A DNA stretch of 64,000 nt, taken from NCBI RefSeq assembly GCF_029338255.1, contig NZ_CP119787.1, forward strand, positions 2,805,631-2,869,630, in the 5' to 3' direction. A program made the position numbers and the translations under genes. Below, piece after piece: positions 1 through 64,000 of this stretch (its first letter is position 1; the number at the start of each line of letters is the position of its first letter). This stretch comes from Haloarcula halobia. Lineage in GTDB: Archaea; Halobacteriota; Halobacteria; Halobacteriales; Haloarculaceae. The notes under the pieces were generated by a model, which searched no databases, was not told the DNA's origin, and saw only the letters and a program-made list of their open reading frames with translations.

Positions 1-132
1 GAGCGCGTCAAGGTCGAGCCGGAGATGCTCGGGCACTACCTCGGTGAGTTCCAGCTCACCCGTACCTCGGTCGAACACGGGCAGGCCGGCATCGGGGCGA
101 CACGCTCCTCGAAGTTCGTACCGCTCAAATAA
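1..132 (+). CDS. rps19: 30S ribosomal protein uS19 (C-terminal part)
   Basis: The reading frame is open from the first base and ends with TAA at 130-132, so only the last 43 residues are present. They carry the uS19 ending, with the motif GHYLGEF followed by a basic tail ending in RSSKFVPLK. uS19 binds 16S rRNA in the head of the small subunit. It sits two bases before uL22, which is its standard neighbour in the S10 operon. The start lies upstream of the window. Confidence 0.96.
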
Positions 133-134
133 CT

Positions 135-644
135 ATGGGAATCAGCTACTCAGTCGACGCCGACCCGGAGACCACCGCGAAAGCGATGCTTCGGGAACGG
201 CAGATGAGCCACAAGCACAGCAAGGCCATCGCCCGGGAGATCAAGGGCAAGACGGCCGGCGAGGCCGTCGAGTTCCTCGAAGCAGTCATCGAGGGCGACC
301 AGCCGGTCGCGTTCAAGCAGCACAACTCGGGCGTCGGCCACAAGAGCAAGGTCGACGGGTGGGACGCCGGTCGCTACCCGCAGAAGGCCAGCGAGGCCTT
401 CATCGACCTGCTCGAGAACGCCGTCGGCAACGCCGACCACCAGGGATTCGACGGTGAATCCATGGAGATCATGCACGTCGCCGCCCACAAGGTCGGCGAA
501 CAGCAGGGTCGCAAACCGCGCGCGATGGGCCGGGCCTCCGCCTGGAACACGCCGCAGGTCGACGTCGAACTCATCCTAGAGGACAGCGAGGCCGCCGAAG
601 CCTCGAACCGGAGCGGCGGAAGCCGCGAAGGGGGAGAGGAATAA
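135..644 (+). CDS. rpl22: 50S ribosomal protein uL22
   Basis: This 169-residue protein matches archaeal uL22 in length and in its central motif around GVGHKSKVDGWDAGRYP, followed by the hairpin segment rich in Arg, Gly and Met that lines the exit tunnel in known structures. The ATG is two bases after the uS19 stop and the stop overlaps the uS3 start as TAATG, so translation is probably coupled. The C-terminus is acidic, as usual for halophiles. Confidence 0.97.
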   Translation: MGISYSVDADPETTAKAMLRERQMSHKHSKAIAREIKGKTAGEAVEFLEAVIEGDQPVAFKQHNSGVGHKSKVDGWDAGRYPQKASEAFIDLLENAVGNADHQGFDGESMEIMHVAAHKVGEQQGRKPRAMGRASAWNTPQVDVELILEDSEAAEASNRSGGSREGGEE

Positions 645-1561
645 TGGCCGACGAACTCCAGTTCATCGAGGACGGCCTCCAGCGGACCCAGATCGACGAG
701 TTCTTCGCGGACGAGCTCGGTCGCGCCGGCTACGGCGGCATGGACGTCGCCAAGACGCCGATGGGGACCCAGATCGTCCTGAAAGCCGAGAAGCCAGGGA
801 TGGTCATCGGCAAGGGCGGGAAGAACATCCGGAAGATCACGACGGAACTCGAGGAGCGGTTCGACCTCGACGACCCGCAGATCGACGTCCAGGAGGTGGA
901 CGAACCGGACCTCAACGCCCGCATCGTCGCGGACCGACTGGCCAACGCACTCGAGCGTGGCTGGTACTTCCGCAAGGCGGGCCACACCACCATCGACCGC
1001 ATCATGGAGGCCGGCGCGCTGGGTGCCGAGATCGTCCTCTCCGGGAAGGTCACGGGCGCCCGCTCGCGCGTCGAGAAATTCAACCGCGGCTACATCAAGC
1101 ACAACGGTGAGCCGGCCGAGGAAATCGTCGACAGCGGCGTCGGCGTCGCGGTGATGAAGCTGGGCACCATCGGTGTCCGGGTCAAGATCATCCCGCCCAA
1201 CGCCGAGCTGCCCGACGACTTCGAGATCTACGAGGACGTCGAGATCGAGGACTACGTCGCGGACACCGACGGCGAGAGCGTCGAGGAGCTCCTCGAGGGC
1301 GAACCCGAGGACGCCGAGACGACCGAGGTCAGCGGCGAACCCGACGACGGCGTCGAACCCGACGAGGCCGCCGCAGCCGTCGACGAGGAGGTCATCGAGG
1401 AAGACGTCGAGGTCCCGACCGACGAGGACGTCGAGGACGTCGACGTCGACGAGCTCGAGGCCGCCGTCGACGAGGAGCTCAACGAGGACACCGCCGCCGA
1501 GGCGGAGGAACTGATGGACGAGATGGACGAGGCAGACGACGAGGAGGGTGACGACGAATGA
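644..1561 (+). CDS. rps3: 30S ribosomal protein uS3 with long acidic tail
   Basis: This 305-residue protein has an N-terminal type II KH domain with the GKGG loop at residues 56-59 and the conserved uS3 C-terminal domain up to about residue 195. uS3 sits at the mRNA entry channel of the small subunit. The last roughly 100 residues are almost entirely Asp, Glu, Val and Ala, a haloarchaeal extension. The start overlaps the uL22 stop by one base and the end overlaps uL29 by four bases (ATGA). Confidence 0.97.
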   Translation: MADELQFIEDGLQRTQIDEFFADELGRAGYGGMDVAKTPMGTQIVLKAEKPGMVIGKGGKNIRKITTELEERFDLDDPQIDVQEVDEPDLNARIVADRLANALERGWYFRKAGHTTIDRIMEAGALGAEIVLSGKVTGARSRVEKFNRGYIKHNGEPAEEIVDSGVGVAVMKLGTIGVRVKIIPPNAELPDDFEIYEDVEIEDYVADTDGESVEELLEGEPEDAETTEVSGEPDDGVEPDEAAAAVDEEVIEEDVEVPTDEDVEDVDVDELEAAVDEELNEDTAAEAEELMDEMDEADDEEGDDE

Positions 1562-1773
1562 CCGTCCTCCACGTCCAGGAGGTCCGCGACATGACCCCCG
1601 CCGAACGCGAGGCGGAGCTCGAGGACCTCAAGACGGAACTGCTGAACGCCCGCGCCGTGCAGGCGGCGGGTGGCGCCCCGGACAACCCGGGCCGCATCAG
1701 CGAGCTGCGACGAGCCGTCGCCCGCATCAAGACGATCCAGCGGGAAGAAGGCGACCTGCAGGAGGACGAATAA
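1558..1773 (+). CDS. rpl29: 50S ribosomal protein uL29
   Basis: At 71 residues it has the usual uL29 size and its pattern: [13 protein letters not shown] at the start, the NARA motif in the middle, and the helical ending with [10 protein letters not shown]. uL29 lies near the exit tunnel of the large subunit, where it helps dock nascent-chain factors. It overlaps uS3 by ATGA and the next gene by TAATG, so the whole group is a tightly coupled operon. Confidence 0.97.
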
Positions 1774-2060
1774 TGCCACTGACACCCGAGACGCTCCCAC
1801 GTCACGAACTCGTCGGCCTCGACGTCGAGGTCGTCGCGGCGTCCAACCCGGACGTCGTCGGCATCAGCGGCCGGGTCGTCGGCGAGACGACCCAGACGCT
1901 GGCCATCGAGGGGGCCGACCGGGTGTGGCACGTGCCGAAGGACAGCGCGACGTTCGCGTTCGAACTCGACTCGGGCGAGATCGTCCGCGTCGAGGGCGAG
2001 CGACTCGTCGCCCGTCCCGCTCGACGCACAGAGAACACAGGAGATTCACAATGGCGCTAG
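1773..2060 (+). CDS. rnp1: Ribonuclease P protein component 1 (Rpp29 family)
   Basis: This 95-residue protein begins [16 protein letters not shown] and contains the Sm-like barrel pattern of archaeal Rpp29 ([24 protein letters not shown]). It supports the RNase P RNA in 5' maturation of tRNA precursors. Location between uL29 and uS17 is the conserved archaeal arrangement and fixes the call. The ATG overlaps the uL29 stop by one base, and its own TAG lies inside the start of uS17 (10-base overlap in another frame). Confidence 0.95.
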
Positions 2061-2389
2061 GACTGAACGTACAGGAACCGGAGGAGACCTGTGCCGACCA
2101 GCACTGTCCGTTCCACGGAGAGCTCTCCGTGCGCGGCCAGACGCTGGACGGCGAGGTCGTCTCCACCGACATGCAGAAGACCGTCGTCGTCGAGCGAGAG
2201 TACGACGTGAAGGTGCCCAAATACGACCGCTACATGAAGCGGCGTAGCCGGATTCCGGCCCACGCACCCGAATGTCTCGAGCTCGAAGTCGGCGACACGG
2301 TCACAGTAGCAGAGTGTCGACCGCTCTCGAAGACAAAGAGCCACGTCGTCGTCGGCGTGGTCGCGGACGAGCAGGACGGTGATGCCTGA
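2051..2389 (+). CDS. rps17: 30S ribosomal protein uS17
   Basis: The 112-residue product has the uS17 OB-fold signature: [20 protein letters not shown], then the [16 protein letters not shown] segment and a KSHVVVG ending. uS17 is a primary 16S rRNA binder. The start at ATG 2051 lies in the last ten bases of rnp1, and longer in-frame upstream extension would run through rnp1 without similarity, so the ATG is chosen. The N-terminus carries a short [10 protein letters not shown] segment with two Cys and a His, common in archaeal uS17. Confidence 0.96.
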
Positions 2390-2787
2390 TGGAGGCGCTC
2401 AACGCCGACGTCACGCAGGGCCTGGAGAAGGGCTCGCTCATCACGTGTGCCGACAACACGGGCGCACGCGAGCTCAAGGTCATCTCCGTCCACGGCTACT
2501 CGGGGACGAAGAACCGTCACCCGAAGGCTGGCCTGGGCGATAAGATCACGGTGTCGGTCACCAAGGGGACGCCCGAGATGCGTCGCCAGGTGCTCGAGGC
2601 CGTCGTCGTCCGCCAGCGAAAGCCCATCCGCCGACCCGACGGCACCCGCGTCAAGTTCGAAGACAACGCGGCCGTCATCGTCGACGAGAACGAGGACCCC
2701 CGCGGGACCGAACTCAAGGGGCCCATCGCACGGGAAGTCGCAGAGCGGTTCGGAAGTGTCGCGTCCGCCGCGACGATGATCGTATAG
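2389..2787 (+). CDS. rpl14: 50S ribosomal protein uL14
   Basis: The 132-residue product shows the uL14 core: [17 protein letters not shown] near residue 18, a basic [19 protein letters not shown] stretch, and the conserved [18 protein letters not shown]. uL14 forms an intersubunit bridge and part of the factor-binding face. It starts on the last base of the uS17 stop (TGATG) and is followed after four bases by uL24, keeping the operon continuous. Confidence 0.97.
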
Positions 2788-2791
2788 AACC

Positions 2792-3154
2792 ATGACAGAG
2801 CAACCACACAAACAGCGAACGAGTCAACGACGCGCCTCGCTGCACGAGAAGCACAAGCAGGTGCGGGCGACGCTCTCGGACGAACTCCGCGAGGAGTACG
2901 GCCAGCGCAACGTCCGCGTCAACGCCGGTGACACGGTGGAAGTGCTTCGCGGCGACGACGCCGGCGAAGAGGGCGAAGTCCTCGAGGTCGACCTCAAAGA
3001 CTCCGTCATCCACGTCGAGGGCGTGACCCTCGAGAAGACCGACGGCGAAGAGGTCCCCCGGCCGCTCGACACCTCCAACGTGCGAGTCACCGAACTCGAC
3101 ACGGAGGACTCGAAGCGAGTCGTGCGTCTCGAATCGGAGGATGATTCCGCATGA
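2792..3154 (+). CDS. rpl24: 50S ribosomal protein uL24
   Basis: This 120-residue protein begins with the archaeal pattern of Arg, Gln and Lys residues ending in [18 protein letters not shown], and has a KOW motif ([20 protein letters not shown]) near residues 45-64. uL24 is an early assembly protein of the large subunit. Its stop overlaps the eS4 ATG by four bases. Confidence 0.97.
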
Positions 3155-3909
3155 GTAACCACCAGAAACGCCTCTCGGTGCCGAACAGCTGGCCCGTAGA
3201 GCGCAAGACAGCCACGTTCACGGTCAAGGCCGGTGCCGGCCCGCACGGTGAGTCGGGGGTCCCCCTGCTCATCGTCCTGCGGGACGTGCTCGGCTACGCC
3301 GACAACCGCAAGGAAGCGCGCTACGCGCTCAACGAGGACAACGTCCGCATCAACGGGACGGCCGTCTCCGACGAGGAGCGGCCCGTCGGGATGTTCGACA
3401 TCCTGGCTTTCACCGAGCGCGAGGAGTACTACCGGGTCTTCCCCGGCGAGGGCGGGCGGCTGGCGCTGACGGCCATCGAGGCCGACGCCGCCGAGTCCAA
3501 GCTCGGCAAGATCGTCACCAAGACGCAGGTCGCCGGCGGCGACATCCAGCTTGGCCTCCACGACGGCGAGACGCTCGTCGTCGAGGACGCCGACACCTAC
3601 GACGCCGGCGACTCCATCGTCGTCGACAACGAGGACGGCTCCATCGTCGCCCACTTCGAGTACGAGGAGGGCGCGCTCGTCACAGCCGTCGACGGCACCC
3701 ACGCCGGCGAGATCGGCACCGTCGACGAGATCCAGGTCACGCCAGGCTCCGCACAGAACAACGTCCTGGTCGCCCAGGAGGTCGGCGAGGGCTTCGAGAC
3801 CATCGAGGAGTACGTCGTCGTCATCGACGAGAACTTCACGGGCGATTCGGACGACGAATCGGAACCCGTGAGCGGCGAAGCCGCGAGCGAGGGTGATGAC
3901 GATGAGTAG
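3151..3909 (+). CDS. rps4e: 30S ribosomal protein eS4
   Basis: The 252-residue protein follows the archaeal/eukaryotic eS4 plan: N-terminal [19 protein letters not shown], an S4-type RNA-binding fold ([20 protein letters not shown]), and a C-terminal KOW segment around [12 protein letters not shown]. Bacteria lack it, so it supports an archaeal source. The last 25 residues are an acidic tail. It overlaps uL24 by four bases and uL5 by eight. Confidence 0.97.
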
Positions 3910-4435
3910 CGAAACCGAATCGAGCGCCGACTTCCACGAGATGCGCGAACCGCGCATCGAGAAGGTCGTCGTCCACATGGGCATCGGCCACGGTGGCCGC
4001 GACCTGGCCAACGCCGAGGACATCCTCGGTGAGATCACCGGCCAGACGCCCGTCCGGACGAAGGCAAAACGGACCGTCGGCGAGTTCGACATCCGCGAGG
4101 GCGACCCCATCGGCGCGAAGGTCACGCTGCGTGACACTACCGCCGCAGAGTTCCTCGAGACCGCACTGCCGCTTGCCGACCTCAAGTCGTCGCAGTTCGA
4201 CGACACCGGCAACTTCAGCTTCGGCGTCGAGGAGCACACGGAGTTCCCGAGCCAGGAGTACGACCCGAACATCGGAATCTACGGGCTGGACGTGACGGTC
4301 AACCTCGTCCGCCCCGGCTACCGCGTCGCCAAGCGTGACAAGGCGTCCCGGTCGATTCCCTCGAACCATCGACTCAACCCGTCGGACGCCGTCGCGTTCG
4401 TCGAGTCGACCTTCGACGTGGAGGTGAGCGAATGA
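3902..4435 (+). CDS. rpl5: 50S ribosomal protein uL5
   Basis: With the ATG at 3902 the product has 177 residues and starts [21 protein letters not shown], then shows the uL5 motifs [18 protein letters not shown] and [13 protein letters not shown]. uL5 binds 5S rRNA in the central protuberance. A GTG and an ATG lie nine and six bases further upstream in frame, but 3902 gives the usual archaeal N-terminus. It overlaps eS4 by eight bases and uS14 by four. Confidence 0.96.
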
Positions 4436-4614
4436 GCGAAAGTGAAATCCAGGACGAGCCCGACGCCGACACAGAGGCAGAGCGGACCGGCCAGCTCGAG
4501 TCCTGCCAGCGCTGCGGGCGCCAGCAGGGACTCGTCGGCAAGTACGACATCTGGCTGTGTCGCCAGTGCTTCCGCGAGATCTCTCGTGGGATGGGCTTCA
4601 AGAAGTACAGCTAA
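4432..4614 (+). CDS. rps14: 30S ribosomal protein uS14 (zinc form)
   Basis: The 60-residue protein has four zinc-binding cysteines, C25-x2-C28 and C43-x2-C46, and ends in the conserved [13 protein letters not shown]. It is the zinc-containing form of uS14, in the head of the small subunit. It is longer than many archaeal uS14 proteins because of an acidic N-terminal extension of about 20 residues. The ATG overlaps the uL5 stop by four bases. Confidence 0.96.
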
Positions 4615-4616
4615 CA

Positions 4617-5009
4617 ATGACAGGAAACGACCCATTCGCCAACGCGCTGTCGGCCATCAACAACGCCGAGAGCGTCGGGCATCTGGAGCAGACGGTATCG
4701 CCCGCCTCGAACGAAATCGGCTCCGTCCTCGAGGTCTTCTACGACCGCGGGTACATCGACGGGTTCACGTTCGTCGACGACGGCAAGGCCGGCGAGTTCG
4801 AGGTCGAACTGAAAGGTGCCATCAACGAGTGTGGCCCGGTCAAGCCCCGCTATTCGGCGGGCGCCGACGAGTTCGAGAAGTGGGAGAAGCGATTCCTCCC
4901 CGCCCGTGACTACGGGACGCTCGTCGTCACGACCAGCCACGGCATCATGAGCCACTACGAGGCCCGCGAGGCGGGCGTCGGTGGCCAGATCATCGCGTAC
5001 GTGTACTAA
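4617..5009 (+). CDS. rps8: 30S ribosomal protein uS8
   Basis: The ATG at 4617 gives a 130-residue protein with the archaeal uS8 start (NDPFANALSAINNAE) and the conserved ending RDYGTLVVTTSHGIMSHYEA. uS8 binds helix 21 of 16S rRNA and in bacteria also regulates the spc operon mRNA; whether it does so here cannot be seen. It begins two bases after uS14 and ends two bases before uL6. Confidence 0.97.
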   Translation: MTGNDPFANALSAINNAESVGHLEQTVSPASNEIGSVLEVFYDRGYIDGFTFVDDGKAGEFEVELKGAINECGPVKPRYSAGADEFEKWEKRFLPARDYGTLVVTTSHGIMSHYEAREAGVGGQIIAYVY

Positions 5010-5011
5010 CA

Positions 5012-5548
5012 ATGCCACGAGTAGAACTGCAGATTCCGGAGGACGTGTCCGCCGAGATGGACCACCTCGACGTCACCGTCGACGGTCCCAACGGCACAGT
5101 CACACGTCGGCTCTGGTACCCCGACATCGACGTCTCGGTCGAGGACGACGCGGTCGTCATCAAGTCCACGGAGGACGACGCCAAGACGATGTCCACGATG
5201 GGTACCTTCGAGAGCCACATCGAGAACATGTTCCACGGCGTGACCGAGGGCTGGGAGTACGAGATGGAGGTCTTTTACTCTCACTTCCCCATGCAGGTCA
5301 ACGTCGAAGGTGACGAAGTCGTCATCGAGAACTTCCTCGGCGAGAAGGCCGCCCGTCGCACGACGATCCACGGCGACACCGAGGTCCAGATCGACGGCGA
5401 GGAACTCACCCTGACGGGCTCGGACATCGAGGCCGTCGGCCAGACCGCCGCGGACATCGAACAGCTCACCCGCGTCAACGACAAGGACGTCCGGGTGTTC
5501 CAGGATGGGGTGTACATCACCCAGAAACCCAACCGAGGTGACGCCTGA
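5012..5548 (+). CDS. rpl6: 50S ribosomal protein uL6
   Basis: The 178-residue protein shows the two repeated uL6 domains; the first begins [17 protein letters not shown] and includes the [11 protein letters not shown] motif, and the second contains [20 protein letters not shown] and ends with the archaeal DGVYI segment. uL6 lies near the sarcin-ricin loop. It shares one base (TGATG) with the next gene. Confidence 0.97.
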
Positions 5549-6417
5549 TGGCAGACGACCCCGACAACAGAAGCACCGACGCCAACGCGGACGAAGAGGC
5601 ACTCCCGCAGGACGAGACGCCCGACGAGGACGTCGAGTCCGAGAAGCCCACGGCGGGCGAGCCCGCCGAGGACCCCGACCAGGTCGCCGAGGCGGCGGCC
5701 GAAGACGACGGGGACCCAGACGAGGCAGACGACGAGATGGACCTGACCGACATCAGCGGCGTCGGCGAGGCCAAGGCCGACGCGCTGCGCGCGGCCGGCT
5801 TCGAGACGGTCGACGACGTCCGCCGGGCCGAGCAGTCGGACCTGGCCGAGGCCGAGGGCGTGGGCAACGCGCTCGCGGCCCGCATCAAGGCCGACGTCGG
5901 CGGCCTCGAGGTCGCCGAGGAGGCCGAGGCCGAGGTCGAAGACGAGACCGAAGAAGAGCCCACCGAGGACGTGGAGACGGAACTCCAGCCCCGCGGGCTC
6001 GCCGACAAGACGCCGGACTTGGACGACGAGGAAGCCCGGCTCCTGGCCCAGCGACACCGGGTCGGCAAGCCGAAGTTCAACCGGCAGGACCACCACAAGA
6101 AAAAGCGCGTCTCGACCTCGTGGCGCCGCCCCCGCGGCCAGCTGTCGAAACAGCGCCGCGGCATCAAGGGCAAGGGCGACACCGTCGAGGCGGGCTTCCG
6201 TTCGCCGACGGCCGTCCGCGGCAAGCACCCCTCGGGCTTCGAGGAGGTCCGCGTCCACAACGTGGCCGACCTCGAGGGCGTCGACGGGGACCGCGAGGCC
6301 GTCCGCATCGCCTCGAAAGTCGGCGCTCGCAAGCGCGAGCGCATCGAGGAGGAGGCGGAGGCCGATGGCATCCGCGTCCTCAACCCCACCTACGTCGAAG
6401 TGGAGGTGAGTGAGTGA
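5548..6417 (+). CDS. rpl32e: 50S ribosomal protein eL32 with fused helix-hairpin-helix domain
   Basis: The product has 289 residues, about twice the usual eL32 length. The C-terminal portion from about residue 160 is eL32 ([36 protein letters not shown]). In front of it lie an acidic 60-residue leader, a helix-hairpin-helix domain at about 65-118 ([16 protein letters not shown] then [16 protein letters not shown]) and a Glu-rich linker. The extension is a known haloarchaeal feature; its role is unknown and may be nucleic-acid binding. It is in the spc operon between uL6 and eL19. Confidence 0.96.
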
Positions 6418-6866
6418 TGACGAACCTGAAAGCACAGAAACGACTCGCCGCGGACGTCCTCGACGTCGGGAAGAACCGGCTGTGGTTCGACCCCGAGCGC
6501 CAGAGTGACATCGCCGACGCGATCACCCGCGATGACATCCGCGAACTGGTCGACGAGGGCGCCATCACGGCGAAAGACGAGAAAGGCAACTCCCGTGGCC
6601 GCGCACGCGAACGCGCACAGAAGCGTTCCTACGGCCACCAGAAGGGGGCCGGCTCCCGCAAGGGCAAGGCCGGCGCCCGGAACAACGAGAAGGCGGACTG
6701 GACGTCGCGCATCCGCGCCCAGCGTTCGACGCTGCGCGACCTGCGCGACGACGGCACGCTGTCGAAACGCGAGTACCGCGAGCTCTACGACATGGCTGGC
6801 GGTGGCGAGTTCGACAGCGTGGCGGACCTCGAACGATACATCGCAGCAAACTACGGTGACGAATAA
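6417..6866 (+). CDS. rpl19e: 50S ribosomal protein eL19
   Basis: The ATG at 6417 shares one base with the eL32 stop and gives 149 residues starting [20 protein letters not shown], a classic eL19 start. A highly basic middle (SRGRARERAQKRSYGHQKG, SRKGKAGAR) follows. eL19 is archaeal/eukaryotic only and spans the large subunit near the exit. A GTG three bases upstream is in frame but would add only one residue. Confidence 0.97.
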   Translation: MTNLKAQKRLAADVLDVGKNRLWFDPERQSDIADAITRDDIRELVDEGAITAKDEKGNSRGRARERAQKRSYGHQKGAGSRKGKAGARNNEKADWTSRIRAQRSTLRDLRDDGTLSKREYRELYDMAGGGEFDSVADLERYIAANYGDE

Positions 6867-7429
6867 TGGCGACAGGACCACGATACAAGGTGCCGATGCG
6901 GCGACGCCGCGAGGCCCGAACCGATTACCATCAGCGGTTGCGCCTGCTGAAATCCGGCAAGCCCCGCCTCGTTGCTCGAAAGAGCAACAAGCACGTCAGG
7001 GCGCAGCTGGTGACGCTCGGGCCCGAAGGCGACCGAACGCTGGCGTCCGCACAGTCGGGCGACCTCGCCGAGTACGGCTGGGAGGCGCCGACGGGCAACA
7101 TGCCCGCGGCCTACCTCACTGGCCTGCTCGCGGGGCTGCGCGCACTGGATGCAGGCGTCGACGAAGCGGTGCTCGATATCGGCCTCAACTCCCCGACACC
7201 CGGAAGCAAAGTTTTCGCAATACAGGAAGGCGCCATCGACGCCGGCCTGGACATCCCCCACAACGACGACGTGCTCGCCGACTGGCAGCGCACGCGCGGT
7301 GGCCACATCGCCGAGTACGCCGAGCAGCTGGACGAACCGCTGTACAGTGGGGACTTCGACGCGACGGACCTCCCGGAACACTTCGACGAGGTCCGGGAGA
7401 CGCTACTGGAAGGTGACATCGAACTATGA
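6866..7429 (+). CDS. rpl18: 50S ribosomal protein uL18
   Basis: The 187-residue protein starts [20 protein letters not shown] and contains [20 protein letters not shown] and the 5S rRNA-binding core characteristic of archaeal uL18. Its C-terminus has the usual archaeal extension ending near [19 protein letters not shown]. Junctions are TAATG with eL19 and ATGA with uS5. Confidence 0.97.
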
Positions 7430-8064
7430 GCGCTGACAACGGCTGGGAACCCCGCACACGCCTCGGCAAGCAGGTCGCCGAGGGCGAGATCGACTCCATG
7501 CAGGACGCTCTCAACTCGGGGCTTCCCCTGAAAGAATCGGAAGTCGTCGACCAGCTCGTTCCCGATCTGGAAGACGAGGTGCTGGACATCAACATGGTCC
7601 AGCGGATGACCGACTCCGGCCGGCGGGTGAAGTTCCGCTGTGTCGTCGCGGTCGGCAACCGCGACGGACTGGTCGGCTACGCCGAGGGTCGCGACGACCA
7701 GGTCGGCGGGGCCATCCAGAAGGCCATCGACATCGCGAAGCTGAACATCATCGACGTCTCCCGTGGCTGTGGGTCCTGGGAGTGTGGCTGTGGCCGTCCC
7801 CACACGGTCGCGCTGCGCACCGAGGGCAAGGCCGGGAGCGTCGAGGTCGAACTCCAGCCCGCACCGCGCGGCCTGGGCCTCGCGGGCGGGGAGACCGTCC
7901 GCAAGGTGCTGGAACTCGCCGGCATCGAGGACATCTGGACCCGTTCGTCGGGCAACACCCGCACGACGGTCAACTTCGCGAAGGCGACGTTCAACGCGCT
8001 GCAGAACACGGCCGAAGCCCGTGTGCCCGAACGCACCTTCGAGAAACGTGAGGTGATCGAGTGA
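7426..8064 (+). CDS. rps5: 30S ribosomal protein uS5
   Basis: This 212-residue protein has the archaeal N-terminal leader ([16 protein letters not shown]), the double-stranded RNA-binding domain ([19 protein letters not shown]) and the C-terminal uS5 domain ([19 protein letters not shown]). A Cys-rich loop [12 protein letters not shown] in the middle is the archaeal insertion. uS5 helps decoding accuracy and mRNA unwinding. It overlaps both neighbours by a few bases. Confidence 0.97.
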
Positions 8065-8528
8065 TGCACGCACTGGTCCAGCTCCGTGGCGACGTCAACA
8101 TGGATACGGACATCCACGACACGCTGAAGATGCTGAACATCCACCACGTGAATCACGCGACCCTCGTCCCCGACACGGACACCTACCGCGGCATGGTGTC
8201 GAAGGTCAACGACTACGTTGCCTTCGGCGAGCCAAGCCAGGAGACCCTCGAGCTACTCCTGGAGACGCGCGCCGAACCCGCCGAGGGTGACGCCGACGTC
8301 GACGACGAGTGGGTCGCCGAGAACACCGACTACGACGACATCGCCGGGCTGGCGTGGGCGCTCATCTCCGAGGAGACGACCCTGCAAGAGCAGGGCCTCT
8401 CGCCCACGCTCCGTCTGCACCCGCCGCGTGGCGGCCACGACGGCATCAAGCACCCGGTCACGGAGGGCGGCGAACTCGGCCGCCACGACTCCGAGGACAT
8501 CGACGACCTCCTGGAGGCGATGCGATAA
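8064..8528 (+). CDS. rpl30: 50S ribosomal protein uL30
   Basis: The ATG at 8064 shares a base with the uS5 stop and gives 154 residues starting [20 protein letters not shown]. The MLNIHHVNHATLVPDTDTYRG motif and the C-terminal RLHPPRGGHDGIKHP segment mark the long archaeal/eukaryotic uL7/uL30 form. It is followed directly by uL15 (TAATG), the standard order. Confidence 0.96.
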   Translation: MHALVQLRGDVNMDTDIHDTLKMLNIHHVNHATLVPDTDTYRGMVSKVNDYVAFGEPSQETLELLLETRAEPAEGDADVDDEWVAENTDYDDIAGLAWALISEETTLQEQGLSPTLRLHPPRGGHDGIKHPVTEGGELGRHDSEDIDDLLEAMR

Positions 8529-9025
8529 TGACGAGCAAGAAACGACGACAGCGCGGCTCGCGCACGCACGGCGGCGGCTCGCACAAGAACCGACGCGGGG
8601 CCGGCCACCGCGGTGGCCGCGGGGCGGCCGGCCGCGACAAGCACGAGATGCACAACTACGAGCCGCTCGGCAAGAGCGGCTTCAAGCGCCCACAGAAGGT
8701 CCAGGACGAGATCGCGACGGTCGACGTCCGCGAGCTCGACGAGGACGCGGCGCTGCTGGCCGCCGACGGTGTCGCCGAAGACACCGGCGACGGCTACCGC
8801 ATCGACGTCCGCGACGTGGTCGACGACGGCCACGACGTCGACGTCGTGAAGGTGCTCGGCGCCGGCCAGGTCCGCAACGAGCTCACGCTGGTCGCGGACG
8901 ACTTCTCCGAGCAGGCGACGGCGAAGGTTGAAGCGGCTGGGGGCACAACCGAACTGACCGAACGCGGCCAGGAGCGCCAGGCCGCCGACGCGGACGCAGA
9001 CGCCGACGCGGACGACGAGGAATAA
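8528..9025 (+). CDS. rpl15: 50S ribosomal protein uL15
   Basis: The 165-residue protein starts MTSKKRRQRGSRTHGGGSHK, the Gly/Arg-rich uL15 N-terminus that threads into 23S rRNA, and continues with the archaeal pattern HNYEPLGKSGFKRPQ. The C-terminus ends in a run of alternating Asp and Ala. The gene lies six bases before secY, its conserved neighbour. Confidence 0.96.
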   Translation: MTSKKRRQRGSRTHGGGSHKNRRGAGHRGGRGAAGRDKHEMHNYEPLGKSGFKRPQKVQDEIATVDVRELDEDAALLAADGVAEDTGDGYRIDVRDVVDDGHDVDVVKVLGAGQVRNELTLVADDFSEQATAKVEAAGGTTELTERGQERQAADADADADADDEE

Positions 9026-9031
9026 CGACCC

Positions 9032-10498
9032 ATGACCTGGAAGGACACCGCCGAACCGCTGCTCGTCCGGATGCCAGCAGTCCGCCGTCCGGAGAAACAC
9101 ATCCCGTTCAAGCGCAAGCTGACGTGGACCGGGGGCGTGTTGCTGCTGTATTTCTTCCTGACGAACGTCGCGCTGTTCGGCCTCGACATCGACCAGAGCC
9201 AGGCGGTCTTCGGGCGCTTCGCCTCGATTCTCGCCTCCGGACAGGGGAGTATCATGCAACTGGGTATCGGACCCATCGTCACCGCCTCCATCGTGTTGCA
9301 GCTGCTCGGCGGTGCCGACCTGCTCGGCCTGGACACGCAAAACGACCCGCGTGACCAGGTGCTCTACCAGGGGCTCCAGAAGCTGCTCGTGGTCGTGATG
9401 ATCTGCCTGACCGGCCTGCCGATGGTCTTCGCCGGCAGCTTCCTGCCAGCGGACCCGGCCGTCGCGCAGTCGCTGGGCATCGGCACCGCCGGCGTCCAGT
9501 GGCTCATCTTCGCCCAGATCTTCGTCGGCGGTGTCCTCATCCTGTTCATGGACGAGGTCATCTCGAAGTGGGGCGTCGGCTCCGGTATCGGGCTGTTCAT
9601 CGTCGCCGGCGTCAGCCAGCGACTGCTGGGCGGTCTGCTGACGACGCCGGTCATCGGCGGCCAGAGCGGCATCATCCACACCTGGTTCCTCTTTATCACC
9701 GGCCAGCAGTCCACCGGCCCGGTGCTCGCACTGGAGGGACTCCAGACCGTCATCCTCGGCCAGGGGCGCATCCTCGCGCTCATCACCACCGTCCTCATCT
9801 TCGCGGTGGTCGTCTACGCCGAGTCGGTCCGCGTCGAGATCCCGCTCTCGAACGCCCGGGTCAAGGGCGCGCGCGGTCGCTTCCCCGTGAAGCTCATCTA
9901 CGCCAGCGTCCTGCCGATGATCCTCGTCCGTGCGCTCCAGGCAAACGTCCAGTTCCTGGGGCGCATCCTGGACGCCCAGCTGGCGAACATGCCGGCCTGG
10001 CTGGGGACTTACTCGAACGGCCAGCCAACGGGCGGGCTGTTCTACTTCCTGGCCCCCATCCAGAGCCCGAACCAGTGGATGTGGTGGCTCGAATCGGCGA
10101 GCCAACCGGTCTGGCAGATCCTCGTCCGCATCGGCGTCGACCTGACGTTCATGCTCATCGGGGGCGCCATCTTCGCCGTCTTCTGGGTGGAGACCACCGA
10201 CATGGGCCCGGAGGCGACGGCCAAGCAGATCCACAACTCCGGGATGCAGATCCCCGGCTTCCGCCAGAACGTCGGCGTCATCGAGAAGGTCCTCGAACGG
10301 TACATCCCGCAGGTGACCGTCATCGGCGGCGCGCTCGTGGGCCTGCTCGCCGTGCTGGCGAACATGATGGGCACCATCGGCGGTGTCTCCGGTACGGGCC
10401 TGCTGCTGACGGTCTCTATCACGTACAAGCTGTACGAGGAGATCGCCGAGGAGCAGCTCATGGAGATGCATCCGATGATGCGCCAGATGTTTGGATAG
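9032..10498 (+). CDS. secY: Preprotein translocase subunit SecY
   Basis: The 488-residue integral membrane protein has about ten hydrophobic segments and begins with the amphipathic leader MTWKDTAEPLLVRMPAVRR. Characteristic parts include the plug region after the first segment (GSIMQLGIGPIVTASIVLQL), the VKGARGRFPVKLIYASVLPM loop, and the C-terminal helices. SecY is the protein-conducting channel of the cell membrane, shared by Sec export and membrane insertion. It closes the ribosomal operon; no adk gene or other usual downstream partner follows. Confidence 0.97.
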   Translation: MTWKDTAEPLLVRMPAVRRPEKHIPFKRKLTWTGGVLLLYFFLTNVALFGLDIDQSQAVFGRFASILASGQGSIMQLGIGPIVTASIVLQLLGGADLLGLDTQNDPRDQVLYQGLQKLLVVVMICLTGLPMVFAGSFLPADPAVAQSLGIGTAGVQWLIFAQIFVGGVLILFMDEVISKWGVGSGIGLFIVAGVSQRLLGGLLTTPVIGGQSGIIHTWFLFITGQQSTGPVLALEGLQTVILGQGRILALITTVLIFAVVVYAESVRVEIPLSNARVKGARGRFPVKLIYASVLPMILVRALQANVQFLGRILDAQLANMPAWLGTYSNGQPTGGLFYFLAPIQSPNQWMWWLESASQPVWQILVRIGVDLTFMLIGGAIFAVFWVETTDMGPEATAKQIHNSGMQIPGFRQNVGVIEKVLERYIPQVTVIGGALVGLLAVLANMMGTIGGVSGTGLLLTVSITYKLYEEIAEEQLMEMHPMMRQMFG

Positions 10499-10757
10499 CC
10501 TGCCAGATAATCTGATTTAACTCAGCTGCTTCGGTGGAGATAAGCTCATAGCTGGCGCTAATACAAGTCGATAGTTCGGAAAATAAGCCAATTCTTAGAA
10601 TATTCCAATTTCAGCGTAGTTTCTGAGGAAAAAACAAGTTCAGCCAGTACACCGCTGTGATCCTGCTGCGAAACGAACTACTCCAGTAACTGCAGTACTT
10701 TCCACCACAACTGCTCACCTGGGTCTTGCTAAGGGAATTTGGTCAATACTTGGTCTC
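10499..10757 (+). other. AT-rich junction after secY
   Basis: This 259-base gene-free stretch is much richer in A and T than the ribosomal operon before it. It separates secY from a convergently oriented accessory gene. No RNA gene, inverted repeat or long T-run terminator is evident. It marks the boundary between conserved operon and accessory DNA. Confidence 0.6.
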
Positions 10758-11795
10758 TCAATTAGTCGCTTCAAGAATCGCCAGATCCCGTTCCAACGGC
10801 GGTTCGACCTTCGGGCTGCGGCAGTCGATATCGAGTTGCTCGTGTTGCCAGTGTCGCCCGTCCTTCCCGTTCCAGACGCCATAGAGTGTCACCTTGGGAA
10901 GCGTGATGACGCCGAACAGCACTGCGAGATAGTAGAGAAGCTCAGTTGCTTCTGTCCACGATCCTGTTGCGGTCCGTGGGATGTCGACCGGATACTCGAT
11001 GTGCTGTGAGGGGATCCCAGCAGCAATCCCGCGCTCGACGAATCCACGGTCGTTGCTCAGGAGGAGTGCTGTCTTGCGACTCTCCTCGTTGAATCTCCGA
11101 TACGCGCTGACGATTGCGTCATCACCCCTGTCACACTCGATGACGTCGGCCGTCCGGTGGGTCCGGAGGCGACGGTATTCGTACAGCCCGAGCAGCCCCT
11201 CTCTGTTCGCTCCCGCCGGTTGACTGTCCAGCCGTTCGAACTCATCCCCGAATGCCGACGTGAGTTCGTGGGTGTTGTAGTGATTGTAGTGCCAATCGAG
11301 TTCTTCTTTCACACCGGTTGCAAGCGCGTACCCGTTAGTGGGACGGCGACCGCGGTCGTCTGTGTCACCCACTTCGGCGTCGATGCCAAGCCGCTCGGGC
11401 AGCCGCCACGACATGATATTTGCATCCAGGCCGATGACGACAGGCTCGTGTCCGGCTTCGAGATCTGCATACCCGTGGCGGTCGGCAAAGGCGATGACAT
11501 CGTCGATGTTCGCCAGATCGACATGGCCGCTAGCGACCATTGCGCGAGTATAGGTCTGGGCATCGGGGAGGTCGTCGTAGGCTGACTCCCCGTGCTTGGC
11601 TGGAATCGTCTCACGGTTATCCTGGTACGTCAATGTTCCCTGTGAGAAGCGAACGGTGGCCAGTCCGTCGTCTTCGAGTTCAATCCGAACCAGCTCACCG
11701 ATATCCGCACACGGATGCGCTACAGGAATCGACTTGACACCCTGATCGTAGAGCGCATTGAGTAAGACCATCAGCCGCCGGCGCTCAATCTGCAT
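10758..11795 (-). CDS. PIN-like domain putative nuclease, partner of the CARF-like protein
   Basis: The product has 345 residues. Its centre looks like a PIN nuclease: a beta strand ending in VVIGLDANI (Asp124), a helix with KEELDW (Glu164/165), Asp225/226 in RGDDAIVSAYRRF and a strand-loop LLLSNDRGF (Asp249), the usual spacing of acidic metal ligands. The first 110 residues and the last 60 (a hydrophobic LLYYLAVLFGVITLP segment) are not recognised. PIN enzymes usually cut RNA. Its ATG overlaps the stop of the upstream CARF-like gene (TGATG), so the two are co-translated. Both proteins contain the hexapeptide IPRTAT near the C-terminus. Function is inferred from the fold only. Confidence 0.65.
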   Translation of the reverse strand: MQIERRRLMVLLNALYDQGVKSIPVAHPCADIGELVRIELEDDGLATVRFSQGTLTYQDNRETIPAKHGESAYDDLPDAQTYTRAMVASGHVDLANIDDVIAFADRHGYADLEAGHEPVVIGLDANIMSWRLPERLGIDAEVGDTDDRGRRPTNGYALATGVKEELDWHYNHYNTHELTSAFGDEFERLDSQPAGANREGLLGLYEYRRLRTHRTADVIECDRGDDAIVSAYRRFNEESRKTALLLSNDRGFVERGIAAGIPSQHIEYPVDIPRTATGSWTEATELLYYLAVLFGVITLPKVTLYGVWNGKDGRHWQHEQLDIDCRSPKVEPPLERDLAILEATN

Positions 11796-12265
11796 CACAA
11801 CTCCTCCGTGAAATCGATGAGGTCCGTCGCTGTCCGTGGGATTTCAGCGTACAACTGTCCGTAGTATCCGCCGGCTTTTCGATGGAAGTAGTAGACGTGA
11901 TCCGCGCCGAATCGAAACCCTGCCTGAAAGGCAATCGCCGACATGAACTTCCGTCCGGGCGTGACGTCGACCGCAACCGAATCGTCGTTTTCCCTGGCTG
12001 CATCTATTGCTGACCGATAGAACTCGATAATTCCTCGAAAATCCGTCTCATCAGCAAGGTTGTATGTCGAGACTTCGGCGTCGCCTCGATAGGCATCAAC
12101 GATATGCTCGGCATAGTCGCTCGCAGCGGTGACGGAATCTTCGACACCCGGATTCGAGAGGATCTGTGCCTCATCCGGGACGAATCCCTGGTCGCACGCA
12201 GCGGCGAGTGGATTGAGAATCGCTGGGGTCGTCGGTGTCCCGTTGGTCAACCAGATTCGTGCCAT
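11795..12265 (-). CDS. CARF-like Rossmann-fold protein
   Basis: This 156-residue protein starts MARIWLTNGTPTTPAILNPL, like the first strand and glycine loop of CARF-type sensors, and has a late motif VAVDVTPGRKFMSAIAF (about residues 97-113) followed by GADHVYYFH. That motif resembles the D-x-T-G/P-G-x-K-x-M-S ligand-binding strand of CARF/DUF1887 domains, which sense cyclic oligonucleotides in CRISPR-linked and other defence. No effector domain is fused; the overlapping PIN gene could supply it. ATG 12265 is preferred over an in-frame GTG three bases earlier. No CRISPR array or cas gene is in the window. The family call is by motif only. Confidence 0.55.
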   Translation of the reverse strand: MARIWLTNGTPTTPAILNPLAAACDQGFVPDEAQILSNPGVEDSVTAASDYAEHIVDAYRGDAEVSTYNLADETDFRGIIEFYRSAIDAARENDDSVAVDVTPGRKFMSAIAFQAGFRFGADHVYYFHRKAGGYYGQLYAEIPRTATDLIDFTEEL

Positions 12266-12388
12266 CACTTGTCACACACTTCCGGGTGTGAAGAGTGTTC
12301 CCGTCACTCACCTGTGGTTACGATTCTTGGTTTCAGGCATCCTCCCCCAAAACTTCATTCCATAGTCGCCTGACAGGGAATACATCAT
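12266..12388. promoter_or_regulatory. Divergent promoter region between CARF-like and AddB-like genes
   Basis: These 123 bases must hold both promoters for the divergent gene pairs. A short inverted repeat, CACAC-TTCCGG-GTGTG, lies at 12275-12290, close to the start of the minus-strand gene, and could be an operator. AT-rich stretches occur near 12370-12388 before the AddB-like ATG. The shared region would allow common control of all four genes. Confidence 0.4.
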
Positions 12389-15300
12389 ATGGTACCTCGC
12401 CAGTTGTATACCGGGCCACAGTATCCTGCTCTCGAAGCTGTGTCTTTCGACCGTCTCTCCAGTACGGTCACCGACGCGCCTCGATCTCTCCTCTACATCT
12501 CCCGAAACGATCACGCCGAACGGCAAACCAGAAAGCGGTGGCGTGATTACGGCCCACCGCTCTCACTCTCCATCGAGACCTTCGACAGTCTAGTCAGCGA
12601 GTGCTACGAACGCGAGCAGTTCGCTGGGCGGAGTACGCATATCGACCAACCGCTCAGAGACCGACTTGTCGAGTTGGCTGTCGAGACACTCGAGAACCCA
12701 AGCAATCCGCTCGCGGCACCTGACCGATTCCCGTCTGCTGGACTCTGTCGACAGGTCGAGGACCTCCTCTCACTGATGGAGTTCGCCGATTTACACTCGC
12801 CAGCAGCTATCGACGAGCGCCTCGAGAGCGAGGGTCTGCCCGAACAGGGGGCAATCGTGAGTGCCCTCACGAGTGCGTTCGAGACAGTGCGTGGCGAGAT
12901 CGACGAATCGGGTCGACGGACCCTTCGGGCGGAACGATATCATCACGTACTGACGAGCGAGACGGCACTTTCCACGTATTTGGATTCAGTCGATGCCGTC
13001 GTACTTGCGGGATTCACCCTGTTCTCCCCGCTCGAGCGCCAGCTCGTCGAACGAATTGTGGACACATGGCCAACGGTAGCCATCCTCCCCCGGCTCAACG
13101 ACACCACAGAACCCGTCGGTGTCGATTCCGGGGTCGAGCGAGCCTTACAGGCCTATTCGGAACTCGGGTTCGAGCGTGAATACGTCGAGGGAGCCACCAC
13201 AGTCAGTACTAGCGTCGCCCGACAACTCTACCGGCCCGCACGAGCCAAAGAGGATATCGATACACGACCGATCGACGGCGCACTCGAGCTTCGACAGCCC
13301 GAAACCATTCCACAGGAACTTCGCTACGTCGCCCGGGATATCCGCCGGCGTGTCGCGGCGGGCACCCCGCCGGACGATATCGGCGTCGTCCTCACGGAGC
13401 ATGGCGGGTACCACGAGCCCCTCGTCGAAACCTTCGAGCAATACGAGATCCCAGCGACACTCGCATTCGAACGCGGCTTCACCGACACGGCACTCGGTGA
13501 GGTCGTGTCCGAACTCGTCTCACTCAGTCGTGAGGACCCTGCGCTCGAATCGGTGACAGCTCTCCTCTCGAATCCCCTGGTTACCAGTCTCGATGGGGAC
13601 GTAGCGGCCGATCATAACGAACTCGCAAACCTGGCGAGCCGTCTCACGTCGCGCCGACTCACGACGGCATACGCGCACCTCGATGACGACGTGGAGACCG
13701 CGATCAAGTCGGTTGTCGCGGACGCGACGTCGTTACGGGACTGCTCGCTCGCGGATCTTGCTGACCGACTCGAAACCTTGCTCGACCGGCTCGGTGTGAC
13801 GACAGCGCTCGATTCGGTGCCGAAAACACCACGTGGGAGAACAGAACGGGCGGCGAGACGGAGTCTCGACCGGACGCTCGAGACCCTGGCTCTGACCGAC
13901 GGTGTTGCTGATCCCGAGCGTGCTGATCCGGTCGATCGGCTCGAACGAGCACTCACTGGCGTCACGCTGGACGCAGAGAGCGAACGCGAAGACGGGCACG
14001 TGCTCATCTGTGGACTCGACGACGCGGCGCCACGAACGTTCGCCCACACGTACGTTCTCGGCCTGACGCTCGGCCACTTCCCATCGAATCCGGAACGGCT
14101 CGCGTTTACGCGGCCGATAAACGAGGCCCACCGGGACTTCGAGCAAGCTGACATCCAGCAAGGTGCCCGGTACAGTTTCGGGCTCCTACTGGCCAGCGAC
14201 GCGTCACTCACGCTCACCGTCCCCGAGCGTGATCTCGGTGGTGACCCATACGTGGAAGCCGACGTACTCACTGAACTTCGACGGGTCAGTGAGTTGGAAC
14301 CCGAACCGGTCAATCCGTCGGACGTCTCACCAGGGTCGCGAGAAGACGTCCAGCGCTCGCTCGCACGACGGTTCGCTCACGACGGCGTGGACGAATACGC
14401 GCCGACGATCGAGGAGGCGGCCTCGGTGGGTGCGTTCGACGAATCTCGTCGCCAGCGACTTCAGCAGGGCGTGGCGTGTGCCGCCGCTCGTGCCAGCTCC
14501 GACCTGACCCCCTACGATGGGCAGTTGAGTCCAGAGACGGTGTCGGCGTGCCACGGCACCGATTCTCGGGCACCGTACAGCCCGAGTCAGCTGGAGACGT
14601 ACGCGAAATGTGGGTTCAAGTACTACGTGAACCGGGTACTCGACATCAAGGAGCCCGACGAGATCGGACTCGAGCCCGATGCGAGAGAACGCGGCGGATT
14701 CGTCCACGACGTTTTCGAACGCTATTACGCCGACCAGCAGACCACCCCAGGCGAGGCATTACCGATTAGCGGTGACCGTGAGACGTGTGGAGCACGCCTG
14801 CTCCAGGCCGCTCTGAGCGTACTCGAGGACCGATTCGAGGACGACCCCGATCCAACGGCGTTCCAACGTGAGTGGCTTACTGCCGTCTTTGCGGGCCTCG
14901 GGCCCGAGGCTGATAACCCCTACTACGGCGACGATACCTACGGCAGTCCAGAGCGAGGCCTGTTCGTTCGCTTCCTGAACCACGAGTTCGACGAGGTGTC
15001 GAAAGCTACCGCCCGGCCGTCGTGGTTCGAAGCCCGCGTCGGCGACCCGTACGGCGACGAAACTGTCCTCCGTGAGGAACCAGTCGAACTCGACACGCCG
15101 AGTGGGCCGGTTCCGGTCGTCGGGAAGATCGATCGGATCGACGCGGTACCGGGGACAGAGCCAACGCAGCTGGTCGTCCGTGATTACAAGACCGGTGGCA
15201 CACCCAGTGAGGCTGATACGCTGTCCGGACTATCGTTTCAGCTGCCACTGTACGCCCAGTTGGCCGAGGGAGCTCTCGACGACGTCGAGACCGTGGGTGG

Positions 15301-15706
15301 CGCGTACTATCAAACGAAGCCACCGACGAGCGTGAGTCACCGGAAAGGTCTGGTCGGCTCCCAGGAGCAGTCGACGTACGTTTACAGCGACTCCGTTGAA
15401 ACCCCGATGCTCCGGTTCTCGAAACCCACGTTCACGACTCATCGTGCCTTCCGCGAGTTCATCGAGACCGAGACACCTCGACGACTCGGACAACTGACCA
15501 CGGCGATCGAAGCTGGCCGATTCCAGCCGACCGTTCTCGACCCGATGGACGCCGGCTGTCGGTACTGCGGATACAGCGACGTCTGTGACGTCCGCTCTCA
15601 TCGACGCCGAGACGTCATCGACGAGATCGACGACGAGGGAGTATCCGCGTACGTGCCCCTCGCTGCAAGAGATGCTGACCCTGCAGACGTCCTGGAGGTG
15701 GAGTGA
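12389..15706 (+). CDS. AddB-like helicase-nuclease subunit with iron-sulfur staple
   Basis: The 1105-residue protein has an inactive UvrD-like helicase body and a C-terminal RecB-type PD-(D/E)XK nuclease. Nuclease residues are Asp915 in GKIDRID and Asp932-Tyr-Lys934 in RDYKTG, with a following Gln-rich helix (SFQLPLYAQLAE). Four cysteines frame it: Cys741 in YAKCGFKYY and C1057-x2-C1060-x5-C1066, the AddB 4Fe-4S pattern. AddB works with AddA to unwind and resect DNA double-strand ends. The next gene, an AddA homologue, starts on the base after this stop. Haloarchaea usually resect with Mre11-Rad50-HerA-NurA, so this is an accessory system. Confidence 0.9.
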   Translation: MVPRQLYTGPQYPALEAVSFDRLSSTVTDAPRSLLYISRNDHAERQTRKRWRDYGPPLSLSIETFDSLVSECYEREQFAGRSTHIDQPLRDRLVELAVETLENPSNPLAAPDRFPSAGLCRQVEDLLSLMEFADLHSPAAIDERLESEGLPEQGAIVSALTSAFETVRGEIDESGRRTLRAERYHHVLTSETALSTYLDSVDAVVLAGFTLFSPLERQLVERIVDTWPTVAILPRLNDTTEPVGVDSGVERALQAYSELGFEREYVEGATTVSTSVARQLYRPARAKEDIDTRPIDGALELRQPETIPQELRYVARDIRRRVAAGTPPDDIGVVLTEHGGYHEPLVETFEQYEIPATLAFERGFTDTALGEVVSELVSLSREDPALESVTALLSNPLVTSLDGDVAADHNELANLASRLTSRRLTTAYAHLDDDVETAIKSVVADATSLRDCSLADLADRLETLLDRLGVTTALDSVPKTPRGRTERAARRSLDRTLETLALTDGVADPERADPVDRLERALTGVTLDAESEREDGHVLICGLDDAAPRTFAHTYVLGLTLGHFPSNPERLAFTRPINEAHRDFEQADIQQGARYSFGLLLASDASLTLTVPERDLGGDPYVEADVLTELRRVSELEPEPVNPSDVSPGSREDVQRSLARRFAHDGVDEYAPTIEEAASVGAFDESRRQRLQQGVACAAARASSDLTPYDGQLSPETVSACHGTDSRAPYSPSQLETYAKCGFKYYVNRVLDIKEPDEIGLEPDARERGGFVHDVFERYYADQQTTPGEALPISGDRETCGARLLQAALSVLEDRFEDDPDPTAFQREWLTAVFAGLGPEADNPYYGDDTYGSPERGLFVRFLNHEFDEVSKATARPSWFEARVGDPYGDETVLREEPVELDTPSGPVPVVGKIDRIDAVPGTEPTQLVVRDYKTGGTPSEADTLSGLSFQLPLYAQLAEGALDDVETVGGAYYQTKPPTSVSHRKGLVGSQEQSTYVYSDSVETPMLRFSKPTFTTHRAFREFIETETPRRLGQLTTAIEAGRFQPTVLDPMDAGCRYCGYSDVCDVRSHRRRDVIDEIDDEGVSAYVPLAARDADPADVLEVE

Positions 15707-18700
15707 ATGGTCGACTTCGACGAACTCACCGAGGAGCAACGAGAGGCCGCGGACGCGCTCGACCGCAACGTGACACTCACCGCCGGTGCCGGGACCGGAA
15801 AGACAACCACGCTCACAGCGCGGTACATGCGGATGCTCGAGCGTGGGATGGAAGCAGATGCCCCGGCAGACGCCAACGCGCCACTGTTCCCCGAAGAGAT
15901 AGTCACGACGACATTCACCGAACGGGCGGCGAACGAACTGAAACAAAGCGTCCGAGAAGCCATTCTCGACCGCGTTGCCGACGCACCGCCTGCGGAATAT
16001 GCCGCGTGGCGTGACGTTGCAGATGGCCTCGAAGAGGGATACATCCACACGCTCCACGGTTTCTGTTCCCGTCTCCTCCGAGAACACGCGTTGAGTGTTG
16101 ACGCGATCGACCCGGGGTTCGACACTCTCGACGAGAGCGAAACGACAGCACTGCTCGACGAGACTGTCGCGACGCTGCTCGAGACCCACGACGACCACGA
16201 GGCCGTCCAGACGCTCGCTCGTCGATACAGTCGGAGTGCGCTGCAGGACATCATCACGGATCTGTTGACCGAACGCCCGGGCGGTATCGAGTGGGCCCAG
16301 CGGTGGGCCGAGGCGTCCAGAGAGGAGTATCTGACCTACGTCGAGACTGAGGTCCATCCAGTGTCGCCAGAGCTGGCGGCCGAACGGCTTGCGAATCCAT
16401 CGTTCGTCGACGCCGTCGCAACACTGCAGCGATTACACGACGCACCACCGGACGCACTCGAGACCGGTGGACGGGCCTGGACGCGAGCAGCGGATCTCCT
16501 CGACCGGTTAGCGGGGGTCCAGTACGAGGCGAGTGAGCCAACGACCGAGATTCGCGACTGTTTCCTCGACCTCTGTGCCCATCTCACCACGGGGACGGGT
16601 GAACGATACAGTAGCTATACCGGCGCGAAAGGACGCTGGAGTGATACAGGAGCCGACAGGGAGGCGTTCGACACCGCGATGGAGACCATCGTCGACGTAC
16701 TCGAACCCGAAGATCACCTCTTTGCAGCCTCGGTCGACGCTGATGCGAATAGCTTCCCGTTCGTCCAGGCACTCGCTCGGGTGACGCTGCTCGCTCACGA
16801 GGCCTACACCGATCGAAAACGTCGTCAGAACGTCGTCGATTTCACCGACCAGGTCGAGCTTGCCCTCGAATACGTCACGGAGATTGCGTCCGACGAAGAG
16901 CGGGCTGCACTCCGTGACAGATTTGCGTACGTAATGGTCGACGAGTTCCAGGATACCGACCCGCGCCAGTGGGACCTCATAACCCATCTCACTGCCGACG
17001 ACCCGGACGAGTTCGATGCCCGGAACGTGTTCGTCGTCGGTGACGTCAAGCAGAGCATCTATCGGTTCCGCAATGCCGACGTCACACAGTTCGGGGACAC
17101 TGAACGGGACCTGGCCGCGGCGAATCCAACCGATTCCGACCCGGCCGATACTGAACAGCTCTCGACGAACTTCCGGACACTCCCTGGGGTCCTGGAGTTC
17201 GTCAACCGACTATTCGACGAACTCTTCGAGGAAGACGGCGAGCCCTACGAGGCAAAGCCACAGCCACTCACAGCGTACCGAGACGATCCTGAAGATCTTG
17301 CCAGTGCGGAGTATCTCGCCGTCCCGACCGACCCGGAGTACCGTGCCGGTCGCTTCGCCGACGACAACCCGATTGTGACGGCGCGACCGGAACACGACGC
17401 CGAACTCGAAGCGATGGCACTCGCCGCTCGACTCACACAGCTGTTCGACGAACCGGCACGGATCTACGACGAGGACAGCGACATCGACGATCCGGACAGT
17501 CGGGATCTGCAGCCCGACGACGTCGCCATCCTGCTCCGCAGCCGGACCCATCTCAAAAGATACGAACGGGCCCTGGAAGATGCCGGGATTCCATTTACTG
17601 TCGCCTCTGGACTCGGCTTCTACGAGACGCCAGAGATAACGGCCCTTCTGAACCTGTTCCGGGTGCTCGCCGACCCGGCCGACGAACGTGCACTGTACGG
17701 GGCTCTCCGGTCACCCCTGTTCGGCCACACTGATGACACGCTTGCGATGCTCAAACGCGACGACAGATCCCTGTGGCGTGCACTCGAAGATAGCGAGCAC
17801 GGAGCACTACGGGCGTCGCACGAACTGCTACAGACCTGGCGAGAGGCCCTTGGACTCACAGCGGAGACGACGCCAGACCTCGACGGCTCCTGGGCGTCGT
17901 TTCTCACCCGTGTGATCGACGAGACGGGGTATCTCGCGACAGTCAGCGCAGACGAACGGCCACAGCAGGCTGTCGCGAACGTCGAGAAGTTCCGCGAACA
18001 ACTTCGCGAATTCGGCGAGGAGGGTGTAACCAGCTTGCCGACGCTCGTTCGTCGGATCGAACGACTGCAATCACTCGGCAAGCAGGAAGGAGAGGCAACA
18101 ATCCAGGGCGGCGGTGAGGGTGTAAAGATACTCACCGTCCACGACGCGAAGGGGATGGAATTCCCGTTCGTGGTGGTTCCCGGAATCGGCCGTGGATTCA
18201 ACATGAAAGCTGCCATCGGGAGTGGTCGTATCGAGTTCGAACAACGCAACGGTGAGCACGTAGCCGGGCTGAAGGCACCCGATCCAGCGGACCCGTTCGA
18301 GATGAAGACGACGGTCGCCCGCGAGACCCTGAAACGTCGCCGAAAGGCCGAGGAGCGAGCCGAGGAGAGACGAGTGCTCTACGTCGCTGCGACCCGGGCC
18401 AGGGACCGACTCCTCCTTACCGGACTTCACGACCTGGACGGCGATAGCGGAACGCTCGAGGACATCAAATCAGCCGACCCGGAGGCGGCCGGTAGCTGGC
18501 GCGACTGGATCCAGCCCCACGTCCTGACTGACGAGACAATCCTGGGACTCGAAGAAGCGAACCGGGTTACGGGAACGCTACACGATGCGTCGTTCACGGT
18601 GTCACTCCCGACGGCACCCGTGGACTGGGCAGAGACGACTGCCCCTCCGAAAGCCGACCTCGAACTCTCGTCGACACCACCGAATCCCAGTGAGCAGTTC

Positions 18701-19399
18701 AGACTCTCCCCGACAGCTCTCGCGTCGTTGTTCGACGGGTATGGTTCCCTCCGCGTCGACGACCGGACGAACACGGTGTTCTACGAAGGTGACGGCGAGG
18801 AAAACGGAGACAATAGCACCGAAGGCGGTGTGGCAGACCCCACTCGGCTTCCACCGACTGTGTTCGGTGAGATGGTCCATCGACTCTGTGAACTCCGGCC
18901 ACCCAGCGAGCGGGTAGACGACGTGCTACACCAGGTATTCGAGGCGGAAGATGCGCCCGGAGAACTCAGGGCGGCACACCGTGAGCGCGTCGTTGAACAC
19001 GCGACCAGAGCGATCGAATACGTCGACGAGCGCCACGCCGAGTCCGATGTCGTCGGAACCTACGACGAACTCTCCGTCACTGCCGAGTTCGCTACCGGGG
19101 AGATCTCGGGACTGATCGACCACCTCGTCGTGACGCCGGACGAGTACCACGTCATCGACTACAAGACGAACGACATCGAAGCCGGCGAGATCCCAGAGGA
19201 GGCCGACTACTACCGGACACAGATGGAGGCGTACGCGATTGCGCTGCATCAGCAGGACTCGACTCGAGCGGTGGCTGCGTCGCTGTACTTTACCACGCCA
19301 GGGGAGGTTCGGCGGTTTGGCTGGACGCCGAGTGAACTCTCAGACCTGGAATCAGAAACCGAGGCAGAGATACAGCGAAGAATCCCGACGACTGAATAG
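15707..19399 (+). CDS. AddA-like UvrD-family helicase with C-terminal nuclease
   Basis: The 1230-residue protein is a superfamily 1A helicase: Walker A GAGTGKTT at residues 27-34, Walker B DEFQDTD from Asp412, motif IV STNFRTLPGVLEFVN, motif V ILTVHDAKGMEFPFVVV and motif VI LYVAATRARDRLLLTG. The C-terminus carries a PD-(D/E)XK nuclease with Asp1138 (GLIDHLV) and Asp1151-Tyr-Lys1153 (IDYKTND), then YYRTQMEAYAIAL. It is the motor and second nuclease of an AddAB-type double-strand-end processing enzyme. It directly abuts the AddB-like gene and was probably acquired with it. Confidence 0.92.
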   Translation: MVDFDELTEEQREAADALDRNVTLTAGAGTGKTTTLTARYMRMLERGMEADAPADANAPLFPEEIVTTTFTERAANELKQSVREAILDRVADAPPAEYAAWRDVADGLEEGYIHTLHGFCSRLLREHALSVDAIDPGFDTLDESETTALLDETVATLLETHDDHEAVQTLARRYSRSALQDIITDLLTERPGGIEWAQRWAEASREEYLTYVETEVHPVSPELAAERLANPSFVDAVATLQRLHDAPPDALETGGRAWTRAADLLDRLAGVQYEASEPTTEIRDCFLDLCAHLTTGTGERYSSYTGAKGRWSDTGADREAFDTAMETIVDVLEPEDHLFAASVDADANSFPFVQALARVTLLAHEAYTDRKRRQNVVDFTDQVELALEYVTEIASDEERAALRDRFAYVMVDEFQDTDPRQWDLITHLTADDPDEFDARNVFVVGDVKQSIYRFRNADVTQFGDTERDLAAANPTDSDPADTEQLSTNFRTLPGVLEFVNRLFDELFEEDGEPYEAKPQPLTAYRDDPEDLASAEYLAVPTDPEYRAGRFADDNPIVTARPEHDAELEAMALAARLTQLFDEPARIYDEDSDIDDPDSRDLQPDDVAILLRSRTHLKRYERALEDAGIPFTVASGLGFYETPEITALLNLFRVLADPADERALYGALRSPLFGHTDDTLAMLKRDDRSLWRALEDSEHGALRASHELLQTWREALGLTAETTPDLDGSWASFLTRVIDETGYLATVSADERPQQAVANVEKFREQLREFGEEGVTSLPTLVRRIERLQSLGKQEGEATIQGGGEGVKILTVHDAKGMEFPFVVVPGIGRGFNMKAAIGSGRIEFEQRNGEHVAGLKAPDPADPFEMKTTVARETLKRRRKAEERAEERRVLYVAATRARDRLLLTGLHDLDGDSGTLEDIKSADPEAAGSWRDWIQPHVLTDETILGLEEANRVTGTLHDASFTVSLPTAPVDWAETTAPPKADLELSSTPPNPSEQFRLSPTALASLFDGYGSLRVDDRTNTVFYEGDGEENGDNSTEGGVADPTRLPPTVFGEMVHRLCELRPPSERVDDVLHQVFEAEDAPGELRAAHRERVVEHATRAIEYVDERHAESDVVGTYDELSVTAEFATGEISGLIDHLVVTPDEYHVIDYKTNDIEAGEIPEEADYYRTQMEAYAIALHQQDSTRAVAASLYFTTPGEVRRFGWTPSELSDLESETEAEIQRRIPTTE

Positions 19400-19410
19400 T
19401 GACAACCAGG

Positions 19411-19435
19411 CCCTTTTACTGAGGTGTCGCTTTTT
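19411..19435 (+). terminator. Probable T-tract terminator after addA-like gene
   Basis: Two T-runs (TTTT at 19414-19417 and TTTTT at 19431-19435) follow the AddA-like stop by 12-30 bases. Archaeal RNA polymerase ends transcription at such U-tracts, so this is a plausible end of the two-gene transcript. Confidence 0.4.
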
Positions 19436-19631
19436 AGCCCCTGCCGGAGAGAGTGAGTACGCATATCTGTCAGTGAGGGCCGTGATGGTCTCTTCTACAC
19501 CCCTACTGGGTCAGCGGTATCTGTCCGAGTTCTGCCAGACACTGCTGAGAGTCAATGACTCGCCTGCCACTCCGACCGAGGCAGTATCCCGGTGTTCGGG
19601 ATTCAATACCGCTCGTACACAATGTGATAAC

Positions 19632-20057
19632 ATGAACCAGCTTGAGCGAGCCATCGAGATCGCGCTCGATGCTTATGCTGGACAGACAGATAAGGCGGAC
19701 GCGACGTACATACGACACCCATTACGGGTGATGGAACAGATGGACTCAGAAACGGAACGCGTCGTTGCTGTATTGCACGACGTCGTCGAGGATGCGGACT
19801 ACTCCCTCGAGGATATCGAACGGGAGTTCGATCAAGAAATCCGAGATGCAGTGGATGCATTGACCAAACAGAATGGGGAGGCGTATCTCGAGGAGTTCAT
19901 CCCCCGAGCAAACTCGAACGCACTCGCTCGAAAAGTCAAACGCGCAGATATCGAGGACAATATGGATCTGACACGACTGCCAGCGGTCGATGATGACATC
20001 CTGCAAAAGCAGGCGACGTACCATCGGGCGCTCAAGCGGCTAGAAAAGTCTGAGTGA
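19632..20057 (+). CDS. HD-domain protein, RelA/SpoT-hydrolase (MESH1) type
   Basis: The 141-residue protein is a compact HD hydrolase. Visible ligands are Arg28-His29 in YIRHPLRV, His49-Asp50 with Glu53-Asp54 in AVLHDVVEDADYSLEDI, and Asp106 in KRADIEDNMDLTRL. This order is that of the (p)ppGpp-hydrolase half of RelA/SpoT and of the small enzyme MESH1. No synthetase domain is present. ATG 19632 is chosen because similarity starts there; upstream in-frame sequence is not family-like. It stands alone 230 bases after the AddA-like gene. Substrate is not provable from sequence; other nucleotide substrates are possible. Confidence 0.8.
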   Translation: MNQLERAIEIALDAYAGQTDKADATYIRHPLRVMEQMDSETERVVAVLHDVVEDADYSLEDIEREFDQEIRDAVDALTKQNGEAYLEEFIPRANSNALARKVKRADIEDNMDLTRLPAVDDDILQKQATYHRALKRLEKSE

Positions 20058-20162
20058 GTGTCGAACTCGAACTGTACTGCGGATGTGCAGTTCAGTTGGC
20101 TTGCTCCCGGGAAGGGCGAGGGGCTGAAGCGAGTGGCCGGATGGGACCGGAGGTCTCCGAGA

Positions 20163-20537
20163 CTATTGTGTCTGTACTTTGTCCATCTTACACTGCACAC
20201 AGAGATCGTCGGCTACACAGCCAACAGCATCGTACGGGCAGTCGTATTCCTCGACGTCGACGGCGAGTCGGTATTTCGCCCGTTCCCACTCGTTCTCCCG
20301 GTCTTCGATTTCCATCTCGACTGATGTGAAGACGACCTCCCCGTTCCGATCCTCGATTTTTGTCGTTGTTGCCGCTGGTTGCTCGGCCCTGACAGTCTGG
20401 ATCGCTTCTTTGAACGACAAACGTACGGTTCGATCACGCCGATTCGGCTCCCCCAAGACGATGACTGTGAGTTCGTCGTCTGTCGTTTCAGTTGGCTCTA
20501 CCCCCCTCCCCCGGGTCATGCTTCTGATTGGTTTCAT
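20163..20537 (-). CDS. Hypothetical protein with C-terminal cysteine cluster
   Basis: The ORF encodes 124 residues (or 118 from the second Met at 20519). It is highly charged and ends in a C-x6-C-x5-C-x2-C cluster (CPYDAVGCVADDLCVQC) that could bind zinc. I do not recognise the family. It converges with the HD-domain gene and diverges from the ADP-ribosylglycohydrolase gene. Third-position composition is less GC-biased than core genes, as in the rest of this accessory region. Confidence 0.6.
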   Translation of the reverse strand: MKPIRSMTRGRGVEPTETTDDELTVIVLGEPNRRDRTVRLSFKEAIQTVRAEQPAATTTKIEDRNGEVVFTSVEMEIEDRENEWERAKYRLAVDVEEYDCPYDAVGCVADDLCVQCKMDKVQTQ

Positions 20538-20653
20538 CGAGTCATTTAACAGTTGGGTCGATATGCCGATGACTTCGACTTTCGACCCTGCCCAGACCGG
20601 GATTAGCGACTGCCATAGCTCACGCTTTTTGTCACGACGCCAGAGGGACCACT

Positions 20654-21568
20654 ATGGACAGCGAGAGCGCAGCGGGCGTCCTTCTGGGGCTGGCGTGTGG
20701 CGACGCGCTCGGCCGACCGGTGGAGTTCAAATCGGCCAGTGCAATCGACCGCGAATACGGGACCCTCACAGAGATGGTCGGGTATGGAACGCACAACAAA
20801 CCAGCCGGCACCGTCACTGACGACACGGACCTCGCACTGTGCGTTGCTCGCAGTCTCGTCGAGGCGGGCGGGTTCGACGGGCAAGACGTCGCCGACCGAT
20901 TCCAGGGATGGTACGAGAGCGGCCCGTTCGACATCGGATTGATGACCGCTGACGCCATCTCCGAATACGAGCAGGGAACGTCCTGGCGGGATGCGGGCCG
21001 CGACGTCTGGCAACGGCGACCCGAAGGATCGAACGCAGGCAATGGCAGCGTCATGCGCTGTGCCCCGCACGCACTCGCGTACGGAGACGACCCGGACACG
21101 CTCGTCGACGTCAGTAGACAGTCCTCCGCAATCACGCACTACGATCCACGGTGTACCTACGGCTGTGCCGTCCTCAATCTCACTATTGCCGGCTACCGAC
21201 GAGACGAGAGTGACCCACTGTCGGATGCACTCGACCGTGTCAGGGGTGACGCTCCGGACGAACTCGTCGAAACACTCAGACTCGTCCCCGATGTCGTCGA
21301 CAGTTCTCAGTTAGAAACGACGGGCTACGTTGTCCATACGCTTCAGACAGCACTCTACGACGCGCTGACGGCCAAGAGCGCGAAAGAGGCTATCGTTACC
21401 GCTGTGAACCGCGGTGGCGACACGGACACTGTCGGTGCTGTTACCGGTGCGCTCGCCGGCGCTCGATTCGGAGCCGGGGCACTTCCTGCGGAATGGCTGG
21501 ACACCGTAGAGTATCGAGACCATCTCGCAGCACTCGCCGGACAGCTTGTGACGCTCGATCTGGACTGA
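20654..21568 (+). CDS. ADP-ribosylglycohydrolase family protein
   Basis: The 304-residue protein matches the DraG/ARH family: the N-terminal AAGVLLGLACGDALGRPVEF, the metal-binding TVTDDTDLAL (Thr55, Asp56, Asp57) and the C-terminal NRGGDTDTVGAVTGALAGA (Asp256, Asp258, Thr259) are all intact, so two-metal catalysis is expected. Such enzymes remove ADP-ribose from Arg or Ser side chains or act on ADP-ribosylated nucleic acid; the substrate here is unknown. It lies beside other nucleotide-related accessory genes and has its own 116-base upstream spacer. Confidence 0.9.
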   Translation: MDSESAAGVLLGLACGDALGRPVEFKSASAIDREYGTLTEMVGYGTHNKPAGTVTDDTDLALCVARSLVEAGGFDGQDVADRFQGWYESGPFDIGLMTADAISEYEQGTSWRDAGRDVWQRRPEGSNAGNGSVMRCAPHALAYGDDPDTLVDVSRQSSAITHYDPRCTYGCAVLNLTIAGYRRDESDPLSDALDRVRGDAPDELVETLRLVPDVVDSSQLETTGYVVHTLQTALYDALTAKSAKEAIVTAVNRGGDTDTVGAVTGALAGARFGAGALPAEWLDTVEYRDHLAALAGQLVTLDLD

Positions 21569-21752
21569 GGCTCGTTCTCGGAAGCAGTGGCCACCAGGCG
21601 TTCCTGGGAATCCGGGGAGCTATCCGAGCAAATGACTCTGTTGCAATCCTCAGCACTCGATACGTATCGCATGCAAGATACAGAGGATGTATGTACATAC
21701 GGGACCCTAAGCTGCGGTCCCTTGGCGGTGGTTCGAGAGCGATGGTTGCGGG

Positions 21753-22202
21753 CTACTCGGTGACGTCGGTCTTTATCACCGTCGCTGGTCGCGTCGTCAA
21801 CCGGAGGACCCGGTCGGTTACGCTCCCGAGAAGCGCCCGGTACTCCTCGGGTCGGCGCTTCGTCCCGAGCACCAACAGGTCGACGTCGCTCTCGTTAGCG
21901 TACGTCACGATCCGCTCCGCGGGGTGGCCGTGCTCTAGAGCCTCGACGACCTCGATGCCGTGCTCGTCTGCCCTGGTTCGGATATCGTCGATCGTGTCTC
22001 TGCCCAATTCTTCCAAGCCGTGCTCCGGACCTTCGGATTCGTCAACGTACTCATCACCACTATAGGACGTCACCACGTCCTCATCGACGACGTAGAGCAC
22101 GTGCAGTACGGCGTCGTGGGCTGCTGCCAATTCGATTGCATGCGTTTCGGCCTCCTTCGAGGCAATTGTACCGTCGGTCGAGAGCAATATTCGGTTGTAC
22201 AT
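21753..22202 (-). CDS. Universal stress protein (UspA family)
   Basis: From ATG 22202 the protein has 149 residues with the UspA plan: MYNRILLSTDGTIASKEAE at the start, and VDLLVLGTKRRPEEYRALLGSVTDRVLR, a variant of the G-x2-G-x9-G-S/T ATP-binding motif, near the end. A longer in-frame reading exists upstream but lacks similarity. It is a cytosolic nucleotide-binding stress protein of unknown partner. It is alone and diverges from 22694. Confidence 0.85.
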   Translation of the reverse strand: MYNRILLSTDGTIASKEAETHAIELAAAHDAVLHVLYVVDEDVVTSYSGDEYVDESEGPEHGLEELGRDTIDDIRTRADEHGIEVVEALEHGHPAERIVTYANESDVDLLVLGTKRRPEEYRALLGSVTDRVLRLTTRPATVIKTDVTE

Positions 22203-22693
22203 ACGGCAGCATTTCGACGACGAAGGGGATAAATCCAGTCCTGGCTCGTATAAACCGGGGGAGGCGCGTGGAAAAGACGGGCAGGTCATCGGTGGGCTGC
22301 TCGCCCGGGTTTCACTTCTGTATGGTTGTCTGCAAACGGAGGGTACGGGGACCGGTGTACACATCTTCTCGGAACGTTCGAACGCGGCCTGACCGACCAC
22401 TTCAGTTGGACCCTTCGAACTGACCGGACGCGTTGTTCTCCACCGATAGCCAAACTGTCGCGACCGACTCGCGCGCGGTATGCAGCAACAGCCGATCAAA
22501 CACAGCATCAAATGAGTATTTCACCGGAGCCGGCCAAATTACGCCAAATCGACAGTCGGGTGTCTGAACGTCGCCTGGGATGGCAACTGGATAACTATCG
22601 TCACACATCCCGACGCGAAACCCGCTGAGAAGACACCGTCGACAATATCCACCGCAACTCTAATGCGCATAGGGCATATATACCTAAACAGAT
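22203..22693. other. Gene-free stretch
   Basis: These 491 bases separate the divergent stress protein and the next small gene. Reading frames here are short and without recognisable similarity. The last 40 bases are AT-rich and hold a TATA-like element for the downstream gene. Nothing else is seen. Confidence 0.5.
22674..22682 (+). promoter_or_regulatory. TATA-like element upstream of 22694
   Basis: The sequence GCATATATA lies about 12-20 bases before the ATG at 22694 in otherwise mixed DNA. Its closeness to the start would imply a start codon at or very near the transcript end, or a slightly later start. It is a weak, position-based call. Confidence 0.3.
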
Positions 22694-23050
22694 ATGCTCG
22701 AAGGGCATTTTGAGTCGGCAGGTGCGAGTATCGAATACGGCGACGCAGATTGCCTGTTCCCTGTCGATGCACTCGATGCGACGATCCTCCAGTATCGGGA
22801 TGCGCAGCTAGCACTCGACGATGTCGACGGTTCGGGCGTCATCGTCGTCGCCCCAACGAGTCTCGCAACCAGTTATCTGCTCACGCAACACGCGCTCACT
22901 GCAATCGCCGTCGAAACCCTCCCCACCGAGATCCAGAGGCAGATCGCTACCGTACTTGACGCCCCGCTCGAAGGGTTCGAACTCGTCCAGATCGGCAAGT
23001 GCAACAGCGACAGCCCTGACCACTCGCTCGCTGAATTCACCAACGCCTGA
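22694..23050 (+). CDS. Hypothetical protein (118 aa)
   Basis: The protein of 118 residues has no signal or membrane segment. It starts MLEGHFESAGASIEYGDADC and holds an alternating hydrophobic pattern (GSGVIVVAPTSLATSYLL) that suggests a small alpha/beta domain. I do not recognise it. A TATA-like element precedes it. Codon usage is acceptable for a haloarchaeal accessory gene. Confidence 0.5.
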   Translation: MLEGHFESAGASIEYGDADCLFPVDALDATILQYRDAQLALDDVDGSGVIVVAPTSLATSYLLTQHALTAIAVETLPTEIQRQIATVLDAPLEGFELVQIGKCNSDSPDHSLAEFTNA

Positions 23051-23131
23051 CTGCCGACGTATCGACGCGCGAAATCAGATTCCCCCACTCACGACCGACT
23101 ACTGTCTAAACCACTCGACGAAACGTACCCC

Positions 23132-23353
23132 GTGGCAGCTCCGTACATCCAGGAAGCCGTGGAGGAACACGGCGAAGAACGGGTTATGGAGCACTACTAT
23201 GGGCATCTCTACCCACTAGGGCAACTGATGGAGATGCCCGATAAGGACGAGTTCCCGTTCTACGACCCGGACAAGCACGATACGATGGCCGAAGCGGAAC
23301 TGGTGGAGATGTACCAGGCGCGGGCTGACTATCGGGAGAACCTCAGGACGTGA
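23132..23353 (+). CDS. Small acidic hypothetical protein (73 aa)
   Basis: Starting at GTG 23132, this 73-residue protein is rich in Glu, Asp, Tyr and Met (EEHGEERVMEHYYGHLYPLG, DEFPFYDPDKHD). Composition fits a haloarchaeal soluble protein, but no domain is recognised. It follows the previous small gene by 81 bases in the same direction and could share its transcript. Confidence 0.5.
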   Translation: MAAPYIQEAVEEHGEERVMEHYYGHLYPLGQLMEMPDKDEFPFYDPDKHDTMAEAELVEMYQARADYRENLRT

Positions 23354-23456
23354 TGATTTACAGGAGGTTCAATAGGAGAGATCCCTCCGATAACTGTCGG
23401 TATCACGGCCAAACACGTTGAGGGGCCCAGAGATTGATGTATGCGAACTTCCACTA

Positions 23457-23466
23457 ATTCATATAT
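23457..23466 (+). promoter_or_regulatory. TATA-like element upstream of pentapeptide-repeat gene
   Basis: ATTCATATAT lies about 30-39 bases before the ATG at 23496, in an AT-rich patch. This distance fits an archaeal promoter with a very short or absent leader. Confidence 0.4.
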
Positions 23467-23495
23467 GTCTCCGGTAGAAATTTCACGCGTTGATT

Positions 23496-25559
23496 ATGCC
23501 AAGTGCAGCGGCCACTCGATGTACCTACACGTACGAACCGCCCGATGACGTACCTCGAAACCCCCAGGTCGAGATACCGCGCGGGAGCCCCGAGCAGTGT
23601 CCACACGATGCCGTCGATGAGACATCTCGACGATGTCTGTTCCACCATGGCGAAAGCGAGTATCCAAGCGACCGATTTACCGACCAGTTCCTTCAGGTAC
23701 TCGCCGATAGCGAAACGTCACCCGTCTTCGCAGGGGGGTCCCTTCCTGGTCTCAAATTAGAGGACCGCACGATCACGACTCCGACCGATGCCCCCATCGA
23801 CCTCCGAGGCGCTGTCATCGATGGCGACCTCGACCTGACCAACGCGACCATCGACGTTCCACTCTTACTTGATGGCGCCGCGATCACGGGGTCGCTCCAT
23901 GCCGATGGCGCGGTCTTTCAGGCTCCGGTCAGCTTCGCGGGCGCAGATATCAGTGGGCGCGTTCATGCACACGAGGCGACCATCGACGGCGGCGTAGTCG
24001 CCACTGATCTGAACGCAGGATATGTCGATTGCCGACGGCTCACTGTAGACGGGCCACTCATCTTGGAGAAGGCATCCTTCGCGTCGAATCTCCTGCTGGC
24101 ACACGCGACGATCGAAGGGGACCTCAGACTTGACAACGCAGTGTTCGACTGGAGTCTCGATAGTACGGCGGCGTCTATCGACGGCGACGTCACAGGGACG
24201 GCGATGACCGTCGATGCAGACTGCGACTTCGTCGCTGCCGAGGTCGAGGACGCTGTCGAGCTGCGAAAATCGACGGTAAACGGCGCGACGGACTGGAGCC
24301 ACGCGACCATTGGTGGGGACCTACGCGCGGCCGATTGTGAGTTCGACGGCGAACTGAGTTTCGACGATGTCTCCATTGGTGGCGAGGCCCTCGTCTTCGA
24401 TGGGGCGACCTTCCGTGCGAAAGCCGACTTTGCCACGATGGACCTGCGGCAGAGCCGGCTCTCGTTCGCTCACGCCTCGTTCGAGGACGAAGTGTGGTTC
24501 ACCCACGCGACGATCGGCGAGGTTGCCACGTTCGACGGTGCCACGTTCGCTGGGATGGCACACCTCCGAGATGCGGTCTTCGAGGACGACCTGATACTCC
24601 GGAACACGGGTGGAACCGGGCAGTTCTTCTTGCATGGTTCGACGGTCGACGGGGAATGTGACTGCACCAGCGCCCACTTCGACCACTTCCAGTTTTCTGC
24701 GACCGTCAGGGGCACTACGGATTTCAGCCACGCCCGCTTCGACGAGAAGGCGATCTTCACGTCCAGCACGTTCGGGGACCGTGTCTGGTTCGACGGCGCG
24801 TCGTTTGCTGGCTTTGCGGACTTTAGCGATACCAGATTCACCGCCAAAGCGACCTTCGAGGATACCGAGTTCCTCGTCGACCCAACCTTCGACGCGACTC
24901 GGTTTGCGGTCGATCCGAATCTCCGTGCCGCGGACTTCTCGGTGGCAGACGCGATCGACTTTGCCGACCGACGCAGCCAGATGGTTCTCGCGCACCCCGA
25001 AACGCTGCAAAACGAGGGTGTGACCATTCCGCTGGAGCGCGTGACGGACACCGCATCCATTCCTGCGGCCGTTTCGAAGCTGGCCACCGACAAGCACTCG
25101 AATACAGAGCTGGTCGTCGACGCACTGTCCGATTTCGACCAGCAATCCTGGTACGACTTCTGTCGTCATCCCCTTCGAACAGCACGCACGGCCGTCGCCC
25201 GTCTCCCCGACCCAGACAGCGCTGTGCTCGTCTTCGGTATCTCTATCAATGCCACCGCGGACGGAGCCGCATTACTCCATTCGGCTCGAGTCGCCGGAGT
25301 GTACTGTCGGACTGACGACGAAATTGTCTTCGGCCACCTCGACCCGGCCCTCGATGACGTCGACTATCTCTTGCCAATTCCGGCCAGCGACGCGGCCTTC
25401 GAATCTGGCGCCGCAGTCGCAACGTCAACTGAACTCCACGAGGCAGCGCTTCGCAACGAGATGTTCCGGGCAGTCGTGTTGCGGAAACAGTCGACCGATG
25501 GACCGCCAGTACACCAGATGGTCCTCCCTGTACTCATCGGCGCTGAGGAGTTCGCGTAG
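23496..25559 (+). CDS. Pentapeptide-repeat protein with N-terminal Cys/His motif
   Basis: The 687-residue product is mostly a right-handed quadrilateral beta helix: from about residue 75 to 480 it repeats five-residue units such as ATFRAKADF and ARFDEKAIF, with Phe/Leu and Ala at the inward positions. The first 60 residues have Cys9, Cys35, Cys47 and His50/His51 (CPHDAV, RRCLFHH), a likely metal site. The last 170 residues form a separate alpha/beta domain that I cannot name. Some pentapeptide proteins mimic DNA and bind gyrase; no such role is shown here. ATG 23496 is preferred to a TTG six bases upstream. Confidence 0.8.
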   Translation: MPSAAATRCTYTYEPPDDVPRNPQVEIPRGSPEQCPHDAVDETSRRCLFHHGESEYPSDRFTDQFLQVLADSETSPVFAGGSLPGLKLEDRTITTPTDAPIDLRGAVIDGDLDLTNATIDVPLLLDGAAITGSLHADGAVFQAPVSFAGADISGRVHAHEATIDGGVVATDLNAGYVDCRRLTVDGPLILEKASFASNLLLAHATIEGDLRLDNAVFDWSLDSTAASIDGDVTGTAMTVDADCDFVAAEVEDAVELRKSTVNGATDWSHATIGGDLRAADCEFDGELSFDDVSIGGEALVFDGATFRAKADFATMDLRQSRLSFAHASFEDEVWFTHATIGEVATFDGATFAGMAHLRDAVFEDDLILRNTGGTGQFFLHGSTVDGECDCTSAHFDHFQFSATVRGTTDFSHARFDEKAIFTSSTFGDRVWFDGASFAGFADFSDTRFTAKATFEDTEFLVDPTFDATRFAVDPNLRAADFSVADAIDFADRRSQMVLAHPETLQNEGVTIPLERVTDTASIPAAVSKLATDKHSNTELVVDALSDFDQQSWYDFCRHPLRTARTAVARLPDPDSAVLVFGISINATADGAALLHSARVAGVYCRTDDEIVFGHLDPALDDVDYLLPIPASDAAFESGAAVATSTELHEAALRNEMFRAVVLRKQSTDGPPVHQMVLPVLIGAEEFA

Positions 25560-26357
25560 GCGGCCGTCGTGGTCCTGTGTGGCCTCCTGGTCGGCGCGCT
25601 GTCCCTGCCTGGCGACCAACGGGTCGACCGGACCACGGAGAGTCCCCTCAGAGTACCGGGTCACGCTCTCGGCGAACGAGACCCGCGAGAACGCCACCTT
25701 CTACGTCCCGCTCCGCAGGTCGACGGTGAGTCCCCGCTCGGCGAGCAGTTCGGCGAGAGCGCCCGACACGACCGGTACGTCCCGGCGATCGGGGGCTCCG
25801 AGGGAGACCCGCCGCCAGTGAGCTTCACGTACGACATCGTCGAGACCGAACACGGGCGGACGCTGGCCATCTCGGCCGAGCGCATCGAGGTCTCGCGCGT
25901 GTACTCCCGCGAGGTGCAAAAGGAGACGATGGGGTGCGCGAACGGACTCCACGCGAGGAGGACGACCCGTCGGACCCGGCGACGGGCGTCCAGCACGACG
26001 GGAGTTTCACCGTCACCGTCGCGCTCGGGTCGAACGGGTCCATCGAGACGGGGACCCCCATCGTGACCGAACCGCTGCTCGAACCCCGATATGGGCAGCG
26101 AGACGTCGAATGCCAGTCCGGCCAGTCGGACAGACACCGGTGCTACGAGTGCGAGAGCCGGGTGTACACGGCCTGCGAGCGTCCGCCGAACGCGACGGTC
26201 TACCTCGGGACGGAGGCCGACGGACGGAACGAGTGGTTCTCCGGGGGCTGGACCGGCAACGAGTATCGCCAGCGGACCGCCGTCGAACGCCGCGGACCGG
26301 GCACGGGCTGGTACCGGACGGCTGGCGAGCTCGAGGTCGGGAACGGACGCGACCGGA
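25560..26357 (+). pseudogene. Frameshifted gene for a putative exported or membrane-anchored protein
   Basis: Protein-like sequence runs through three frames of the plus strand. It opens with a hydrophobic segment (VVVLCGLLVGALSL, from 25560), switches frame near 25645 (EYRVTLSANETRENATFYVP), again near 25715 (GESPLGEQFGESARHDRYVP to IEVSRVYSREVQ) and a third time near 25930 (DGSFTVTVALGSNGSIETGT, then a CYECES Cys pair). Each piece has haloarchaeal composition and none has a stop in its own frame, so one former gene of about 260 codons with three frameshifts is inferred. Sequencing error could give the same picture. The family is not recognised. Confidence 0.6.
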
Positions 26358-27404
26358 CTAGCCGGAAAGCGAGGCCGCGGACTCGTTGGTCGCCGTCTCG
26401 GTCGGTTCCTCGGTGGGTTCGTCAGTCGGGTCGTCCGTGGGTTCCTCGTCGGGCGTGTCCGCGGACCCGCCGTCGGTCGACTGGCCGCCGACGAGGAACT
26501 CCAGTAAGTTCCCGACGAACACCTCGTTGTCGGCGTCGTACACCTCGTTGTTGAAGAAGAAGTTCGAGTCCGCGACGAACACCATGCTGCCGTTACGAGC
26601 GGCGGTCACGTAGGTCCCCTCGCGGCGCGTCTCGAGGGTCCGTGTCCCCTCGGCGGCGGTCAGCAGCGTCTTCGTCTCGTCGGGGTTCCGGACGATGACC
26701 TGGCCGGCGGTGTCGAAGGTGACGGTGTCGACGCCGCGCAGCAGGCGCCCGCTCCCCGGCGGGGACGCGTAGATACTCTTGAAGTTGTTGTCGTTGGCGT
26801 CGTCGTCGAGGTTGTACAGCGCCTCGGAGCCGACCCGGAAGCCGTAGGCCCGGGCGAGTTCCGTCGGGCCGAACGACTCCTGGCGGGCCGACGAGAAGAG
26901 CCCGCCGCTGGAGCGGACCTGCGTCGGTTCGGCGAGGACGACCACGCGGCCGCCGTCGTCGATGAAGTCCTTCACGGCATCGCGTTCCGCCGGTTTGAAC
27001 GCTCCCTGGGGGTTGATGACGAGGAGCGCATCGTGGCGCGCAAGCGTCTCGTCGTACTGGTCGCCGCCCTTCCCCTTCGAGAAGTTCAGCTCGTGGCCCG
27101 CCCTGAAGAGCGCGTCGCCGACGGGTTCGAGGTCCTCCTCGGAGAACCCGTTGCTGTGGCGCGTGTCGACGAGTATCGACTTCGACTCGGCGTCCGTCTC
27201 GACCGTTATCTCGCCGTCTTCGGGGTCCGCCGGGTCGGCGATGGCGCCGGGCTGGAAGTGCGAGGGTGACTGGCCCTGGACGGCCTCGCTCGTGTCACCG
27301 CCCACGTCGGCCCCGACGAAGCCGAGTATGGCAGAACCCGCGAGCAGGACGGTCACGACGACGATGAACGTGGCGACCAGCGTGACGACCCGGCCCTCAA
27401 CCAT
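26358..27404 (-). CDS. DUF4350-type membrane-anchored protein
   Basis: The 348-residue protein has one N-terminal membrane helix (VTLVATFIVVVTVLLAGSAI), then a glutamine-amidotransferase-like domain with HDALLVINPQGAFKPAERDA and DDGGRVVVLAEPTQV, and a Thr/Glu/Pro-rich C-terminal tail. This is the layout of DUF4350 proteins, which lie with MoxR-type ATPases or membrane complexes in many prokaryotes; the biochemical role is unknown. It overlaps the upstream SppA-like gene by eight bases, so the two form an operon. Confidence 0.75.
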   Translation of the reverse strand: MVEGRVVTLVATFIVVVTVLLAGSAILGFVGADVGGDTSEAVQGQSPSHFQPGAIADPADPEDGEITVETDAESKSILVDTRHSNGFSEEDLEPVGDALFRAGHELNFSKGKGGDQYDETLARHDALLVINPQGAFKPAERDAVKDFIDDGGRVVVLAEPTQVRSSGGLFSSARQESFGPTELARAYGFRVGSEALYNLDDDANDNNFKSIYASPPGSGRLLRGVDTVTFDTAGQVIVRNPDETKTLLTAAEGTRTLETRREGTYVTAARNGSMVFVADSNFFFNNEVYDADNEVFVGNLLEFLVGGQSTDGGSADTPDEEPTDDPTDEPTEEPTETATNESAASLSG

Positions 27405-28350
27405 CGGCCGTCACCTCCAGGGTCGTCGTGTTGCCACGTGGGACGCCCCAGACGGCCCAGTACTGCACCGGCTGGACGAACTGCCCCTGGTCCCGGGCGG
27501 TCCGGTTGACGTAGACGATGTCGCCGTCGACGCGTTCGACCTCGTTTTGCAGGACGATGACCGTCACGTCGGGACTGGCGCCGTCGTAGACGACGCCGTA
27601 GTTGTCGCCCTGGATCTCGTCGGACAGGGCGGCTGCGCGCTGGATGGCGGTGCCGCTGTCGCCGATGCGGTCGGCGAAGCCGTTCTCGACGGCGGTGGCA
27701 CCGAGATACACGTCTGCGTTCTCGACTTCCTCGCGCGAGACCGTCAGGTCCTCGCCCCGGTGGCGCATGACCGTCCCGACGAAGGCGCTCTGGAGGGTCT
27801 CGATGTCCGAACGGATCTGGTCACGCGACACCTGTGCCTTGTCGGGCCCGGACCGGACGAGCGCCTCGCCCTGTTGCTCGGCGTCCTCGATGAGGCTCAG
27901 CGGCGCGGAGACGATGACGCCGACGCTCCCGACGGTCGAACTCGGTTTGACGATTATCTCGTCGGCTGGGGCGATGCCGTAGTACCCGCCCGAAGCCGCG
28001 ACGCCCTCGACGTAGGCGACGACCGGCATCTCGCGTGCGGTCCGGTTGACGGCGAGATAGAACTCCTCGCTCGAGTCGACCGGGCCGCCGGAGCTGTCGA
28101 TACTGAGGACCACGGCGGCGATGGACTCGTTCTGTCTGGCCTCGCGCAGCGCGTCCTGGACGGCGTTGACGTTCGCGTCGTTGGTCGACCCCCGCACCGA
28201 GATGACCGCGACTTGCTTTTGCTCCGGTCCGGAGGGCTGGACGGCCGTGATGAGGGCCGGCGCGGCGGTCGCGACGACGACGATGGCGGCAGTGACGACG
28301 ACGATATAGGAGGCAACGGTCGCCGGCGTTGCTCTGTCGGCAATACCCAT
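27397..28350 (-). CDS. SppA-type signal peptide peptidase (S49 family)
   Basis: The 317-residue protein has an N-terminal membrane helix (VASYIVVVTAAIVVVATAA) and the S49 protease domain: SIDSSGGPVDSSEEFY, then the catalytic Ser120 in YVEGVAASGGYYGI, and Lys171 in SGPDKAQVSRDQ as likely base, with EIIVKPSSTVGSVGVI between. SppA proteins degrade leftover signal peptides and membrane peptides. The C-terminal 90 residues are less conserved. The gene precedes and overlaps the DUF4350 gene. It is transcribed away from 28351. Confidence 0.85.
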   Translation of the reverse strand: MGIADRATPATVASYIVVVTAAIVVVATAAPALITAVQPSGPEQKQVAVISVRGSTNDANVNAVQDALREARQNESIAAVVLSIDSSGGPVDSSEEFYLAVNRTAREMPVVAYVEGVAASGGYYGIAPADEIIVKPSSTVGSVGVIVSAPLSLIEDAEQQGEALVRSGPDKAQVSRDQIRSDIETLQSAFVGTVMRHRGEDLTVSREEVENADVYLGATAVENGFADRIGDSGTAIQRAAALSDEIQGDNYGVVYDGASPDVTVIVLQNEVERVDGDIVYVNRTARDQGQFVQPVQYWAVWGVPRGNTTTLEVTADG

Positions 28351-28454
28351 GGCTCTCCTTATGGCGTGAGGGCCCTAAAAGTTCGTCAACATATCGCACT
28401 CTCGCCCGGGTATCGGGAGGGGACGGTCGGGCGGGCCGAGTCCAGCGCCCCGTC

Positions 28455-30695
28455 TCACCCGAACAGCCGGTCGAGCAGGCTCCGCTGGCGGTGCTTCTCG
28501 GCCAGCAGCACCGAACAGTCCACGTCGTCGACCACGTCCAGCACGAGCGACCCGGAGACGAGCCGTCGCAACAGGCCCTCCTCGGTCGCCCCGATGAGGA
28601 GCATGGTCGCGTCCCCGGCGGCACGCTCGATGGCGTCCTCGACGTCGCCCGTCTCGGGCCGGAGCGTCGCGTCGGTCAGGTCGTGTTCGGCCACCCAGGA
28701 CTCGAGGAAGGCCCGGGCATCGGCCTCGTCGTCGGCGACGTTCAGCACGGTCACCTCGGAGTCGTACTCGGCTTGGAGCATCCGGGCGATGCCGGCCGAG
28801 AGGTCCGAGTCCGGGCCGCCGGCGGTCGGCAGGAGGATGCGCGAGGGGTCGAACCCGCGGTCTTTCAGGACGAGGAAGTCACAGGGGACCGTCTGGGTGA
28901 GGTCGTCCATCGCCGACTCGACGCGGCCGGGCGACCCGTGGGCGTCCGAGCCCCAGCCCATCACCACGAGGTCGGCGTCGTGGGTCCGTGCAGCGTCGAA
29001 GATCTCCTCGAAGGAGCGATGCGAGAGGATGGTGTGGGTCTCGACGTCGACGCCGAACGTCTCGGCGTCCTCGCGGGCGCTCTCGAGGAGGTGGGCCGAG
29101 GTCTCGTCGATCTCGTCGGCCCGCTCGGCCGCGCTGGCAAGCGCCGTCTGGTCGGGGACGGTGATGATGTGCGTCGCGACCACGGTGCCCCCGCGCTGTT
29201 TCGCGACGGCGCTGGCGAGCGTGATGAGCTCTTTCTCGTGGGCGGGGTTCGCGAGCGGGACCATCACCCGGTACTTGCCGCCGTCCGGCTGGACCCCGGC
29301 GGCGGCGCTGACCGCCGCATCCGGGAACTCGCTCGCCTGCGAGAGGACGTGCTGCGAGAGGATGCCCTCTTTCTCCGTCCGCGAGCGGGCGTACGCGACG
29401 TACCAGACGATGGCCGCCGCGCTGATGCCGAAGGTGAGCAGGAGGGCGCTGGACTCGACGAAAGCGAGCAGGGCAAACGAGAGGATCGCGCCCAGGATGG
29501 GCAACAGCGGGAACAGCGGGACGATGAAGTCCGGCTGGTACTCCTCGGGGGCGACGTAGCGCATCACGATGAGCGCCAGGTTCAACAGGCCGTATATGAC
29601 CAGGTGCAGGCCCGACGCCGCGCCCGACAGCAGCGTCAGGTCGCCGACGACGATAAAGAGGAGGATGAGCGCCCCGGTGATGGCGATGGCGCGGTACGGC
29701 GTCCCGAAGCGAGGGTGGATCTCGTTGAGCGCGGGCGTGACGATCCGGTCCCGGCCCATCGCGAAGTTGATGCGCGAGGACGCCAGGATGGAGGCGTTCG
29801 CGCTTGAGGCGGTCGCCAGGAGGCCGCCAAAGAGCAGCGCCCCGCCCATCAGCGCGCCCTGGAGGTACTGGCCGACCTCGACGACGGCGATGGGGTTCTC
29901 CTGCCCGCTCGTGATGACGTCGGCGATGAAGCCCTGCGGGACCGCGGCGCTCATGATGACCAGCACCAGCGCGTAGATGACCGTCACGATGACGACGCTC
30001 CCGATGACCGCCCGCGGGAGGTTCTTGCCGGGCTCTTTGATCTCCTCGGCGACGCTCGTGATCTGGACGAAGCCGAGATACGAGACGAAGATGAGCCCCG
30101 TCGTCTCCAGCGTCGAGACGACGCTGCTCGGTGCCGGGAGGTTGCCCGGCTCGGCCCGGAACGTCCCGAGAAGCGTAAACACCGCGAGGATGACGACCAG
30201 CAGGACGACGATGATGTTCTGCAGGCGGCCGGTCTCCTTCGCGCCGACGTAGTTGACGACGATGAACAGGGCCGCGCCCACGAGCGCGGCGATCTTGACC
30301 ATCGAGATGGAGACTGGGCCGAGCGCGAGCGTCCCGCCGATGCCGAAGATGCGAGCGATGTAGCGGCCGAACCCGACCATGTAGAACGCGCTGGCGAAGG
30401 CCAGCCCGAGCCAGTTGGCCCACCCGGCGACCGAGCCAAAGAGCGGGCCGAGCGCGTGGTTGACGTAGTAGTACGCCCCGCCGGATTTCGGCATGGCCGT
30501 CCCCAGTTCGCTGGCCGACAGTGCCGTGAACATCGCGATGACGCCGCCGAGCACGAACGCCACCGACGCCAGCGACCCGGCCTTCAGGATGGCCTCGCCG
30601 GGCAGGACGAAGATGCCCGCGCCGATCATCGTCCCGACCCCGATGGTCAGTGCCGCCAGCGGGCCGAGGTCCTTCGCGAGTTCCTCGTCACCCAT
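28455..30695 (-). CDS. APC-family amino-acid transporter fused to two universal stress domains
   Basis: From ATG 30695 the protein has 746 residues. The first 440 form an APC-superfamily transporter with about twelve membrane helices and the GVGTMIGAGIFVLPG motif near residue 20. Two UspA-like domains follow on the cytoplasmic side, one starting at KYRVMVPLANPAHEKEL and one at DPSRILLPTAGGPDSDL. Such fusions are common in haloarchaea and suggest nucleotide-dependent control of amino-acid uptake. Its start lies eight bases inside the end of the upstream stress-protein gene, giving a two-gene operon. Substrate is unknown. Confidence 0.88.
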   Translation of the reverse strand: MGDEELAKDLGPLAALTIGVGTMIGAGIFVLPGEAILKAGSLASVAFVLGGVIAMFTALSASELGTAMPKSGGAYYYVNHALGPLFGSVAGWANWLGLAFASAFYMVGFGRYIARIFGIGGTLALGPVSISMVKIAALVGAALFIVVNYVGAKETGRLQNIIVVLLVVILAVFTLLGTFRAEPGNLPAPSSVVSTLETTGLIFVSYLGFVQITSVAEEIKEPGKNLPRAVIGSVVIVTVIYALVLVIMSAAVPQGFIADVITSGQENPIAVVEVGQYLQGALMGGALLFGGLLATASSANASILASSRINFAMGRDRIVTPALNEIHPRFGTPYRAIAITGALILLFIVVGDLTLLSGAASGLHLVIYGLLNLALIVMRYVAPEEYQPDFIVPLFPLLPILGAILSFALLAFVESSALLLTFGISAAAIVWYVAYARSRTEKEGILSQHVLSQASEFPDAAVSAAAGVQPDGGKYRVMVPLANPAHEKELITLASAVAKQRGGTVVATHIITVPDQTALASAAERADEIDETSAHLLESAREDAETFGVDVETHTILSHRSFEEIFDAARTHDADLVVMGWGSDAHGSPGRVESAMDDLTQTVPCDFLVLKDRGFDPSRILLPTAGGPDSDLSAGIARMLQAEYDSEVTVLNVADDEADARAFLESWVAEHDLTDATLRPETGDVEDAIERAAGDATMLLIGATEEGLLRRLVSGSLVLDVVDDVDCSVLLAEKHRQRSLLDRLFG

Positions 30696-31137
30696 CGTCG
30701 GCCCCCGACTCCGTACCGTCGGTCGCGGCGTGCTCGGTGTCCGGCAACACGACCACCGGGCGATCGTTCTCGGTGATGAGGCCGAGCGCGACGTCGCCCG
30801 TGATGAGGCGGACGAAGCGGTTGCCCCCACGTGGTGTCACGACGATAGCCGAGGCGCCGATGTCGTCGGCGGCGTCGAAGATGGTCTCGACCACGTCGGT
30901 CCCGTAACGGATCTCGGTCTCGACGTCGCCCAGGACCGCGCTCGCCGCCTCGAACATCTCCTCGGCGGCGAGCTCGCGCTGCTCGACGCCGGCCTTGTCC
31001 ATCGCGCCGCCGGCCTTCTCGACGACGTTGACGAGGACCACCTCGCCGTACTCCTGGGTCGCAAGCGCCCGCGCTGACGTGACGGCGTCCTCCTCGCTCG
31101 CGATCGGTAGGACAACGCGCTCGAGCAGGTCAGCCAT
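30688..31137 (-). CDS. Universal stress protein (UspA family)
   Basis: The 149-residue protein starts MADLLERVVLPIASEEDAV and has the UspA fold pattern, with IGASAIVVTPRGGNRFVRLI then GDVALGLITENDRPVVVLP; the ATP-binding glycine motif is degenerate. It overlaps the transporter gene by eight bases, so it is likely a regulatory partner of the transporter. It diverges from trkA, 177 bases away. Confidence 0.85.
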   Translation of the reverse strand: MADLLERVVLPIASEEDAVTSARALATQEYGEVVLVNVVEKAGGAMDKAGVEQRELAAEEMFEAASAVLGDVETEIRYGTDVVETIFDAADDIGASAIVVTPRGGNRFVRLITGDVALGLITENDRPVVVLPDTEHAATDGTESGADDG

Positions 31138-31314
31138 GGTTCCGCCTCCGTACGCCTGTTGCTGGTGTCCGCACGGCCGTGACTGACTGATTCATACCCA
31201 CCCACCGGAGCGCGTCGGTATTAAGCCTCGGGAATCTGGTCGGTTGCCCCGATGGAAACCCACTTCACCCGGCCGGCGTAACGGACTCGACATGAACGAC
31301 GAGGTGGCGCGCCG

Positions 31315-32646
31315 ATGTACGTCATAGTCGTCGGGGCCGGCGAAGTCGGGTCGAACATCGCCGAGAGCCTCGCGAACACACACGAGGTGGCCGTCATCGA
31401 CATCGACGGCGAACGCGTCGAGAGTCTCGTCTACGAGGTCGACGTGCTCGGCGTCCAGGGCGACGGCGCCGAACTGGCGACGCTCCGGGAGGCCGGCATC
31501 GCGAAGGCCGACATGGTGATCGCCAGCACCGACGACGACGAGACGAACATCGTCACCTGTGGGACGGCAAAGACCGTCGCGGACGCCTTCACCATCTCGC
31601 GGGTCAAGAACGCGAAGTTCCTCGACACCTGGTCGCACTCGGAGGGTGCCTTCGGCGTCGACTACATGGTCGCGACGAACCTGATGACCGCAGAGACCAT
31701 CACGCGGGTCATCGGCCTGCCAGCGGCCAGCGACGTCGAGACCTTCGCCGACGGCGTCGTCCAGATGGCCGAGTTCGAGATCGGCGAGGCCAGTCCCGTC
31801 GCCGGCCAGACCGTCGCCGAGGCCGACCGCTACGAGTCGCTGACCTTCGCCGCCGTCCTGACAGACGACGACGTTCTCATCCCGCGCGGGGACACGGTCC
31901 TCGAAGCCGGCGACAAGGTCGTCGTCATCGGGAGTCGCGAGAGCGTCCACACCTTCGCCCACGAGGTAGCACCCGACGTCGAGAGCGCGAAAGACGTCCT
32001 CGTCGTGGGTGGCAGCGACATCGGGTACCACACCGCCCGGATGCTCCAGGAGCGGGGGCTGCACCCCCGACTCATCGAGCGTGACCCCGAACGGGCCCGC
32101 GAGCTGGCCGAGGAGCTGCCCGGGACCACGGTCTTAGAGAGCGACGCGACCGACCGGGAGTTCCTCGAACGCGAACACGTCGAGGCCGTCGACGCCGTCG
32201 TGGCGGCCCTAGACAGCGACGAGAAGAACCTGCTGGCGGCCCTGCTGGCCAAGCGACTGGGCGCCGACCGGGCGGTGTCCGTCGTCGACGCCGGGGAGTA
32301 CGTCCAGCTGTTCGAGGCCGTCGGCGTCGACGTCGCCATCAACCCCCGCGAGGTGACCGCCGAGGAGATAACGCGGTTCACCCACGAACATCAGGCCGAG
32401 AACGTCGCCATCATCGAGTCCGACCGGGCGGAGGTCCTGGAGATAGAGGTCGACGGCGACAGCGTCCTGGTGGACCGTCCCATCCGGGATTCCGTCGGGG
32501 ACCTGCCCAACGGGGTGGTCATCGGGGCCATCACGCGCGACGGCGAGCTGGTCATCCCGCGCGGTGACACCGTCGTCCACGAGGGCGACCACGTCGTCGT
32601 CTTCGTCGACACCGACGTCCTCGACGAGGCCAGCACGGCGCTGTAG
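31315..32646 (+). CDS. trkA: Trk potassium uptake regulator TrkA (two RCK domains)
   Basis: The 443-residue protein has two RCK units. The first begins MYVIVVGAGEVGSNIAESLA with a full G-x-G-x2-G NAD loop; the second begins KDVLVVGGSDIGYHTARML. Each is followed by an RCK-C domain (LIPRGDTVLEAGDKVVVIG; VIPRGDTVVHEGDHVVVFV). TrkA binds NAD(H) or ATP on the cytoplasmic side of TrkH and gates potassium entry, which haloarchaea need to balance external salt. The TrkH gene ends six bases after this one on the opposite strand. Confidence 0.95.
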   Translation: MYVIVVGAGEVGSNIAESLANTHEVAVIDIDGERVESLVYEVDVLGVQGDGAELATLREAGIAKADMVIASTDDDETNIVTCGTAKTVADAFTISRVKNAKFLDTWSHSEGAFGVDYMVATNLMTAETITRVIGLPAASDVETFADGVVQMAEFEIGEASPVAGQTVAEADRYESLTFAAVLTDDDVLIPRGDTVLEAGDKVVVIGSRESVHTFAHEVAPDVESAKDVLVVGGSDIGYHTARMLQERGLHPRLIERDPERARELAEELPGTTVLESDATDREFLEREHVEAVDAVVAALDSDEKNLLAALLAKRLGADRAVSVVDAGEYVQLFEAVGVDVAINPREVTAEEITRFTHEHQAENVAIIESDRAEVLEIEVDGDSVLVDRPIRDSVGDLPNGVVIGAITRDGELVIPRGDTVVHEGDHVVVFVDTDVLDEASTAL

Positions 32647-32651
32647 GGGCC

Positions 32652-34199
32652 CTAGCGCCGCCAGAACGCGCCGGTGAAGATGGCGAGCACGGTGATTATC
32701 TCCAGCCGACCGGCCCACATCAGCACGATCATCAGGAACTTCGTCGTGTCCGGCAACATCAGGTACGACCCGAACGGGCCCAGGCGCCCGAAGGCCGGCC
32801 CGATGTTGCCGATAGCGGCCAGGCTGGCACCGATCGCCTCGAGCGGGGTGAGCGTGATGCCCACGCGGATGGCGTCCAGCGAGATGAACACGGCACCCAG
32901 GCCAAAGAGGATGAGATAGAGGAGGGTGAAGCCGGTCACCCCCCGGATGGCCTCCTCGTCGACCACGTGACTGCCGAGGCGGATCGGGCGGACGGCCTCG
33001 GGGTGGGCGGTGTGGAACAGCTCCCGCCGGAGTACCTTCAGCACGATGAGCCAGCGGACCACCTTGATGCCGCCCCCCGTGGACCCGGCCGACCCCCCGA
33101 TGAACATCGTAAACAGGAGCACGAGCTGGCCGTAGGGGGCCCACTGGGCGAAGTCGCTGGTGGCATAGCCCGTCGAGTTCAACAGCGAGGCGACCTGGAA
33201 CGCGGCCTGCCGGAGCGCGTTCTCCGGAACGCCCGCGGTGGTCCCCCCGATCGCGAGCCGCGGGGCCGTGCCGGTGAACAGCAGCCCGGTGACGACGGCG
33301 ATCAGAACGGCCGTCGCGCCGGCGTAGGCCCGGAACTCGGGGTCCTCGAACGGCCGCCGGAAGTCGCCGTCGAAGAGGTGCCAGAACAGCGCGAAGTTCG
33401 TGCCGGCGACGACGATAAAGGGGATGATGACCCACTGGACCGCCGCGGAGAAAGCGGCGATGCTGTCGGCCTTCGTGGAGAACCCGCCGGTCGGCAGCGT
33501 CGAGAACGCGTGTGCGACGGCGTTGTAGAGGGTCATCTCGGGCGCGAGGCCGACGAGATGGAGCCCGTACAGCAACGCGGCGAGCAGGGCCGTGAAGGCG
33601 AAGTAGGCCTTCCAGAGGATGCGGGCCGTCTCGGCTATCTGCGGGGTCAGCTTCTCCAGTTGCGGGCCGGGGGCCTCCTCGCTGACCAGCTGGGCGCCGT
33701 TGACCGACAGCTCCGGGAGGATGGCGACCATGAGGACGATGATACCCATCCCGCCGAGCCACTGGGTGAGCTGGCGCCAGAGCATCACCGCGTGCGAGTG
33801 CTGTTCGACGCCGATCGACCCCATCACCGTCGCCCCCGTCGTCGTAAAGCCCGACATCGACTCGAACAACGCGTTCGTCGGGTCGGCGAGCGTCGAATCG
33901 GTCCCCATCCCGGCGAGCACGTACGGGATCGCACCGACCACGGCGACGGCGAACCACGTGAGGGCGACGAACAGCAGCGCCTCGCGCGAGCGCAGGTCGT
34001 CCCCGGCATCGACTTGCTCCATCGCGAGGCCGGCCAGGACCGTCACGACGATGGAGATACCGAAGACGCCGACGTCCTCGCCGTAGGCCAGCGCGACGAC
34101 CAGTGGCACGAGCATCGCCACCGCGAGGAACTTCACGACGGTTCCCGTCAGCGCGATGCTCGTCCGCCAGGCGACGACGGTGGTCAGTCGGTTCGACAT
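32652..34199 (-). CDS. trkH: Trk potassium channel subunit TrkH
   Basis: From ATG 34199 the protein has 515 residues with about ten membrane helices and the four pore loops of the Trk/Ktr family: FESMSGFTTTGATVM, FSTLPTGGFSTKAD, SLLNSTGYATSDF and AIGNIGPAFG. Gly residues of the selectivity filters are present. It imports potassium together with TrkA, encoded convergently next to it. In-frame sequence upstream of the ATG lacks similarity. It diverges from a PhoU-like gene. Confidence 0.95.
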   Translation of the reverse strand: MSNRLTTVVAWRTSIALTGTVVKFLAVAMLVPLVVALAYGEDVGVFGISIVVTVLAGLAMEQVDAGDDLRSREALLFVALTWFAVAVVGAIPYVLAGMGTDSTLADPTNALFESMSGFTTTGATVMGSIGVEQHSHAVMLWRQLTQWLGGMGIIVLMVAILPELSVNGAQLVSEEAPGPQLEKLTPQIAETARILWKAYFAFTALLAALLYGLHLVGLAPEMTLYNAVAHAFSTLPTGGFSTKADSIAAFSAAVQWVIIPFIVVAGTNFALFWHLFDGDFRRPFEDPEFRAYAGATAVLIAVVTGLLFTGTAPRLAIGGTTAGVPENALRQAAFQVASLLNSTGYATSDFAQWAPYGQLVLLFTMFIGGSAGSTGGGIKVVRWLIVLKVLRRELFHTAHPEAVRPIRLGSHVVDEEAIRGVTGFTLLYLILFGLGAVFISLDAIRVGITLTPLEAIGASLAAIGNIGPAFGRLGPFGSYLMLPDTTKFLMIVLMWAGRLEIITVLAIFTGAFWRR

Positions 34200-34432
34200 C
34201 TCAGCGGGTGCTAGCGGTCGTGTTCGGGCACGGTGGTGCGTGCCGTGCGGGTGGCGTGTGGCGATACACGGACGGATATGACCCACTGTGTTGCCCCCAC
34301 CCTCTTAAAACTGGCAGAGACGCGCCGGCCGCCAGTCCCGACTGCACGGACGCCGTGGCCCGATATAGAGTGCTATTGAGGAATATTGAGACAAGGGAAA
34401 GGCACTTATCCGCCAGGAGTGGACTGCCCCCA

Positions 34433-35113
34433 ATGGCACGAGAATCATATCAGGAGCTGCTCCAGTCGCTCCAGGAGGACGTCCTCTACATGTCCGAAGT
34501 CGTCCTCGAGCGGTTGCAGATGGGGGTCCGTGCGCTCGAATCGAAGGACGAAGAGCTCGCCTGGGACGTCATCGAGGGCGACGACGAGGTCAACCAGCTG
34601 TACCTGGACCTCGAACAGGACTGCATCGACCTGCTCGCCCTGCAGCAACCGGTCGCCTCCGACCTCCGACTCATCGCCGCCTCGTTCAAGGTCATCACCG
34701 ACCTCGAACGCATCGCCGACCTGGCGACGAACCTCGGCGAGTACTCGCTCGAGGCCGAACGCGACGTCTTCCCCGAGGTGGACATCCAGGCCATCGCCGA
34801 CGGCGTCGTCGACATGATAGAGGAGTCGATGGTGGCCTACGCCGAGGAGGACGCCGAGCGCTGTTACGCCATCGCCGAGATGGACGACGACATCGACGAG
34901 CGCTGCGAGGCCGCCTCCGAGACGGTCGTCCGCGACCTCATCGAACGCGAGATCGACGCCGACTCCAGCGACGAGGAGATCGAGCAGATGATGGCCGACG
35001 TCTCGCGCCTCCTCCTGACGATCCGGGACATCGAACGCGTCGGTGACCACGCCGTCAACATCGCGGCGCGCACGCTGTACATGGTCGAGAACGACGCCGA
35101 CCTCATCTACTGA
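34433..35113 (+). CDS. PhoU-like regulatory protein
   Basis: The ATG at 34433 gives 226 residues, all helical, with two PhoU three-helix repeats; the E/D-x3-D clusters are visible in VIEGDDEVNQLYLDLEQDC and IRDIERVGDHAVNIA. Classical PhoU controls phosphate uptake with PstSCAB, but no pst gene is present here and neighbours are Trk genes. Stand-alone PhoU domains in archaea are also linked to potassium and other transporters, so the target is open. Confidence 0.88.
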   Translation: MARESYQELLQSLQEDVLYMSEVVLERLQMGVRALESKDEELAWDVIEGDDEVNQLYLDLEQDCIDLLALQQPVASDLRLIAASFKVITDLERIADLATNLGEYSLEAERDVFPEVDIQAIADGVVDMIEESMVAYAEEDAERCYAIAEMDDDIDERCEAASETVVRDLIEREIDADSSDEEIEQMMADVSRLLLTIRDIERVGDHAVNIAARTLYMVENDADLIY

Positions 35114-35120
35114 GTGCGAC

Positions 35121-35831
35121 CTACCGTGGCGCCTCCGGCCCGTCGGTGCCCACCAGTCCCTCGTCCGTGATGCTGAACTGGGCGGTGTCGCCGGCGGGCT
35201 TGGCACGGTGTTTCTCCAGCGTCGCTCGACGGTTACCGCCCCGATAGCGGTCGAGTCGGAGGGTGGCCCCCGACCAGTGATTCAGCGTGTGGCCGCCCAG
35301 CGCCGTCGAGCGGTCGCTGTCGGGGTCGGTGAACACCTGGTTGGTAAAGAGGACCGCGATGTCGTGTTTGCGGGCCAGAGAGAGCAGGTGGGTGATCTGC
35401 CGAGCGACGTCCCGGAGGGTCTCGCCGCCGTCCTCGTCGGTCCGGCGCAGGCGGTAAAAGCCGGTGGCGCTGTCGAGGACCACCAGTTCCACCTCGGCGG
35501 CGAACTCGGCGGCGTCCTGGACGGCTTCGGCCTGCTCGTCGTAGTCGAGCACCTCCGAGACGATGAGCCGACCCGCCAGGTCGTCGACGGTCTGGTCGGT
35601 GCCGGCCGCACAGCCGGCGGCGACCTGGCGCAGCCGGTCGGCCGAGAGCCCCTCGGTGTCGATGTAGAGGGCGGCGTCCCCGCCGGCGGCCACCTCCAGC
35701 GCCGCCGAGAGGCCGAGGTTGGTCTTGCCGGCCGCCGGCGGGCCGTACACCTGCGTGACCGCGCCGCGTTCGAGCCCCCCACCCAGCAGGTCGTCGATGG
35801 GCCCACATCCGGTCGAGACGTACTCGCTCAC
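35121..35831 (-). CDS. radB: DNA repair and recombination protein RadB
   Basis: With GTG 35831 the protein has 236 residues, the typical size of archaeal RadB. It is a RecA-fold core without the N-terminal DNA-binding domain: Walker A GPPAAGKT at residues 30-37 and Walker B VELVVLDSATGFYRL. The start STGCGPIDDLLGGGLERG is diagnostic. RadB is a RadA paralogue that assists homologous recombination. A longer upstream reading is open but lacks similarity. It converges on the PhoU-like gene with a seven-base gap. Confidence 0.92.
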   Translation of the reverse strand: MSEYVSTGCGPIDDLLGGGLERGAVTQVYGPPAAGKTNLGLSAALEVAAGGDAALYIDTEGLSADRLRQVAAGCAAGTDQTVDDLAGRLIVSEVLDYDEQAEAVQDAAEFAAEVELVVLDSATGFYRLRRTDEDGGETLRDVARQITHLLSLARKHDIAVLFTNQVFTDPDSDRSTALGGHTLNHWSGATLRLDRYRGGNRRATLEKHRAKPAGDTAQFSITDEGLVGTDGPEAPR

Positions 35832-35946
35832 AGGAGGTGGTTGGACAGGTTCGGATAAAAACGCTCGCACCTGGCTCCCGGCGGACGTTACAAGCGAGGT
35901 TGGAGCCTCGGGAACCCTTTTTGTGCTCCTGGCAGACGGATGATCT

Positions 35947-36408
35947 ATGGACGCTCGCTCGGCACTCGGGTCCCTCCAGCTCCCTGTCGCAGCACTCGGC
36001 CTCGCACTGGTCGTGTTCGCAGTCGGCGGCATCGTCTCCATGGACCCGCCACCCGCGGGGAGCGAGGGGTTCGTCGGCGGCCTCGCCGTCCTCTTCCTGT
36101 ACTTTTTGGCGTGGGTCGGCTTCCTCGTGCTGTCGGCCGGGCTGGCGATCCCGCCGTTGAACGGCTACGGGCTCAGGTTCACCCGGTACCAGCGCGGCCT
36201 GTTCCTGCTGGCGGCGCTCGCGGCGTTCCTGAGCGCGGTCGGCCCGTTCGTCGCGTTCGGGCTCGTCTACTCGAACCCGGGCGCGATGGTCACTGCGTGG
36301 CTCGTCGTCACCGGCGTGGGAATCCTCTCGCTGCTCTCGGGACTCGTCTGGCGCGGCGTCCAGGTGTGGCGGGCCGACGTCGACCTCGTTGCCGCCGGTG
36401 GTTCATGA
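35947..36408 (+). CDS. Hypothetical four-helix membrane protein
   Basis: The 153-residue protein has four hydrophobic segments (QLPVAALGLALVVFAVGGIV; GGLAVLFLYFLAWVGFLVLS; GLFLLAALAAFLSAVGPFVA; TAWLVVTGVGILSLLSGLVW) with short loops. No domain is recognised. It diverges from radB and its last bases overlap the end of the convergent next gene. Confidence 0.7.
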   Translation: MDARSALGSLQLPVAALGLALVVFAVGGIVSMDPPPAGSEGFVGGLAVLFLYFLAWVGFLVLSAGLAIPPLNGYGLRFTRYQRGLFLLAALAAFLSAVGPFVAFGLVYSNPGAMVTAWLVVTGVGILSLLSGLVWRGVQVWRADVDLVAAGGS

Positions 36409-36777
36409 CGGGGGGGGCCAGCAAGGAGCGATCTCGTCGCCAGCGACCCGCCGCGTCCCGACCACCGTGACCTCGTACACCGCCTTCGAACTCGTGTCCG
36501 CGAAGACCGTCTCGCCGTCGACTTCGACCCGATATGCGTAGGGCATCGCCACGCGCGCGCGGACACCGAACAGGGTGAGTCCGGTGACCGACGCGCGCTT
36601 CGTGACGGCACCCTCACTGGTCCCCCACTCGTCGAGACAGGGGGCCCGTTCGAGGTGGTCGACGACGTGTGCTTCCTCGGCACGCAGCGCACGCTGCTGG
36701 GCAGTGGTCACGGCGGCAACGCCACCGAGGACCACTACCAGCGCGAGCACCACACCGAGGGGGCGTCCGGAGACCAT
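36403..36777 (-). CDS. Hypothetical membrane-anchored protein
   Basis: From ATG 36777 the protein has 124 residues: an N-terminal helix (LGVVLALVVVLGGVAAVTTA) and an exposed domain with two cysteines (APCLDEW and APCWPPPS) that could form a disulfide outside the cell. A further in-frame start at 36882 adds 35 charged residues and is less likely. No family is recognised. Confidence 0.6.
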   Translation of the reverse strand: MVSGRPLGVVLALVVVLGGVAAVTTAQQRALRAEEAHVVDHLERAPCLDEWGTSEGAVTKRASVTGLTLFGVRARVAMPYAYRVEVDGETVFADTSSKAVYEVTVVGTRRVAGDEIAPCWPPPS

Positions 36778-36880
36778 CGGTGTTCGCGTGTCCGAGAGGA
36801 GGCCTGAATCCCTTCGGGCCGCTTCAAGCGGCCTTTGAGCGTCCCTGAGTGCCTTTCTGCTGGCCGCCGGGCGTTCCGTC

Positions 36881-37123
36881 ATGGGACGTACTCGAGCATC
36901 GACAGCGCGAGGGTGGACGAAGCGGGACCTGCTCGGTGGCCTCCTGCTCGTCCCGGGCCTCGCGCTCGCTGGGGTCGGTAGTTACCTCCAGTTCACCATC
37001 GCCACACGGGTGAGCGCGGGCCAGTGTGACGGATGTGCGTCCTGGCACCCGCTGTTCGTCGTCGCCCCGCTCGTCGTCGGGGCCGCGCTGGTACTCCTGG
37101 GAAGTTCCCTCGTCTATCGCTGA
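36881..37123 (+). CDS. Small two-helix membrane protein
   Basis: The 80-residue protein has a basic N-terminus (RTRASTARGWTKRDL), two membrane helices (LGGLLLVPGLALAGVGSYL; LFVVAPLVVGAALVLLGSSL) and two cysteines in the loop between (QCDGCASWHP). It is not recognised. It diverges from the previous gene. Confidence 0.6.
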   Translation: MGRTRASTARGWTKRDLLGGLLLVPGLALAGVGSYLQFTIATRVSAGQCDGCASWHPLFVVAPLVVGAALVLLGSSLVYR

Positions 37124-37230
37124 CCCACGGTCGCCTGAGAGCGGTGCCGTGCCACGAGACGCGGCCGGGATAGAACAGTGTGCTGACGAACCCTCGCCGG
37201 CGACCACTGCTCGGCACTGACCCGGCAGGC

Positions 37231-37314
37231 TAATACTGCCGGCTGTAACATTTAGAAAATACTCGGCATCCCGGGGTGCCGAGAATCTTTACGAACTTAC
37301 AGCCGGCAGTATAA
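37231..37314. repeat. Nested palindromic element
   Basis: An 84-base AT-rich island holds two nested inverted repeats. The outer arms are 37231-37248 and 37297-37314 (TTACAGCCGGCAGTATAA on the right), matching at 17 of 18 bases. The inner palindrome is 37262-37283, CTCGGCATCCC against GGGGTGCCGAG. The element sits 20 bases before a GTG start. It could be a miniature mobile element, a folded RNA or an operator; no second copy is seen in the window. Confidence 0.8.
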
Positions 37315-37333
37315 GTCCCCGTCCCACCAACGT

Positions 37334-38152
37334 GTGACAGTGATAGTCGTCGCCACGGAGGACTTCGAGGTGTACCACGGCGTGGTCAACGAGCTGCGCG
37401 ACCGCGGCGTCACCTTCACCACCATCGAACCCGGCGACGAGTGGCCCGACCGCGTCGACGTTGCCGTCGTCGCGACTGACGAGGCCGTCGACGTGCCCGA
37501 CGGCGTCCCGGTCGTCGAGGCCGACCCGGACGACCCCCGGAGTGCAGTCGAGGCAGTCGTCACCAGCCTCCGGGGGACAGCGGGGCGGACCGTCGTCGGT
37601 ATCGACCCCGGCGAGCGACCGGGTGTCGCCGTCCTGCAGGGCGACGTGGTGGTCGCCGCGTTCCAGGTGCCCGCGGCACAGGCCGGTGACCTCGTCCGGG
37701 AGGAAATCGAGGACGTGCCGGACCCGCTGGTCCGAATCGGGGACGGCGCACGCCTGGCGGGCGCACGCATCATTGACGACATCGAGGACGTTCCCGTCGA
37801 ACTGGTCGACGAGTCCGGGACGACGCCGTATCTCGGGAGCGGCGCCCGCGGCATGGGCGACGTGCTGGCGGCGGTCAACATCGCCCGCCTGGAGGGTGAG
37901 AGGGTCTCGAATCGGACCATCGAACCGACCGCCGGCGAACTCCAGCGCATCCAGGACCGCTCGCGCGAGGAGAGCGAGACGAACCGCGCCATCGACGAAC
38001 TACTGGCCCGGCGCGTGGCCGTCGGCGACCTCACCATCGCGGAGGCGCTGGCCGAGCACCGCGGTGAGAGCGACGGCGGGAGCGAAGAAACGGACGACAC
38101 GGGCGACGCGGACCCGGCCACAAGCGGCGGCGTGGACGACCGGGACAGTTAG
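37334..38152 (+). CDS. Conserved haloarchaeal protein with RNase H-like fold
   Basis: From GTG 37334 the protein has 272 residues. The middle starts with TVVGIDPGERPGVAVLQGD, where Asp91-Pro-Gly and a later Gly resemble the first strand of RuvC/RNase H-fold nucleases; RIGDGARLAGARII and GARGMGDVLAAVNIAR follow and contain further acidic residues. The first 80 residues form another alpha/beta domain. The C-terminus is an acidic tail. Activity is not proven; it may be a Holliday-junction-resolvase-like or purely structural protein. It overlaps the end of larC on the other strand. Confidence 0.65.
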   Translation: MTVIVVATEDFEVYHGVVNELRDRGVTFTTIEPGDEWPDRVDVAVVATDEAVDVPDGVPVVEADPDDPRSAVEAVVTSLRGTAGRTVVGIDPGERPGVAVLQGDVVVAAFQVPAAQAGDLVREEIEDVPDPLVRIGDGARLAGARIIDDIEDVPVELVDESGTTPYLGSGARGMGDVLAAVNIARLEGERVSNRTIEPTAGELQRIQDRSREESETNRAIDELLARRVAVGDLTIAEALAEHRGESDGGSEETDDTGDADPATSGGVDDRDS

Positions 38153-39543
38153 GACTGGACGGTCCGTTCCGCCCGGCGCATGACCTCCCGAATCGTCAGT
38201 CCGGTGGCCTCGGCGACGGCCACCGCGTCGTCGTACTCGGCGCTGACATCGTAGACCGTCCCCGTCCCGTCGGTGGCCACCTTCACCGTCACCTCGTAGG
38301 ACTCGCCGTCGACGGACAGCGCGACCGTCTCGAACTCGCGGTCGGCGATCCAGCGGTGGCCCGCGCCGTGCTCCCTGACGCCCAGGGTCCCCGTCTCCAC
38401 GGCCAGCCGGCGGGCGACGGTCTGGGCCCGTTCGGGCTTGCAGACCACCTTCACGAGGTGGCCCGGCCGGGACTTCTTCATCGTCGTCGGCACGACGGTG
38501 ACGTCGCGTGCGCCGACGGCATCGAGCGAGCGCTGCAGGTCGCCCAGCACCTCCGGGGAGACGTCGTCGACGTTCGTCTCGAGGACCGTGATGTCGTCGC
38601 GGCGGAGGCGGCCGCTCGTCTCGCCGACCATCGTCCGGAGGACGTTGGGCCGGTCAGACACGTCCCGGGCGCCGGCGCCGTACCCCGAGTCGGCGACGTC
38701 CATCGGCGGGAGGCTCTCGACGCCCTCGGCGACGTGGGCCAGGATTGCCGCGCCCGTCGGCGTCAGGAGTTCGACCGCGACCGGCCCGCCGGCCAGCGAC
38801 CAGTCGGCCCGCTCGGCGATTTCGACCACCGCTGGCGTCGGTACCGGGTAGGTCCCGTGGCTCATCTCGACGGTACCCTCGCCGGCCGACACCGGCGTGG
38901 TGACGACGCGTTCGACGTCGAGGTCCGCGAGCAGGAGCGCGGCCCCGACGACGTCGGCGATGGCGTCGTCGGCCCCGACCTCGTGGAAGTGGGTCGCGGC
39001 CAGGTCGGTCCCGTGGACGGCTGCCTCGGCGGCCCCCAGAAGCTCGAAGATCGATAGCGCGTCGGCCTCGACGGTCTCGGGAAGGCCCAACCCCTCGACG
39101 ATGTCCACGACTTCGGTGTAGGTCCGGGCCGGGCCGTGACCTTCGGCGTGCGTGTGGTCGTGATCGGAACCCCCGCGGGTGTGGGCCGAGTCACTGTGGT
39201 CGTGCGTGTGATCGTGGCCAGACTCCTCGTGGTCGTGCGCGTGATCGTGGCCAGACTCCTCGTGGTCGTGCGCGTGATCGTGGCCAGACTCCTCGTGGTC
39301 GTGCGCGTGATCCTGCCCGGACCCGCCGAGCCCGTCGTCGTGGTCCGCTCCGTCCCCAGTCAGCAGGACCTCGATGCGCGTCGCAGCGACGCCGCTCCGA
39401 TCGACCGTCGAGACGTCGTAGGTCACGTCGAGGGCCTCCTCGGCGGGGTCGAGTGCGGCGCGGTCGGCGCCGGCCGCCAGGAGCGCACCGAGGACCATGT
39501 CGCCGGCGGCCCCCATCCGGCCGTCGAAGGCGAGTGTTCGCAT
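38149..39543 (-). CDS. larC: Nickel-pincer cofactor biosynthesis protein LarC with His-rich loop
   Basis: The 464-residue protein begins LAFDGRMGAAGDMVLGALLA and contains ATHFHEVGADDAIADVVGAA, HGTYPVPTPAVVEI, LLTPTGAAILAHV and LETNVDDVSPEVLG, all LarC landmarks. LarC inserts nickel into the pincer cofactor of lactate racemase-type enzymes using CTP. Between residues about 75 and 140 lies a His/Asp-rich segment built of 11-residue repeats (HDHEESGHDHA), probably for nickel storage. LarB, LarE and LarA are not in the window. It converges on and overlaps by four bases the RNase H-like gene. Confidence 0.9.
   Translation of the reverse strand: MRTLAFDGRMGAAGDMVLGALLAAGADRAALDPAEEALDVTYDVSTVDRSGVAATRIEVLLTGDGADHDDGLGGSGQDHAHDHEESGHDHAHDHEESGHDHAHDHEESGHDHTHDHSDSAHTRGGSDHDHTHAEGHGPARTYTEVVDIVEGLGLPETVEADALSIFELLGAAEAAVHGTDLAATHFHEVGADDAIADVVGAALLLADLDVERVVTTPVSAGEGTVEMSHGTYPVPTPAVVEIAERADWSLAGGPVAVELLTPTGAAILAHVAEGVESLPPMDVADSGYGAGARDVSDRPNVLRTMVGETSGRLRRDDITVLETNVDDVSPEVLGDLQRSLDAVGARDVTVVPTTMKKSRPGHLVKVVCKPERAQTVARRLAVETGTLGVREHGAGHRWIADREFETVALSVDGESYEVTVKVATDGTGTVYDVSAEYDDAVAVAEATGLTIREVMRRAERTVQS
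39210..39308 (-). repeat. 33-bp tandem repeat inside larC
   Basis: Three perfect copies of a 33-base unit encode three copies of the 11-residue His-rich repeat in frame. Degenerate continuation is seen on both sides. The identity of the copies at the DNA level suggests recent expansion. Confidence 0.85.
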
Positions 39544-39589
39544 ACGCGAGGCGAGGCGCCGGGCGGCTAAAAATCCACGCTGTCGTCGC

Positions 39590-40006
39590 TCACTGCTGCC
39601 GGACGATGTGGACGTCGAAGGCGTCGTCGTCGCCCACCTCGGTCATCGGCACGACGACGTCCTCGGTGTCGTTGCTGCCGAGGAAGAGGACGCTGGCATC
39701 GACGTCGCGGGCCACCTGCGTGATGGTCGCTGAGAGCTCGGAGGCCGAGTACGCGCTGACGTCCTCGTAGCGGAGCTCGGCGTCGTCGGTGGCCTCCTCG
39801 ATCTTCCGGCGCAGGTCGCTCGCCGCCGTCTCGGCCGCGAAGTCCTCGGTCGGGTCGACGCGGCGGCGCCGCTGCGCGTAGTCCGTGCCCGTCGGGACGA
39901 GACTCACCGCGACGACGTCGGTGTCGAGCGCGCCGCCGTAAGTCACGGCGCGGTGGAGTGCGGTTTCCGCCTGGGGCGACCCGTCGAACGGGACGAGAAA
40001 TACCAT
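39590..40006 (-). CDS. Universal stress protein (UspA family)
   Basis: From ATG 40006 the protein has 138 residues, begins MVFLVPFDGSPQAETALHRA and contains DVDASVLFLGSNDTED near the C-terminus. It lacks the full glycine-rich ATP-binding motif. It lies 46 bases downstream of the larC start in the same direction as larC and could be co-transcribed with it; it diverges from the CDC48 gene. Confidence 0.8.
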   Translation of the reverse strand: MVFLVPFDGSPQAETALHRAVTYGGALDTDVVAVSLVPTGTDYAQRRRRVDPTEDFAAETAASDLRRKIEEATDDAELRYEDVSAYSASELSATITQVARDVDASVLFLGSNDTEDVVVPMTEVGDDDAFDVHIVRQQ

Positions 40007-40226
40007 ACTCGGCGTATCGGGGCCACCCTTATCAAAGACGGCGGTGCCGGCAGGTCCTGTGGACGACTCCGCGACGACGTCACGAACGGGGCCTGACGCC
40101 GTGCCGTCCGGCACGACGTGTGCCCTGATAGCACGACACGTAAATATCCGTCGCCGTCCCTCCTGACCGCCGGTAGCATAAAGCATATCTCTCGGGATAC
40201 CCGACTGTACTGTAACCCAGTCTACT

Positions 40227-42452
40227 ATGAACGAAGTGCAACTAGAAGTGGCGAAGGCGTACCCGAACGACTCGGGTCGCGGCATCGCCCGTCTGGACCC
40301 CGATACGTTGTTGCATCTCAAGCTCTCCCCGGGTGACATCATCGAGATCGAGGGCAGCGACACGACGGCCGCGAAGGTGTGGCGGGCCGACCGGCAGGAT
40401 TGGAACACCGACACGGTCCGCATCGACGGCTTCACGCGACAGAACGCCGACGTCGGCATCGGCGAGCGCGTCACCATCCGGAAGGCCGAGGCCGAGAAAG
40501 CGGACAAGCTGGTGCTCGCGCCGCCCGAAGAGGCCAGCGTCCAGTTCGGCTCCGACGCCGCCGGCATGGTCAAACGGCAGATCCTGAAACGGCCGGTCGT
40601 CGAGCGCGACATCGTCCCCGTGATGTCCTCGACGAACCACCCGTTCATGCGCTCGCCCGGCCAGGCCATCCCGCTGATCGCCGTCGAGACCGAGCCCGAG
40701 GGCGTCTGTCTCATCACCGAGGACACCGAGGTGGAGCTGCGCGAGGAACCCATCTCCGGCTTCGAGAAGACCGGCGGCGGCATCACTTACGAGGACATCG
40801 GCGGCCTCCAGAGCGAGATCCAGCGAGTCCGCGAGATGGTCGAACTGCCGATGAAACACCCCCAGATATTCAAGAAACTCGGCATCGAGCCGCCCCAGGG
40901 GGTGTTGCTCCACGGGCCGCCCGGCACCGGCAAGACGCTGCTCGCGAAAGCCGTCGCCAACGAGACCTCCGCCAGCTTCTTCTCTATCGCGGGGCCGGAG
41001 ATCATCTCGAAGTACTACGGCGAGTCCGAACAGCAACTGCGCGAGATATTCGAGGACGCCAGCGAGGAGGCGCCCTCCATCATCTTCATCGACGAACTGG
41101 ACTCCATCGCGCCGAAGCGCGAGGACGTCACCGGCGAGGTCGAACGCCGCGTCGTCGCCCAGTTGCTGACGATGATGGACGGCCTCGAGTCCCGTGGCCA
41201 GGTCATCGTCATCGCCGCGACCAACCGCGTCGACAGCGTCGACCCCGCCCTCCGTCGACCTGGCCGCTTCGACCGCGAGATCGAGATCGGCGTCCCCGAC
41301 GAGGTGGGCCGCGAGGAGATACTCCAGATCCACACCCGCGGGATGCCCCTCTCGGACGACGTCAAGCTCTCGAAGCTGGCGACCGACACCCACGGCTTCG
41401 TCGGCGCCGACATCGAGAGCCTGACCAAGGAAGCCGCGATGAAGGCCCTGCGCCGGTACCTCCCCGAGATCGACTTAGACCAGGAGGACATCCCGCCGAG
41501 CCTCATCGACCGGATGATCATCAAACGGGACGACTTCAAGGGCGCGCTCAACGAGGTGAGCCCGAGCGCGATGCGGGAGGTGCTGGTCGAGCTCCCGAAG
41601 GTCTCGTGGGATAGCGTCGGCGGCCTCAGCGACGCCAAAGAGCAGGTCCAGGAGGCCGTCGAGTGGCCGATGAACTCCCCCGAGAAGTTCGAGCGCATGG
41701 GCGTCACGCCACCGTCGGGCGTCCTGCTGTACGGCCCGCCCGGCACCGGCAAGACGCTGATGGCCAAAGCCGTCGCCAACGAGACGGACGCGAACTTCAT
41801 CTCGGTCCGCGGGCCCCAGTTGCTCAGCAAGTGGGTCGGGGAGAGCGAGAAGGCCATCCGCCAGACCTTCCGGAAGGCCCGGCAGGTCGCGCCCACCGTC
41901 ATCTTCTTCGACGAGCTGGACTCGCTGGCCCCCGGTCGGGGCGGCGAGATGGGGTCGAACGTCTCGGAACGGGTCGTCAACCAGCTGCTGACTGAACTCG
42001 ACGGCCTCGAGGAGATGGAGGACGTGATGGTCATCGGCGCGACCAACCGCCCCGACATGATCGACCCGGCGCTCATCCGCTCGGGCCGGTTCGACCGCCT
42101 GGTGATGATCGGCGAGCCAAGCACCGAGGGCCGCGAGCAGATCCTCAAGATACACACCGAGAACACGCCGCTCTCGCCCGACGTCAGCCTGCGGGAGCTG
42201 GCCGAGATAAGCGAGGGCTTCGTCGGCTCCGACCTGGAGTCCATCGCCCGCGAGGCCGCCATCGAGGCGCTCCGGGAGGACGACGACGCCGACGAGGTCG
42301 AGATGCGCCACTTCCGGAAGGCCATGGACAGCGTCCGGCCGACCATCAACGAGGACATCCGGGACTACTACGAGCAGATGGAAGAGGAGTTCAAGGGCGG
42401 GTCCAGCCCGCAGCGCCAGGCCGGCGGCAGCGGCCGCATCGGGTTCCAGTAA
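40227..42452 (+). CDS. cdc48: CDC48/VAT-type AAA+ ATPase
   Basis: The 741-residue protein has the CDC48 N-domain ([19 protein letters not shown]) and two complete AAA modules. Walker A motifs are GPPGTGKT at 230-237 and at 503-510; Walker B motifs are [12 protein letters not shown] and [12 protein letters not shown]; second regions of homology contain AATNRVD and GATNRPD. CDC48 unfolds proteins and feeds the proteasome or extracts them from complexes. The C-terminus is a short disordered tail. The gene stands alone. Confidence 0.96.
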
Positions 42453-42462
42453 CCCCCGCCCG

Positions 42463-44592
42463 TCAGTCGTCCGCCCCGGCGTCGTCCGGAGCCTCGACGT
42501 CGACGTCTATCTCGACCGCCGCGGCCTTGTACTCCGGAATCTTCGCCCGTTCGTCGAGCACGTCGTTCGTCAGTCGGTTCGCAGAGGCGGCCGCGAAGTG
42601 CGGCGTCGTCCAGACGACGCCCTCCGTGATGTCCTCGGTGACGTCGGCCCGGACCGTTATCTCTCCCCGGCGGGACCTGAGTGTCACGTAGTCACCGTCC
42701 TCGACGCCGTATCGCTCGGCGTCGGTGGGGTGGATGTCGACGAAGTTCTCCGGGTGCTGGCGCGAGAGCGTCGGCGACCGGCGGCTCATCGTCCCGGTGT
42801 TGTAGTGTTCCTCCAGGCGTGCCGTGGTGAGCACGAGCGGGTACGCCTCGTCGGGCGTCTCCTTCGGTTCCTGGTGGACGACGCCTTCGATCTGTCCGAG
42901 GCCGTTCTCGGTCTCGAACGCGTCCTCGTAGAGGTACTGGTCGCCCTCGTCGCCCGGTTCGTAGCAGGGCCAGTGGACGCCGTCCTCGCCGAGGCGGTCG
43001 TAGGTCATCCCGTGCATGATGGGACAGACCTCGCGCAGTTCCTCGAACACTTCCTCGGGCCCGTCGAAGTCGAAGCCCTCGCCGAACAGGCGGGTGCCGA
43101 CCGCACAGAGGATGTCGAGGTCGTGGCGGGTGTTCTCGTGGACCTTGTGAACCCCGCGCATTCGCTGGACGCGCCGGTCGGTGTTGGTGACCGTCCCGTC
43201 GCGTTCCGCCCAGGTCGTCGCTGGCAGCACGATGTCGGCGAGCTCGGCGGTCTCGGTCATGAAGATATCCTGGACACAGAGGAACTCCAGGTCCTCCCTG
43301 AAGCGCCGCTCGGCGGCGTTGCCGTCGGGTTCGCTCATGATGGGGTTCTCGCCCATGACGTAGAGGCCGAAGACGGAGTCGCCGATGGCGTGGGATATCT
43401 CGACGTTCGTGAGGCCGGGTTCGTCGGGGATGTCGAAGCCCCAGACGTCCTCGACGGACTCGCGGGCCTCGTCGTCGTCGACGAGCTGGTAGCCCGGCAG
43501 GACGTTCGGCATCGCGCCGACGTCACAGGTGCCCTGGACGTTGTTCTGCCCGCGGAGCGGGTTCACGCCCGTCCCCGGGCGACCGAGGTTGCCCGTGATG
43601 AGCGCCAGGTTGATCTCGTTTTGCACGTTGTCGACGCCGCAGGTGTGCTGGGACATACCCATGCCCGTGAAGATGGCGGCGTTGTTCGCCATCGCGTACG
43701 TCTCGGCGGCGCGTTCGATGTCAGAGAGCGGGACGCCACAGGTCTCTGCGGCGGCCGCCTTGTCGAAGTCTTCGAGGCGTTCTTTCAGGTGGTCGAAGCC
43801 CTCGGTGCGCTCCTCGATGAACGCCTCGTCGATCCAGCCCGCGTCGGGGTTCGCGTCGTGGTTCTCGAGGATGGTCTTGATGACGACGTTCAACAGCGGG
43901 ATGTCCGTCCCGGGCTTCAGCTGGAGGTGCATGTGCCGCTCGGTCCCCTCGATGTCGAACGACCGGGTCGTCTTGTTGGCGTGGGGGTCGACCTGGACGA
44001 CCGTCGCGCCCTCGAGGACGGCCTGGCGGAAGTACTGGCTGTTGGCGATGGGGTGCTGTTCGCCGGGGTTGGCTCCCTGGATCCAGAGGACGTCGGCCGC
44101 CGCCTCGAGGTCGGCCATGCTGTTTGTCATCGCGCCCATCCCGAGGCTGGTCCGGAGCGCCCAGACGGTCGAGGCGTGGCACATTCGCGTGCAGTTGTCG
44201 ATCTGGTTGGTGCCGTAGCGGCGGGCGAGCTTCTGGAGGAGGTAGTTCTCCTCGTTCATCGTCTTCGAGGAGCCGAAAAAGCCCATCCCGTCGGGGCCGT
44301 GGGTCTCGCGGATGCGCTCCATCTCGGCGACGATGCGGTCGAACGCTTCCGCCCAGGTCGCCTCGCGGAACTCGCCGTCTTCCCTGACGAGCGGTTCGGT
44401 CAGCCGGTCCTCGTGGCCGACGACTTCCGTCGCCGCACCGCCTTTGATGCAGATGCTGCCCTCGTTGACCGGCGCGTCGCTCCACGGCACGAACCGCATG
44501 TCGCCGGGGTCGTCGCCGGGTTGGACCTGGATGCCACAGCCGACGCCGCAGTACGGGCAGATGGTCTTCACCGGGGAGTTGTTGCGTGACAT
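42463..44592 (-). CDS. Formate dehydrogenase alpha-subunit-like molybdopterin oxidoreductase (Cys form)
   Basis: From ATG 44592 the protein has 709 residues. Cys12, Cys15, Cys19 and Cys48 bind a 4Fe-4S cluster, followed by Lys50. Cys138-His139 in NCTRMCHAST corresponds to the Sec140-His141 pair of E. coli FdhH, so the metal ligand is cysteine. Molybdopterin-binding landmarks such as WIQGANPGEQHPIA and ATTWAERDGTVTNTDRRVQ are present. It probably oxidises formate or a similar substrate in the cytoplasm; no electron-transfer subunit is adjacent. Downstream mobA is consistent with a guanylylated cofactor. Confidence 0.85.
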   Translation of the reverse strand: MSRNNSPVKTICPYCGVGCGIQVQPGDDPGDMRFVPWSDAPVNEGSICIKGGAATEVVGHEDRLTEPLVREDGEFREATWAEAFDRIVAEMERIRETHGPDGMGFFGSSKTMNEENYLLQKLARRYGTNQIDNCTRMCHASTVWALRTSLGMGAMTNSMADLEAAADVLWIQGANPGEQHPIANSQYFRQAVLEGATVVQVDPHANKTTRSFDIEGTERHMHLQLKPGTDIPLLNVVIKTILENHDANPDAGWIDEAFIEERTEGFDHLKERLEDFDKAAAAETCGVPLSDIERAAETYAMANNAAIFTGMGMSQHTCGVDNVQNEINLALITGNLGRPGTGVNPLRGQNNVQGTCDVGAMPNVLPGYQLVDDDEARESVEDVWGFDIPDEPGLTNVEISHAIGDSVFGLYVMGENPIMSEPDGNAAERRFREDLEFLCVQDIFMTETAELADIVLPATTWAERDGTVTNTDRRVQRMRGVHKVHENTRHDLDILCAVGTRLFGEGFDFDGPEEVFEELREVCPIMHGMTYDRLGEDGVHWPCYEPGDEGDQYLYEDAFETENGLGQIEGVVHQEPKETPDEAYPLVLTTARLEEHYNTGTMSRRSPTLSRQHPENFVDIHPTDAERYGVEDGDYVTLRSRRGEITVRADVTEDITEGVVWTTPHFAAASANRLTNDVLDERAKIPEYKAAAVEIDVDVEAPDDAGADD

Positions 44593-44719
44593 GTGAACAC
44601 TCGTCTCGTTCGTACGCTCCTCGCCCGAGCGAGTTGTACTTTTCCTCGAGGTGACCGTCGACGCCGGTTCGACCCTGTGGGGCGAACGTTCACCTGTCAC
44701 AGGGTCGTACGGCCACGTG

Positions 44720-45295
44720 ATGGAACTCACCGAGTCAGTGGTTCGGGACCGGGCGCGGGAGTACGCCGAGGTGGAGCCGCTGTACGACGTCGAACAGCAA
44801 CACGTCGACATCCTCCCCGAGACGTTCGCCGGCGGCGAGTTCGGCCGCCGGGACGTCCAGTGGGTCGTCCGGTGGTACTTCCGGCGCTACCTCGGCGCCT
44901 ACCCCGACCGGGACCGCCGCGAGGTCGAGGCCGCCTTCCGGGACAACGACTTCGGGGTCGTGCTGGAGACGCTCGAAGCCGTCGCGACGGACGCCGAGGA
45001 GAGCGACGAGGCGCTGGCGCTGCTGACCGACCTGACGGGCGTGGACGTCCCAGTCGCCTCCGCATTCCTCCAGTTCGTCGCCCCCGAGCGCTACGTCACG
45101 GTCGACGAGCGCACCTGGCGGGTCCTCCGGGCGGCAGGCGAGCTCGACGACCCCTATCCGGACCCGCCCGGGATAGCGGCGTACCGGACGTTCGACTCGG
45201 CCTGTCTCCGGGTCGGAGACCGGACCGGCGTCGACGCCTGGACGCTCTACCGTGCGCTGTGGCGGCTCTGGGCCGCGGAGTTCGGCGATGCGTAG
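44720..45295 (+). CDS. HhH-GPD-like protein of unknown function
   Basis: ATG 44720 gives 191 residues. The stretch LLTDLTGVDVPVASAFLQFV followed by APERYVTVDERTWRVLRAAG resembles the helix-hairpin-helix and catalytic Asp region of DNA glycosylase-fold proteins, but no 4Fe-4S cysteines are present and glycosylase activity is uncertain. Its stop lies eight bases inside mobA, implying coupling. It diverges from the molybdoenzyme gene. Confidence 0.6.
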   Translation: MELTESVVRDRAREYAEVEPLYDVEQQHVDILPETFAGGEFGRRDVQWVVRWYFRRYLGAYPDRDRREVEAAFRDNDFGVVLETLEAVATDAEESDEALALLTDLTGVDVPVASAFLQFVAPERYVTVDERTWRVLRAAGELDDPYPDPPGIAAYRTFDSACLRVGDRTGVDAWTLYRALWRLWAAEFGDA

Positions 45296-45914
45296 CGGCG
45301 TCGTCGTCGCCGGCGGGCGCTCGACCCGCTTTGGCGGGGCCGACAAGGCCGTCGCGGCGCTCGCCGGCACCCCGATGGTTCGCCGCGTCGCGGACCGCCT
45401 CGTCGACGTCGTCGGGGAGCTGGTGGTGAACTGCCGGCCCGACCAGACGCCCGCCGTCCGCGAGGCGATGGCCGGCTATCCGCTGCCGGTGCGCTACGGC
45501 GAGGACGACGAGCCCGACCGGGGCCCGGTCGCGGGTATCCGGAACGGCCTGCGCGAAGCCAGCGGGGACTACGCGGCCGTCGTCGCCTGCGACATGCCAT
45601 TCGTCGAACCGGCGCTGCTGGAGTACCTCTTCGACCGGGCCGCGGGCGCCGACGCCGCCGTCCCGCGACTGGCGTCGGGGTGGTTCCAGACCACGCAGGC
45701 GGTCTACCGGACCGAGGCGATGGTCGCGGCCTGCGACGTCGCGCTCGAGGCGGAGAACCCGCGGATACTCCGGCCCATCGACGAACTCGAGGACGTGGTC
45801 GTCGTCGAGGAATCGGCCGTCGAGTCGGTCGCCTCGACGGGATCCTTCGAGAATATCAACACCCGGGAGGAGCTCGCGGCCGCAGACGAGCGACTCCGGG
45901 AGCGAGAGGGGTAG
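45288..45914 (+). CDS. mobA: Molybdenum cofactor guanylyltransferase MobA
   Basis: ATG 45288 gives a 208-residue nucleotidyltransferase starting MRSGVVVAGGRSTRFGGADK, the family's L-A-G-G-x-S-x-R-x-G-x2-K motif, with DRGPVAGIRNGL and VVACDMPFVEP (metal-binding Asp) further on. MobA transfers GMP to molybdopterin to make the bis-MGD cofactor used by the DMSO-reductase family, to which the nearby formate dehydrogenase-like protein belongs. Overlaps the previous gene by eight bases. Confidence 0.92.
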   Translation: MRSGVVVAGGRSTRFGGADKAVAALAGTPMVRRVADRLVDVVGELVVNCRPDQTPAVREAMAGYPLPVRYGEDDEPDRGPVAGIRNGLREASGDYAAVVACDMPFVEPALLEYLFDRAAGADAAVPRLASGWFQTTQAVYRTEAMVAACDVALEAENPRILRPIDELEDVVVVEESAVESVASTGSFENINTREELAAADERLREREG

Positions 45915-45927
45915 GCGCGGCCCCCCG

Positions 45928-46662
45928 CTAGTCGACCACCGCGATCAGGGGGTCGTCGGCGAGCATCGACGTCAGCGCGACCCGCGGTACGTCCGCTCGC
46001 TCGTGAATCACCGCCGCGATCTCCCGCGCGACGGCCGCCCACTCATCGTCGTCGACCTTGTTGAGGAGGGGAATCGCCGTCGCACCGTCGGGCACGCCCT
46101 TCAGCCCGCCGTCCGGGCTCGACAGCACCGTCCCCACGTGTTCGGGCCGTATCTCCTCGCCCATCGAGAGGCCGGTGAGCGCGGCGACGCGCTCCGGTCG
46201 GTGGACGGCCGCGTCGGTCAGGGGTTCCCCGACGGCCTGGACGCTCGCGACGGGCACGACGACGTCGGCCGCCGCCGGAAGCTGTGGCTCCCGGTCGCCG
46301 GGCGCCTTGCACTCGCGGGTGCGCGCGCCGTCTGCCTTGACCAGCGTCGTGCCGACGGAGGTACCCGCGGCGATTCGCTCGACCGTCGCCGGGTCGTAAC
46401 CCCGGTACCGGTCGGGGCGTTCCTGCCCGGGGACCAGGCCGAGGGGCCACGCATCCTCGCCCGCCGCGTCGACGACGTCGAGCGGCGACTCGGTGACGCG
46501 CACCGTCGCGACGTGGTCGTCGAATATCGGGATGCGAACGGTCGCCGTCACGACGGCGCGGTCCAGTCGCTCGGCGAGGGTGTACAGCGTTGACTTCTTG
46601 CCGCCCGCGCCGACGACACAGACCAGCCCCTCCCGGGCCTGGAGAGCCGCTGTCAGGTCCAT
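45928..46662 (-). CDS. yqeC: YqeC-type putative selenium/molybdenum cofactor maturation protein
   Basis: From ATG 46662 the protein has 244 residues, with a P-loop-like VVGAGGKKSTLYTLAE (residues 17-32) and the family motifs VKADGARTRECKAPGDREP and IPLLNKVDDDEW. YqeC proteins occur with selenium-dependent molybdenum hydroxylases and act in maturation of their cofactor, but the step is not settled. No such hydroxylase is in the window, and the neighbouring formate dehydrogenase-like enzyme has Cys in place of Sec. It converges with mobA. Confidence 0.8.
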   Translation of the reverse strand: MDLTAALQAREGLVCVVGAGGKKSTLYTLAERLDRAVVTATVRIPIFDDHVATVRVTESPLDVVDAAGEDAWPLGLVPGQERPDRYRGYDPATVERIAAGTSVGTTLVKADGARTRECKAPGDREPQLPAAADVVVPVASVQAVGEPLTDAAVHRPERVAALTGLSMGEEIRPEHVGTVLSSPDGGLKGVPDGATAIPLLNKVDDDEWAAVAREIAAVIHERADVPRVALTSMLADDPLIAVVD

Positions 46663-46803
46663 CGTCCGGGCGCTTTGGCGCCGGCGCACCTCACTCTGCC
46701 GGTCGTCGGAGCGGGGAGGGGCGAGCCGGGAACGTCGGTCGGCGTCTGGAGTCGGCCTCCCGGGGTCCACGAGTCGTGTCTCCCGAACGGCGGGGAACCT
46801 GCG

Positions 46804-47946
46804 CTACAGCTCGCCGAGTTTCCGGAGCACCTGGCCGCGGTACTCCTCGTCGGCCTGGACGCCCTTGAGTTCGAGGACGTTGCGCTCGAGCTTGTCCAGC
46901 GCGACGTTGAACGCCATCTCGGCCCCGTAGCCCTCGCCGGACCCGGCGGCCTGGCCCTTGTTGGTCCGGAGGCGGATCTGGCACTGGATGAGCGGGGTGC
47001 CACGGAGTTTCTCCTTGTGCTCGTGGAACCGGACGTGGGCGTGCTGGACCTGCATCGCCTGGTACTTGTCCGCGACCGCGCCGATGTCGCTCCGGAGGTC
47101 CTCGCGGGAGATGGTGTCCAGCAGTTTGATGTTGGTGATCTGGACGTCCATGTGATCCTCCTCGGTGAAGGTCAGCGCCCGAAGCACGTCGGTCTTCGTG
47201 ACGATGCCCTCGACCTGGGTGTCGTCGTCCTCGGGCGTGACGACCAGGCCGGCGAAGTCGTTCTCAAGCATCCGGGCCACCGCGTCGCGGACGGAGGCGT
47301 CGAGCGTCGCCGTCTCGACGGGGCTGCTCATCACGTCGTAGACCGGGATGTCGAGGATGCGCTGGATCTCGCCGGACCGGTCGCCGGTGGTCGCCTTGTT
47401 CATGTCGCGGACCACGACGTCGACGACGTCGTGTCGGGTGACCATCCCCGTCAGGGCGTCGGCGTCGTCCAGCACGGGGAGACGAGAGATCCCGTGCTCG
47501 CGGAGGTGGTTGATGACCTGGCCGACGTTGGTGTCCTCGGCGACGGTGACGACGTTGTCGGTGTAGATCTGGTCGACGGTGAGGGCGTCCAGGTTCTCGA
47601 GGACGGCCTCCAGGATGTCGTCCTCGGTGACGATACCCCAGAGGGAATCGCCCTCGAAGACCGGCGCGATCTTGGTGCCACCCTCGACGAGGACGCGGGC
47701 CACCTCCCGGACGTCGTCCCGGCGCCCGACCTTCGGCGCGGAGCTGGTCATCGCGCCGGCCTTGGCGTTGTCCTCGACGTGAGACTGGACGAGCTGTTTC
47801 TGCGTGATGACGCCGGCGTACTCCCCGTCGTCGGTGACGATTATCCCTTTCGGGTTCTCGCGCTCGAAGATAGACCGGACCTTCCCAAGCCGTTTGCCCG
47901 CGTCGACTTCGACAAACTCTCTCGTAGCGATATCAGCAATATCCAT
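46804..47946 (-). CDS. CBS-domain protein with C-terminal HPF-like domain
   Basis: The 380-residue protein has four CBS repeats in about the first 245 residues (first MDIADIATREFVEVDAGKRL; second TSSAPKVGRRDDVREVARVL; third DNVVTVAEDTNVGQVINHL; fourth SSPVETATLDASVRDAVARM). The rest (QITNIKLLDTISREDL, VQHAHVRFHEHKEKL, AEMAFNVALDKLERNV) looks like the ribosome-binding HPF/RaiA fold. CBS pairs sense adenosine nucleotides. The fusion suggests energy-dependent control of ribosomes. The role is inferred. Confidence 0.8.
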   Translation of the reverse strand: MDIADIATREFVEVDAGKRLGKVRSIFERENPKGIIVTDDGEYAGVITQKQLVQSHVEDNAKAGAMTSSAPKVGRRDDVREVARVLVEGGTKIAPVFEGDSLWGIVTEDDILEAVLENLDALTVDQIYTDNVVTVAEDTNVGQVINHLREHGISRLPVLDDADALTGMVTRHDVVDVVVRDMNKATTGDRSGEIQRILDIPVYDVMSSPVETATLDASVRDAVARMLENDFAGLVVTPEDDDTQVEGIVTKTDVLRALTFTEEDHMDVQITNIKLLDTISREDLRSDIGAVADKYQAMQVQHAHVRFHEHKEKLRGTPLIQCQIRLRTNKGQAAGSGEGYGAEMAFNVALDKLERNVLELKGVQADEEYRGQVLRKLGEL

Positions 47947-48053
47947 AGTACTTCACAGGCGGACCTTCGCTGTGAAGGGTTATCAAGGTTGGTTCGATTC
48001 CTGCGGGACGGGAAGCGGATTAGCCTTTAGACGGTGGCCACGCTGGTTGGAGT

Positions 48054-48368
48054 ATGCTACCCGACATCGGCGTGTTCGGACCCTACACCTACCTCGTCAC
48101 GGAAGTCCTCTGGGGGAGCGTCGCCGCCGGTTTGCTCTGGCGTGCCGGAGCGCTCCGGCGGGCCGCGAAGACCATCGTCGTGCTCTATCCCGTCGCGTAC
48201 GTCTGGGACTGGTACACGCTGACCGTGGGCGTCTTCGCCATCCAGCTGCGCACCGGCGTCGACCTGCTGGGCATCCCCATCGAGGAGCACATCTTCATGG
48301 TCGTCGTCCCCGCGCTGGTCGTCGGCCTGCACGAGACGCTCCACGGCGACCCGACTGACGACGAGTGA
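48054..48368 (+). CDS. Lycopene-cyclase-domain membrane protein
   Basis: The 104-residue protein has three membrane helices and the motif GIPIEEHIFMVVVPALVVGL, as in the heterodimeric or fused carotenoid cyclases (CrtYcd/CrtY type). It starts MLPDIGVFGPYTYLV. This is one single cyclase module, whereas haloarchaeal CrtY normally has two such units; a partner may lie elsewhere or it may be a divergent small protein. The role in bacterioruberin or retinal formation is not certain. Confidence 0.7.
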   Translation: MLPDIGVFGPYTYLVTEVLWGSVAAGLLWRAGALRRAAKTIVVLYPVAYVWDWYTLTVGVFAIQLRTGVDLLGIPIEEHIFMVVVPALVVGLHETLHGDPTDDE

Positions 48369-48381
48369 CCCGCCGGCCGAC

Positions 48382-48738
48382 TCAGGCGCCCGCGCGAATC
48401 GTCTCGGCGTAGGACCCGAACCCCCCGATTCCCTCCAGGGTGTCGAGGACCGTCCTGGACTCGACGGCCAGTTCGTAGCCCGGTCGGCCCTTGCCGGTCG
48501 GGGACTGGACTTTCGTCTTCTCGAGGAGGCCAGCGTCCGCGAGGGCCTGCAGTGCCGAGATGACCATCTGGCGCTCGACACCGCCGAAGGGGTCCCGGTC
48601 GATGTCGTCGAGGTGGGCGCGCGCCGTCTCGGCGACCTCGAAGGAGTGGACCGGCGTGGCGTCCTCGGCGGCCAGTTCGACCACCGAGAGCAAGACGAAC
48701 TGTTCGAACGGTTGTAACGAATCGAGTGTTTCGTCCAT
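48382..48738 (-). CDS. Winged-helix protein (118 aa)
   Basis: The 118-residue protein begins MDETLDSLQPFEQFVLLSVV and shows a winged helix-turn-helix pattern (VISALQALADAGLLEKTKVQ and GRPGYELAVESRTVLDTL). No ligand-binding domain is fused. Similar stand-alone winged-helix proteins occur in haloarchaea; the target is unknown. It converges with the lycopene-cyclase-like gene. Confidence 0.7.
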   Translation of the reverse strand: MDETLDSLQPFEQFVLLSVVELAAEDATPVHSFEVAETARAHLDDIDRDPFGGVERQMVISALQALADAGLLEKTKVQSPTGKGRPGYELAVESRTVLDTLEGIGGFGSYAETIRAGA

Positions 48739-49155
48739 AGCAGACGCTCCTGAGGCTACTCAAAGAAACTATTGAAATACGTTCGGAGAGAGGCCACTTG
48801 CCCTGCAGGTCGGTGTCTGCGGGTCGAACGGTCCGGGCGGGTGCCGCCCATCCACTGCCAGCCACGAGACAAGAACGCGGGATCCGGCGAGCGGAGACGG
48901 GCGGAGGGCGACGACAGTACCGGACGGCCCGTCACGTTGGGGGGTAGTAGCCACCGTTTTCGGTCCAGGCAGGTGACGTAGTCCGAATGTAACACTGAGT
49001 AGATGGCCTATATACTCAGTTATACTGCAAATTCCAAACACCGCTCCGGAGGCAGCGACGACCACCCACAGTCGGTGCGTGGTGGTAGGAACTGTCGGGC
49101 GGGAGGGCCGAGTCGTAGGCTGACAGCGTTCACCCGACTCGTGGGGGAGTCAATC
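48739..49155. other. Gene-free stretch upstream of the Tat-exported protein
   Basis: These 417 bases lie between divergent genes. No reading frame with recognisable similarity is seen. A TATA-like element inside an inverted repeat lies at 48994-49020. The rest is GC-rich and unremarkable. Confidence 0.5.
48994..49020 (+). promoter_or_regulatory. Inverted repeat flanking a TATA-like box
   Basis: ACTGAGTA at 48994-49001 and its exact complement TACTCAGT at 49013-49020 surround CCTATATA, a good TATA box. A dimeric repressor binding the arms would block TBP. The Tat-protein gene starts 136 bases downstream, so a 5' leader would be present if this is its promoter. Confidence 0.45.
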
Positions 49156-49872
49156 ATGCAACGTCGTGACTTTGCCAAGACGGTTGGTGGAATCGTGGGA
49201 ACGAGTGCACTCGGCGGTGGTGCCCTCCTGGCGGCTACCGGAGGGGCGTCGGCGACAGCCGGCGGCAGTATCAGCGACCCGGCCAAGGCGGTGAGCGACG
49301 ACGGCCGCATCCAGTGGGTCGCCACGCAGACCACGGGGCGGCTGACCTGGGACGGCTTCGACGAACCGGTCGGGTACTTCAAGATCCTCGTCAGTGTCGA
49401 GCTCAAGCGCAGCGGCAACACGCTGTGGTCGGGCACGATACACCGGACCAACAAGATCGATACCTCCCAGGGCACCAGTTGGGGTGGTAGCGGCGAGGAG
49501 ATCGTCCTCAACGGTGAGTACGGTGACGGCCGCGCCGGGCACATCGCCTCCGACACGGACTGGGGCATCATCCAGCGCAACCGGAACAACATCTACAACA
49601 ACGGGTACGCGCTGCCGGACAACCCGGCACCGGCGTCGTACCTCTATGCTGACACCGACGGGTCGACGACGAAGACCAAGGTCATCCTGCGCTCGGAGTA
49701 CGTGCTCTACGCCAACGACGGCTCGGAGCTGACGGGCACGTCGGGCTATCCCGACCGCCCCGAGTTCTCGACGTCGTTCGTCGTGACCGTCGAGAACGAG
49801 GCGGCGTCCACCGGGTCCGGTGACGCCGACGCGGATGGCCACACCGGCGACAGCGCCGACGTCGGCGTCTGA
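49156..49872 (+). CDS. Tat-exported hypothetical protein
   Basis: ATG 49156 gives 238 residues. The start MQRRDFAKTVGGIVGTSALG is a twin-arginine signal with hydrophobic core and an AxA-like cleavage site (ASATAG). The mature part is beta-rich with many Thr, Ser, Gly and Asn, and a Gly/Asp tail (DADGHTGDSADVGV). No catalytic motif is seen. It is probably folded in the cytoplasm and secreted, possibly a cell-surface protein. The longer upstream reading is rejected because of the signal peptide. Confidence 0.75.
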   Translation: MQRRDFAKTVGGIVGTSALGGGALLAATGGASATAGGSISDPAKAVSDDGRIQWVATQTTGRLTWDGFDEPVGYFKILVSVELKRSGNTLWSGTIHRTNKIDTSQGTSWGGSGEEIVLNGEYGDGRAGHIASDTDWGIIQRNRNNIYNNGYALPDNPAPASYLYADTDGSTTKTKVILRSEYVLYANDGSELTGTSGYPDRPEFSTSFVVTVENEAASTGSGDADADGHTGDSADVGV

Positions 49873-50608
49873 CTGCCGGACGGCTCATTTTTCCGGCGGT
49901 GAGGAACGGAGCCCGGCTCGCTGCGCTGGTCGGTCGTGTCACACCAGTAGGTCCGACACGACGCGACGGTAGTGCGTAGTCAGGAGCGTTGAGCCATCGA
50001 GCGAAGCGCTGCGGCCAGTTCTCGGCGGTGTCCGGTTCGACGCGACGGAAGCGGTTTGAACACGACGGGATTCGACGCTTCAGCTCTCGAGAGGGCCGTT
50101 CGGAAGCATTCCGACTGCGTCAGAGACCCGGCGATTCGAGTGATTCGACGGCCGTCGACGACGAACGTCCCGCAACGTGTGACCGAATACCCAACGCCAT
50201 CGCCGGCTCGGGCGTCCGCTCGCGCTCCACGGACGCCGAACCAGTCCACCCTCTATGACCGGTGGAGCGGGCGACCCCTGCCATAGACCAGCAAGAAATG
50301 CTCCCCCTTCACTGTTCGCGTTTGACTAACCACCGTCGAGCCGTAGTGTCTGGGAGGTCTTTCAGGTCCTGTTTCGAGGGGGTGAGAGTGCCGAGAGGAT
50401 TCCAGAGCGGAGACAGAGACGGGTAGTTCTGTCCCGTCGCCACTGGACCTGTCAGTACGAGTCGTCCACGGAGGGGCGGACGATGCCGTCGTCCGTGGAC
50501 TCTCTGAGCGAGACGAGCACGCGATAGAACTCCAAAAGCCTCAGCGCGACGTCGGAGACATCGACGTACAGTAATCCCGTCTACAGCGATGTGACACACG
50601 TCGTCTGC
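49873..50608. other. Gene-free stretch with a possible gene fragment
   Basis: In these 736 bases no complete gene is supported. A stretch at about 50404-50575 on the plus strand has protein-like composition (LDLSVRVVHGGADDAVVRGL then ERDEHAIELQKPQRDVGDID, stop at 50573) without a start, and could be the tail of a decayed gene. No family is recognised. Confidence 0.35.
49884..49896 (+). terminator. Short hairpin/T-run after the Tat protein
   Basis: TTTTT at 49888-49892 follows the stop by 15 bases, flanked by CCGGA (49876) and TCCGG (49892). It is a plausible terminator. Confidence 0.35.
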
Positions 50609-50977
50609 TCACGGGCGCTGCTTCTCGGCCCGAGCATGGATACGGTTGATTGTATCGCAGACGGTCGACTCGTCGACCGCAAACGCCCGTGCAGCGTACG
50701 TGATCGACATTTGGACCGCGAGATAGGTCATTCGTATCTCGTCGCTAGCGCGGGCGATAGCCGGTGGAACGCCCCGGTTTCCGGTCTGCTTCTCGTTGAA
50801 TCCACCAGTAACAGTGTACAAGTCGGCATACAGTCGTGCCTCGTGGATACTCTCGAACGTTCTCATCCGACCGTTGGAGTCCTCGAAGTGGTACTGGTCA
50901 GGATAGTCCCGCACCTCGTGAACAATCTGGCAGTCCTGGCCGTACTCCTCGATGACCGTCTCTCGGTTGTCGCTCAC
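50609..50977 (-). CDS. Hypothetical protein with C-terminal helix-turn-helix-like segment
   Basis: GTG 50977 gives 122 residues; longer in-frame sequence overlaps the next gene and has no typical composition. The protein begins with beta-rich DNRETVIEEYGQDCQIVHEV and ends with MSITYAARAFAVDESTVCDT, a helix-turn-helix-like pattern, then RIHARAEK. DNA binding is possible but not established. A TATA-like TATATA lies just upstream (about 50988-50993 on the minus strand). It follows the 110-residue gene at 51057. Confidence 0.5.
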   Translation of the reverse strand: MSDNRETVIEEYGQDCQIVHEVRDYPDQYHFEDSNGRMRTFESIHEARLYADLYTVTGGFNEKQTGNRGVPPAIARASDEIRMTYLAVQMSITYAARAFAVDESTVCDTINRIHARAEKQRP

Positions 50978-51056
50978 AGTTGCCACATATATAGTCGATC
51001 CAGGGATACATCTGACGGGGAGATCGATAGCAGCTGTATCTGTGCTCGATCGAGCG

Positions 51057-51389
51057 TCATGCCCGGTACAGATCTTCCAGCTCGTTCGTGAAATAGATAT
51101 ACTGACGATCCACCGTTTTGAAGCCTGTATCTCCCCAGTCCACCTGCTCAATTTCGTCATCTGGCAAGGGAGTGTAACGGATGATTTCGTTGTGAGATTC
51201 AGTATACGCCAGTCCCTTCGCCTCCAAACTCCGCGCAACCTCGTCTATGTTATCGCCGCTACATAAGCTGCCGAATTCGTCCACAGGGACCCCTTCGTCG
51301 ATCATGAACTCGAACGGATCTTGGTCCAGAGCCCTGCTGCCGACGTCCAGAACGAGTTCTACGAACTCTGTTTCATCTCGCTCTAACAT
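51057..51389 (-). CDS. Hypothetical acidic protein (110 aa)
   Basis: This 110-residue protein is acidic and helical (MLERDETEFVELVLDVGSRA; DNIDEVARSLEAKGLAYTES) and has an ending rich in aromatics (RQYIYFTNELEDLYRA). No domain is recognised. It precedes the gene at 50609 on the same strand by about 80 bases. Confidence 0.5.
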   Translation of the reverse strand: MLERDETEFVELVLDVGSRALDQDPFEFMIDEGVPVDEFGSLCSGDNIDEVARSLEAKGLAYTESHNEIIRYTPLPDDEIEQVDWGDTGFKTVDRQYIYFTNELEDLYRA

Positions 51390-51925
51390 AGCTGTGCCCT
51401 GTTTTCGATTCCAGCCCGTCGCTTACGTACGAACAGCGTATGTTCCATTGGCCCTGGTGAAACCCTCCGGTGATGGCACCCCGGTCTGTCCTGTCGAGAC
51501 ACTCCTCAGTCCCTGTTGCAGACCACGCTCAATAATTCATCGGTAGACGGAGTCAGGGCCCGACAGATATCACGGAGTCGTAGAGCTCGAGGCGGTCGAT
51601 GGGTGACTACGAGGCTATCAGCCGCCTGGTCGGCGAGTTCGCGGCGCTTTACTCGTCGACGCCGAGGGTGAACGACGGCCGTTCGGTACCGGCTCAAAGG
51701 GTAGACGAATAGAGTGCCGGTGCGCTTCGAGTACCGCAGTGCGACGACGATAGAGTACATGTGAGATACTCGATACCGTCGAAGCGTATGCGGATGATGT
51801 CTTCTACGTGACAACTGAGCTGGATGGTTTTTTGCGAGCACATGAATACGTTGAATAGTCCCTGTCGACAGTCTATCGACAGACAATGATTTGTCCGGTC
51901 GCTCTTTCGTACGCTGGTGGTCGCT
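51390..51925. other. Gene-free stretch upstream of the CDC48-like ATPase
   Basis: These 536 bases hold only short frames without recognisable similarity. The last 100 bases are relatively AT-rich and should contain the promoter of the ATPase gene. Nothing else can be supported. Confidence 0.4.
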
Positions 51926-53578
51926 ATGACTGACACGCCAGACCGAGAGCCCGTCGAGTCAGTCTTTGGCGAAAGTGTGACGGTATCGACTGAACCGTTC
52001 GGCCGTTTCGATGCGATCGAGAATTTTGAGCAGGTAAAGGCACGCCTCAAGCGGTCCGTCACCGAAAATGTCGGATATGACACGTTCGCGACGTCCTCGG
52101 TCCTTCTGTTCGGCAAGTCCGACCAGTCCCCAACGACGAAGCTAGCGAGAGCACTCACTGGAGAGTTTGACGACGACTATACATTCTTTCGCGTGGGCTC
52201 TGTTTCCGGCGGGTTCAGCGACAGCGGGACCAATATCAAAGCGACGCTCGAAGCCGCTCGTGAACGTGAACCGAGTGTCGTGGTGCTCGAGTGTGTCGAC
52301 GACTTTGCATTCGACGAGGAAGAGTACGAGCATCTCCGGGGACACCTTGACTCGGTCCGTACGAACCACTCGCAGGTACTCGTCATCGCCACGGCGACGG
52401 ATGATGATTCCGACCTGATCCGCAACGACGCACTTTTCGAGTTCGTGGTCGACGTCCCGGAACCGACCGAGCAGTATCGACATAGCGAGATCAGGAGTGC
52501 CGTATCGGATGCCGAAAAAGTGGGCATCGCGAGACTGGACACGCACGGGGAATGTCTTATCGAAGATCTGGATACGCACGATTTGTCGGTGCGAGATCTG
52601 CATACAGCGGTCAAGCGGGCTATCCTGTCCCGTCGTAGAGCGCGTGCTGATACACCTGTGACGATCCGCCCGACGGACATCCAGACGGCTCTCGACGAGA
52701 TTAACGCAGAACGCTTTGATGAGTCGGCCGATGCCGGTTTCTTCGGATTTGCCAGCACGGACGAGCAGTTCGAGCCGGATGTCCCCGACATCTCGTTCCG
52801 GGATATCGGTGGGCTCGAGTCAGAGAAACGGCGGCTCCGTGAAGCTGTCACGATTCCCGTCGAGTACAGTGAGACGTTTCGCGATGCTGGCTACTCCATC
52901 GGGCAGGGGATACTCCTCCACGGACCGCCGGGTAACGGGAAGACGATGTTGGCGAAGGCAGTCGCCAACGAGTTAGACTACCACTTCCTCTCGGTGAAAG
53001 GTCCGGAGTTGGAACAACCCCTCGTGGGCGAATCCGAGCGTGAACTCCGGGAGCTGTTCGGGGCTGCCCGTGACCACGCTCCCAGTGTCGTATTCTTCGA
53101 CGAGTTTGACTCGCTGGCCCCCAGTCGGACCAGCGATAGCAACGAGTACAAAGACGACATGGTGAACACGCTGCTGTCTGAACTTGATGGGCTCGAACCA
53201 CTTGCTGACGTACTCGTCTTGGCGGCGACCAATCGATTGGATCAGCTCGATGCTGCCGTGCTCCGCTCTGGCCGGTTCGATACGTTCATCGAGGTCCCAC
53301 AGCCCGATAAAACCGATACTCGGGCTATCTTCGAGATTCATGCCGATAGATTACCACTGGCTGACCCGGTAACGGCCGACTGGTTCGTCTCCCGTGACCT
53401 CCCGGACCTCTCAGGGGCCGATGTCGCAGCAATCTGTCGGAAAGCGCTGGAATTCGCCGTTGCCGAGTTCGACAGTGGTGACCGAGAATCGCTCGTGGTG
53501 ACACGCAGGGACGTCCAAAGCGCCGTCGATGGGTTACGGACAGAGTCACAGACGGACGACCGCCACGGGTTTCGCTGA
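51926..53578 (+). CDS. CDC48-like AAA+ ATPase with degenerate first domain
   Basis: From ATG 51926 the protein has 550 residues and two AAA modules but no CDC48 N-domain. The first lacks a working P-loop: where GPPGTGKT is expected it reads FGKSDQSPTTK (about 62-72), and Walker B is degenerate (VVVLECVDDF). The second is complete: Walker A GPPGNGKT at 333-340, Walker B FFDEFD with Asp392-Glu393, and LAATNRLD with RSGRFD. It is probably a hexameric remodeller in which only the second ring hydrolyses ATP. The substrate is unknown. It differs from the core CDC48 at 40227. Confidence 0.88.
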   Translation: MTDTPDREPVESVFGESVTVSTEPFGRFDAIENFEQVKARLKRSVTENVGYDTFATSSVLLFGKSDQSPTTKLARALTGEFDDDYTFFRVGSVSGGFSDSGTNIKATLEAAREREPSVVVLECVDDFAFDEEEYEHLRGHLDSVRTNHSQVLVIATATDDDSDLIRNDALFEFVVDVPEPTEQYRHSEIRSAVSDAEKVGIARLDTHGECLIEDLDTHDLSVRDLHTAVKRAILSRRRARADTPVTIRPTDIQTALDEINAERFDESADAGFFGFASTDEQFEPDVPDISFRDIGGLESEKRRLREAVTIPVEYSETFRDAGYSIGQGILLHGPPGNGKTMLAKAVANELDYHFLSVKGPELEQPLVGESERELRELFGAARDHAPSVVFFDEFDSLAPSRTSDSNEYKDDMVNTLLSELDGLEPLADVLVLAATNRLDQLDAAVLRSGRFDTFIEVPQPDKTDTRAIFEIHADRLPLADPVTADWFVSRDLPDLSGADVAAICRKALEFAVAEFDSGDRESLVVTRRDVQSAVDGLRTESQTDDRHGFR

Positions 53579-54039
53579 CATCGGACTGACCGCGCTGGGT
53601 GACGATGGAAACGATCGACACCCCGACCGCCCTGCTGTCGTGCGCTCGGGTGAGCGTCGGTTTTCAGTGGCTACTGTAGCCCACTGCCGGCCGACAGCAG
53701 ACGGCGCGGCGGACGTGGGCACCGACCCTGGCGTCCACCACAGTCGTTCGAAGAGACTGCTCGTACCCTGACGACGAGATGGACGTGATACTGCTCGGCC
53801 ACACGCACCACCAAGACGGCGGGCTAGTGGATTCACCGGGCCAGGATATCCTCGTCTGCAATCCTGGGGCGGTCGGACTCCCGTTTCATTCGAGATGGCG
53901 GTGGCCCCGACGGGACCGGGATGGCTGAGTACGCTGTCGTGGACACCGAGACCAAGGCGTGTGCTCTCGCGCAGTCCGCGACGACCCTATTTCTCGGCAA
54001 ACGAATCGTTCACCCCACGGTCGGAGCAAGCGAAGTCGA
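53579..54039. other. Stretch without an intact gene
   Basis: Apart from the phosphoesterase remnant at 53737-54010, the 158 bases after the ATPase gene hold no supported feature. Confidence 0.4.
53737..54010 (+). pseudogene. Remnant of a YfcE-like metallophosphoesterase (C-terminal part)
   Basis: The frame at 53779 reads MDVILLGHTHHQDGGLVDSP then ILVCNPGAVGLPFH, the GHTH metal motif and NPG strand of YfcE-type phosphoesterases. The expected continuation MAEYAVVDTETKACAL is found in the next frame at 53921, so there is a frameshift near 53905. The N-terminal domain with the first metal ligands is missing. An intact relative lies just downstream on the other strand. Confidence 0.6.
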
Positions 54040-54606
54040 CTATCCGAGTTCCTTCCGGGCGGTGTCCACATCGCGGATTCGTGAGTCGTCAGGGCAAGCG
54101 TCGAGAATTCCAGTCAGGGTATCCAGCGCAATAGGCCGAAAATTCAGCAGTTCGCTGCTGACGTTGACCCGACGCGCATCGGCTGCAACGAACGGATACG
54201 TGTCCGTGTCGTTGTTGTGCATGTGGCCGTGGATAGCCCAGCGGTCCCAGTCGTCCGGGATGTCTTCGGGTCGGTGTGTACAGTAAAACTCCCGTTCACC
54301 ATGACTCAGAATACACGCGTCCAGGACCGGGAAGGGGGCTGTGTCGGCATCTAACCCGACATCGTGATTGCCACGGACCAATACATCGCCACCCAATCGC
54401 TCGAAAAACTCGATTGTCTCGTTCCCAGTCTGCATGTCCATCGCCACGTCACCCAGATGGACGAGTGTATCCTGCTCACCGACGGTCTCGTAGTGACGGT
54501 TCAGCAGTGTCTGATTCATCTCCCCGACCGAACTGAACGGCCGATCAGTGTATCCGATGATACGCGAGTGCCCGAAGTGATGGTCGGAAATCACATATCT
54601 GCTCAT
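54040..54606 (-). CDS. Calcineurin-like metallophosphoesterase
   Basis: From ATG 54606 the protein has 188 residues and all metal motifs: Asp8 and His10 in YVISDHHFGH, HLGDVAMD, RGNHD, and IHGHMHN. The start pattern ISDHHFGHSRIIGYTDRPF matches a small group of stand-alone phosphoesterases. It likely hydrolyses phosphomono- or diesters in the cytoplasm. In-frame sequence upstream lacks similarity. The ISH6-type element lies 69 bases upstream of the start, at 54676, so the gene may have been separated from its original promoter. Confidence 0.85.
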   Translation of the reverse strand: MSRYVISDHHFGHSRIIGYTDRPFSSVGEMNQTLLNRHYETVGEQDTLVHLGDVAMDMQTGNETIEFFERLGGDVLVRGNHDVGLDADTAPFPVLDACILSHGEREFYCTHRPEDIPDDWDRWAIHGHMHNNDTDTYPFVAADARRVNVSSELLNFRPIALDTLTGILDACPDDSRIRDVDTARKELG

Positions 54607-54667
54607 CGGTCCCCACCCCTTACCTGTCGAGACTCCATGATGGCAGGAAGGACAGAGAGGCATCTAT

Positions 54668-54675
54668 AATTGATT
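54668..54675. repeat. Target-site duplication of the ISH6-type element (left copy)
   Basis: AATTGATT here is identical to the copy at 56124-56131 just outside the other terminal repeat. Confidence 0.85.
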
Positions 54676-56123
54676 GGTCGCGTCGCAAAGCGGTCTAGAG
54701 TTTGCCTCTGGTGCTCTCAATTGAGAGGTCACAGCTCATTGCTGTTTTGGTCGATCGCTGGAGCAGTTCGTCGAGGAACGATTGGTAGTGCTCTGGATCA
54801 GCGTACTTCACCAGCCGAAGCTGGAGTATCGCCTCTAATCCCTCCGTTGTCCAGCGCATCCACTGGTTCTTGCACCGTTTGCTGACCTCCCCCATCAACC
54901 GTTCGACGGGGTTCGAGGTCCACGGCACCTCGAACCCCTCGACAGCCTGATCGGCAAACGTCACGATTGACGGCAGCCACCGCCGAAGATACCCCGCCGC
55001 CTTCTCTGACCCGTACTGATCCAACTGCCACGCTGTCTTCTCGATACGCTCGGTCGTTCGCGCGATCCGTTCGCGGATCGCCGCGAACTCCTCGTCTGGA
55101 CGGTGTTTAGCGACCGAGTTCTTCAGATGGAACACCTCGTCGATCACCTCCGAGACGATCTCGTTCCGCCGATCCAAGGAGAACACGCCGTCGTCCCAAA
55201 GGTTGTAATCAAGCGTCCGACCGACGTGGACGAGATCGAGTTGGTGATTACGATTTTCGTCGGTAAATGCCGTGACGATACCCTCATCAGCGTCACTGAC
55301 GACCGTCGCGTCGTCAGTGACTGCGTCGATGTCTTCGAGTTCGGCGGCTGTTTCGTCCCAGTCAGCGTTGACCGAGAGATCCAGCAGGGAGCGCGACTCC
55401 TCGGCAGTATCTTCGCCGAGCGTGGCCTGGACGGAGTGGTACGAGCGGTCGTCGTCTTGACTGTGGCACTTCGTGCCGTCAGGAATAACAGCGTCAGCGT
55501 CTGTGTCAGCGACACAGTCTGAAAGGAACTGCTTGAGCTTGCTGCCGTATTCTCTGGCGCGGCGGTTGATGGTGGTCGGCGACGGCATCTCCGGGAGGAT
55601 GCCATCGCCGTGGTCAGCAGCATCCCGATAGCTGAGCGAGGTGGCGAGATCGACGCTTTTGGCGGCGATGTCCTGCTGATAGCGGTTTTGCCCGTCGAAG
55701 TCGAGAACGTCTTCGACGGGGCGGAAGTGGCTGGGTTCGTCGTGGTCAGCGGCGGTATCTTCGACGTAGTGAAGGTCGAAGTCGTGTTCACCGGCGGTTG
55801 TGACGGCTGTACGGGTGTCGGTACCAGCTCGTTGGAAGCGTCGGTCACCGTTGCCAGTAGCGTGTTTCTCACCACAGAGCGCCTCGACGCGGCTCGCGTC
55901 GAGGCTCTCGACCAGTCCTTCGAGAAGAACTGATTCGACGTTCTGGTCGGTGATGAACTCGGCGAGCGTGGCGAGCGGTACCGTTTTGTCCTCGTCGATG
56001 CTAATCGTCAACCGCACGTCGATTGTGGCGTGCATGGGACACCTCTTGGGTGGACACCAGAGGCGTCCCGTTCCTCACGGGAGCCAGTTGCTACTGAACT
56101 CTAGAGGACTTTGCGACGCGACC
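54676..56123 (-). mobile_element. ISH6-type insertion sequence, 1448 bp
   Basis: The element has terminal inverted repeats starting GGTCGCGTCGCAAAG at 54676 and, reversed, at 56123. The repeats extend to about 27 bases with a few mismatches. It is flanked by an 8-bp direct repeat AATTGATT (54668-54675 and 56124-56131). Length and repeats agree with ISH6 elements of haloarchaea. The intact ends and target duplication indicate a complete and fairly recent insertion. Confidence 0.9.
54695..56035 (-). CDS. ISH6-family transposase
   Basis: The 446-residue protein starts MHATIDVRLTISIDEDKTVP and contains RVEALCGEKHATGNGDRRFQ, the ISH6 family start, and VIPDGTKCHSQDDDRSYHSV, VVSDADEGIVTAF and VPWTSNPVERLMGEVSKR, which hold Asp and Glu residues fitting a DDE-type catalytic core. 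It fills the element almost end to end. No internal stop or frameshift is present, so it could be active. Confidence 0.9.
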   Translation of the reverse strand: MHATIDVRLTISIDEDKTVPLATLAEFITDQNVESVLLEGLVESLDASRVEALCGEKHATGNGDRRFQRAGTDTRTAVTTAGEHDFDLHYVEDTAADHDEPSHFRPVEDVLDFDGQNRYQQDIAAKSVDLATSLSYRDAADHGDGILPEMPSPTTINRRAREYGSKLKQFLSDCVADTDADAVIPDGTKCHSQDDDRSYHSVQATLGEDTAEESRSLLDLSVNADWDETAAELEDIDAVTDDATVVSDADEGIVTAFTDENRNHQLDLVHVGRTLDYNLWDDGVFSLDRRNEIVSEVIDEVFHLKNSVAKHRPDEEFAAIRERIARTTERIEKTAWQLDQYGSEKAAGYLRRWLPSIVTFADQAVEGFEVPWTSNPVERLMGEVSKRCKNQWMRWTTEGLEAILQLRLVKYADPEHYQSFLDELLQRSTKTAMSCDLSIESTRGKL

Positions 56124-56131
56124 AATTGATT
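56124..56131. repeat. Target-site duplication of the ISH6-type element (right copy)
   Basis: AATTGATT here is identical to the copy at 54668-54675. Confidence 0.85.
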
Positions 56132-56268
56132 GAAGCATGCTTCCAAAGCACAGGTCCTATTGGCGGTTTAACGAGAGGCGTTCCAAAGCCGTTTTCCACG
56201 TGTTACGCAGTGGGGGTTCCCTCTACAATTTGGGCCGTTTCGGTTGTTGTAGGTCCCCTTCGCATACT

Positions 56269-56730
56269 TCACGCCATCATGCCTGTTGACGTTTCCACGA
56301 ACGTCCCGTCTTCACACTTCGGACACTGGTCACCGACGAGTTCTTGCTCGGTCCGTACCACATCACTCCCACACTCGGGGCATCGCCGCTCGTCCCGTTC
56401 TATATCAAGTTCGAACTGTTCAAGACAATCAATACAGACACAGTTGGAGTTGAAACCGGTCCGGGATTCATACTCCTCTTCGGACACGTCGTCGCCGAGC
56501 ACGGCTCTCACTGTTTGTTGCTCCCCGGGATGAGGGCAGACAACGCGCTTGAACTCCTCGGCGTCGATAGTTTCTACGAGGGTTCCACACCCACTGCAGT
56601 AATCGTTGGTCTGCTTGAGTGTCTCGCCACAGAAGGGGCAAACCTCAGCCAGTACGTACATCTGTCCGCCCCATCCTCGAGCCATCTCGAAATCACAGTC
56701 GTTGCAGTGATATTGATTAATCTGTGGCAT
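56269..56730 (-). CDS. Multi zinc-ribbon protein
   Basis: The 153-residue protein has at least five CxxC knuckles: YHCNDCDF, EVCPFCGE, DYCSGCGT, CVCIDCLE, RRCPECGSD and DQCPKCED. They pair into several zinc ribbons. A DVSEEEYESRTGFNSN linker lies between. Such proteins often bind nucleic acid or partners; no specific role is known. It stands between the ISH6-type element and the HEAT-repeat gene and diverges from the latter. Confidence 0.75.
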   Translation of the reverse strand: MPQINQYHCNDCDFEMARGWGGQMYVLAEVCPFCGETLKQTNDYCSGCGTLVETIDAEEFKRVVCPHPGEQQTVRAVLGDDVSEEEYESRTGFNSNCVCIDCLEQFELDIERDERRCPECGSDVVRTEQELVGDQCPKCEDGTFVETSTGMMA

Positions 56731-56829
56731 GTCTCGTTGTTTTATATTACCTCGAGATAAGCCTAACCCAATCCCAGAAATATAGCCCGGGTAATTATTA
56801 TTGCATTCAGGTTATAATCGTGCAAAACA

Positions 56830-58452
56830 ATGTCACCGGTTGATTCATCCGATTCGAATACTGAGAGGACAGCTGCTCTCGAAGAGATTCTGGATCAGCT
56901 ATCTTGCCCGAATCGAGAAGTCCGGTTCGAAGCTGTCGAAACGTTGTGTCACCTCCTCGATGGAACGGAAATCGAACGGACGGTTCCTCCACTCGTTGAG
57001 ACGCTTGGCGACGAGTCCCCGCGAGTCCGGTTCAAGGCCGCCGAGGCGCTCGGGAGAATTGCCTCTAAAAGCTGTTTTGTTCCGGATCCCGATACGGAAT
57101 TACTCGAAGAAGCTGTTGTTGCACTTGAGGAAACAACTGCTGACGAATCGGTTGGTGTCCGTGGGCAATCGGTGACAGCGTTGGGGGAATTCGCACAACT
57201 TGAATCCTCGTTCGAAGAACAAATTGCGAAGACAGCAATTGAACGACTTGATGACGAATATTCACAGGTGCGGATGAATAGTGTGGATACACTCGATAAA
57301 GTATCGATCACGCTCAAACACGACGAGGACACTCACTTACCCTTGGTCAAGGACATATCTGAGGCAGTTGCTGAACGACTCACAGATGAAGACCCGGATG
57401 TGAGAAGTCGTGCAGAGTCAGTTCTCGGGAGAATCTGTGAGGTGGGTCCGGAAGAACAGTCGGTCGTAATCTCGATTCTCCTCACACTTTCGAATGATGA
57501 AGACGTTGCTACTCGAAGAGCCGCAGTATCTGCCCTCAGCGGGGTAGAGACGACTGCGACCGTAAAAACAGAAGATTTCACGGGATTCAGAGAAAACCTC
57601 GACAGGTTGATTGAATTACTGCTAGATGACGATTCGAACGTCCGGGAAAAGGCAGTCCCCTTATTTCGAGGGTTCGCAGACGAGGAAGCAACACTGGAGG
57701 TGGACGTGATCGAGAAAATCGCCGAATACACCGACGCGGAATCGTCCACAGCGCGTGCCAGAGCGGTTTCTGCACTCAGCTCACTTAGTTACGGTTCTAC
57801 CGAAAATAGTGAGCGTACGTTCGAGAGTGTCACCGCAGCAACTGAAGACCCGGATCCGGAGGTTCGAGAACGGGCGGTCGTCGCTCTCGAACAGATCGGG
57901 AATAGCAACACGGAGTTCGGAAAACAAGCAATCTCTGCGGTGTCTGATGTATTGAACGACCCCGATCCGAATGTACGGAAGCATGCGGTACGCAGTCTCG
58001 GGGACCTCGGAGAGATCGACCTGCTAAACGATATTGATTCTTCGGTGGCGACAAAAGCAATCAATCAGCTTGCCGAACACAGAGACGAGGATTCCACAGT
58101 CCGTCTTGAAGCGGTAGCCACACTCGGGTCGCTCGGTCGTCAGGACGACGTCATTCAAAAGGAGAGGACGAGGGATGAGTTGCAGAAACAGGCGGTTGAG
58201 GCTCTCGGCGAGTACGCGAGCGATTCGGACGAAGACGTCCGTATAGAAGCAATTAATAATACAACTGAGATATTATCCCTGAACCCTGCGGCTGCTAGCG
58301 TGGTCCCGATAGTTCCGATAGTTGCGCTCGAGACGAACGCGGACGATCCGGTGGCCAGTCGGGCGGCCACTACGGTTCTCCAGAACGTCGCGCGTGAAGC
58401 GCCCTCTAAGTTCGAGAACGTCGATGTTAGCACTGAAGAGTATCTTGGCTGA
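56830..58452 (+). CDS. HEAT-repeat protein
   Basis: The 540-residue protein is built of about a dozen helical repeats with the pattern D-x-V-R-x2-A-x2-A-L-G (for example ESPRVRFKAAEALGRIA, DPDVRSRAESVLGRI, DPNVRKHAVRSLGDLG). It lacks signal, membrane or catalytic motifs and should form a curved scaffold for protein or nucleic-acid binding. Third-position GC is lower than in core genes. It diverges from the zinc-ribbon gene across a 99-base spacer and could be co-regulated with it. Confidence 0.85.
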   Translation: MSPVDSSDSNTERTAALEEILDQLSCPNREVRFEAVETLCHLLDGTEIERTVPPLVETLGDESPRVRFKAAEALGRIASKSCFVPDPDTELLEEAVVALEETTADESVGVRGQSVTALGEFAQLESSFEEQIAKTAIERLDDEYSQVRMNSVDTLDKVSITLKHDEDTHLPLVKDISEAVAERLTDEDPDVRSRAESVLGRICEVGPEEQSVVISILLTLSNDEDVATRRAAVSALSGVETTATVKTEDFTGFRENLDRLIELLLDDDSNVREKAVPLFRGFADEEATLEVDVIEKIAEYTDAESSTARARAVSALSSLSYGSTENSERTFESVTAATEDPDPEVRERAVVALEQIGNSNTEFGKQAISAVSDVLNDPDPNVRKHAVRSLGDLGEIDLLNDIDSSVATKAINQLAEHRDEDSTVRLEAVATLGSLGRQDDVIQKERTRDELQKQAVEALGEYASDSDEDVRIEAINNTTEILSLNPAAASVVPIVPIVALETNADDPVASRAATTVLQNVAREAPSKFENVDVSTEEYLG

Positions 58453-58989
58453 TCGTCGTCCTCATTGAGATTATCGTCTCCAGTAGATCCAACAAGCATT
58501 CAATTTGGAGTTGATTCCGCTGGAAACCTTACCTCAGACGTTCTTGATGCGGCGAAGGGGGCCGGCATGCTCGAGCGGCCGGTCGATTGCGACCCGGACA
58601 TCACGGTCATCCCGTCCTCCCCACAGAACCTCAGCCCGCCGGACGGCGTCCGGAAAGGCGAGAAGAAGGACGAACAGTCCACGGCTTTCACTTCGGGACG
58701 CTGGTCGAACACGACAGGGGTCACAACGTGGATGTAGGTGGCCCAGGCGACGGGACGTGAACAGTTCGGTCGACTGTGGTTCGACGGCGGCGGACAGACA
58801 GAGTCGCTGCTCGTAGCTGCGACTCCCTGTTCCGTCGAGCGCGAGCCGATCGCTGCCCTGGAGTCCGCCTCCTCGCTACTCGGGGCGACTCTCACATCGC
58901 GGGCGATCGGGATCTCCGTCGAGTTGGTCTCTGAGAACCGATCGCACGCAGAGGTATGGGTCGGGTTTCGAAGGAGGGCTAATTTCGTC
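58453..58989. other. Stretch with possible gene remnant on the minus strand
   Basis: No intact gene is supported in these 537 bases. The minus strand has protein-like sequence in two frames: RPVAWATYIHVVTPVVFDQR near 58700-58760 and, after a frame change, RRAEVLWGGRDDRDVRVAID ending at a stop near 58541. This looks like the tail of a decayed gene. The family is not recognised. Confidence 0.35.
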
Positions 58990-59529
58990 TCACGGTTCGT
59001 CCCCGTACGTGGCTGGCTCACCGGCAAGCAACCCGTCGACCAGGCGCGTGAACCGGTCGACCAGACGGTTTGCGATCGACGGCTCCACCAGCCGAAGCAT
59101 CCGGGCAGTCTCCTCTGGGTGTGCGATGACGAGTGTGACGCGGTTGCGAGTATCGCGCTGCTTCTCGACGAGATCTTGTTCGACGAGGTGGTCGAGATGC
59201 CACTCGAGGGTGCTCCGTGCGATATTCACCCCGTCGGCCACTGCGTTGGGTGCACTCGGGCCGTTGGCCATGAGGTAGACGAGGACGTCCCGCGCGGTCT
59301 CTCGACGGAGCACGGCCAACGCTCCCCGTTCCCAGGTTCCGTACTCCGGCGTGTAATAATGCGTTCGGCCGTACAGCGATTCCTCGACGACATCGTCGGA
59401 GCCTTCGAGTTTCCGCAGGTGGTACTGGACCTGCCCTGGTGCGAGATCGAGCGTCCGGGTGAGTTCGTTGAAATGGATGCCAGGATTCCGACGAACCTGA
59501 TGTGCAATTCGATTTCGTGTTCCGGTCAT
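58990..59529 (-). CDS. Two-domain winged-helix transcription regulator
   Basis: From ATG 59529 the protein has 179 residues with two winged-helix units: PGIHFNELTRTLDLAPGQVQ with YHLRKLEGSDDV, and APNAVADGVNIARSTLEWHL with DHLVEQDLVEKQ. This double layout is common in haloarchaeal membrane-linked regulators. A GTG 33 bases upstream is possible but adds no conserved sequence. It diverges from the small membrane-protein gene split by the insertion at 59957, its usual kind of neighbour. Confidence 0.8.
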   Translation of the reverse strand: MTGTRNRIAHQVRRNPGIHFNELTRTLDLAPGQVQYHLRKLEGSDDVVEESLYGRTHYYTPEYGTWERGALAVLRRETARDVLVYLMANGPSAPNAVADGVNIARSTLEWHLDHLVEQDLVEKQRDTRNRVTLVIAHPEETARMLRLVEPSIANRLVDRFTRLVDGLLAGEPATYGDEP

Positions 59530-59950
59530 TGGTTGCTGTTCTCGACTGGGGAGCGAACTCACCGATCCAGCTGTACTGGTATCTTTGGGCAGTGACTTCT
59601 ATATCTCACGGTCCACCGTTCGGGTTCGGCGATTGAACCACAACTTGTGAGTCGATCTGGCTACTGTGAGTAGCTACACCTGACCGGCCACGTCGGATTT
59701 CCGGGTCGCAATCACAGGCTCTCGATATCGTCACTCACCACTGACGGTCTATTACCACTCCATGCCGGAGTGTCACCGTCCGATAGCCTGCTTATCGTCG
59801 CCCTCGGCACCGGCACGGTGTTGTCGATACTGCTCGCGTTGCTCTCCGTCGTGGCGTTCGTTAAGCGACGGACGGTTTCCGACCTGCTCATCACGGTCGC
59901 CGTTTCGACATTCCTCGGGAAGACGAGCTTGGGACTCGTGTATCTTACCA

Positions 59951-59956
59951 GCGGTA
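59951..59956. repeat. Target-site duplication (left copy)
   Basis: GCGGTA, identical to 61633-61638 outside the other end. Removing the element and one copy restores the interrupted reading frame. Confidence 0.85.
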
Positions 59957-60005
59957 GAGCCTGTCATAGAACGCGTCACGTACGAAGCAGCAGGGTGCGG
60001 AAAGT

Positions 60006-61002
60006 GTGTCCAGCAGAACCGCAACCCTGCAAGATGTGGATTCAGTAGACGACTTCTTGAATGTCGCGGCTACCGACACAGTACCGCTATTCGAGCACCT
60101 TGAGTTCGAGTTTCTGCTGGAGTACGACGTGTTCGCCCCTTCGAAGCGGGGGCGAACACGTGTACACAAGCCACCAGACCTCTTTCGCGGCTTTCTCCAC
60201 TGCTACTACGAGGATGTTTACGGTACACGTCCGGTTACACGAGAACTTCAGCACGGCCTCGTCTGGTACTACTGCGGACTCGACAAACCGCCATCCAGAG
60301 ACACGATTGATCGCTTTCTCACCGATCTCGAACACGTTGTCGACGACATCTTCGACAGGCTCGTCGAGCAGGCCGCCGCCCGCGGCCTGCTCGACTCCAC
60401 GTACTCTATCGATTCGACGCACATCGAGGCGATCCAACACAACGACGCCGCCTCGTGGAACTACGACCCAACAGCCGAAGAGTCTACTACGGCTTCGGCT
60501 GTACGATTGTCTCGACTGGCGCAAAGATCCCGATAGCAGCGGAGTTCACGCAAGCCAAGAAGCGGATCAGGAGACGGCGATTCGCGTCACGCGTGACGCG
60601 CTCGCCGTCGACACACCGATCTGGATGCTTGGAGACAGCGCCTACGATATCCTCGATTGGCACGACTACCTGCTGGCTGCAGGGGTCGTGCCAATCGCCC
60701 CATACAACCCGCGAAATACTGACGACCCGAAAGACATCGAGTACAGGGTCGAAGACCAAATCAAGGAATACAACGGGGACGTGCAGCTGAAACAATCCAT
60801 CTTGGACGAGACGTACAACTGCCGCACAGGAGTCGAACGAACCAACGACGCAGTCAAGCACTGCGGCCTCGGGCACGTCCGCGCCCGAGGCCGCGTCCAC
60901 GCACGAACAGAAGTGTTCGTTGCGCTCTGCCTCCGGCTCGTTGTTGTCATCACCAACTACGAGCGCGGAGACAATCCGGGAAGCACGATCATCACGTTAT
61001 GA
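60006..61002 (+). pseudogene. Frameshifted DDE transposase of the 59957 element
   Basis: The protein starts at GTG 60006 (TLQDVDSVDDFLNVAATDTV) and runs through STYSIDSTHIEAIQHNDAAS in the first frame. Near 60485 it shifts to another frame (YYGFGCTIVSTGAKIPIAAE) and near 60560 to a third (QEADQETAIRVTRDALAVDT, MLGDSAYDILDW, GVERTNDAVKHCGLGHVRAR) up to the stop at 61002. Catalytic regions are present but spread over three frames, so an active enzyme would need two frameshifts. It is of the IS4/IS5 type DDE clan; exact family is not certain. Confidence 0.8.
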
Positions 61003-61027
61003 GACTGTTTCTATGACACCCTCTCGG
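61001..61027. repeat. Internal copy of the terminal inverted repeat
   Basis: This stretch directly behind the transposase stop matches the functional right end (61610-61636) at 20 of 27 positions with the shared core TTCTATGACA, and its complement matches the left end at 16 of 21. It is probably the original right end of the element. Confidence 0.65.
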
Positions 61028-61242
61028 CAATAGCTGTCATACTCACCTCGGAATCATTCGATAACACCCGCAGTGTGGTCTATTTGTTACGGAGCTCTCG
61101 TTTTCGATCTTCGATCGCAGCCCGAATGTCGGATTTGAGTTCACCTAACGATTGCCTCATTGCGCTCTCTAATTTCGTCAGGGTTTCGTCTTCAGTGTAC
61201 AATTTTTTTCGTATCCTTTGTAGGCATGGATCTTCCTCGTCT

Positions 61243-61527
61243 TCAGGTCGACGGCACGGAAGATGTCGATTCAGGCTCCGAGTGGAGCCCGACCTGGCCG
61301 GTCGAATGGGCCGTCACACGATAGTCACAGTACGAGAACTCGACTGACCGCTCGGAATGGGTGTCGGTGACGTTCGAATGCCGAAGCAACGCATTGAGGG
61401 CGTCTGGATCGATGGTTTCGTACAGAGGGGGTAACTCACAGATATCTACGCCAGTTTCTTCGGCAACTTTTTTACAAACCTCGTATGCCGCATCCCATCT
61501 TTCGGTTGTATCTGTGCTGACTATCAT
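61243..61527 (-). CDS. HalOD1-domain protein inside the insertion element
   Basis: From ATG 61527 the protein has 94 residues covering a HalOD1 output domain: STDTTERWDAAYEVCKKVAE, then ELPPLYETIDPDALNALLRH (the diagnostic L-P-P-L-x2-x-I-D-P-D-A-L) and VEFSYCDYRVTAHSTGQVGL. Longer in-frame reading crosses the terminal repeat, so the inner ATG is chosen. HalOD1 domains are haloarchaeal signalling outputs of unknown action. It lies entirely within the outer inverted repeats, so it moves with the element. Confidence 0.8.
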   Translation of the reverse strand: MIVSTDTTERWDAAYEVCKKVAEETGVDICELPPLYETIDPDALNALLRHSNVTDTHSERSVEFSYCDYRVTAHSTGQVGLHSEPESTSSVPST

Positions 61528-61632
61528 CACAACAAATCTACCACCCCGATTGATAAACACACTTCCCGTAATCTCAATCCCTGAGAACACCTCTGTAACT
61601 GGTTCGTACGTGACGCGTTCTATGACAGGCTC

Positions 61633-61638
61633 GCGGTA
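61633..61638. repeat. Target-site duplication (right copy)
   Basis: GCGGTA, identical to 59951-59956. Confidence 0.85.
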
Positions 61639-61757
61639 TGAATACCGGTATGCATCACTCGTTCGAACACTCACTTGACGTCGTTATGATGGTGCTCGTC
61701 CTCGCTGCAGTCTATTACGCTCGCACCAGTGAAAGACGCCAGCGCAGACCCAACTGA

Positions 61758-62242
61758 TCTACGCAGTACCGTGCGTTCCCCCAGCAATCGACAGGCGGGT
61801 ATTTCGTCGCCAGGTGCTGGGCCACGACGATACATGGTGACCATCGCGCGCCGAATACGATTCGGCAACGACCACTCTGGTTCGGGATTCGAACGGGCCG
61901 CTATTCGGGAGCGCATTCTCCCACGCACACCGGGGAGGAACTCGCGTGAGGGCAGCCGTGAATCCGGCGTGCAGTGGTCGCAGCGACCGCCAACCTCTGA
62001 ATGGACCTGTTCGAACACCCCGTCTCGCATCAGGGTGCGCTCGCAGTTGACTGCAATAACGGTCCCGATCGGCGAATATGGTATGGCGAAAACACTCGGA
62101 GTTCTAGCCCGCTGTTTCGTCTCTATGACGAGAGAAGCAGTATTCGAATCCTGGCGAGCGAGCACGGGCCGAGAGTCCACAGGGGCGGGTATTCGAGACC
62201 CGAACCAGATACCCCAAATGGTCGAGGTCGTAAATCCCGATT
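61758..62242. other. Gene-free stretch before the SCO1-like gene
   Basis: Long readings exist on both strands in this 485-base stretch, but none has a recognisable family, signal or consistent composition. It should hold the promoter of the sco-tlpA-ccdA operon. No RNA gene is seen. Confidence 0.4.
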
Positions 62243-62920
62243 ATGCACAGACGAGCGTTTCTCAGGTCGACCGGAGCAGTCGCAGCAATCGGTGGACTTG
62301 CCGGGTGTCTCGGGAGCGCTGGCCTCGGCGGTTCGAACCCCGACGTCGCTCTCGGGGAACCCGACCGTGAATTCGAGAGTAGCGACGTTCCGTATCCGGC
62401 GTGGGGCGAACGAATCCCGGATGTGACTGTCCCCGCGCCGGTCGATTCCCGAGAGGTTCGTCTTCGTGACGTCGAGACACCGTCACTCCTCACGTTCTTT
62501 TACAGTCATTGCCGAACCGTCTGTCCCGTCCTCATCTCGACACAGCGAAATATCCAGGCCCACGCGGAAAACAACGGGTACAGCGACGCAGTCTCGTTCT
62601 TCCCGACGACGTTCGACCCCGCCCGCGACACTGCCGAGCGCCTTCGGACGTACGCCGACGACATGAACGTCGACGCCGAGCGTGAGAACTGGCACTTCCT
62701 CCGGCCTGCCTCGAAGGAGCGGGCCAAGGCAGTCGTACAGGACCAGTTCGGCGTGGCCTTCCAGCGCACCGAACCCGAGGACATGGACATGTACATGTTC
62801 ACACACTCGGCCCTGACGCTGCTCGTCAACGCCGACGGGTTCGTCGAGCGCGCCTATCGCACGAAGTCGCCGGACGAGGAGACCATCATCGCCGACCTAA
62901 GAACGGTGAGAAACGCGTGA
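62243..62920 (+). CDS. SCO1/SenC family lipoprotein
   Basis: The 225-residue protein starts MHRRAFLRSTGAVAAIGGLA with Cys22 in LAGCLG: a Tat-type lipoprotein signal. The thioredoxin-like domain has Cys89 and Cys93 in FYSHCRTVCPV and His187 in MFTHSALTLL, the copper-binding triad of SCO, as well as TTFDPARDT. SCO delivers copper or reduces thiols during assembly of the CuA centre of haem-copper oxidases, outside the membrane. It overlaps the next gene by four bases. Confidence 0.92.
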   Translation: MHRRAFLRSTGAVAAIGGLAGCLGSAGLGGSNPDVALGEPDREFESSDVPYPAWGERIPDVTVPAPVDSREVRLRDVETPSLLTFFYSHCRTVCPVLISTQRNIQAHAENNGYSDAVSFFPTTFDPARDTAERLRTYADDMNVDAERENWHFLRPASKERAKAVVQDQFGVAFQRTEPEDMDMYMFTHSALTLLVNADGFVERAYRTKSPDEETIIADLRTVRNA

Positions 62921-63444
62921 AGCGCCGGCAGGCCGTCGCCGCGATCGCAGGGCTCGTACTCACCGGCGGAAGTCTGTGGGTCACCCAGAGCGGTTTGCCA
63001 GACGGACAATCGCGAGGTGAGGACCAGCTGCCGATCCGCGTCGAGACCCTGGACGCACGCGGATCGACTGCCGGGCAGGCGCTCGTCCCGACACCGGATA
63101 CTGTCACCGTCGTCGATCTGTTCGCCACCTGGTGTGCCCCCTGCGACGACCAGCTCGCGATTCTGAACGCGATTCAGCCCGAATACGACGAGGTGTCGTT
63201 CGTCTCCGTGACGAACGAACGCCCGAGCGAGACGCTGACCAAAACTGACATCGCCGAGTGGTGGAACCGCAACGACGGTGCCTGGACCGTCGGCTCGGAT
63301 CCCGGAAGCGAGCTGCTGGCGGCGTTCGGCGCGGGCGGACTCCCCTACATCGCCATCGCCGACGAGAACGGAACCATCCAGTTCGGTCACAGCGGGCTCG
63401 CCAGGGAGGAGACACTCCGAGACCAACTCGATTCACTGGTGTAA
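62917..63444 (+). CDS. TlpA-like membrane-anchored thioredoxin
   Basis: Starting at GTG 62917 (GTGA overlap), the 175-residue protein has an N-terminal hydrophobic anchor and a thioredoxin fold with the active site FATWCAPCDDQL (Cys73, Cys76) and cis-Pro segment AGGLPYIAIAD. TlpA-type proteins reduce disulfides outside the membrane for cytochrome c or oxidase assembly. Its neighbours SCO and CcdA fit this path. Confidence 0.9.
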   Translation: MKRRQAVAAIAGLVLTGGSLWVTQSGLPDGQSRGEDQLPIRVETLDARGSTAGQALVPTPDTVTVVDLFATWCAPCDDQLAILNAIQPEYDEVSFVSVTNERPSETLTKTDIAEWWNRNDGAWTVGSDPGSELLAAFGAGGLPYIAIADENGTIQFGHSGLAREETLRDQLDSLV

Positions 63445-63445
63445 G

Positions 63446-64000
63446 ATGGTCGAAACTGCAGTCGTTGGGGCGCTTGCCTTCGCCGCAAGCGCTGGCGTCG
63501 CGACGTTCTTCGCCCCCTGTGCGTTCCCGCTGCTTCCGGGCTACGTCGGATACTACCTGAGCGAGAACGATGGAGATACGAGTATGCTCGCACCTGCTGG
63601 TGCCGCTGCCGGCGGCGCACTCGGCGCTCTCGCCGCCGTCGCGCTGCTCGTCCTGGTGGTGGGTCAGTCAGTGAAGACCGCACTGCCGATCCTCGAACCG
63701 GTTATCGGGGCCGGGCTGATCGCCTTCGGCCTCGTGACGCTCCTGGACCGAGGGCCGGAACTTCGCGTCCCGCTTCCCGAACGACCGGCCTCGGTAACCG
63801 GATTCGGTGTGTTCGGCGCCGTCTACGCAGTTGCCGCAGCAGGCTGTGTGGTGCCCCTCCTCTTTGGCGTGGTCACCCAGGCGGTCGCATTGCCGGTCCA
63901 CTCGAGTGCTCTCGTGCTGGCCGTGTATGCACTCGGGGTGACGGTCCCACTTGTTGGCGTGACGCTGCTCGCGGGCGCCGGAATCGACTCCTGGCGCTCC
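63446..64000 (+). CDS. ccdA: CcdA/DsbD-type thiol transport protein (partial)
   Basis: The gene starts at ATG 63446, one base after the TlpA stop, and runs off the window; 185 residues are seen. Membrane helices carry the paired cysteines Cys25 in ATFFAPCAFPLLPGY and Cys134 in AAAGCVVPLLF, the pattern of CcdA, which passes electrons from cytoplasmic thioredoxin across the membrane. It would keep the preceding TlpA and SCO reduced. Confidence 0.9.
   Translation, partial: MVETAVVGALAFAASAGVATFFAPCAFPLLPGYVGYYLSENDGDTSMLAPAGAAAGGALGALAAVALLVLVVGQSVKTALPILEPVIGAGLIAFGLVTLLDRGPELRVPLPERPASVTGFGVFGAVYAVAAAGCVVPLLFGVVTQAVALPVHSSALVLAVYALGVTVPLVGVTLLAGAGIDSWRS

Follow-up and report, generated by a model that had tools for sequence, protein, structure and literature searches.

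A dispersed MITE-like palindrome in the promoter region of a conserved haloarchaeal gene

What is the 84-bp nested palindrome that lies just upstream of a conserved gene in Haloarcula halobia, and does it serve that gene? The palindrome occupies positions 37231-37314 of the window, by which we mean the whole 64,000-nucleotide stretch of DNA that was analysed. A preliminary description of this DNA offered three possibilities, namely a dispersed miniature element, a regulatory structure, or a site for the RNase H-like protein encoded next to it.

The structure itself is present as described. Its outer arms, TAATACTGCCGGCTGTAA (37231-37248) and TTACAGCCGGCAGTATAA (37297-37314), pair at 17 of their 18 positions and enclose an inner hairpin at 37262-37283. 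The predicted minimum free energy of -44.2 kcal/mol (z -8.6) is far beyond chance, with none of 200 shuffled sequences folding as well. The palindrome had also been called AT-rich, which holds relative to its GC-rich surroundings (64% GC across the window, 70% close to the palindrome), but not in absolute terms, its own GC content being 50%. No Rfam family reaches its gathering score anywhere within the window.

Comparison of copies, together with their target duplications, places the element proper at 37234-37311, a length of 78 bp. The three outermost bases on each side form a direct duplication of the target (TAA/TAA), and the single mismatch between the arms thus arises because these bases are a direct repeat, the mark of a target-site duplication. 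The features of the locus are as follows, each with the evidence on which it rests.

37231-37233, no strand: left target-site duplication TAA (single TAAG in the empty site of the relative SYNS111)
37234-37311, no strand: window copy of the MITE-like element, a near-complete, non-coding palindrome (13 places in its own genome, copy boundaries, SYNS111 empty site)
37234-37248, plus strand: left terminal inverted repeat TACTGCCGGCTGTAA (arm match, aligned copies)
37262-37283, no strand: inner hairpin CTCGGCATCCCGGGGTGCCGAG (several pairs covary across copies; folding)
37297-37311, minus strand: right terminal inverted repeat (arm match, aligned copies)
37310-37314, plus strand: TATAA at the junction of element and target, an inferred replacement TATA box (positions -30 to -26 relative to the conserved GTG; -29 to -25 is AT-rich in 32 orthologues)
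37312-37314, no strand: right target-site duplication TAA, followed by G (copy comparison, SYNS111 empty site)
37340-38152, plus strand: downstream gene for a conserved haloarchaeal protein with a predicted RuvC-like RNase H fold (a neighbour, outside the element)

Copies, target duplications and empty sites

A search of the genome and its relatives, which the preliminary description had proposed as a check, returned many copies, and the palindrome is therefore not unique. It occurs at 13 places in its own genome (12 at 86-100% identity to the query and one at 74%), and the window copy used as query finds matches in 20 of 32 Haloarcula genomes. When a consensus is used instead, matches appear in 49 of 116 genomes of the family, representing 15 of 22 genera. 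Plasmids of Haloarcula, Halomicrobium, Natribaculum and Haloplanus carry copies as well. Among 86 copies of 78 bp, mean identity is 93% within genomes and 80% between them, a difference that fits separate, lineage-specific bursts of amplification as judged from these alignments.

For closer analysis we assembled 118 copies from Haloarcula in the broad sense. They come from 114 loci (13 in the own genome, one from a further search, and 100 regions chosen among the matches listed), with just nine of the listed copies of one genome, G028, being taken. The 3-bp flanks are identical in 96 of these 118 copies and have the form TNA on both sides in 99, while C before and G after the TNA (CTNAG) is seen in 65. 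Furthermore, the middle base of the flank is the same on both sides in 114 copies and complementary in one. Complementary bases would be expected there if the flanks were simply part of the palindrome. Exact duplication persists in 94 of 113 copies after five orthologous repeats are dropped, and outside the genus it is found in 52 of 62 copies with distinct flanks.

An empty-site comparison bears on mobility. We joined the flanks of ten other own-genome copies and queried them against the relative SYNS111, where eight sites match in one piece across the junction (the query for one of these, L049, being 40 bases short). One further site, L047, matches in two separate pieces, and another, L041, finds no match. 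At seven of the eight empty sites SYNS111 has a single TNA where the own genome has the element; at the remaining one, L048, there is no clear TNA at the junction and the own-genome flanks differ. The window site is likewise empty in SYNS111, with one TAAG, which brings the own-genome sites without an element there to nine. SYNS111 itself has few element matches (two among the matches listed). Joined-flank searches for two other genomes gave mostly one-sided matches, with two of theirs spanning the junction at 69-70% identity, and two Halomicrobium plasmids compared for an empty site gave no clean alignment. Judging by these sequence comparisons, the element has moved, since its dispersed copies differ between genomes and a close relative retains empty sites. 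The suggestion of a dispersed miniature element, made from the window copy alone, is in this way strongly supported.

A phage collection contained no match to the element, and viral contigs contained no exact match to its 18-base core. The 15-base arm does match 34 stretches of viral contigs; having scanned these for arm pairs, we read the matches as chance. Three loci (L172, L180 and L184) carry single element arms right after TGA or TTA, followed by non-element sequence, and may represent solo ends or decayed copies. A literature search found no description of this family among the papers listed, and for the arm sequence it brought up a single unrelated paper, which is not proof of absence in print.

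Insertions at stop codons and in a promoter

The genus copies show an unusual relationship to genes. In 63 of the 118, the element adjoins a predicted gene end exactly and the TNA is the stop codon itself; another 50 lie elsewhere between genes, one is inside a predicted gene, and four are too near a locus end. With repeats removed, 63 copies at a stop and 46 elsewhere between genes compare with 23 and 106 for background CTNAG sites, drawn from the non-genic parts of those loci (p 2e-10). These counts derive from a home-made gene caller that uses codon log-odds trained on the window. Public annotation offers a check, in that 7 of 12 distinct copies on annotated plasmids adjoin an annotated stop codon (one of the seven being a weak copy, and records without annotation having been left out). 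Outside the genus the excess is weaker (15 against 41, with a background of 6 against 51, p 0.03).

Many insertions fall exactly on stop codons because TGA, TAA or their complements fit TNA, and duplication of the TNA upon insertion would preserve the stop. Of the 63 copies at stops, 39 have the C and G around the TNA, as do 24 of the 50 others, so part of the preference for stops may come from the target and the rest from the survival of harmless insertions.

The window copy is among those that lie elsewhere between genes, and its relationship to the downstream gene depends on where that gene begins. Of 55 orthologous loci we aligned 32, chosen because their match starts at the third residue of the reading that starts at 37334, and all 32 have GTG at the place corresponding to 37340. 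Since this GTG is kept throughout, 37340 is probably the real start, with a gap of 25 bases between palindrome and gene rather than the 20 bases stated earlier.

In these 32 orthologues, positions -29 to -25 form an AT-rich box, and -10 and -9 are mostly A. In the window, the junction left by insertion reads GTATAAG, and its TATAA stands at -30 to -26. We propose that the target TAA lay in a TATA-like box of a gene whose promoter looks leaderless, and that the inserted end (...CAGTA) and the duplicated TAA together would have rebuilt TATAA at a fitting distance. The downstream gene would then probably keep its core promoter and lose its native upstream sequence. Positions at TATA distance are not significantly preferred across copies in general (9 of 91 against 6 of 98, p 0.42), and so the promoter insertion in the window may be chance.

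The protein encoded at 37340-38152 is conserved in haloarchaea. The earlier guess of an RNase H fold gains support from its predicted structure (mean pLDDT 80, pTM 0.51), in which residues about 81-193 form a putative RuvC/YqgF-like domain resembling Tex, RuvC, RuvX and YqgF (VIA-align Z about 8-11). A Foldseek search with the predicted structure gave no match at E <= 0.001, and no Pfam or NCBIfam family reaches its cut-off, with DUF460 being matched weakly by 22 of 30 members of the protein's family. One metagenome-derived Halobacteriales genome has a weak copy of the element (L068, 3776-3851) immediately after the RNase H-like orthologue. Further along the window, at about 39190-39315, a gene for a nickel-insertion protein (PF01969) contains a histidine-rich tandem repeat (HDHAHDHEESG-like).

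Family identity and competing readings

We consider it very probable that the window copy is one member of a family of non-autonomous, MITE-like transposable elements of about 78 bp in Haloarcula and related haloarchaea. The element is short (78 bp, under the 500 bp usual for MITEs), non-coding, multicopy and dispersed (13 own-genome places). It has 15-bp terminal inverted repeats and a target-site duplication that is exact in 96 of 118 copies and has a single TNA as its counterpart at seven of the eight empty sites and at that of the window. A 3-bp TNA duplication, preferably within C|TNA|G, is the signature of PHIS/IS5-type (NuwaII-like) elements, and TNA stands on both sides of 99 of the 118 copies. 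Strict membership among MITEs is unproven because the transposase families and paired ends searched yielded no autonomous parent.

Alternatively, the hairpin might be maintained by the host as a bidirectional terminator or a stabiliser of mRNA 3' ends, kept behind genes by selection, with mobility as its origin only. The 63 genus copies and seven annotated plasmid copies that adjoin gene ends agree with such a role, and so does the pairing pattern. In the 80 aligned copies examined (those of 78 bp among 106 distinct), 90.0% of cells pair, compared with 86.4% in shuffles, and helix 1 reaches 96.5%. Changes on both sides affect 16 of 31 pairs, against 11.8 in shuffles, of which 1 of 500 reaches that number. 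They fill 123 cells, against 47 in shuffles and at most 48 in slid controls, so that by this sequence measure the element as a whole forms a single hairpin with covarying pairs. Further pair types, in contrast, show no excess (38 against 37.4 in shuffles). The copies are also related to one another, a transposase requires matching arms, and template-switch correction can create paired changes in the absence of selection, so selection on an RNA is unproven. Moreover, once the copies are oriented, the abutted gene shows no clear side preference (33 to 30 for left and right), which argues against an RNA role tied to one strand. Fifty genus copies, including that in the window, are elsewhere between genes, and nine sites have no copy in SYNS111. 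We therefore judge host maintenance to be unlikely.

It is much less probable still that the palindrome belongs to the downstream RNase H-like gene, either as a regulatory element or as a site for protein binding. Since branched DNA is the substrate of RuvC, the predicted RuvC-like fold of the neighbouring protein, like the location of the element within that gene's promoter, can be counted in favour of such a site. In a profile scan, however, the element was found upstream of the gene in none of 55 orthologous loci (two of which have a copy elsewhere), and the other 12 own-genome places are not beside this gene. The proposal of a site for the adjacent protein is accordingly unsupported, and a regulatory structure is conceivable only as a side effect of the promoter insertion. 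A palindrome of the REP/REPIN type, or one derived from IS605 and moved by a Y1 transposase, is the least probable reading. Such a palindrome could also be short, dispersed and largely outside genes, but the copies consistently carry a 3-bp direct duplication, and the available text of one survey says that IS605-type elements and PATEs leave their target unduplicated (PMC3119063). PATEs, being IS605-derived with neither terminal inverted repeats nor duplication, are ruled out by the presence of both in this element.

Like the prokaryotic MITEs of Haloquadratum walsbyi and Coxiella (QMITE2), as described in the available portions of the reports, the present elements are short and non-coding, with inverted terminal repeats, target duplication and many dispersed copies (PMC10969869, PMC3119063). 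QMITE2 is reported there mainly from 3' untranslated regions (PMC10969869, PMC3119063). Unlike those MITEs, the present family has yielded no parent with matching ends, the whole element is a single covarying hairpin by the alignment described above, and the duplication is often the stop codon. The SMR-B elements of Haloquadratum walsbyi, for example HqIRS41 (80 bp), resemble it in being haloarchaeal, about 80 bp long, and bounded by inverted terminal repeats without a known transposon match. SMRs are nevertheless reported, in the text available, to insert into other mobile elements and to leave the target unduplicated (PMC3119063), whereas our element duplicates TNA, and this 3-bp duplication does not agree with SMR membership. 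In the Haloquadratum walsbyi scheme, as far as that text goes, MITEs are marked by ends akin to those of known transposons and SMRs by the absence of a duplication (PMC3119063), and on present evidence the family fits neither class cleanly.

A MITE-like element would depend on a transposase acting in trans, here probably an IS5/PIF-Harbinger-type DDE enzyme that would make 3-nt staggered cuts at C|TNA|G. An IS5-like enzyme is our best guess because this target is described for the NuwaII group of PHIS (PIF/Harbinger, IS5-related), which in the available text also has a probable 3-bp duplication (PMC4482050). NuwaII transposons are eukaryotic and have known transposases, and it is the target signature alone that they share with the haloarchaeal element.

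A miniature transposon is an ordinary kind of thing, found here in a fairly striking form. Target sites, empty sites and copies specific to lineages mark the family well. It suggests a way for small mobile DNA to spread in dense archaeal genomes while doing little damage, namely the use of a short target that coincides with stop codons. It also calls for caution in annotation, because such an element can alter apparent gene ends and promoters. A bolder proposal, which we offer as speculation and judge unlikely, is that a widespread haloarchaeal transposon family targets an expression signal (the stop codon, sometimes the TATA box) and duplicates it, so that genes would outlast the insertion and acquire a strong hairpin tail. 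This hairpin, with its covarying pairs, would be kept for a host function, for instance in defining transcript 3' ends, and a not-yet-linked transposase whose C|TNA|G specificity matches that of the eukaryotic NuwaII group would drive the process.

Search for an autonomous parent

Inspection of 80 PF01609 loci (of 176 matches) revealed no transposon that has the element's ends as its own. PF13359 and PF13586 are absent from all 32 genus genomes, PF13340 is absent from 16 genomes, and PF13612 appears in 3 of 16, always below cut-off. Two pairs of ends spaced widely enough to suggest a parent were rejected. The 1.38-kb pair at L272 proved to be two separate miniature copies. The 1.49-kb pair at L397 (genome G034) is an element copy, at 1008-2498, split by a roughly 1.4-kb insertion sequence that has other ends (CGTCTTTAGCTAAG), and the same locus has a second, intact copy at 3085-3162. 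In three genomes scanned for the end sequence with up to one mismatch, the ends were either paired at the spacing of one element or single and scattered.

The window itself also includes a transposon-like segment at about 59957-61632, with 1676 bp between inverted ends GAGCCTGTCATAGAACGCGTC, a repeated flank GCGGTA, and a match to DDE_Tnp_1 inside it.

Follow-up and report, generated by a model that had tools for sequence, protein, structure and literature searches.

The 1676-bp segment at 59957-61632 of the window (the whole 64,000-nucleotide stretch of Haloarcula halobia DNA that was analysed) is, with high probability, a passenger-carrying insertion sequence (IS) of the transporter type, which formed by way of its outer, matched pair of ends and is now non-autonomous. 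A DUF7471 gene was the target of a single insertion, 1676 bp long, that consists of a chimeric IS and 579 bp of foreign DNA and is flanked by a 6-bp target duplication. Insertion sequences with passengers are a known kind of object, and this unit is a new one that is notable for its readable anatomy. It provides a clean, fully bounded archaeal case of a host signalling gene, here of the HalOD1 type, made the cargo of a transposon. The intermediate anatomy is legible: the old end lies inside, the new end lies outside and the native ends are mismatched. The target and the boundaries of the unit are listed here, with G023 denoting a sister genome.

59770..59956, + strand: 5' part of the DUF7471 gene (the target), ending in the target duplication; PF24283, E 2.3e-7.
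59951..59956, no strand: left target-site duplication GCGGTA, from the sequence; one copy in the G023 empty site.
59957..59986, + strand: left terminal repeat, 30 bp, with the CC-type core GAGCCTGTCATAGAA, from sequence comparison.
61603..61632, - strand: outer right terminal repeat, an exact 30-bp inverted left end, from sequence comparison.
61633..61638, no strand: right target-site duplication GCGGTA, from the sequence and the G023 empty site.
61639..61757, + strand: 3' part of the DUF7471 gene, from the joined frame and the G023 alignment.

The first-pass annotation had described perfect 30-bp outer inverted repeats and a 6-bp target duplication, and both descriptions are borne out. The repeats are perfect over the outermost 30 bp (the 34-nt arms, 59957-59990 and 61599-61632, show 97% complementarity), and GCGGTA occurs at 59951-59956 and again at 61633-61638. 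On sequence grounds, a perfect 30-bp repeat pair within 2.2 kb is not a chance match. Removing 59957-61638, that is the unit plus one copy of the duplication, restores a DUF7471 frame of 101 codons, and the joined 101-aa protein matches its G023 counterpart at 87%. The joined flanks give an unbroken alignment to G023, with 87% identity over 2484 bp and 92% across the gene, and AGCGGTATGA is the single copy at the empty site. Both the IS and the HalOD1 gene are absent from this site in G023, therefore the unit was inserted as one piece, in agreement with the earlier view that passenger DNA, here about 580 bp, moved together with the IS. The restored frame and the empty site prove the boundaries independently of the repeats. 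Only one copy of the 1676-bp unit was found in its own genome and in 146 genomes of the family and 392 of the order (overlapping sets).

In the region 58990-63560 of the window, the interrupted gene has a gene for an HVO_0163-type HTH regulator on one side and a SCO1/SenC gene on the other. The latter is followed by a thioredoxin-like gene and then probably by a CcdA-like gene. By interrupting DUF7471, the insertion may affect a cluster for copper or for cytochrome maturation.

The left part of the unit is an IS with a right end of its own.

59957..61023, + strand: ISNpe2-like IS5-family element, 1067 bp, chimeric; 88% identity to annotated ISNpe2 copies, with copies of the same length in its own genome.
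60006..~61002, + strand: transposase pseudogene with two 1-base deletions, near 60484 and 60560; DUF772 and DDE_Tnp_1 fall in different frames.
61009..61023, - strand: inner (original IS) right end, core GAGGGTGTCATAGAA, GG-type, from core comparison and sliding identity.

Positions 59951-61030 are 88% identical in DNA, over 99% of their length, to copies annotated as ISNpe2, and other plasmid copies reach 90%. Plasmid records carry the same element as IS5-like ISNpe2, ISHti7 or ISHla6; these names come from record annotation and were not found in the literature searched. The transposase is spread over three frames and has two 1-base deletions relative to intact relatives, and its DDE_Tnp_1 and DUF772 matches place it in the ISNpe2-like IS5 family by DDE transposase homology. 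In that family matched cores bound 1.06-1.07 kb, whereas the inner 1067-bp IS has CC/GG cores and the matched pair is the outer one, at 1676 bp. The body of the element belongs to the ISNpe2-like IS5 family and the moved unit is a derivative. Copies with shared ends give a base IS length of about 1063-1070 bp. Their target duplications are mostly 5-9 bp, so 6 bp is normal.

The first-pass annotation had proposed to look for short copies that stop at 61023 and for other copies with the same outer ends and HalOD1 gene. The short copies, which it had predicted, are common, while none of the second kind was found. Six related copies occur in the same genome (L002-L005 at 86-87% identity, L006 and L007 at 78%), all stopping at the inner right end, and many complete ones occur elsewhere. 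The transposase frames of L002-L004 are intact and identical to one another, and their transposase is a possible helper in trans.

The inner right end had been called degenerate, which it is not. It has a perfect family core, GAG[CG][CG]TGTCATAGAA, but of the GAGGG subfamily, while the left end is GAGCC. Sliding identity to L028, a relative of CC-type, stays at 90-98% as far as about 60945 and drops to 64-69% beyond it. For the GG-type relative L166 the corresponding values are 63-88% before about 60945 and 87-88% after. On these profiles the inner IS is a chimera, of CC-type to about 60945 and with a GG-type right end. For the comparison of ends, 74 complete oriented elements of 1040-1080 bp were gathered. 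The dinucleotides at core positions 4-5 are matched in 68 of them, and the inner IS alone combines CC with GG. The outer pair of the unit is CC/CC. Matching of the ends may govern which ends are chosen, which would explain the use of the outer end.

At its outer right the unit does not have a right end of the family but its own left end, inverted and exactly copied. Beyond the common 15-bp core, AGCGTCACGTACGAA follows in left ends and, for example, TCCATCTCATAGCTT in right ends; the unit has CGCGTCACGTACGAA at both ends. At position 16, A is found in 88 of 91 distinct C-type left ends, and C in the two ends of the unit and in one divergent copy. Since this C is otherwise private to the two ends of the unit, one was very probably copied from the other. 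No further exact left-left pair was found among 68 genome-contig loci and the family genomes, and a search for the left-end copy in viral contigs found none. According to the first-pass annotation, its reading would fall if all homologous copies lacked the HalOD1 part and the right repeat at 61603 belonged to a separate element. All other copies do lack HalOD1. The repeat at 61603, however, belongs to the same element: it has the left-end variant peculiar to this element, and the target duplication next to it forms a pair with that at the left end.

These observations suggest how the unit was formed. The IS would once have stood beside the HalOD1 gene, with a 30-bp copy of its left end on the far side, and this far-side end may have been a stub, left from another copy of that IS in inverted orientation. 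The IS5-type transposase would then have cut at the outer pair and taken the gene along. The outer pair would have been used because the IS's own ends were mismatched (CC, GG) while the left end and the stub were matched (CC, CC). The transposase gene would have decayed afterwards. Any further move would require a transposase in trans, and intact related ones are present in the same genome.

Could the unit instead be the product of two events, a simple IS insertion beside an existing HalOD1 gene and an unrelated solo end or MITE that supplied the outer repeat? The inner right end is a complete IS end and MITEs occur in haloarchaea (PMC3119063), but GCGGTA pairs the left end with the outer end, the inner end has no duplication matching the left flank, and the outer end carries the private variant of the left end. 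The G023 empty site lacks both parts and already refutes this explanation, unless G023 precisely lost both, and it is very improbable.

Two other proposals concern only the origin of the outer end. In one, which is compatible with a passenger-carrying unit, two inverted IS copies moved together with HalOD1 as a compound transposon, and a deletion after insertion then left 30 bp of the right copy. An inverted left end on the far side is the expected trace of an inverted second IS, and two other loci, L265 and L266, resemble remnants of such composites. A deletion that spared exactly the outermost 30 bp and the duplication is possible but untraced, and short outer ends suffice without a second IS body in L174, L192 and L217 (see below). 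This origin seems somewhat unlikely. The other proposal is that one-ended or aberrant transposition, or template switching, copied the left end to a position beyond HalOD1 with no second IS involved. It fits the exact 30-bp copy, including the private variant, and the abrupt junction; against it, there is no direct trace of such copying and no second exact left-left pair among the left ends examined, and it appears unlikely.

A passenger-carrying IS that moved by its outer ends can be compared with systems that are already known. Insertion sequences with passenger genes, mobile insertion cassettes (MICs) and solo ends have been described (PMC3129680). Like a transporter IS (PMC3129680), the unit consists of one IS and has a non-transposition gene within mobile ends: HalOD1 lies between the 30-bp ends, with a duplication and an empty site. 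It differs in that it keeps the original right end inside, with the passenger between the old and the new end, and in that its transposase is dead. The two frameshifts make it a decayed, non-autonomous derivative of a transporter IS. With MICs it shares cargo between compatible ends and the need for transposase in trans; however, MICs have no transposase gene and the unit retains a pseudogene. A compound transposon also has a host gene between two related IS ends, but the unit has one IS body and on its right side just 30 bp, not two ISs. The IS body, the 15-bp core ends, the length of about 1063-1070 bp and the 5-9-bp duplications are those of ISNpe2, ISHti7 and ISHla6-like elements, whereas the additional 609 bp to the outer end and the chimeric right end are not. 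In Halorubrum lacusprofundi a transposon passenger gene has been named (PMC10544981), and one MITE of haloarchaea is known to contain an ORF other than a transposase (PMC3119063).

The passenger DNA lies between the inner and the outer right end.

61024..61602, no strand: passenger DNA, 579 bp; 73-75% identity to chromosomal and plasmid HalOD1 loci over 61101-61466 and adjoining stretches.
61080..61202, - strand: small ORF downstream of HalOD1, conserved in homologous loci; annotated in Haloarcula sp. GH36 as a 147-nt CDS for a hypothetical protein.
61243..61527, - strand: HalOD1 gene, 94 aa from the ATG; PF18545.
61550..61557, - strand: TTTATCAA, resembling a TATA box and lying some 30 nt before the ATG, from the sequence; candidate leaderless promoter.

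The protein matches the HalOD1 profile PF18545 with an E-value of 5.5e-21 and 74.9 bits (cut-off 26.3). Its frame is intact, and the open frame runs upstream through the outer repeat to 61674. Comparison with homologs makes the ATG at 61527 the most likely start, and the TATA-like box would fit a leaderless haloarchaeal promoter. The NCBIfam model DdfA (NF053557) scores 73 bits, marginally above its cut-off of 70, and the name DdfA for the passenger gene is marginal. Like stand-alone HalOD1 proteins (PMC5847659) and DdfA (PMC10869688), the product is a small HalOD1 domain protein; the difference is that its gene is carried by an IS. A DdfA protein proper would also be needed for disk-shaped cells. 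Stand-alone HalOD1 genes are common in haloarchaea and have been reported on a plasmid and in haloviruses (PMC5847659). The unit offers a route for their spread.

Relatives of the passenger, with 73-75% DNA identity, were found in G005 (L022), on a plasmid of Haloarcula sp. GH36 (L127) and, in part, in G096 (L023). The first two adjoin genes for a helix-turn-helix regulator and a response regulator. The order in the nearest-relative loci is regulator, HalOD1, small ORF and response regulator, which is an ordinary setting. The passenger DNA was found next to the IS in no other place among the family and order genomes, and a scan of the genome contigs with the HalOD1 protein gave no relatives. 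The eight other HalOD1-like genes of the genome itself have at most 39% identity. As they are all distant, the donor was another genome or a locus since lost. Between the passenger gene and its relative in G005, dN/dS is about 0.3 (dN 0.22, dS 0.71, 73 codons), which indicates constraint on HalOD1 during most of its history; the ratio does not bear on its use after capture.

A HalOD1 gene had been thought an unusual cargo. This view is to be tempered, as other elements of the clade carry other passengers, although HalOD1 itself was found in no other such unit. Fetched loci, sampled by similarity to the unit's own right or left end, were scanned for inward-facing core pairs with exact duplications; because of this sampling, passenger frequencies among them cannot be extended to the clade. 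Passenger DNA and an additional outer end, with duplications of 6-10 bp, occur in five or more further elements of the clade; by chance about 0.1 such duplications would be expected among 106 pairs.

L174, 513-2880 (G404): 2368 bp, ATCTAA duplication, intact transposase, a 372-aa probable lipoprotein and the outer end.
L217, 4006-6865 (G418): 2860 bp, AACTCAA duplication, a membrane protein resembling DUF4386 (score below the Pfam cut-off).
L192: 1316 bp, duplication GTACTGGTTC, a small ORF with a hydrophobic stretch.
L115, 4036-7782 (Natrarchaeobius chitinivorans): 3747 bp, GTACGT duplication, several passenger ORFs.
L250: 1890 bp, TTGGTT duplication, passenger on the left side.
L246, 2001-5075 (G203): 3075 bp, ISNpe2-type outer ends, 9-bp duplication CTACGATAG, an Nramp transporter gene.

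In L174, L217, L192 and L115 the order is IS, passenger and outer end. For L217 there is an empty site: G447 is without the unit and continuous across the joint at 92%. The search for an empty site of L192 gave no continuous match, and the L174 lipoprotein has no close homolog in one other genome of its genus. L115 is bounded by two left-type ends, and its cargo includes DUF4870 and a weak GIDE-like match. L246, in which a nested transposase gene of IS630-like appearance lies beside the Nramp gene, and L238 are cassettes with transposase remnants only.

Together with several independent passenger units, the H. halobia unit makes the route from a small IS to a gene carrier testable, as end choice by core match. 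A wider proposal, tentative and a little short of probable, is that neighbouring host genes routinely become cargo in the ISNpe2 clade, through a switch to any nearby compatible end. The good end of a chimeric or mismatched IS and a solo end beyond a gene would make a new transposon in one step, and small regulatory and membrane genes would spread among haloarchaea in this way.

Several further loci were considered as cargo elements. L069 and L211 were ruled out as each has a nested transposase gene of another type, L255 as it has what is apparently a nested IS, judged from its ORFs, and L043, L096 and L106 were set aside as they differ by internal sequence. L096 5494-6646 and L106 3890-5036 (Natrinema pallidum) have in common an internal 83-bp tandem duplication at IS positions 738-820; this disabled form seems to have multiplied, perhaps in trans. 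L265 (5002-7408) and L266 (2094-5075) have one shared target duplication (TGGGCAA / TTGCCCA) in two genomes; they look like what remains of a composite with an IS stub at either end, apparently passed down from a shared ancestor.
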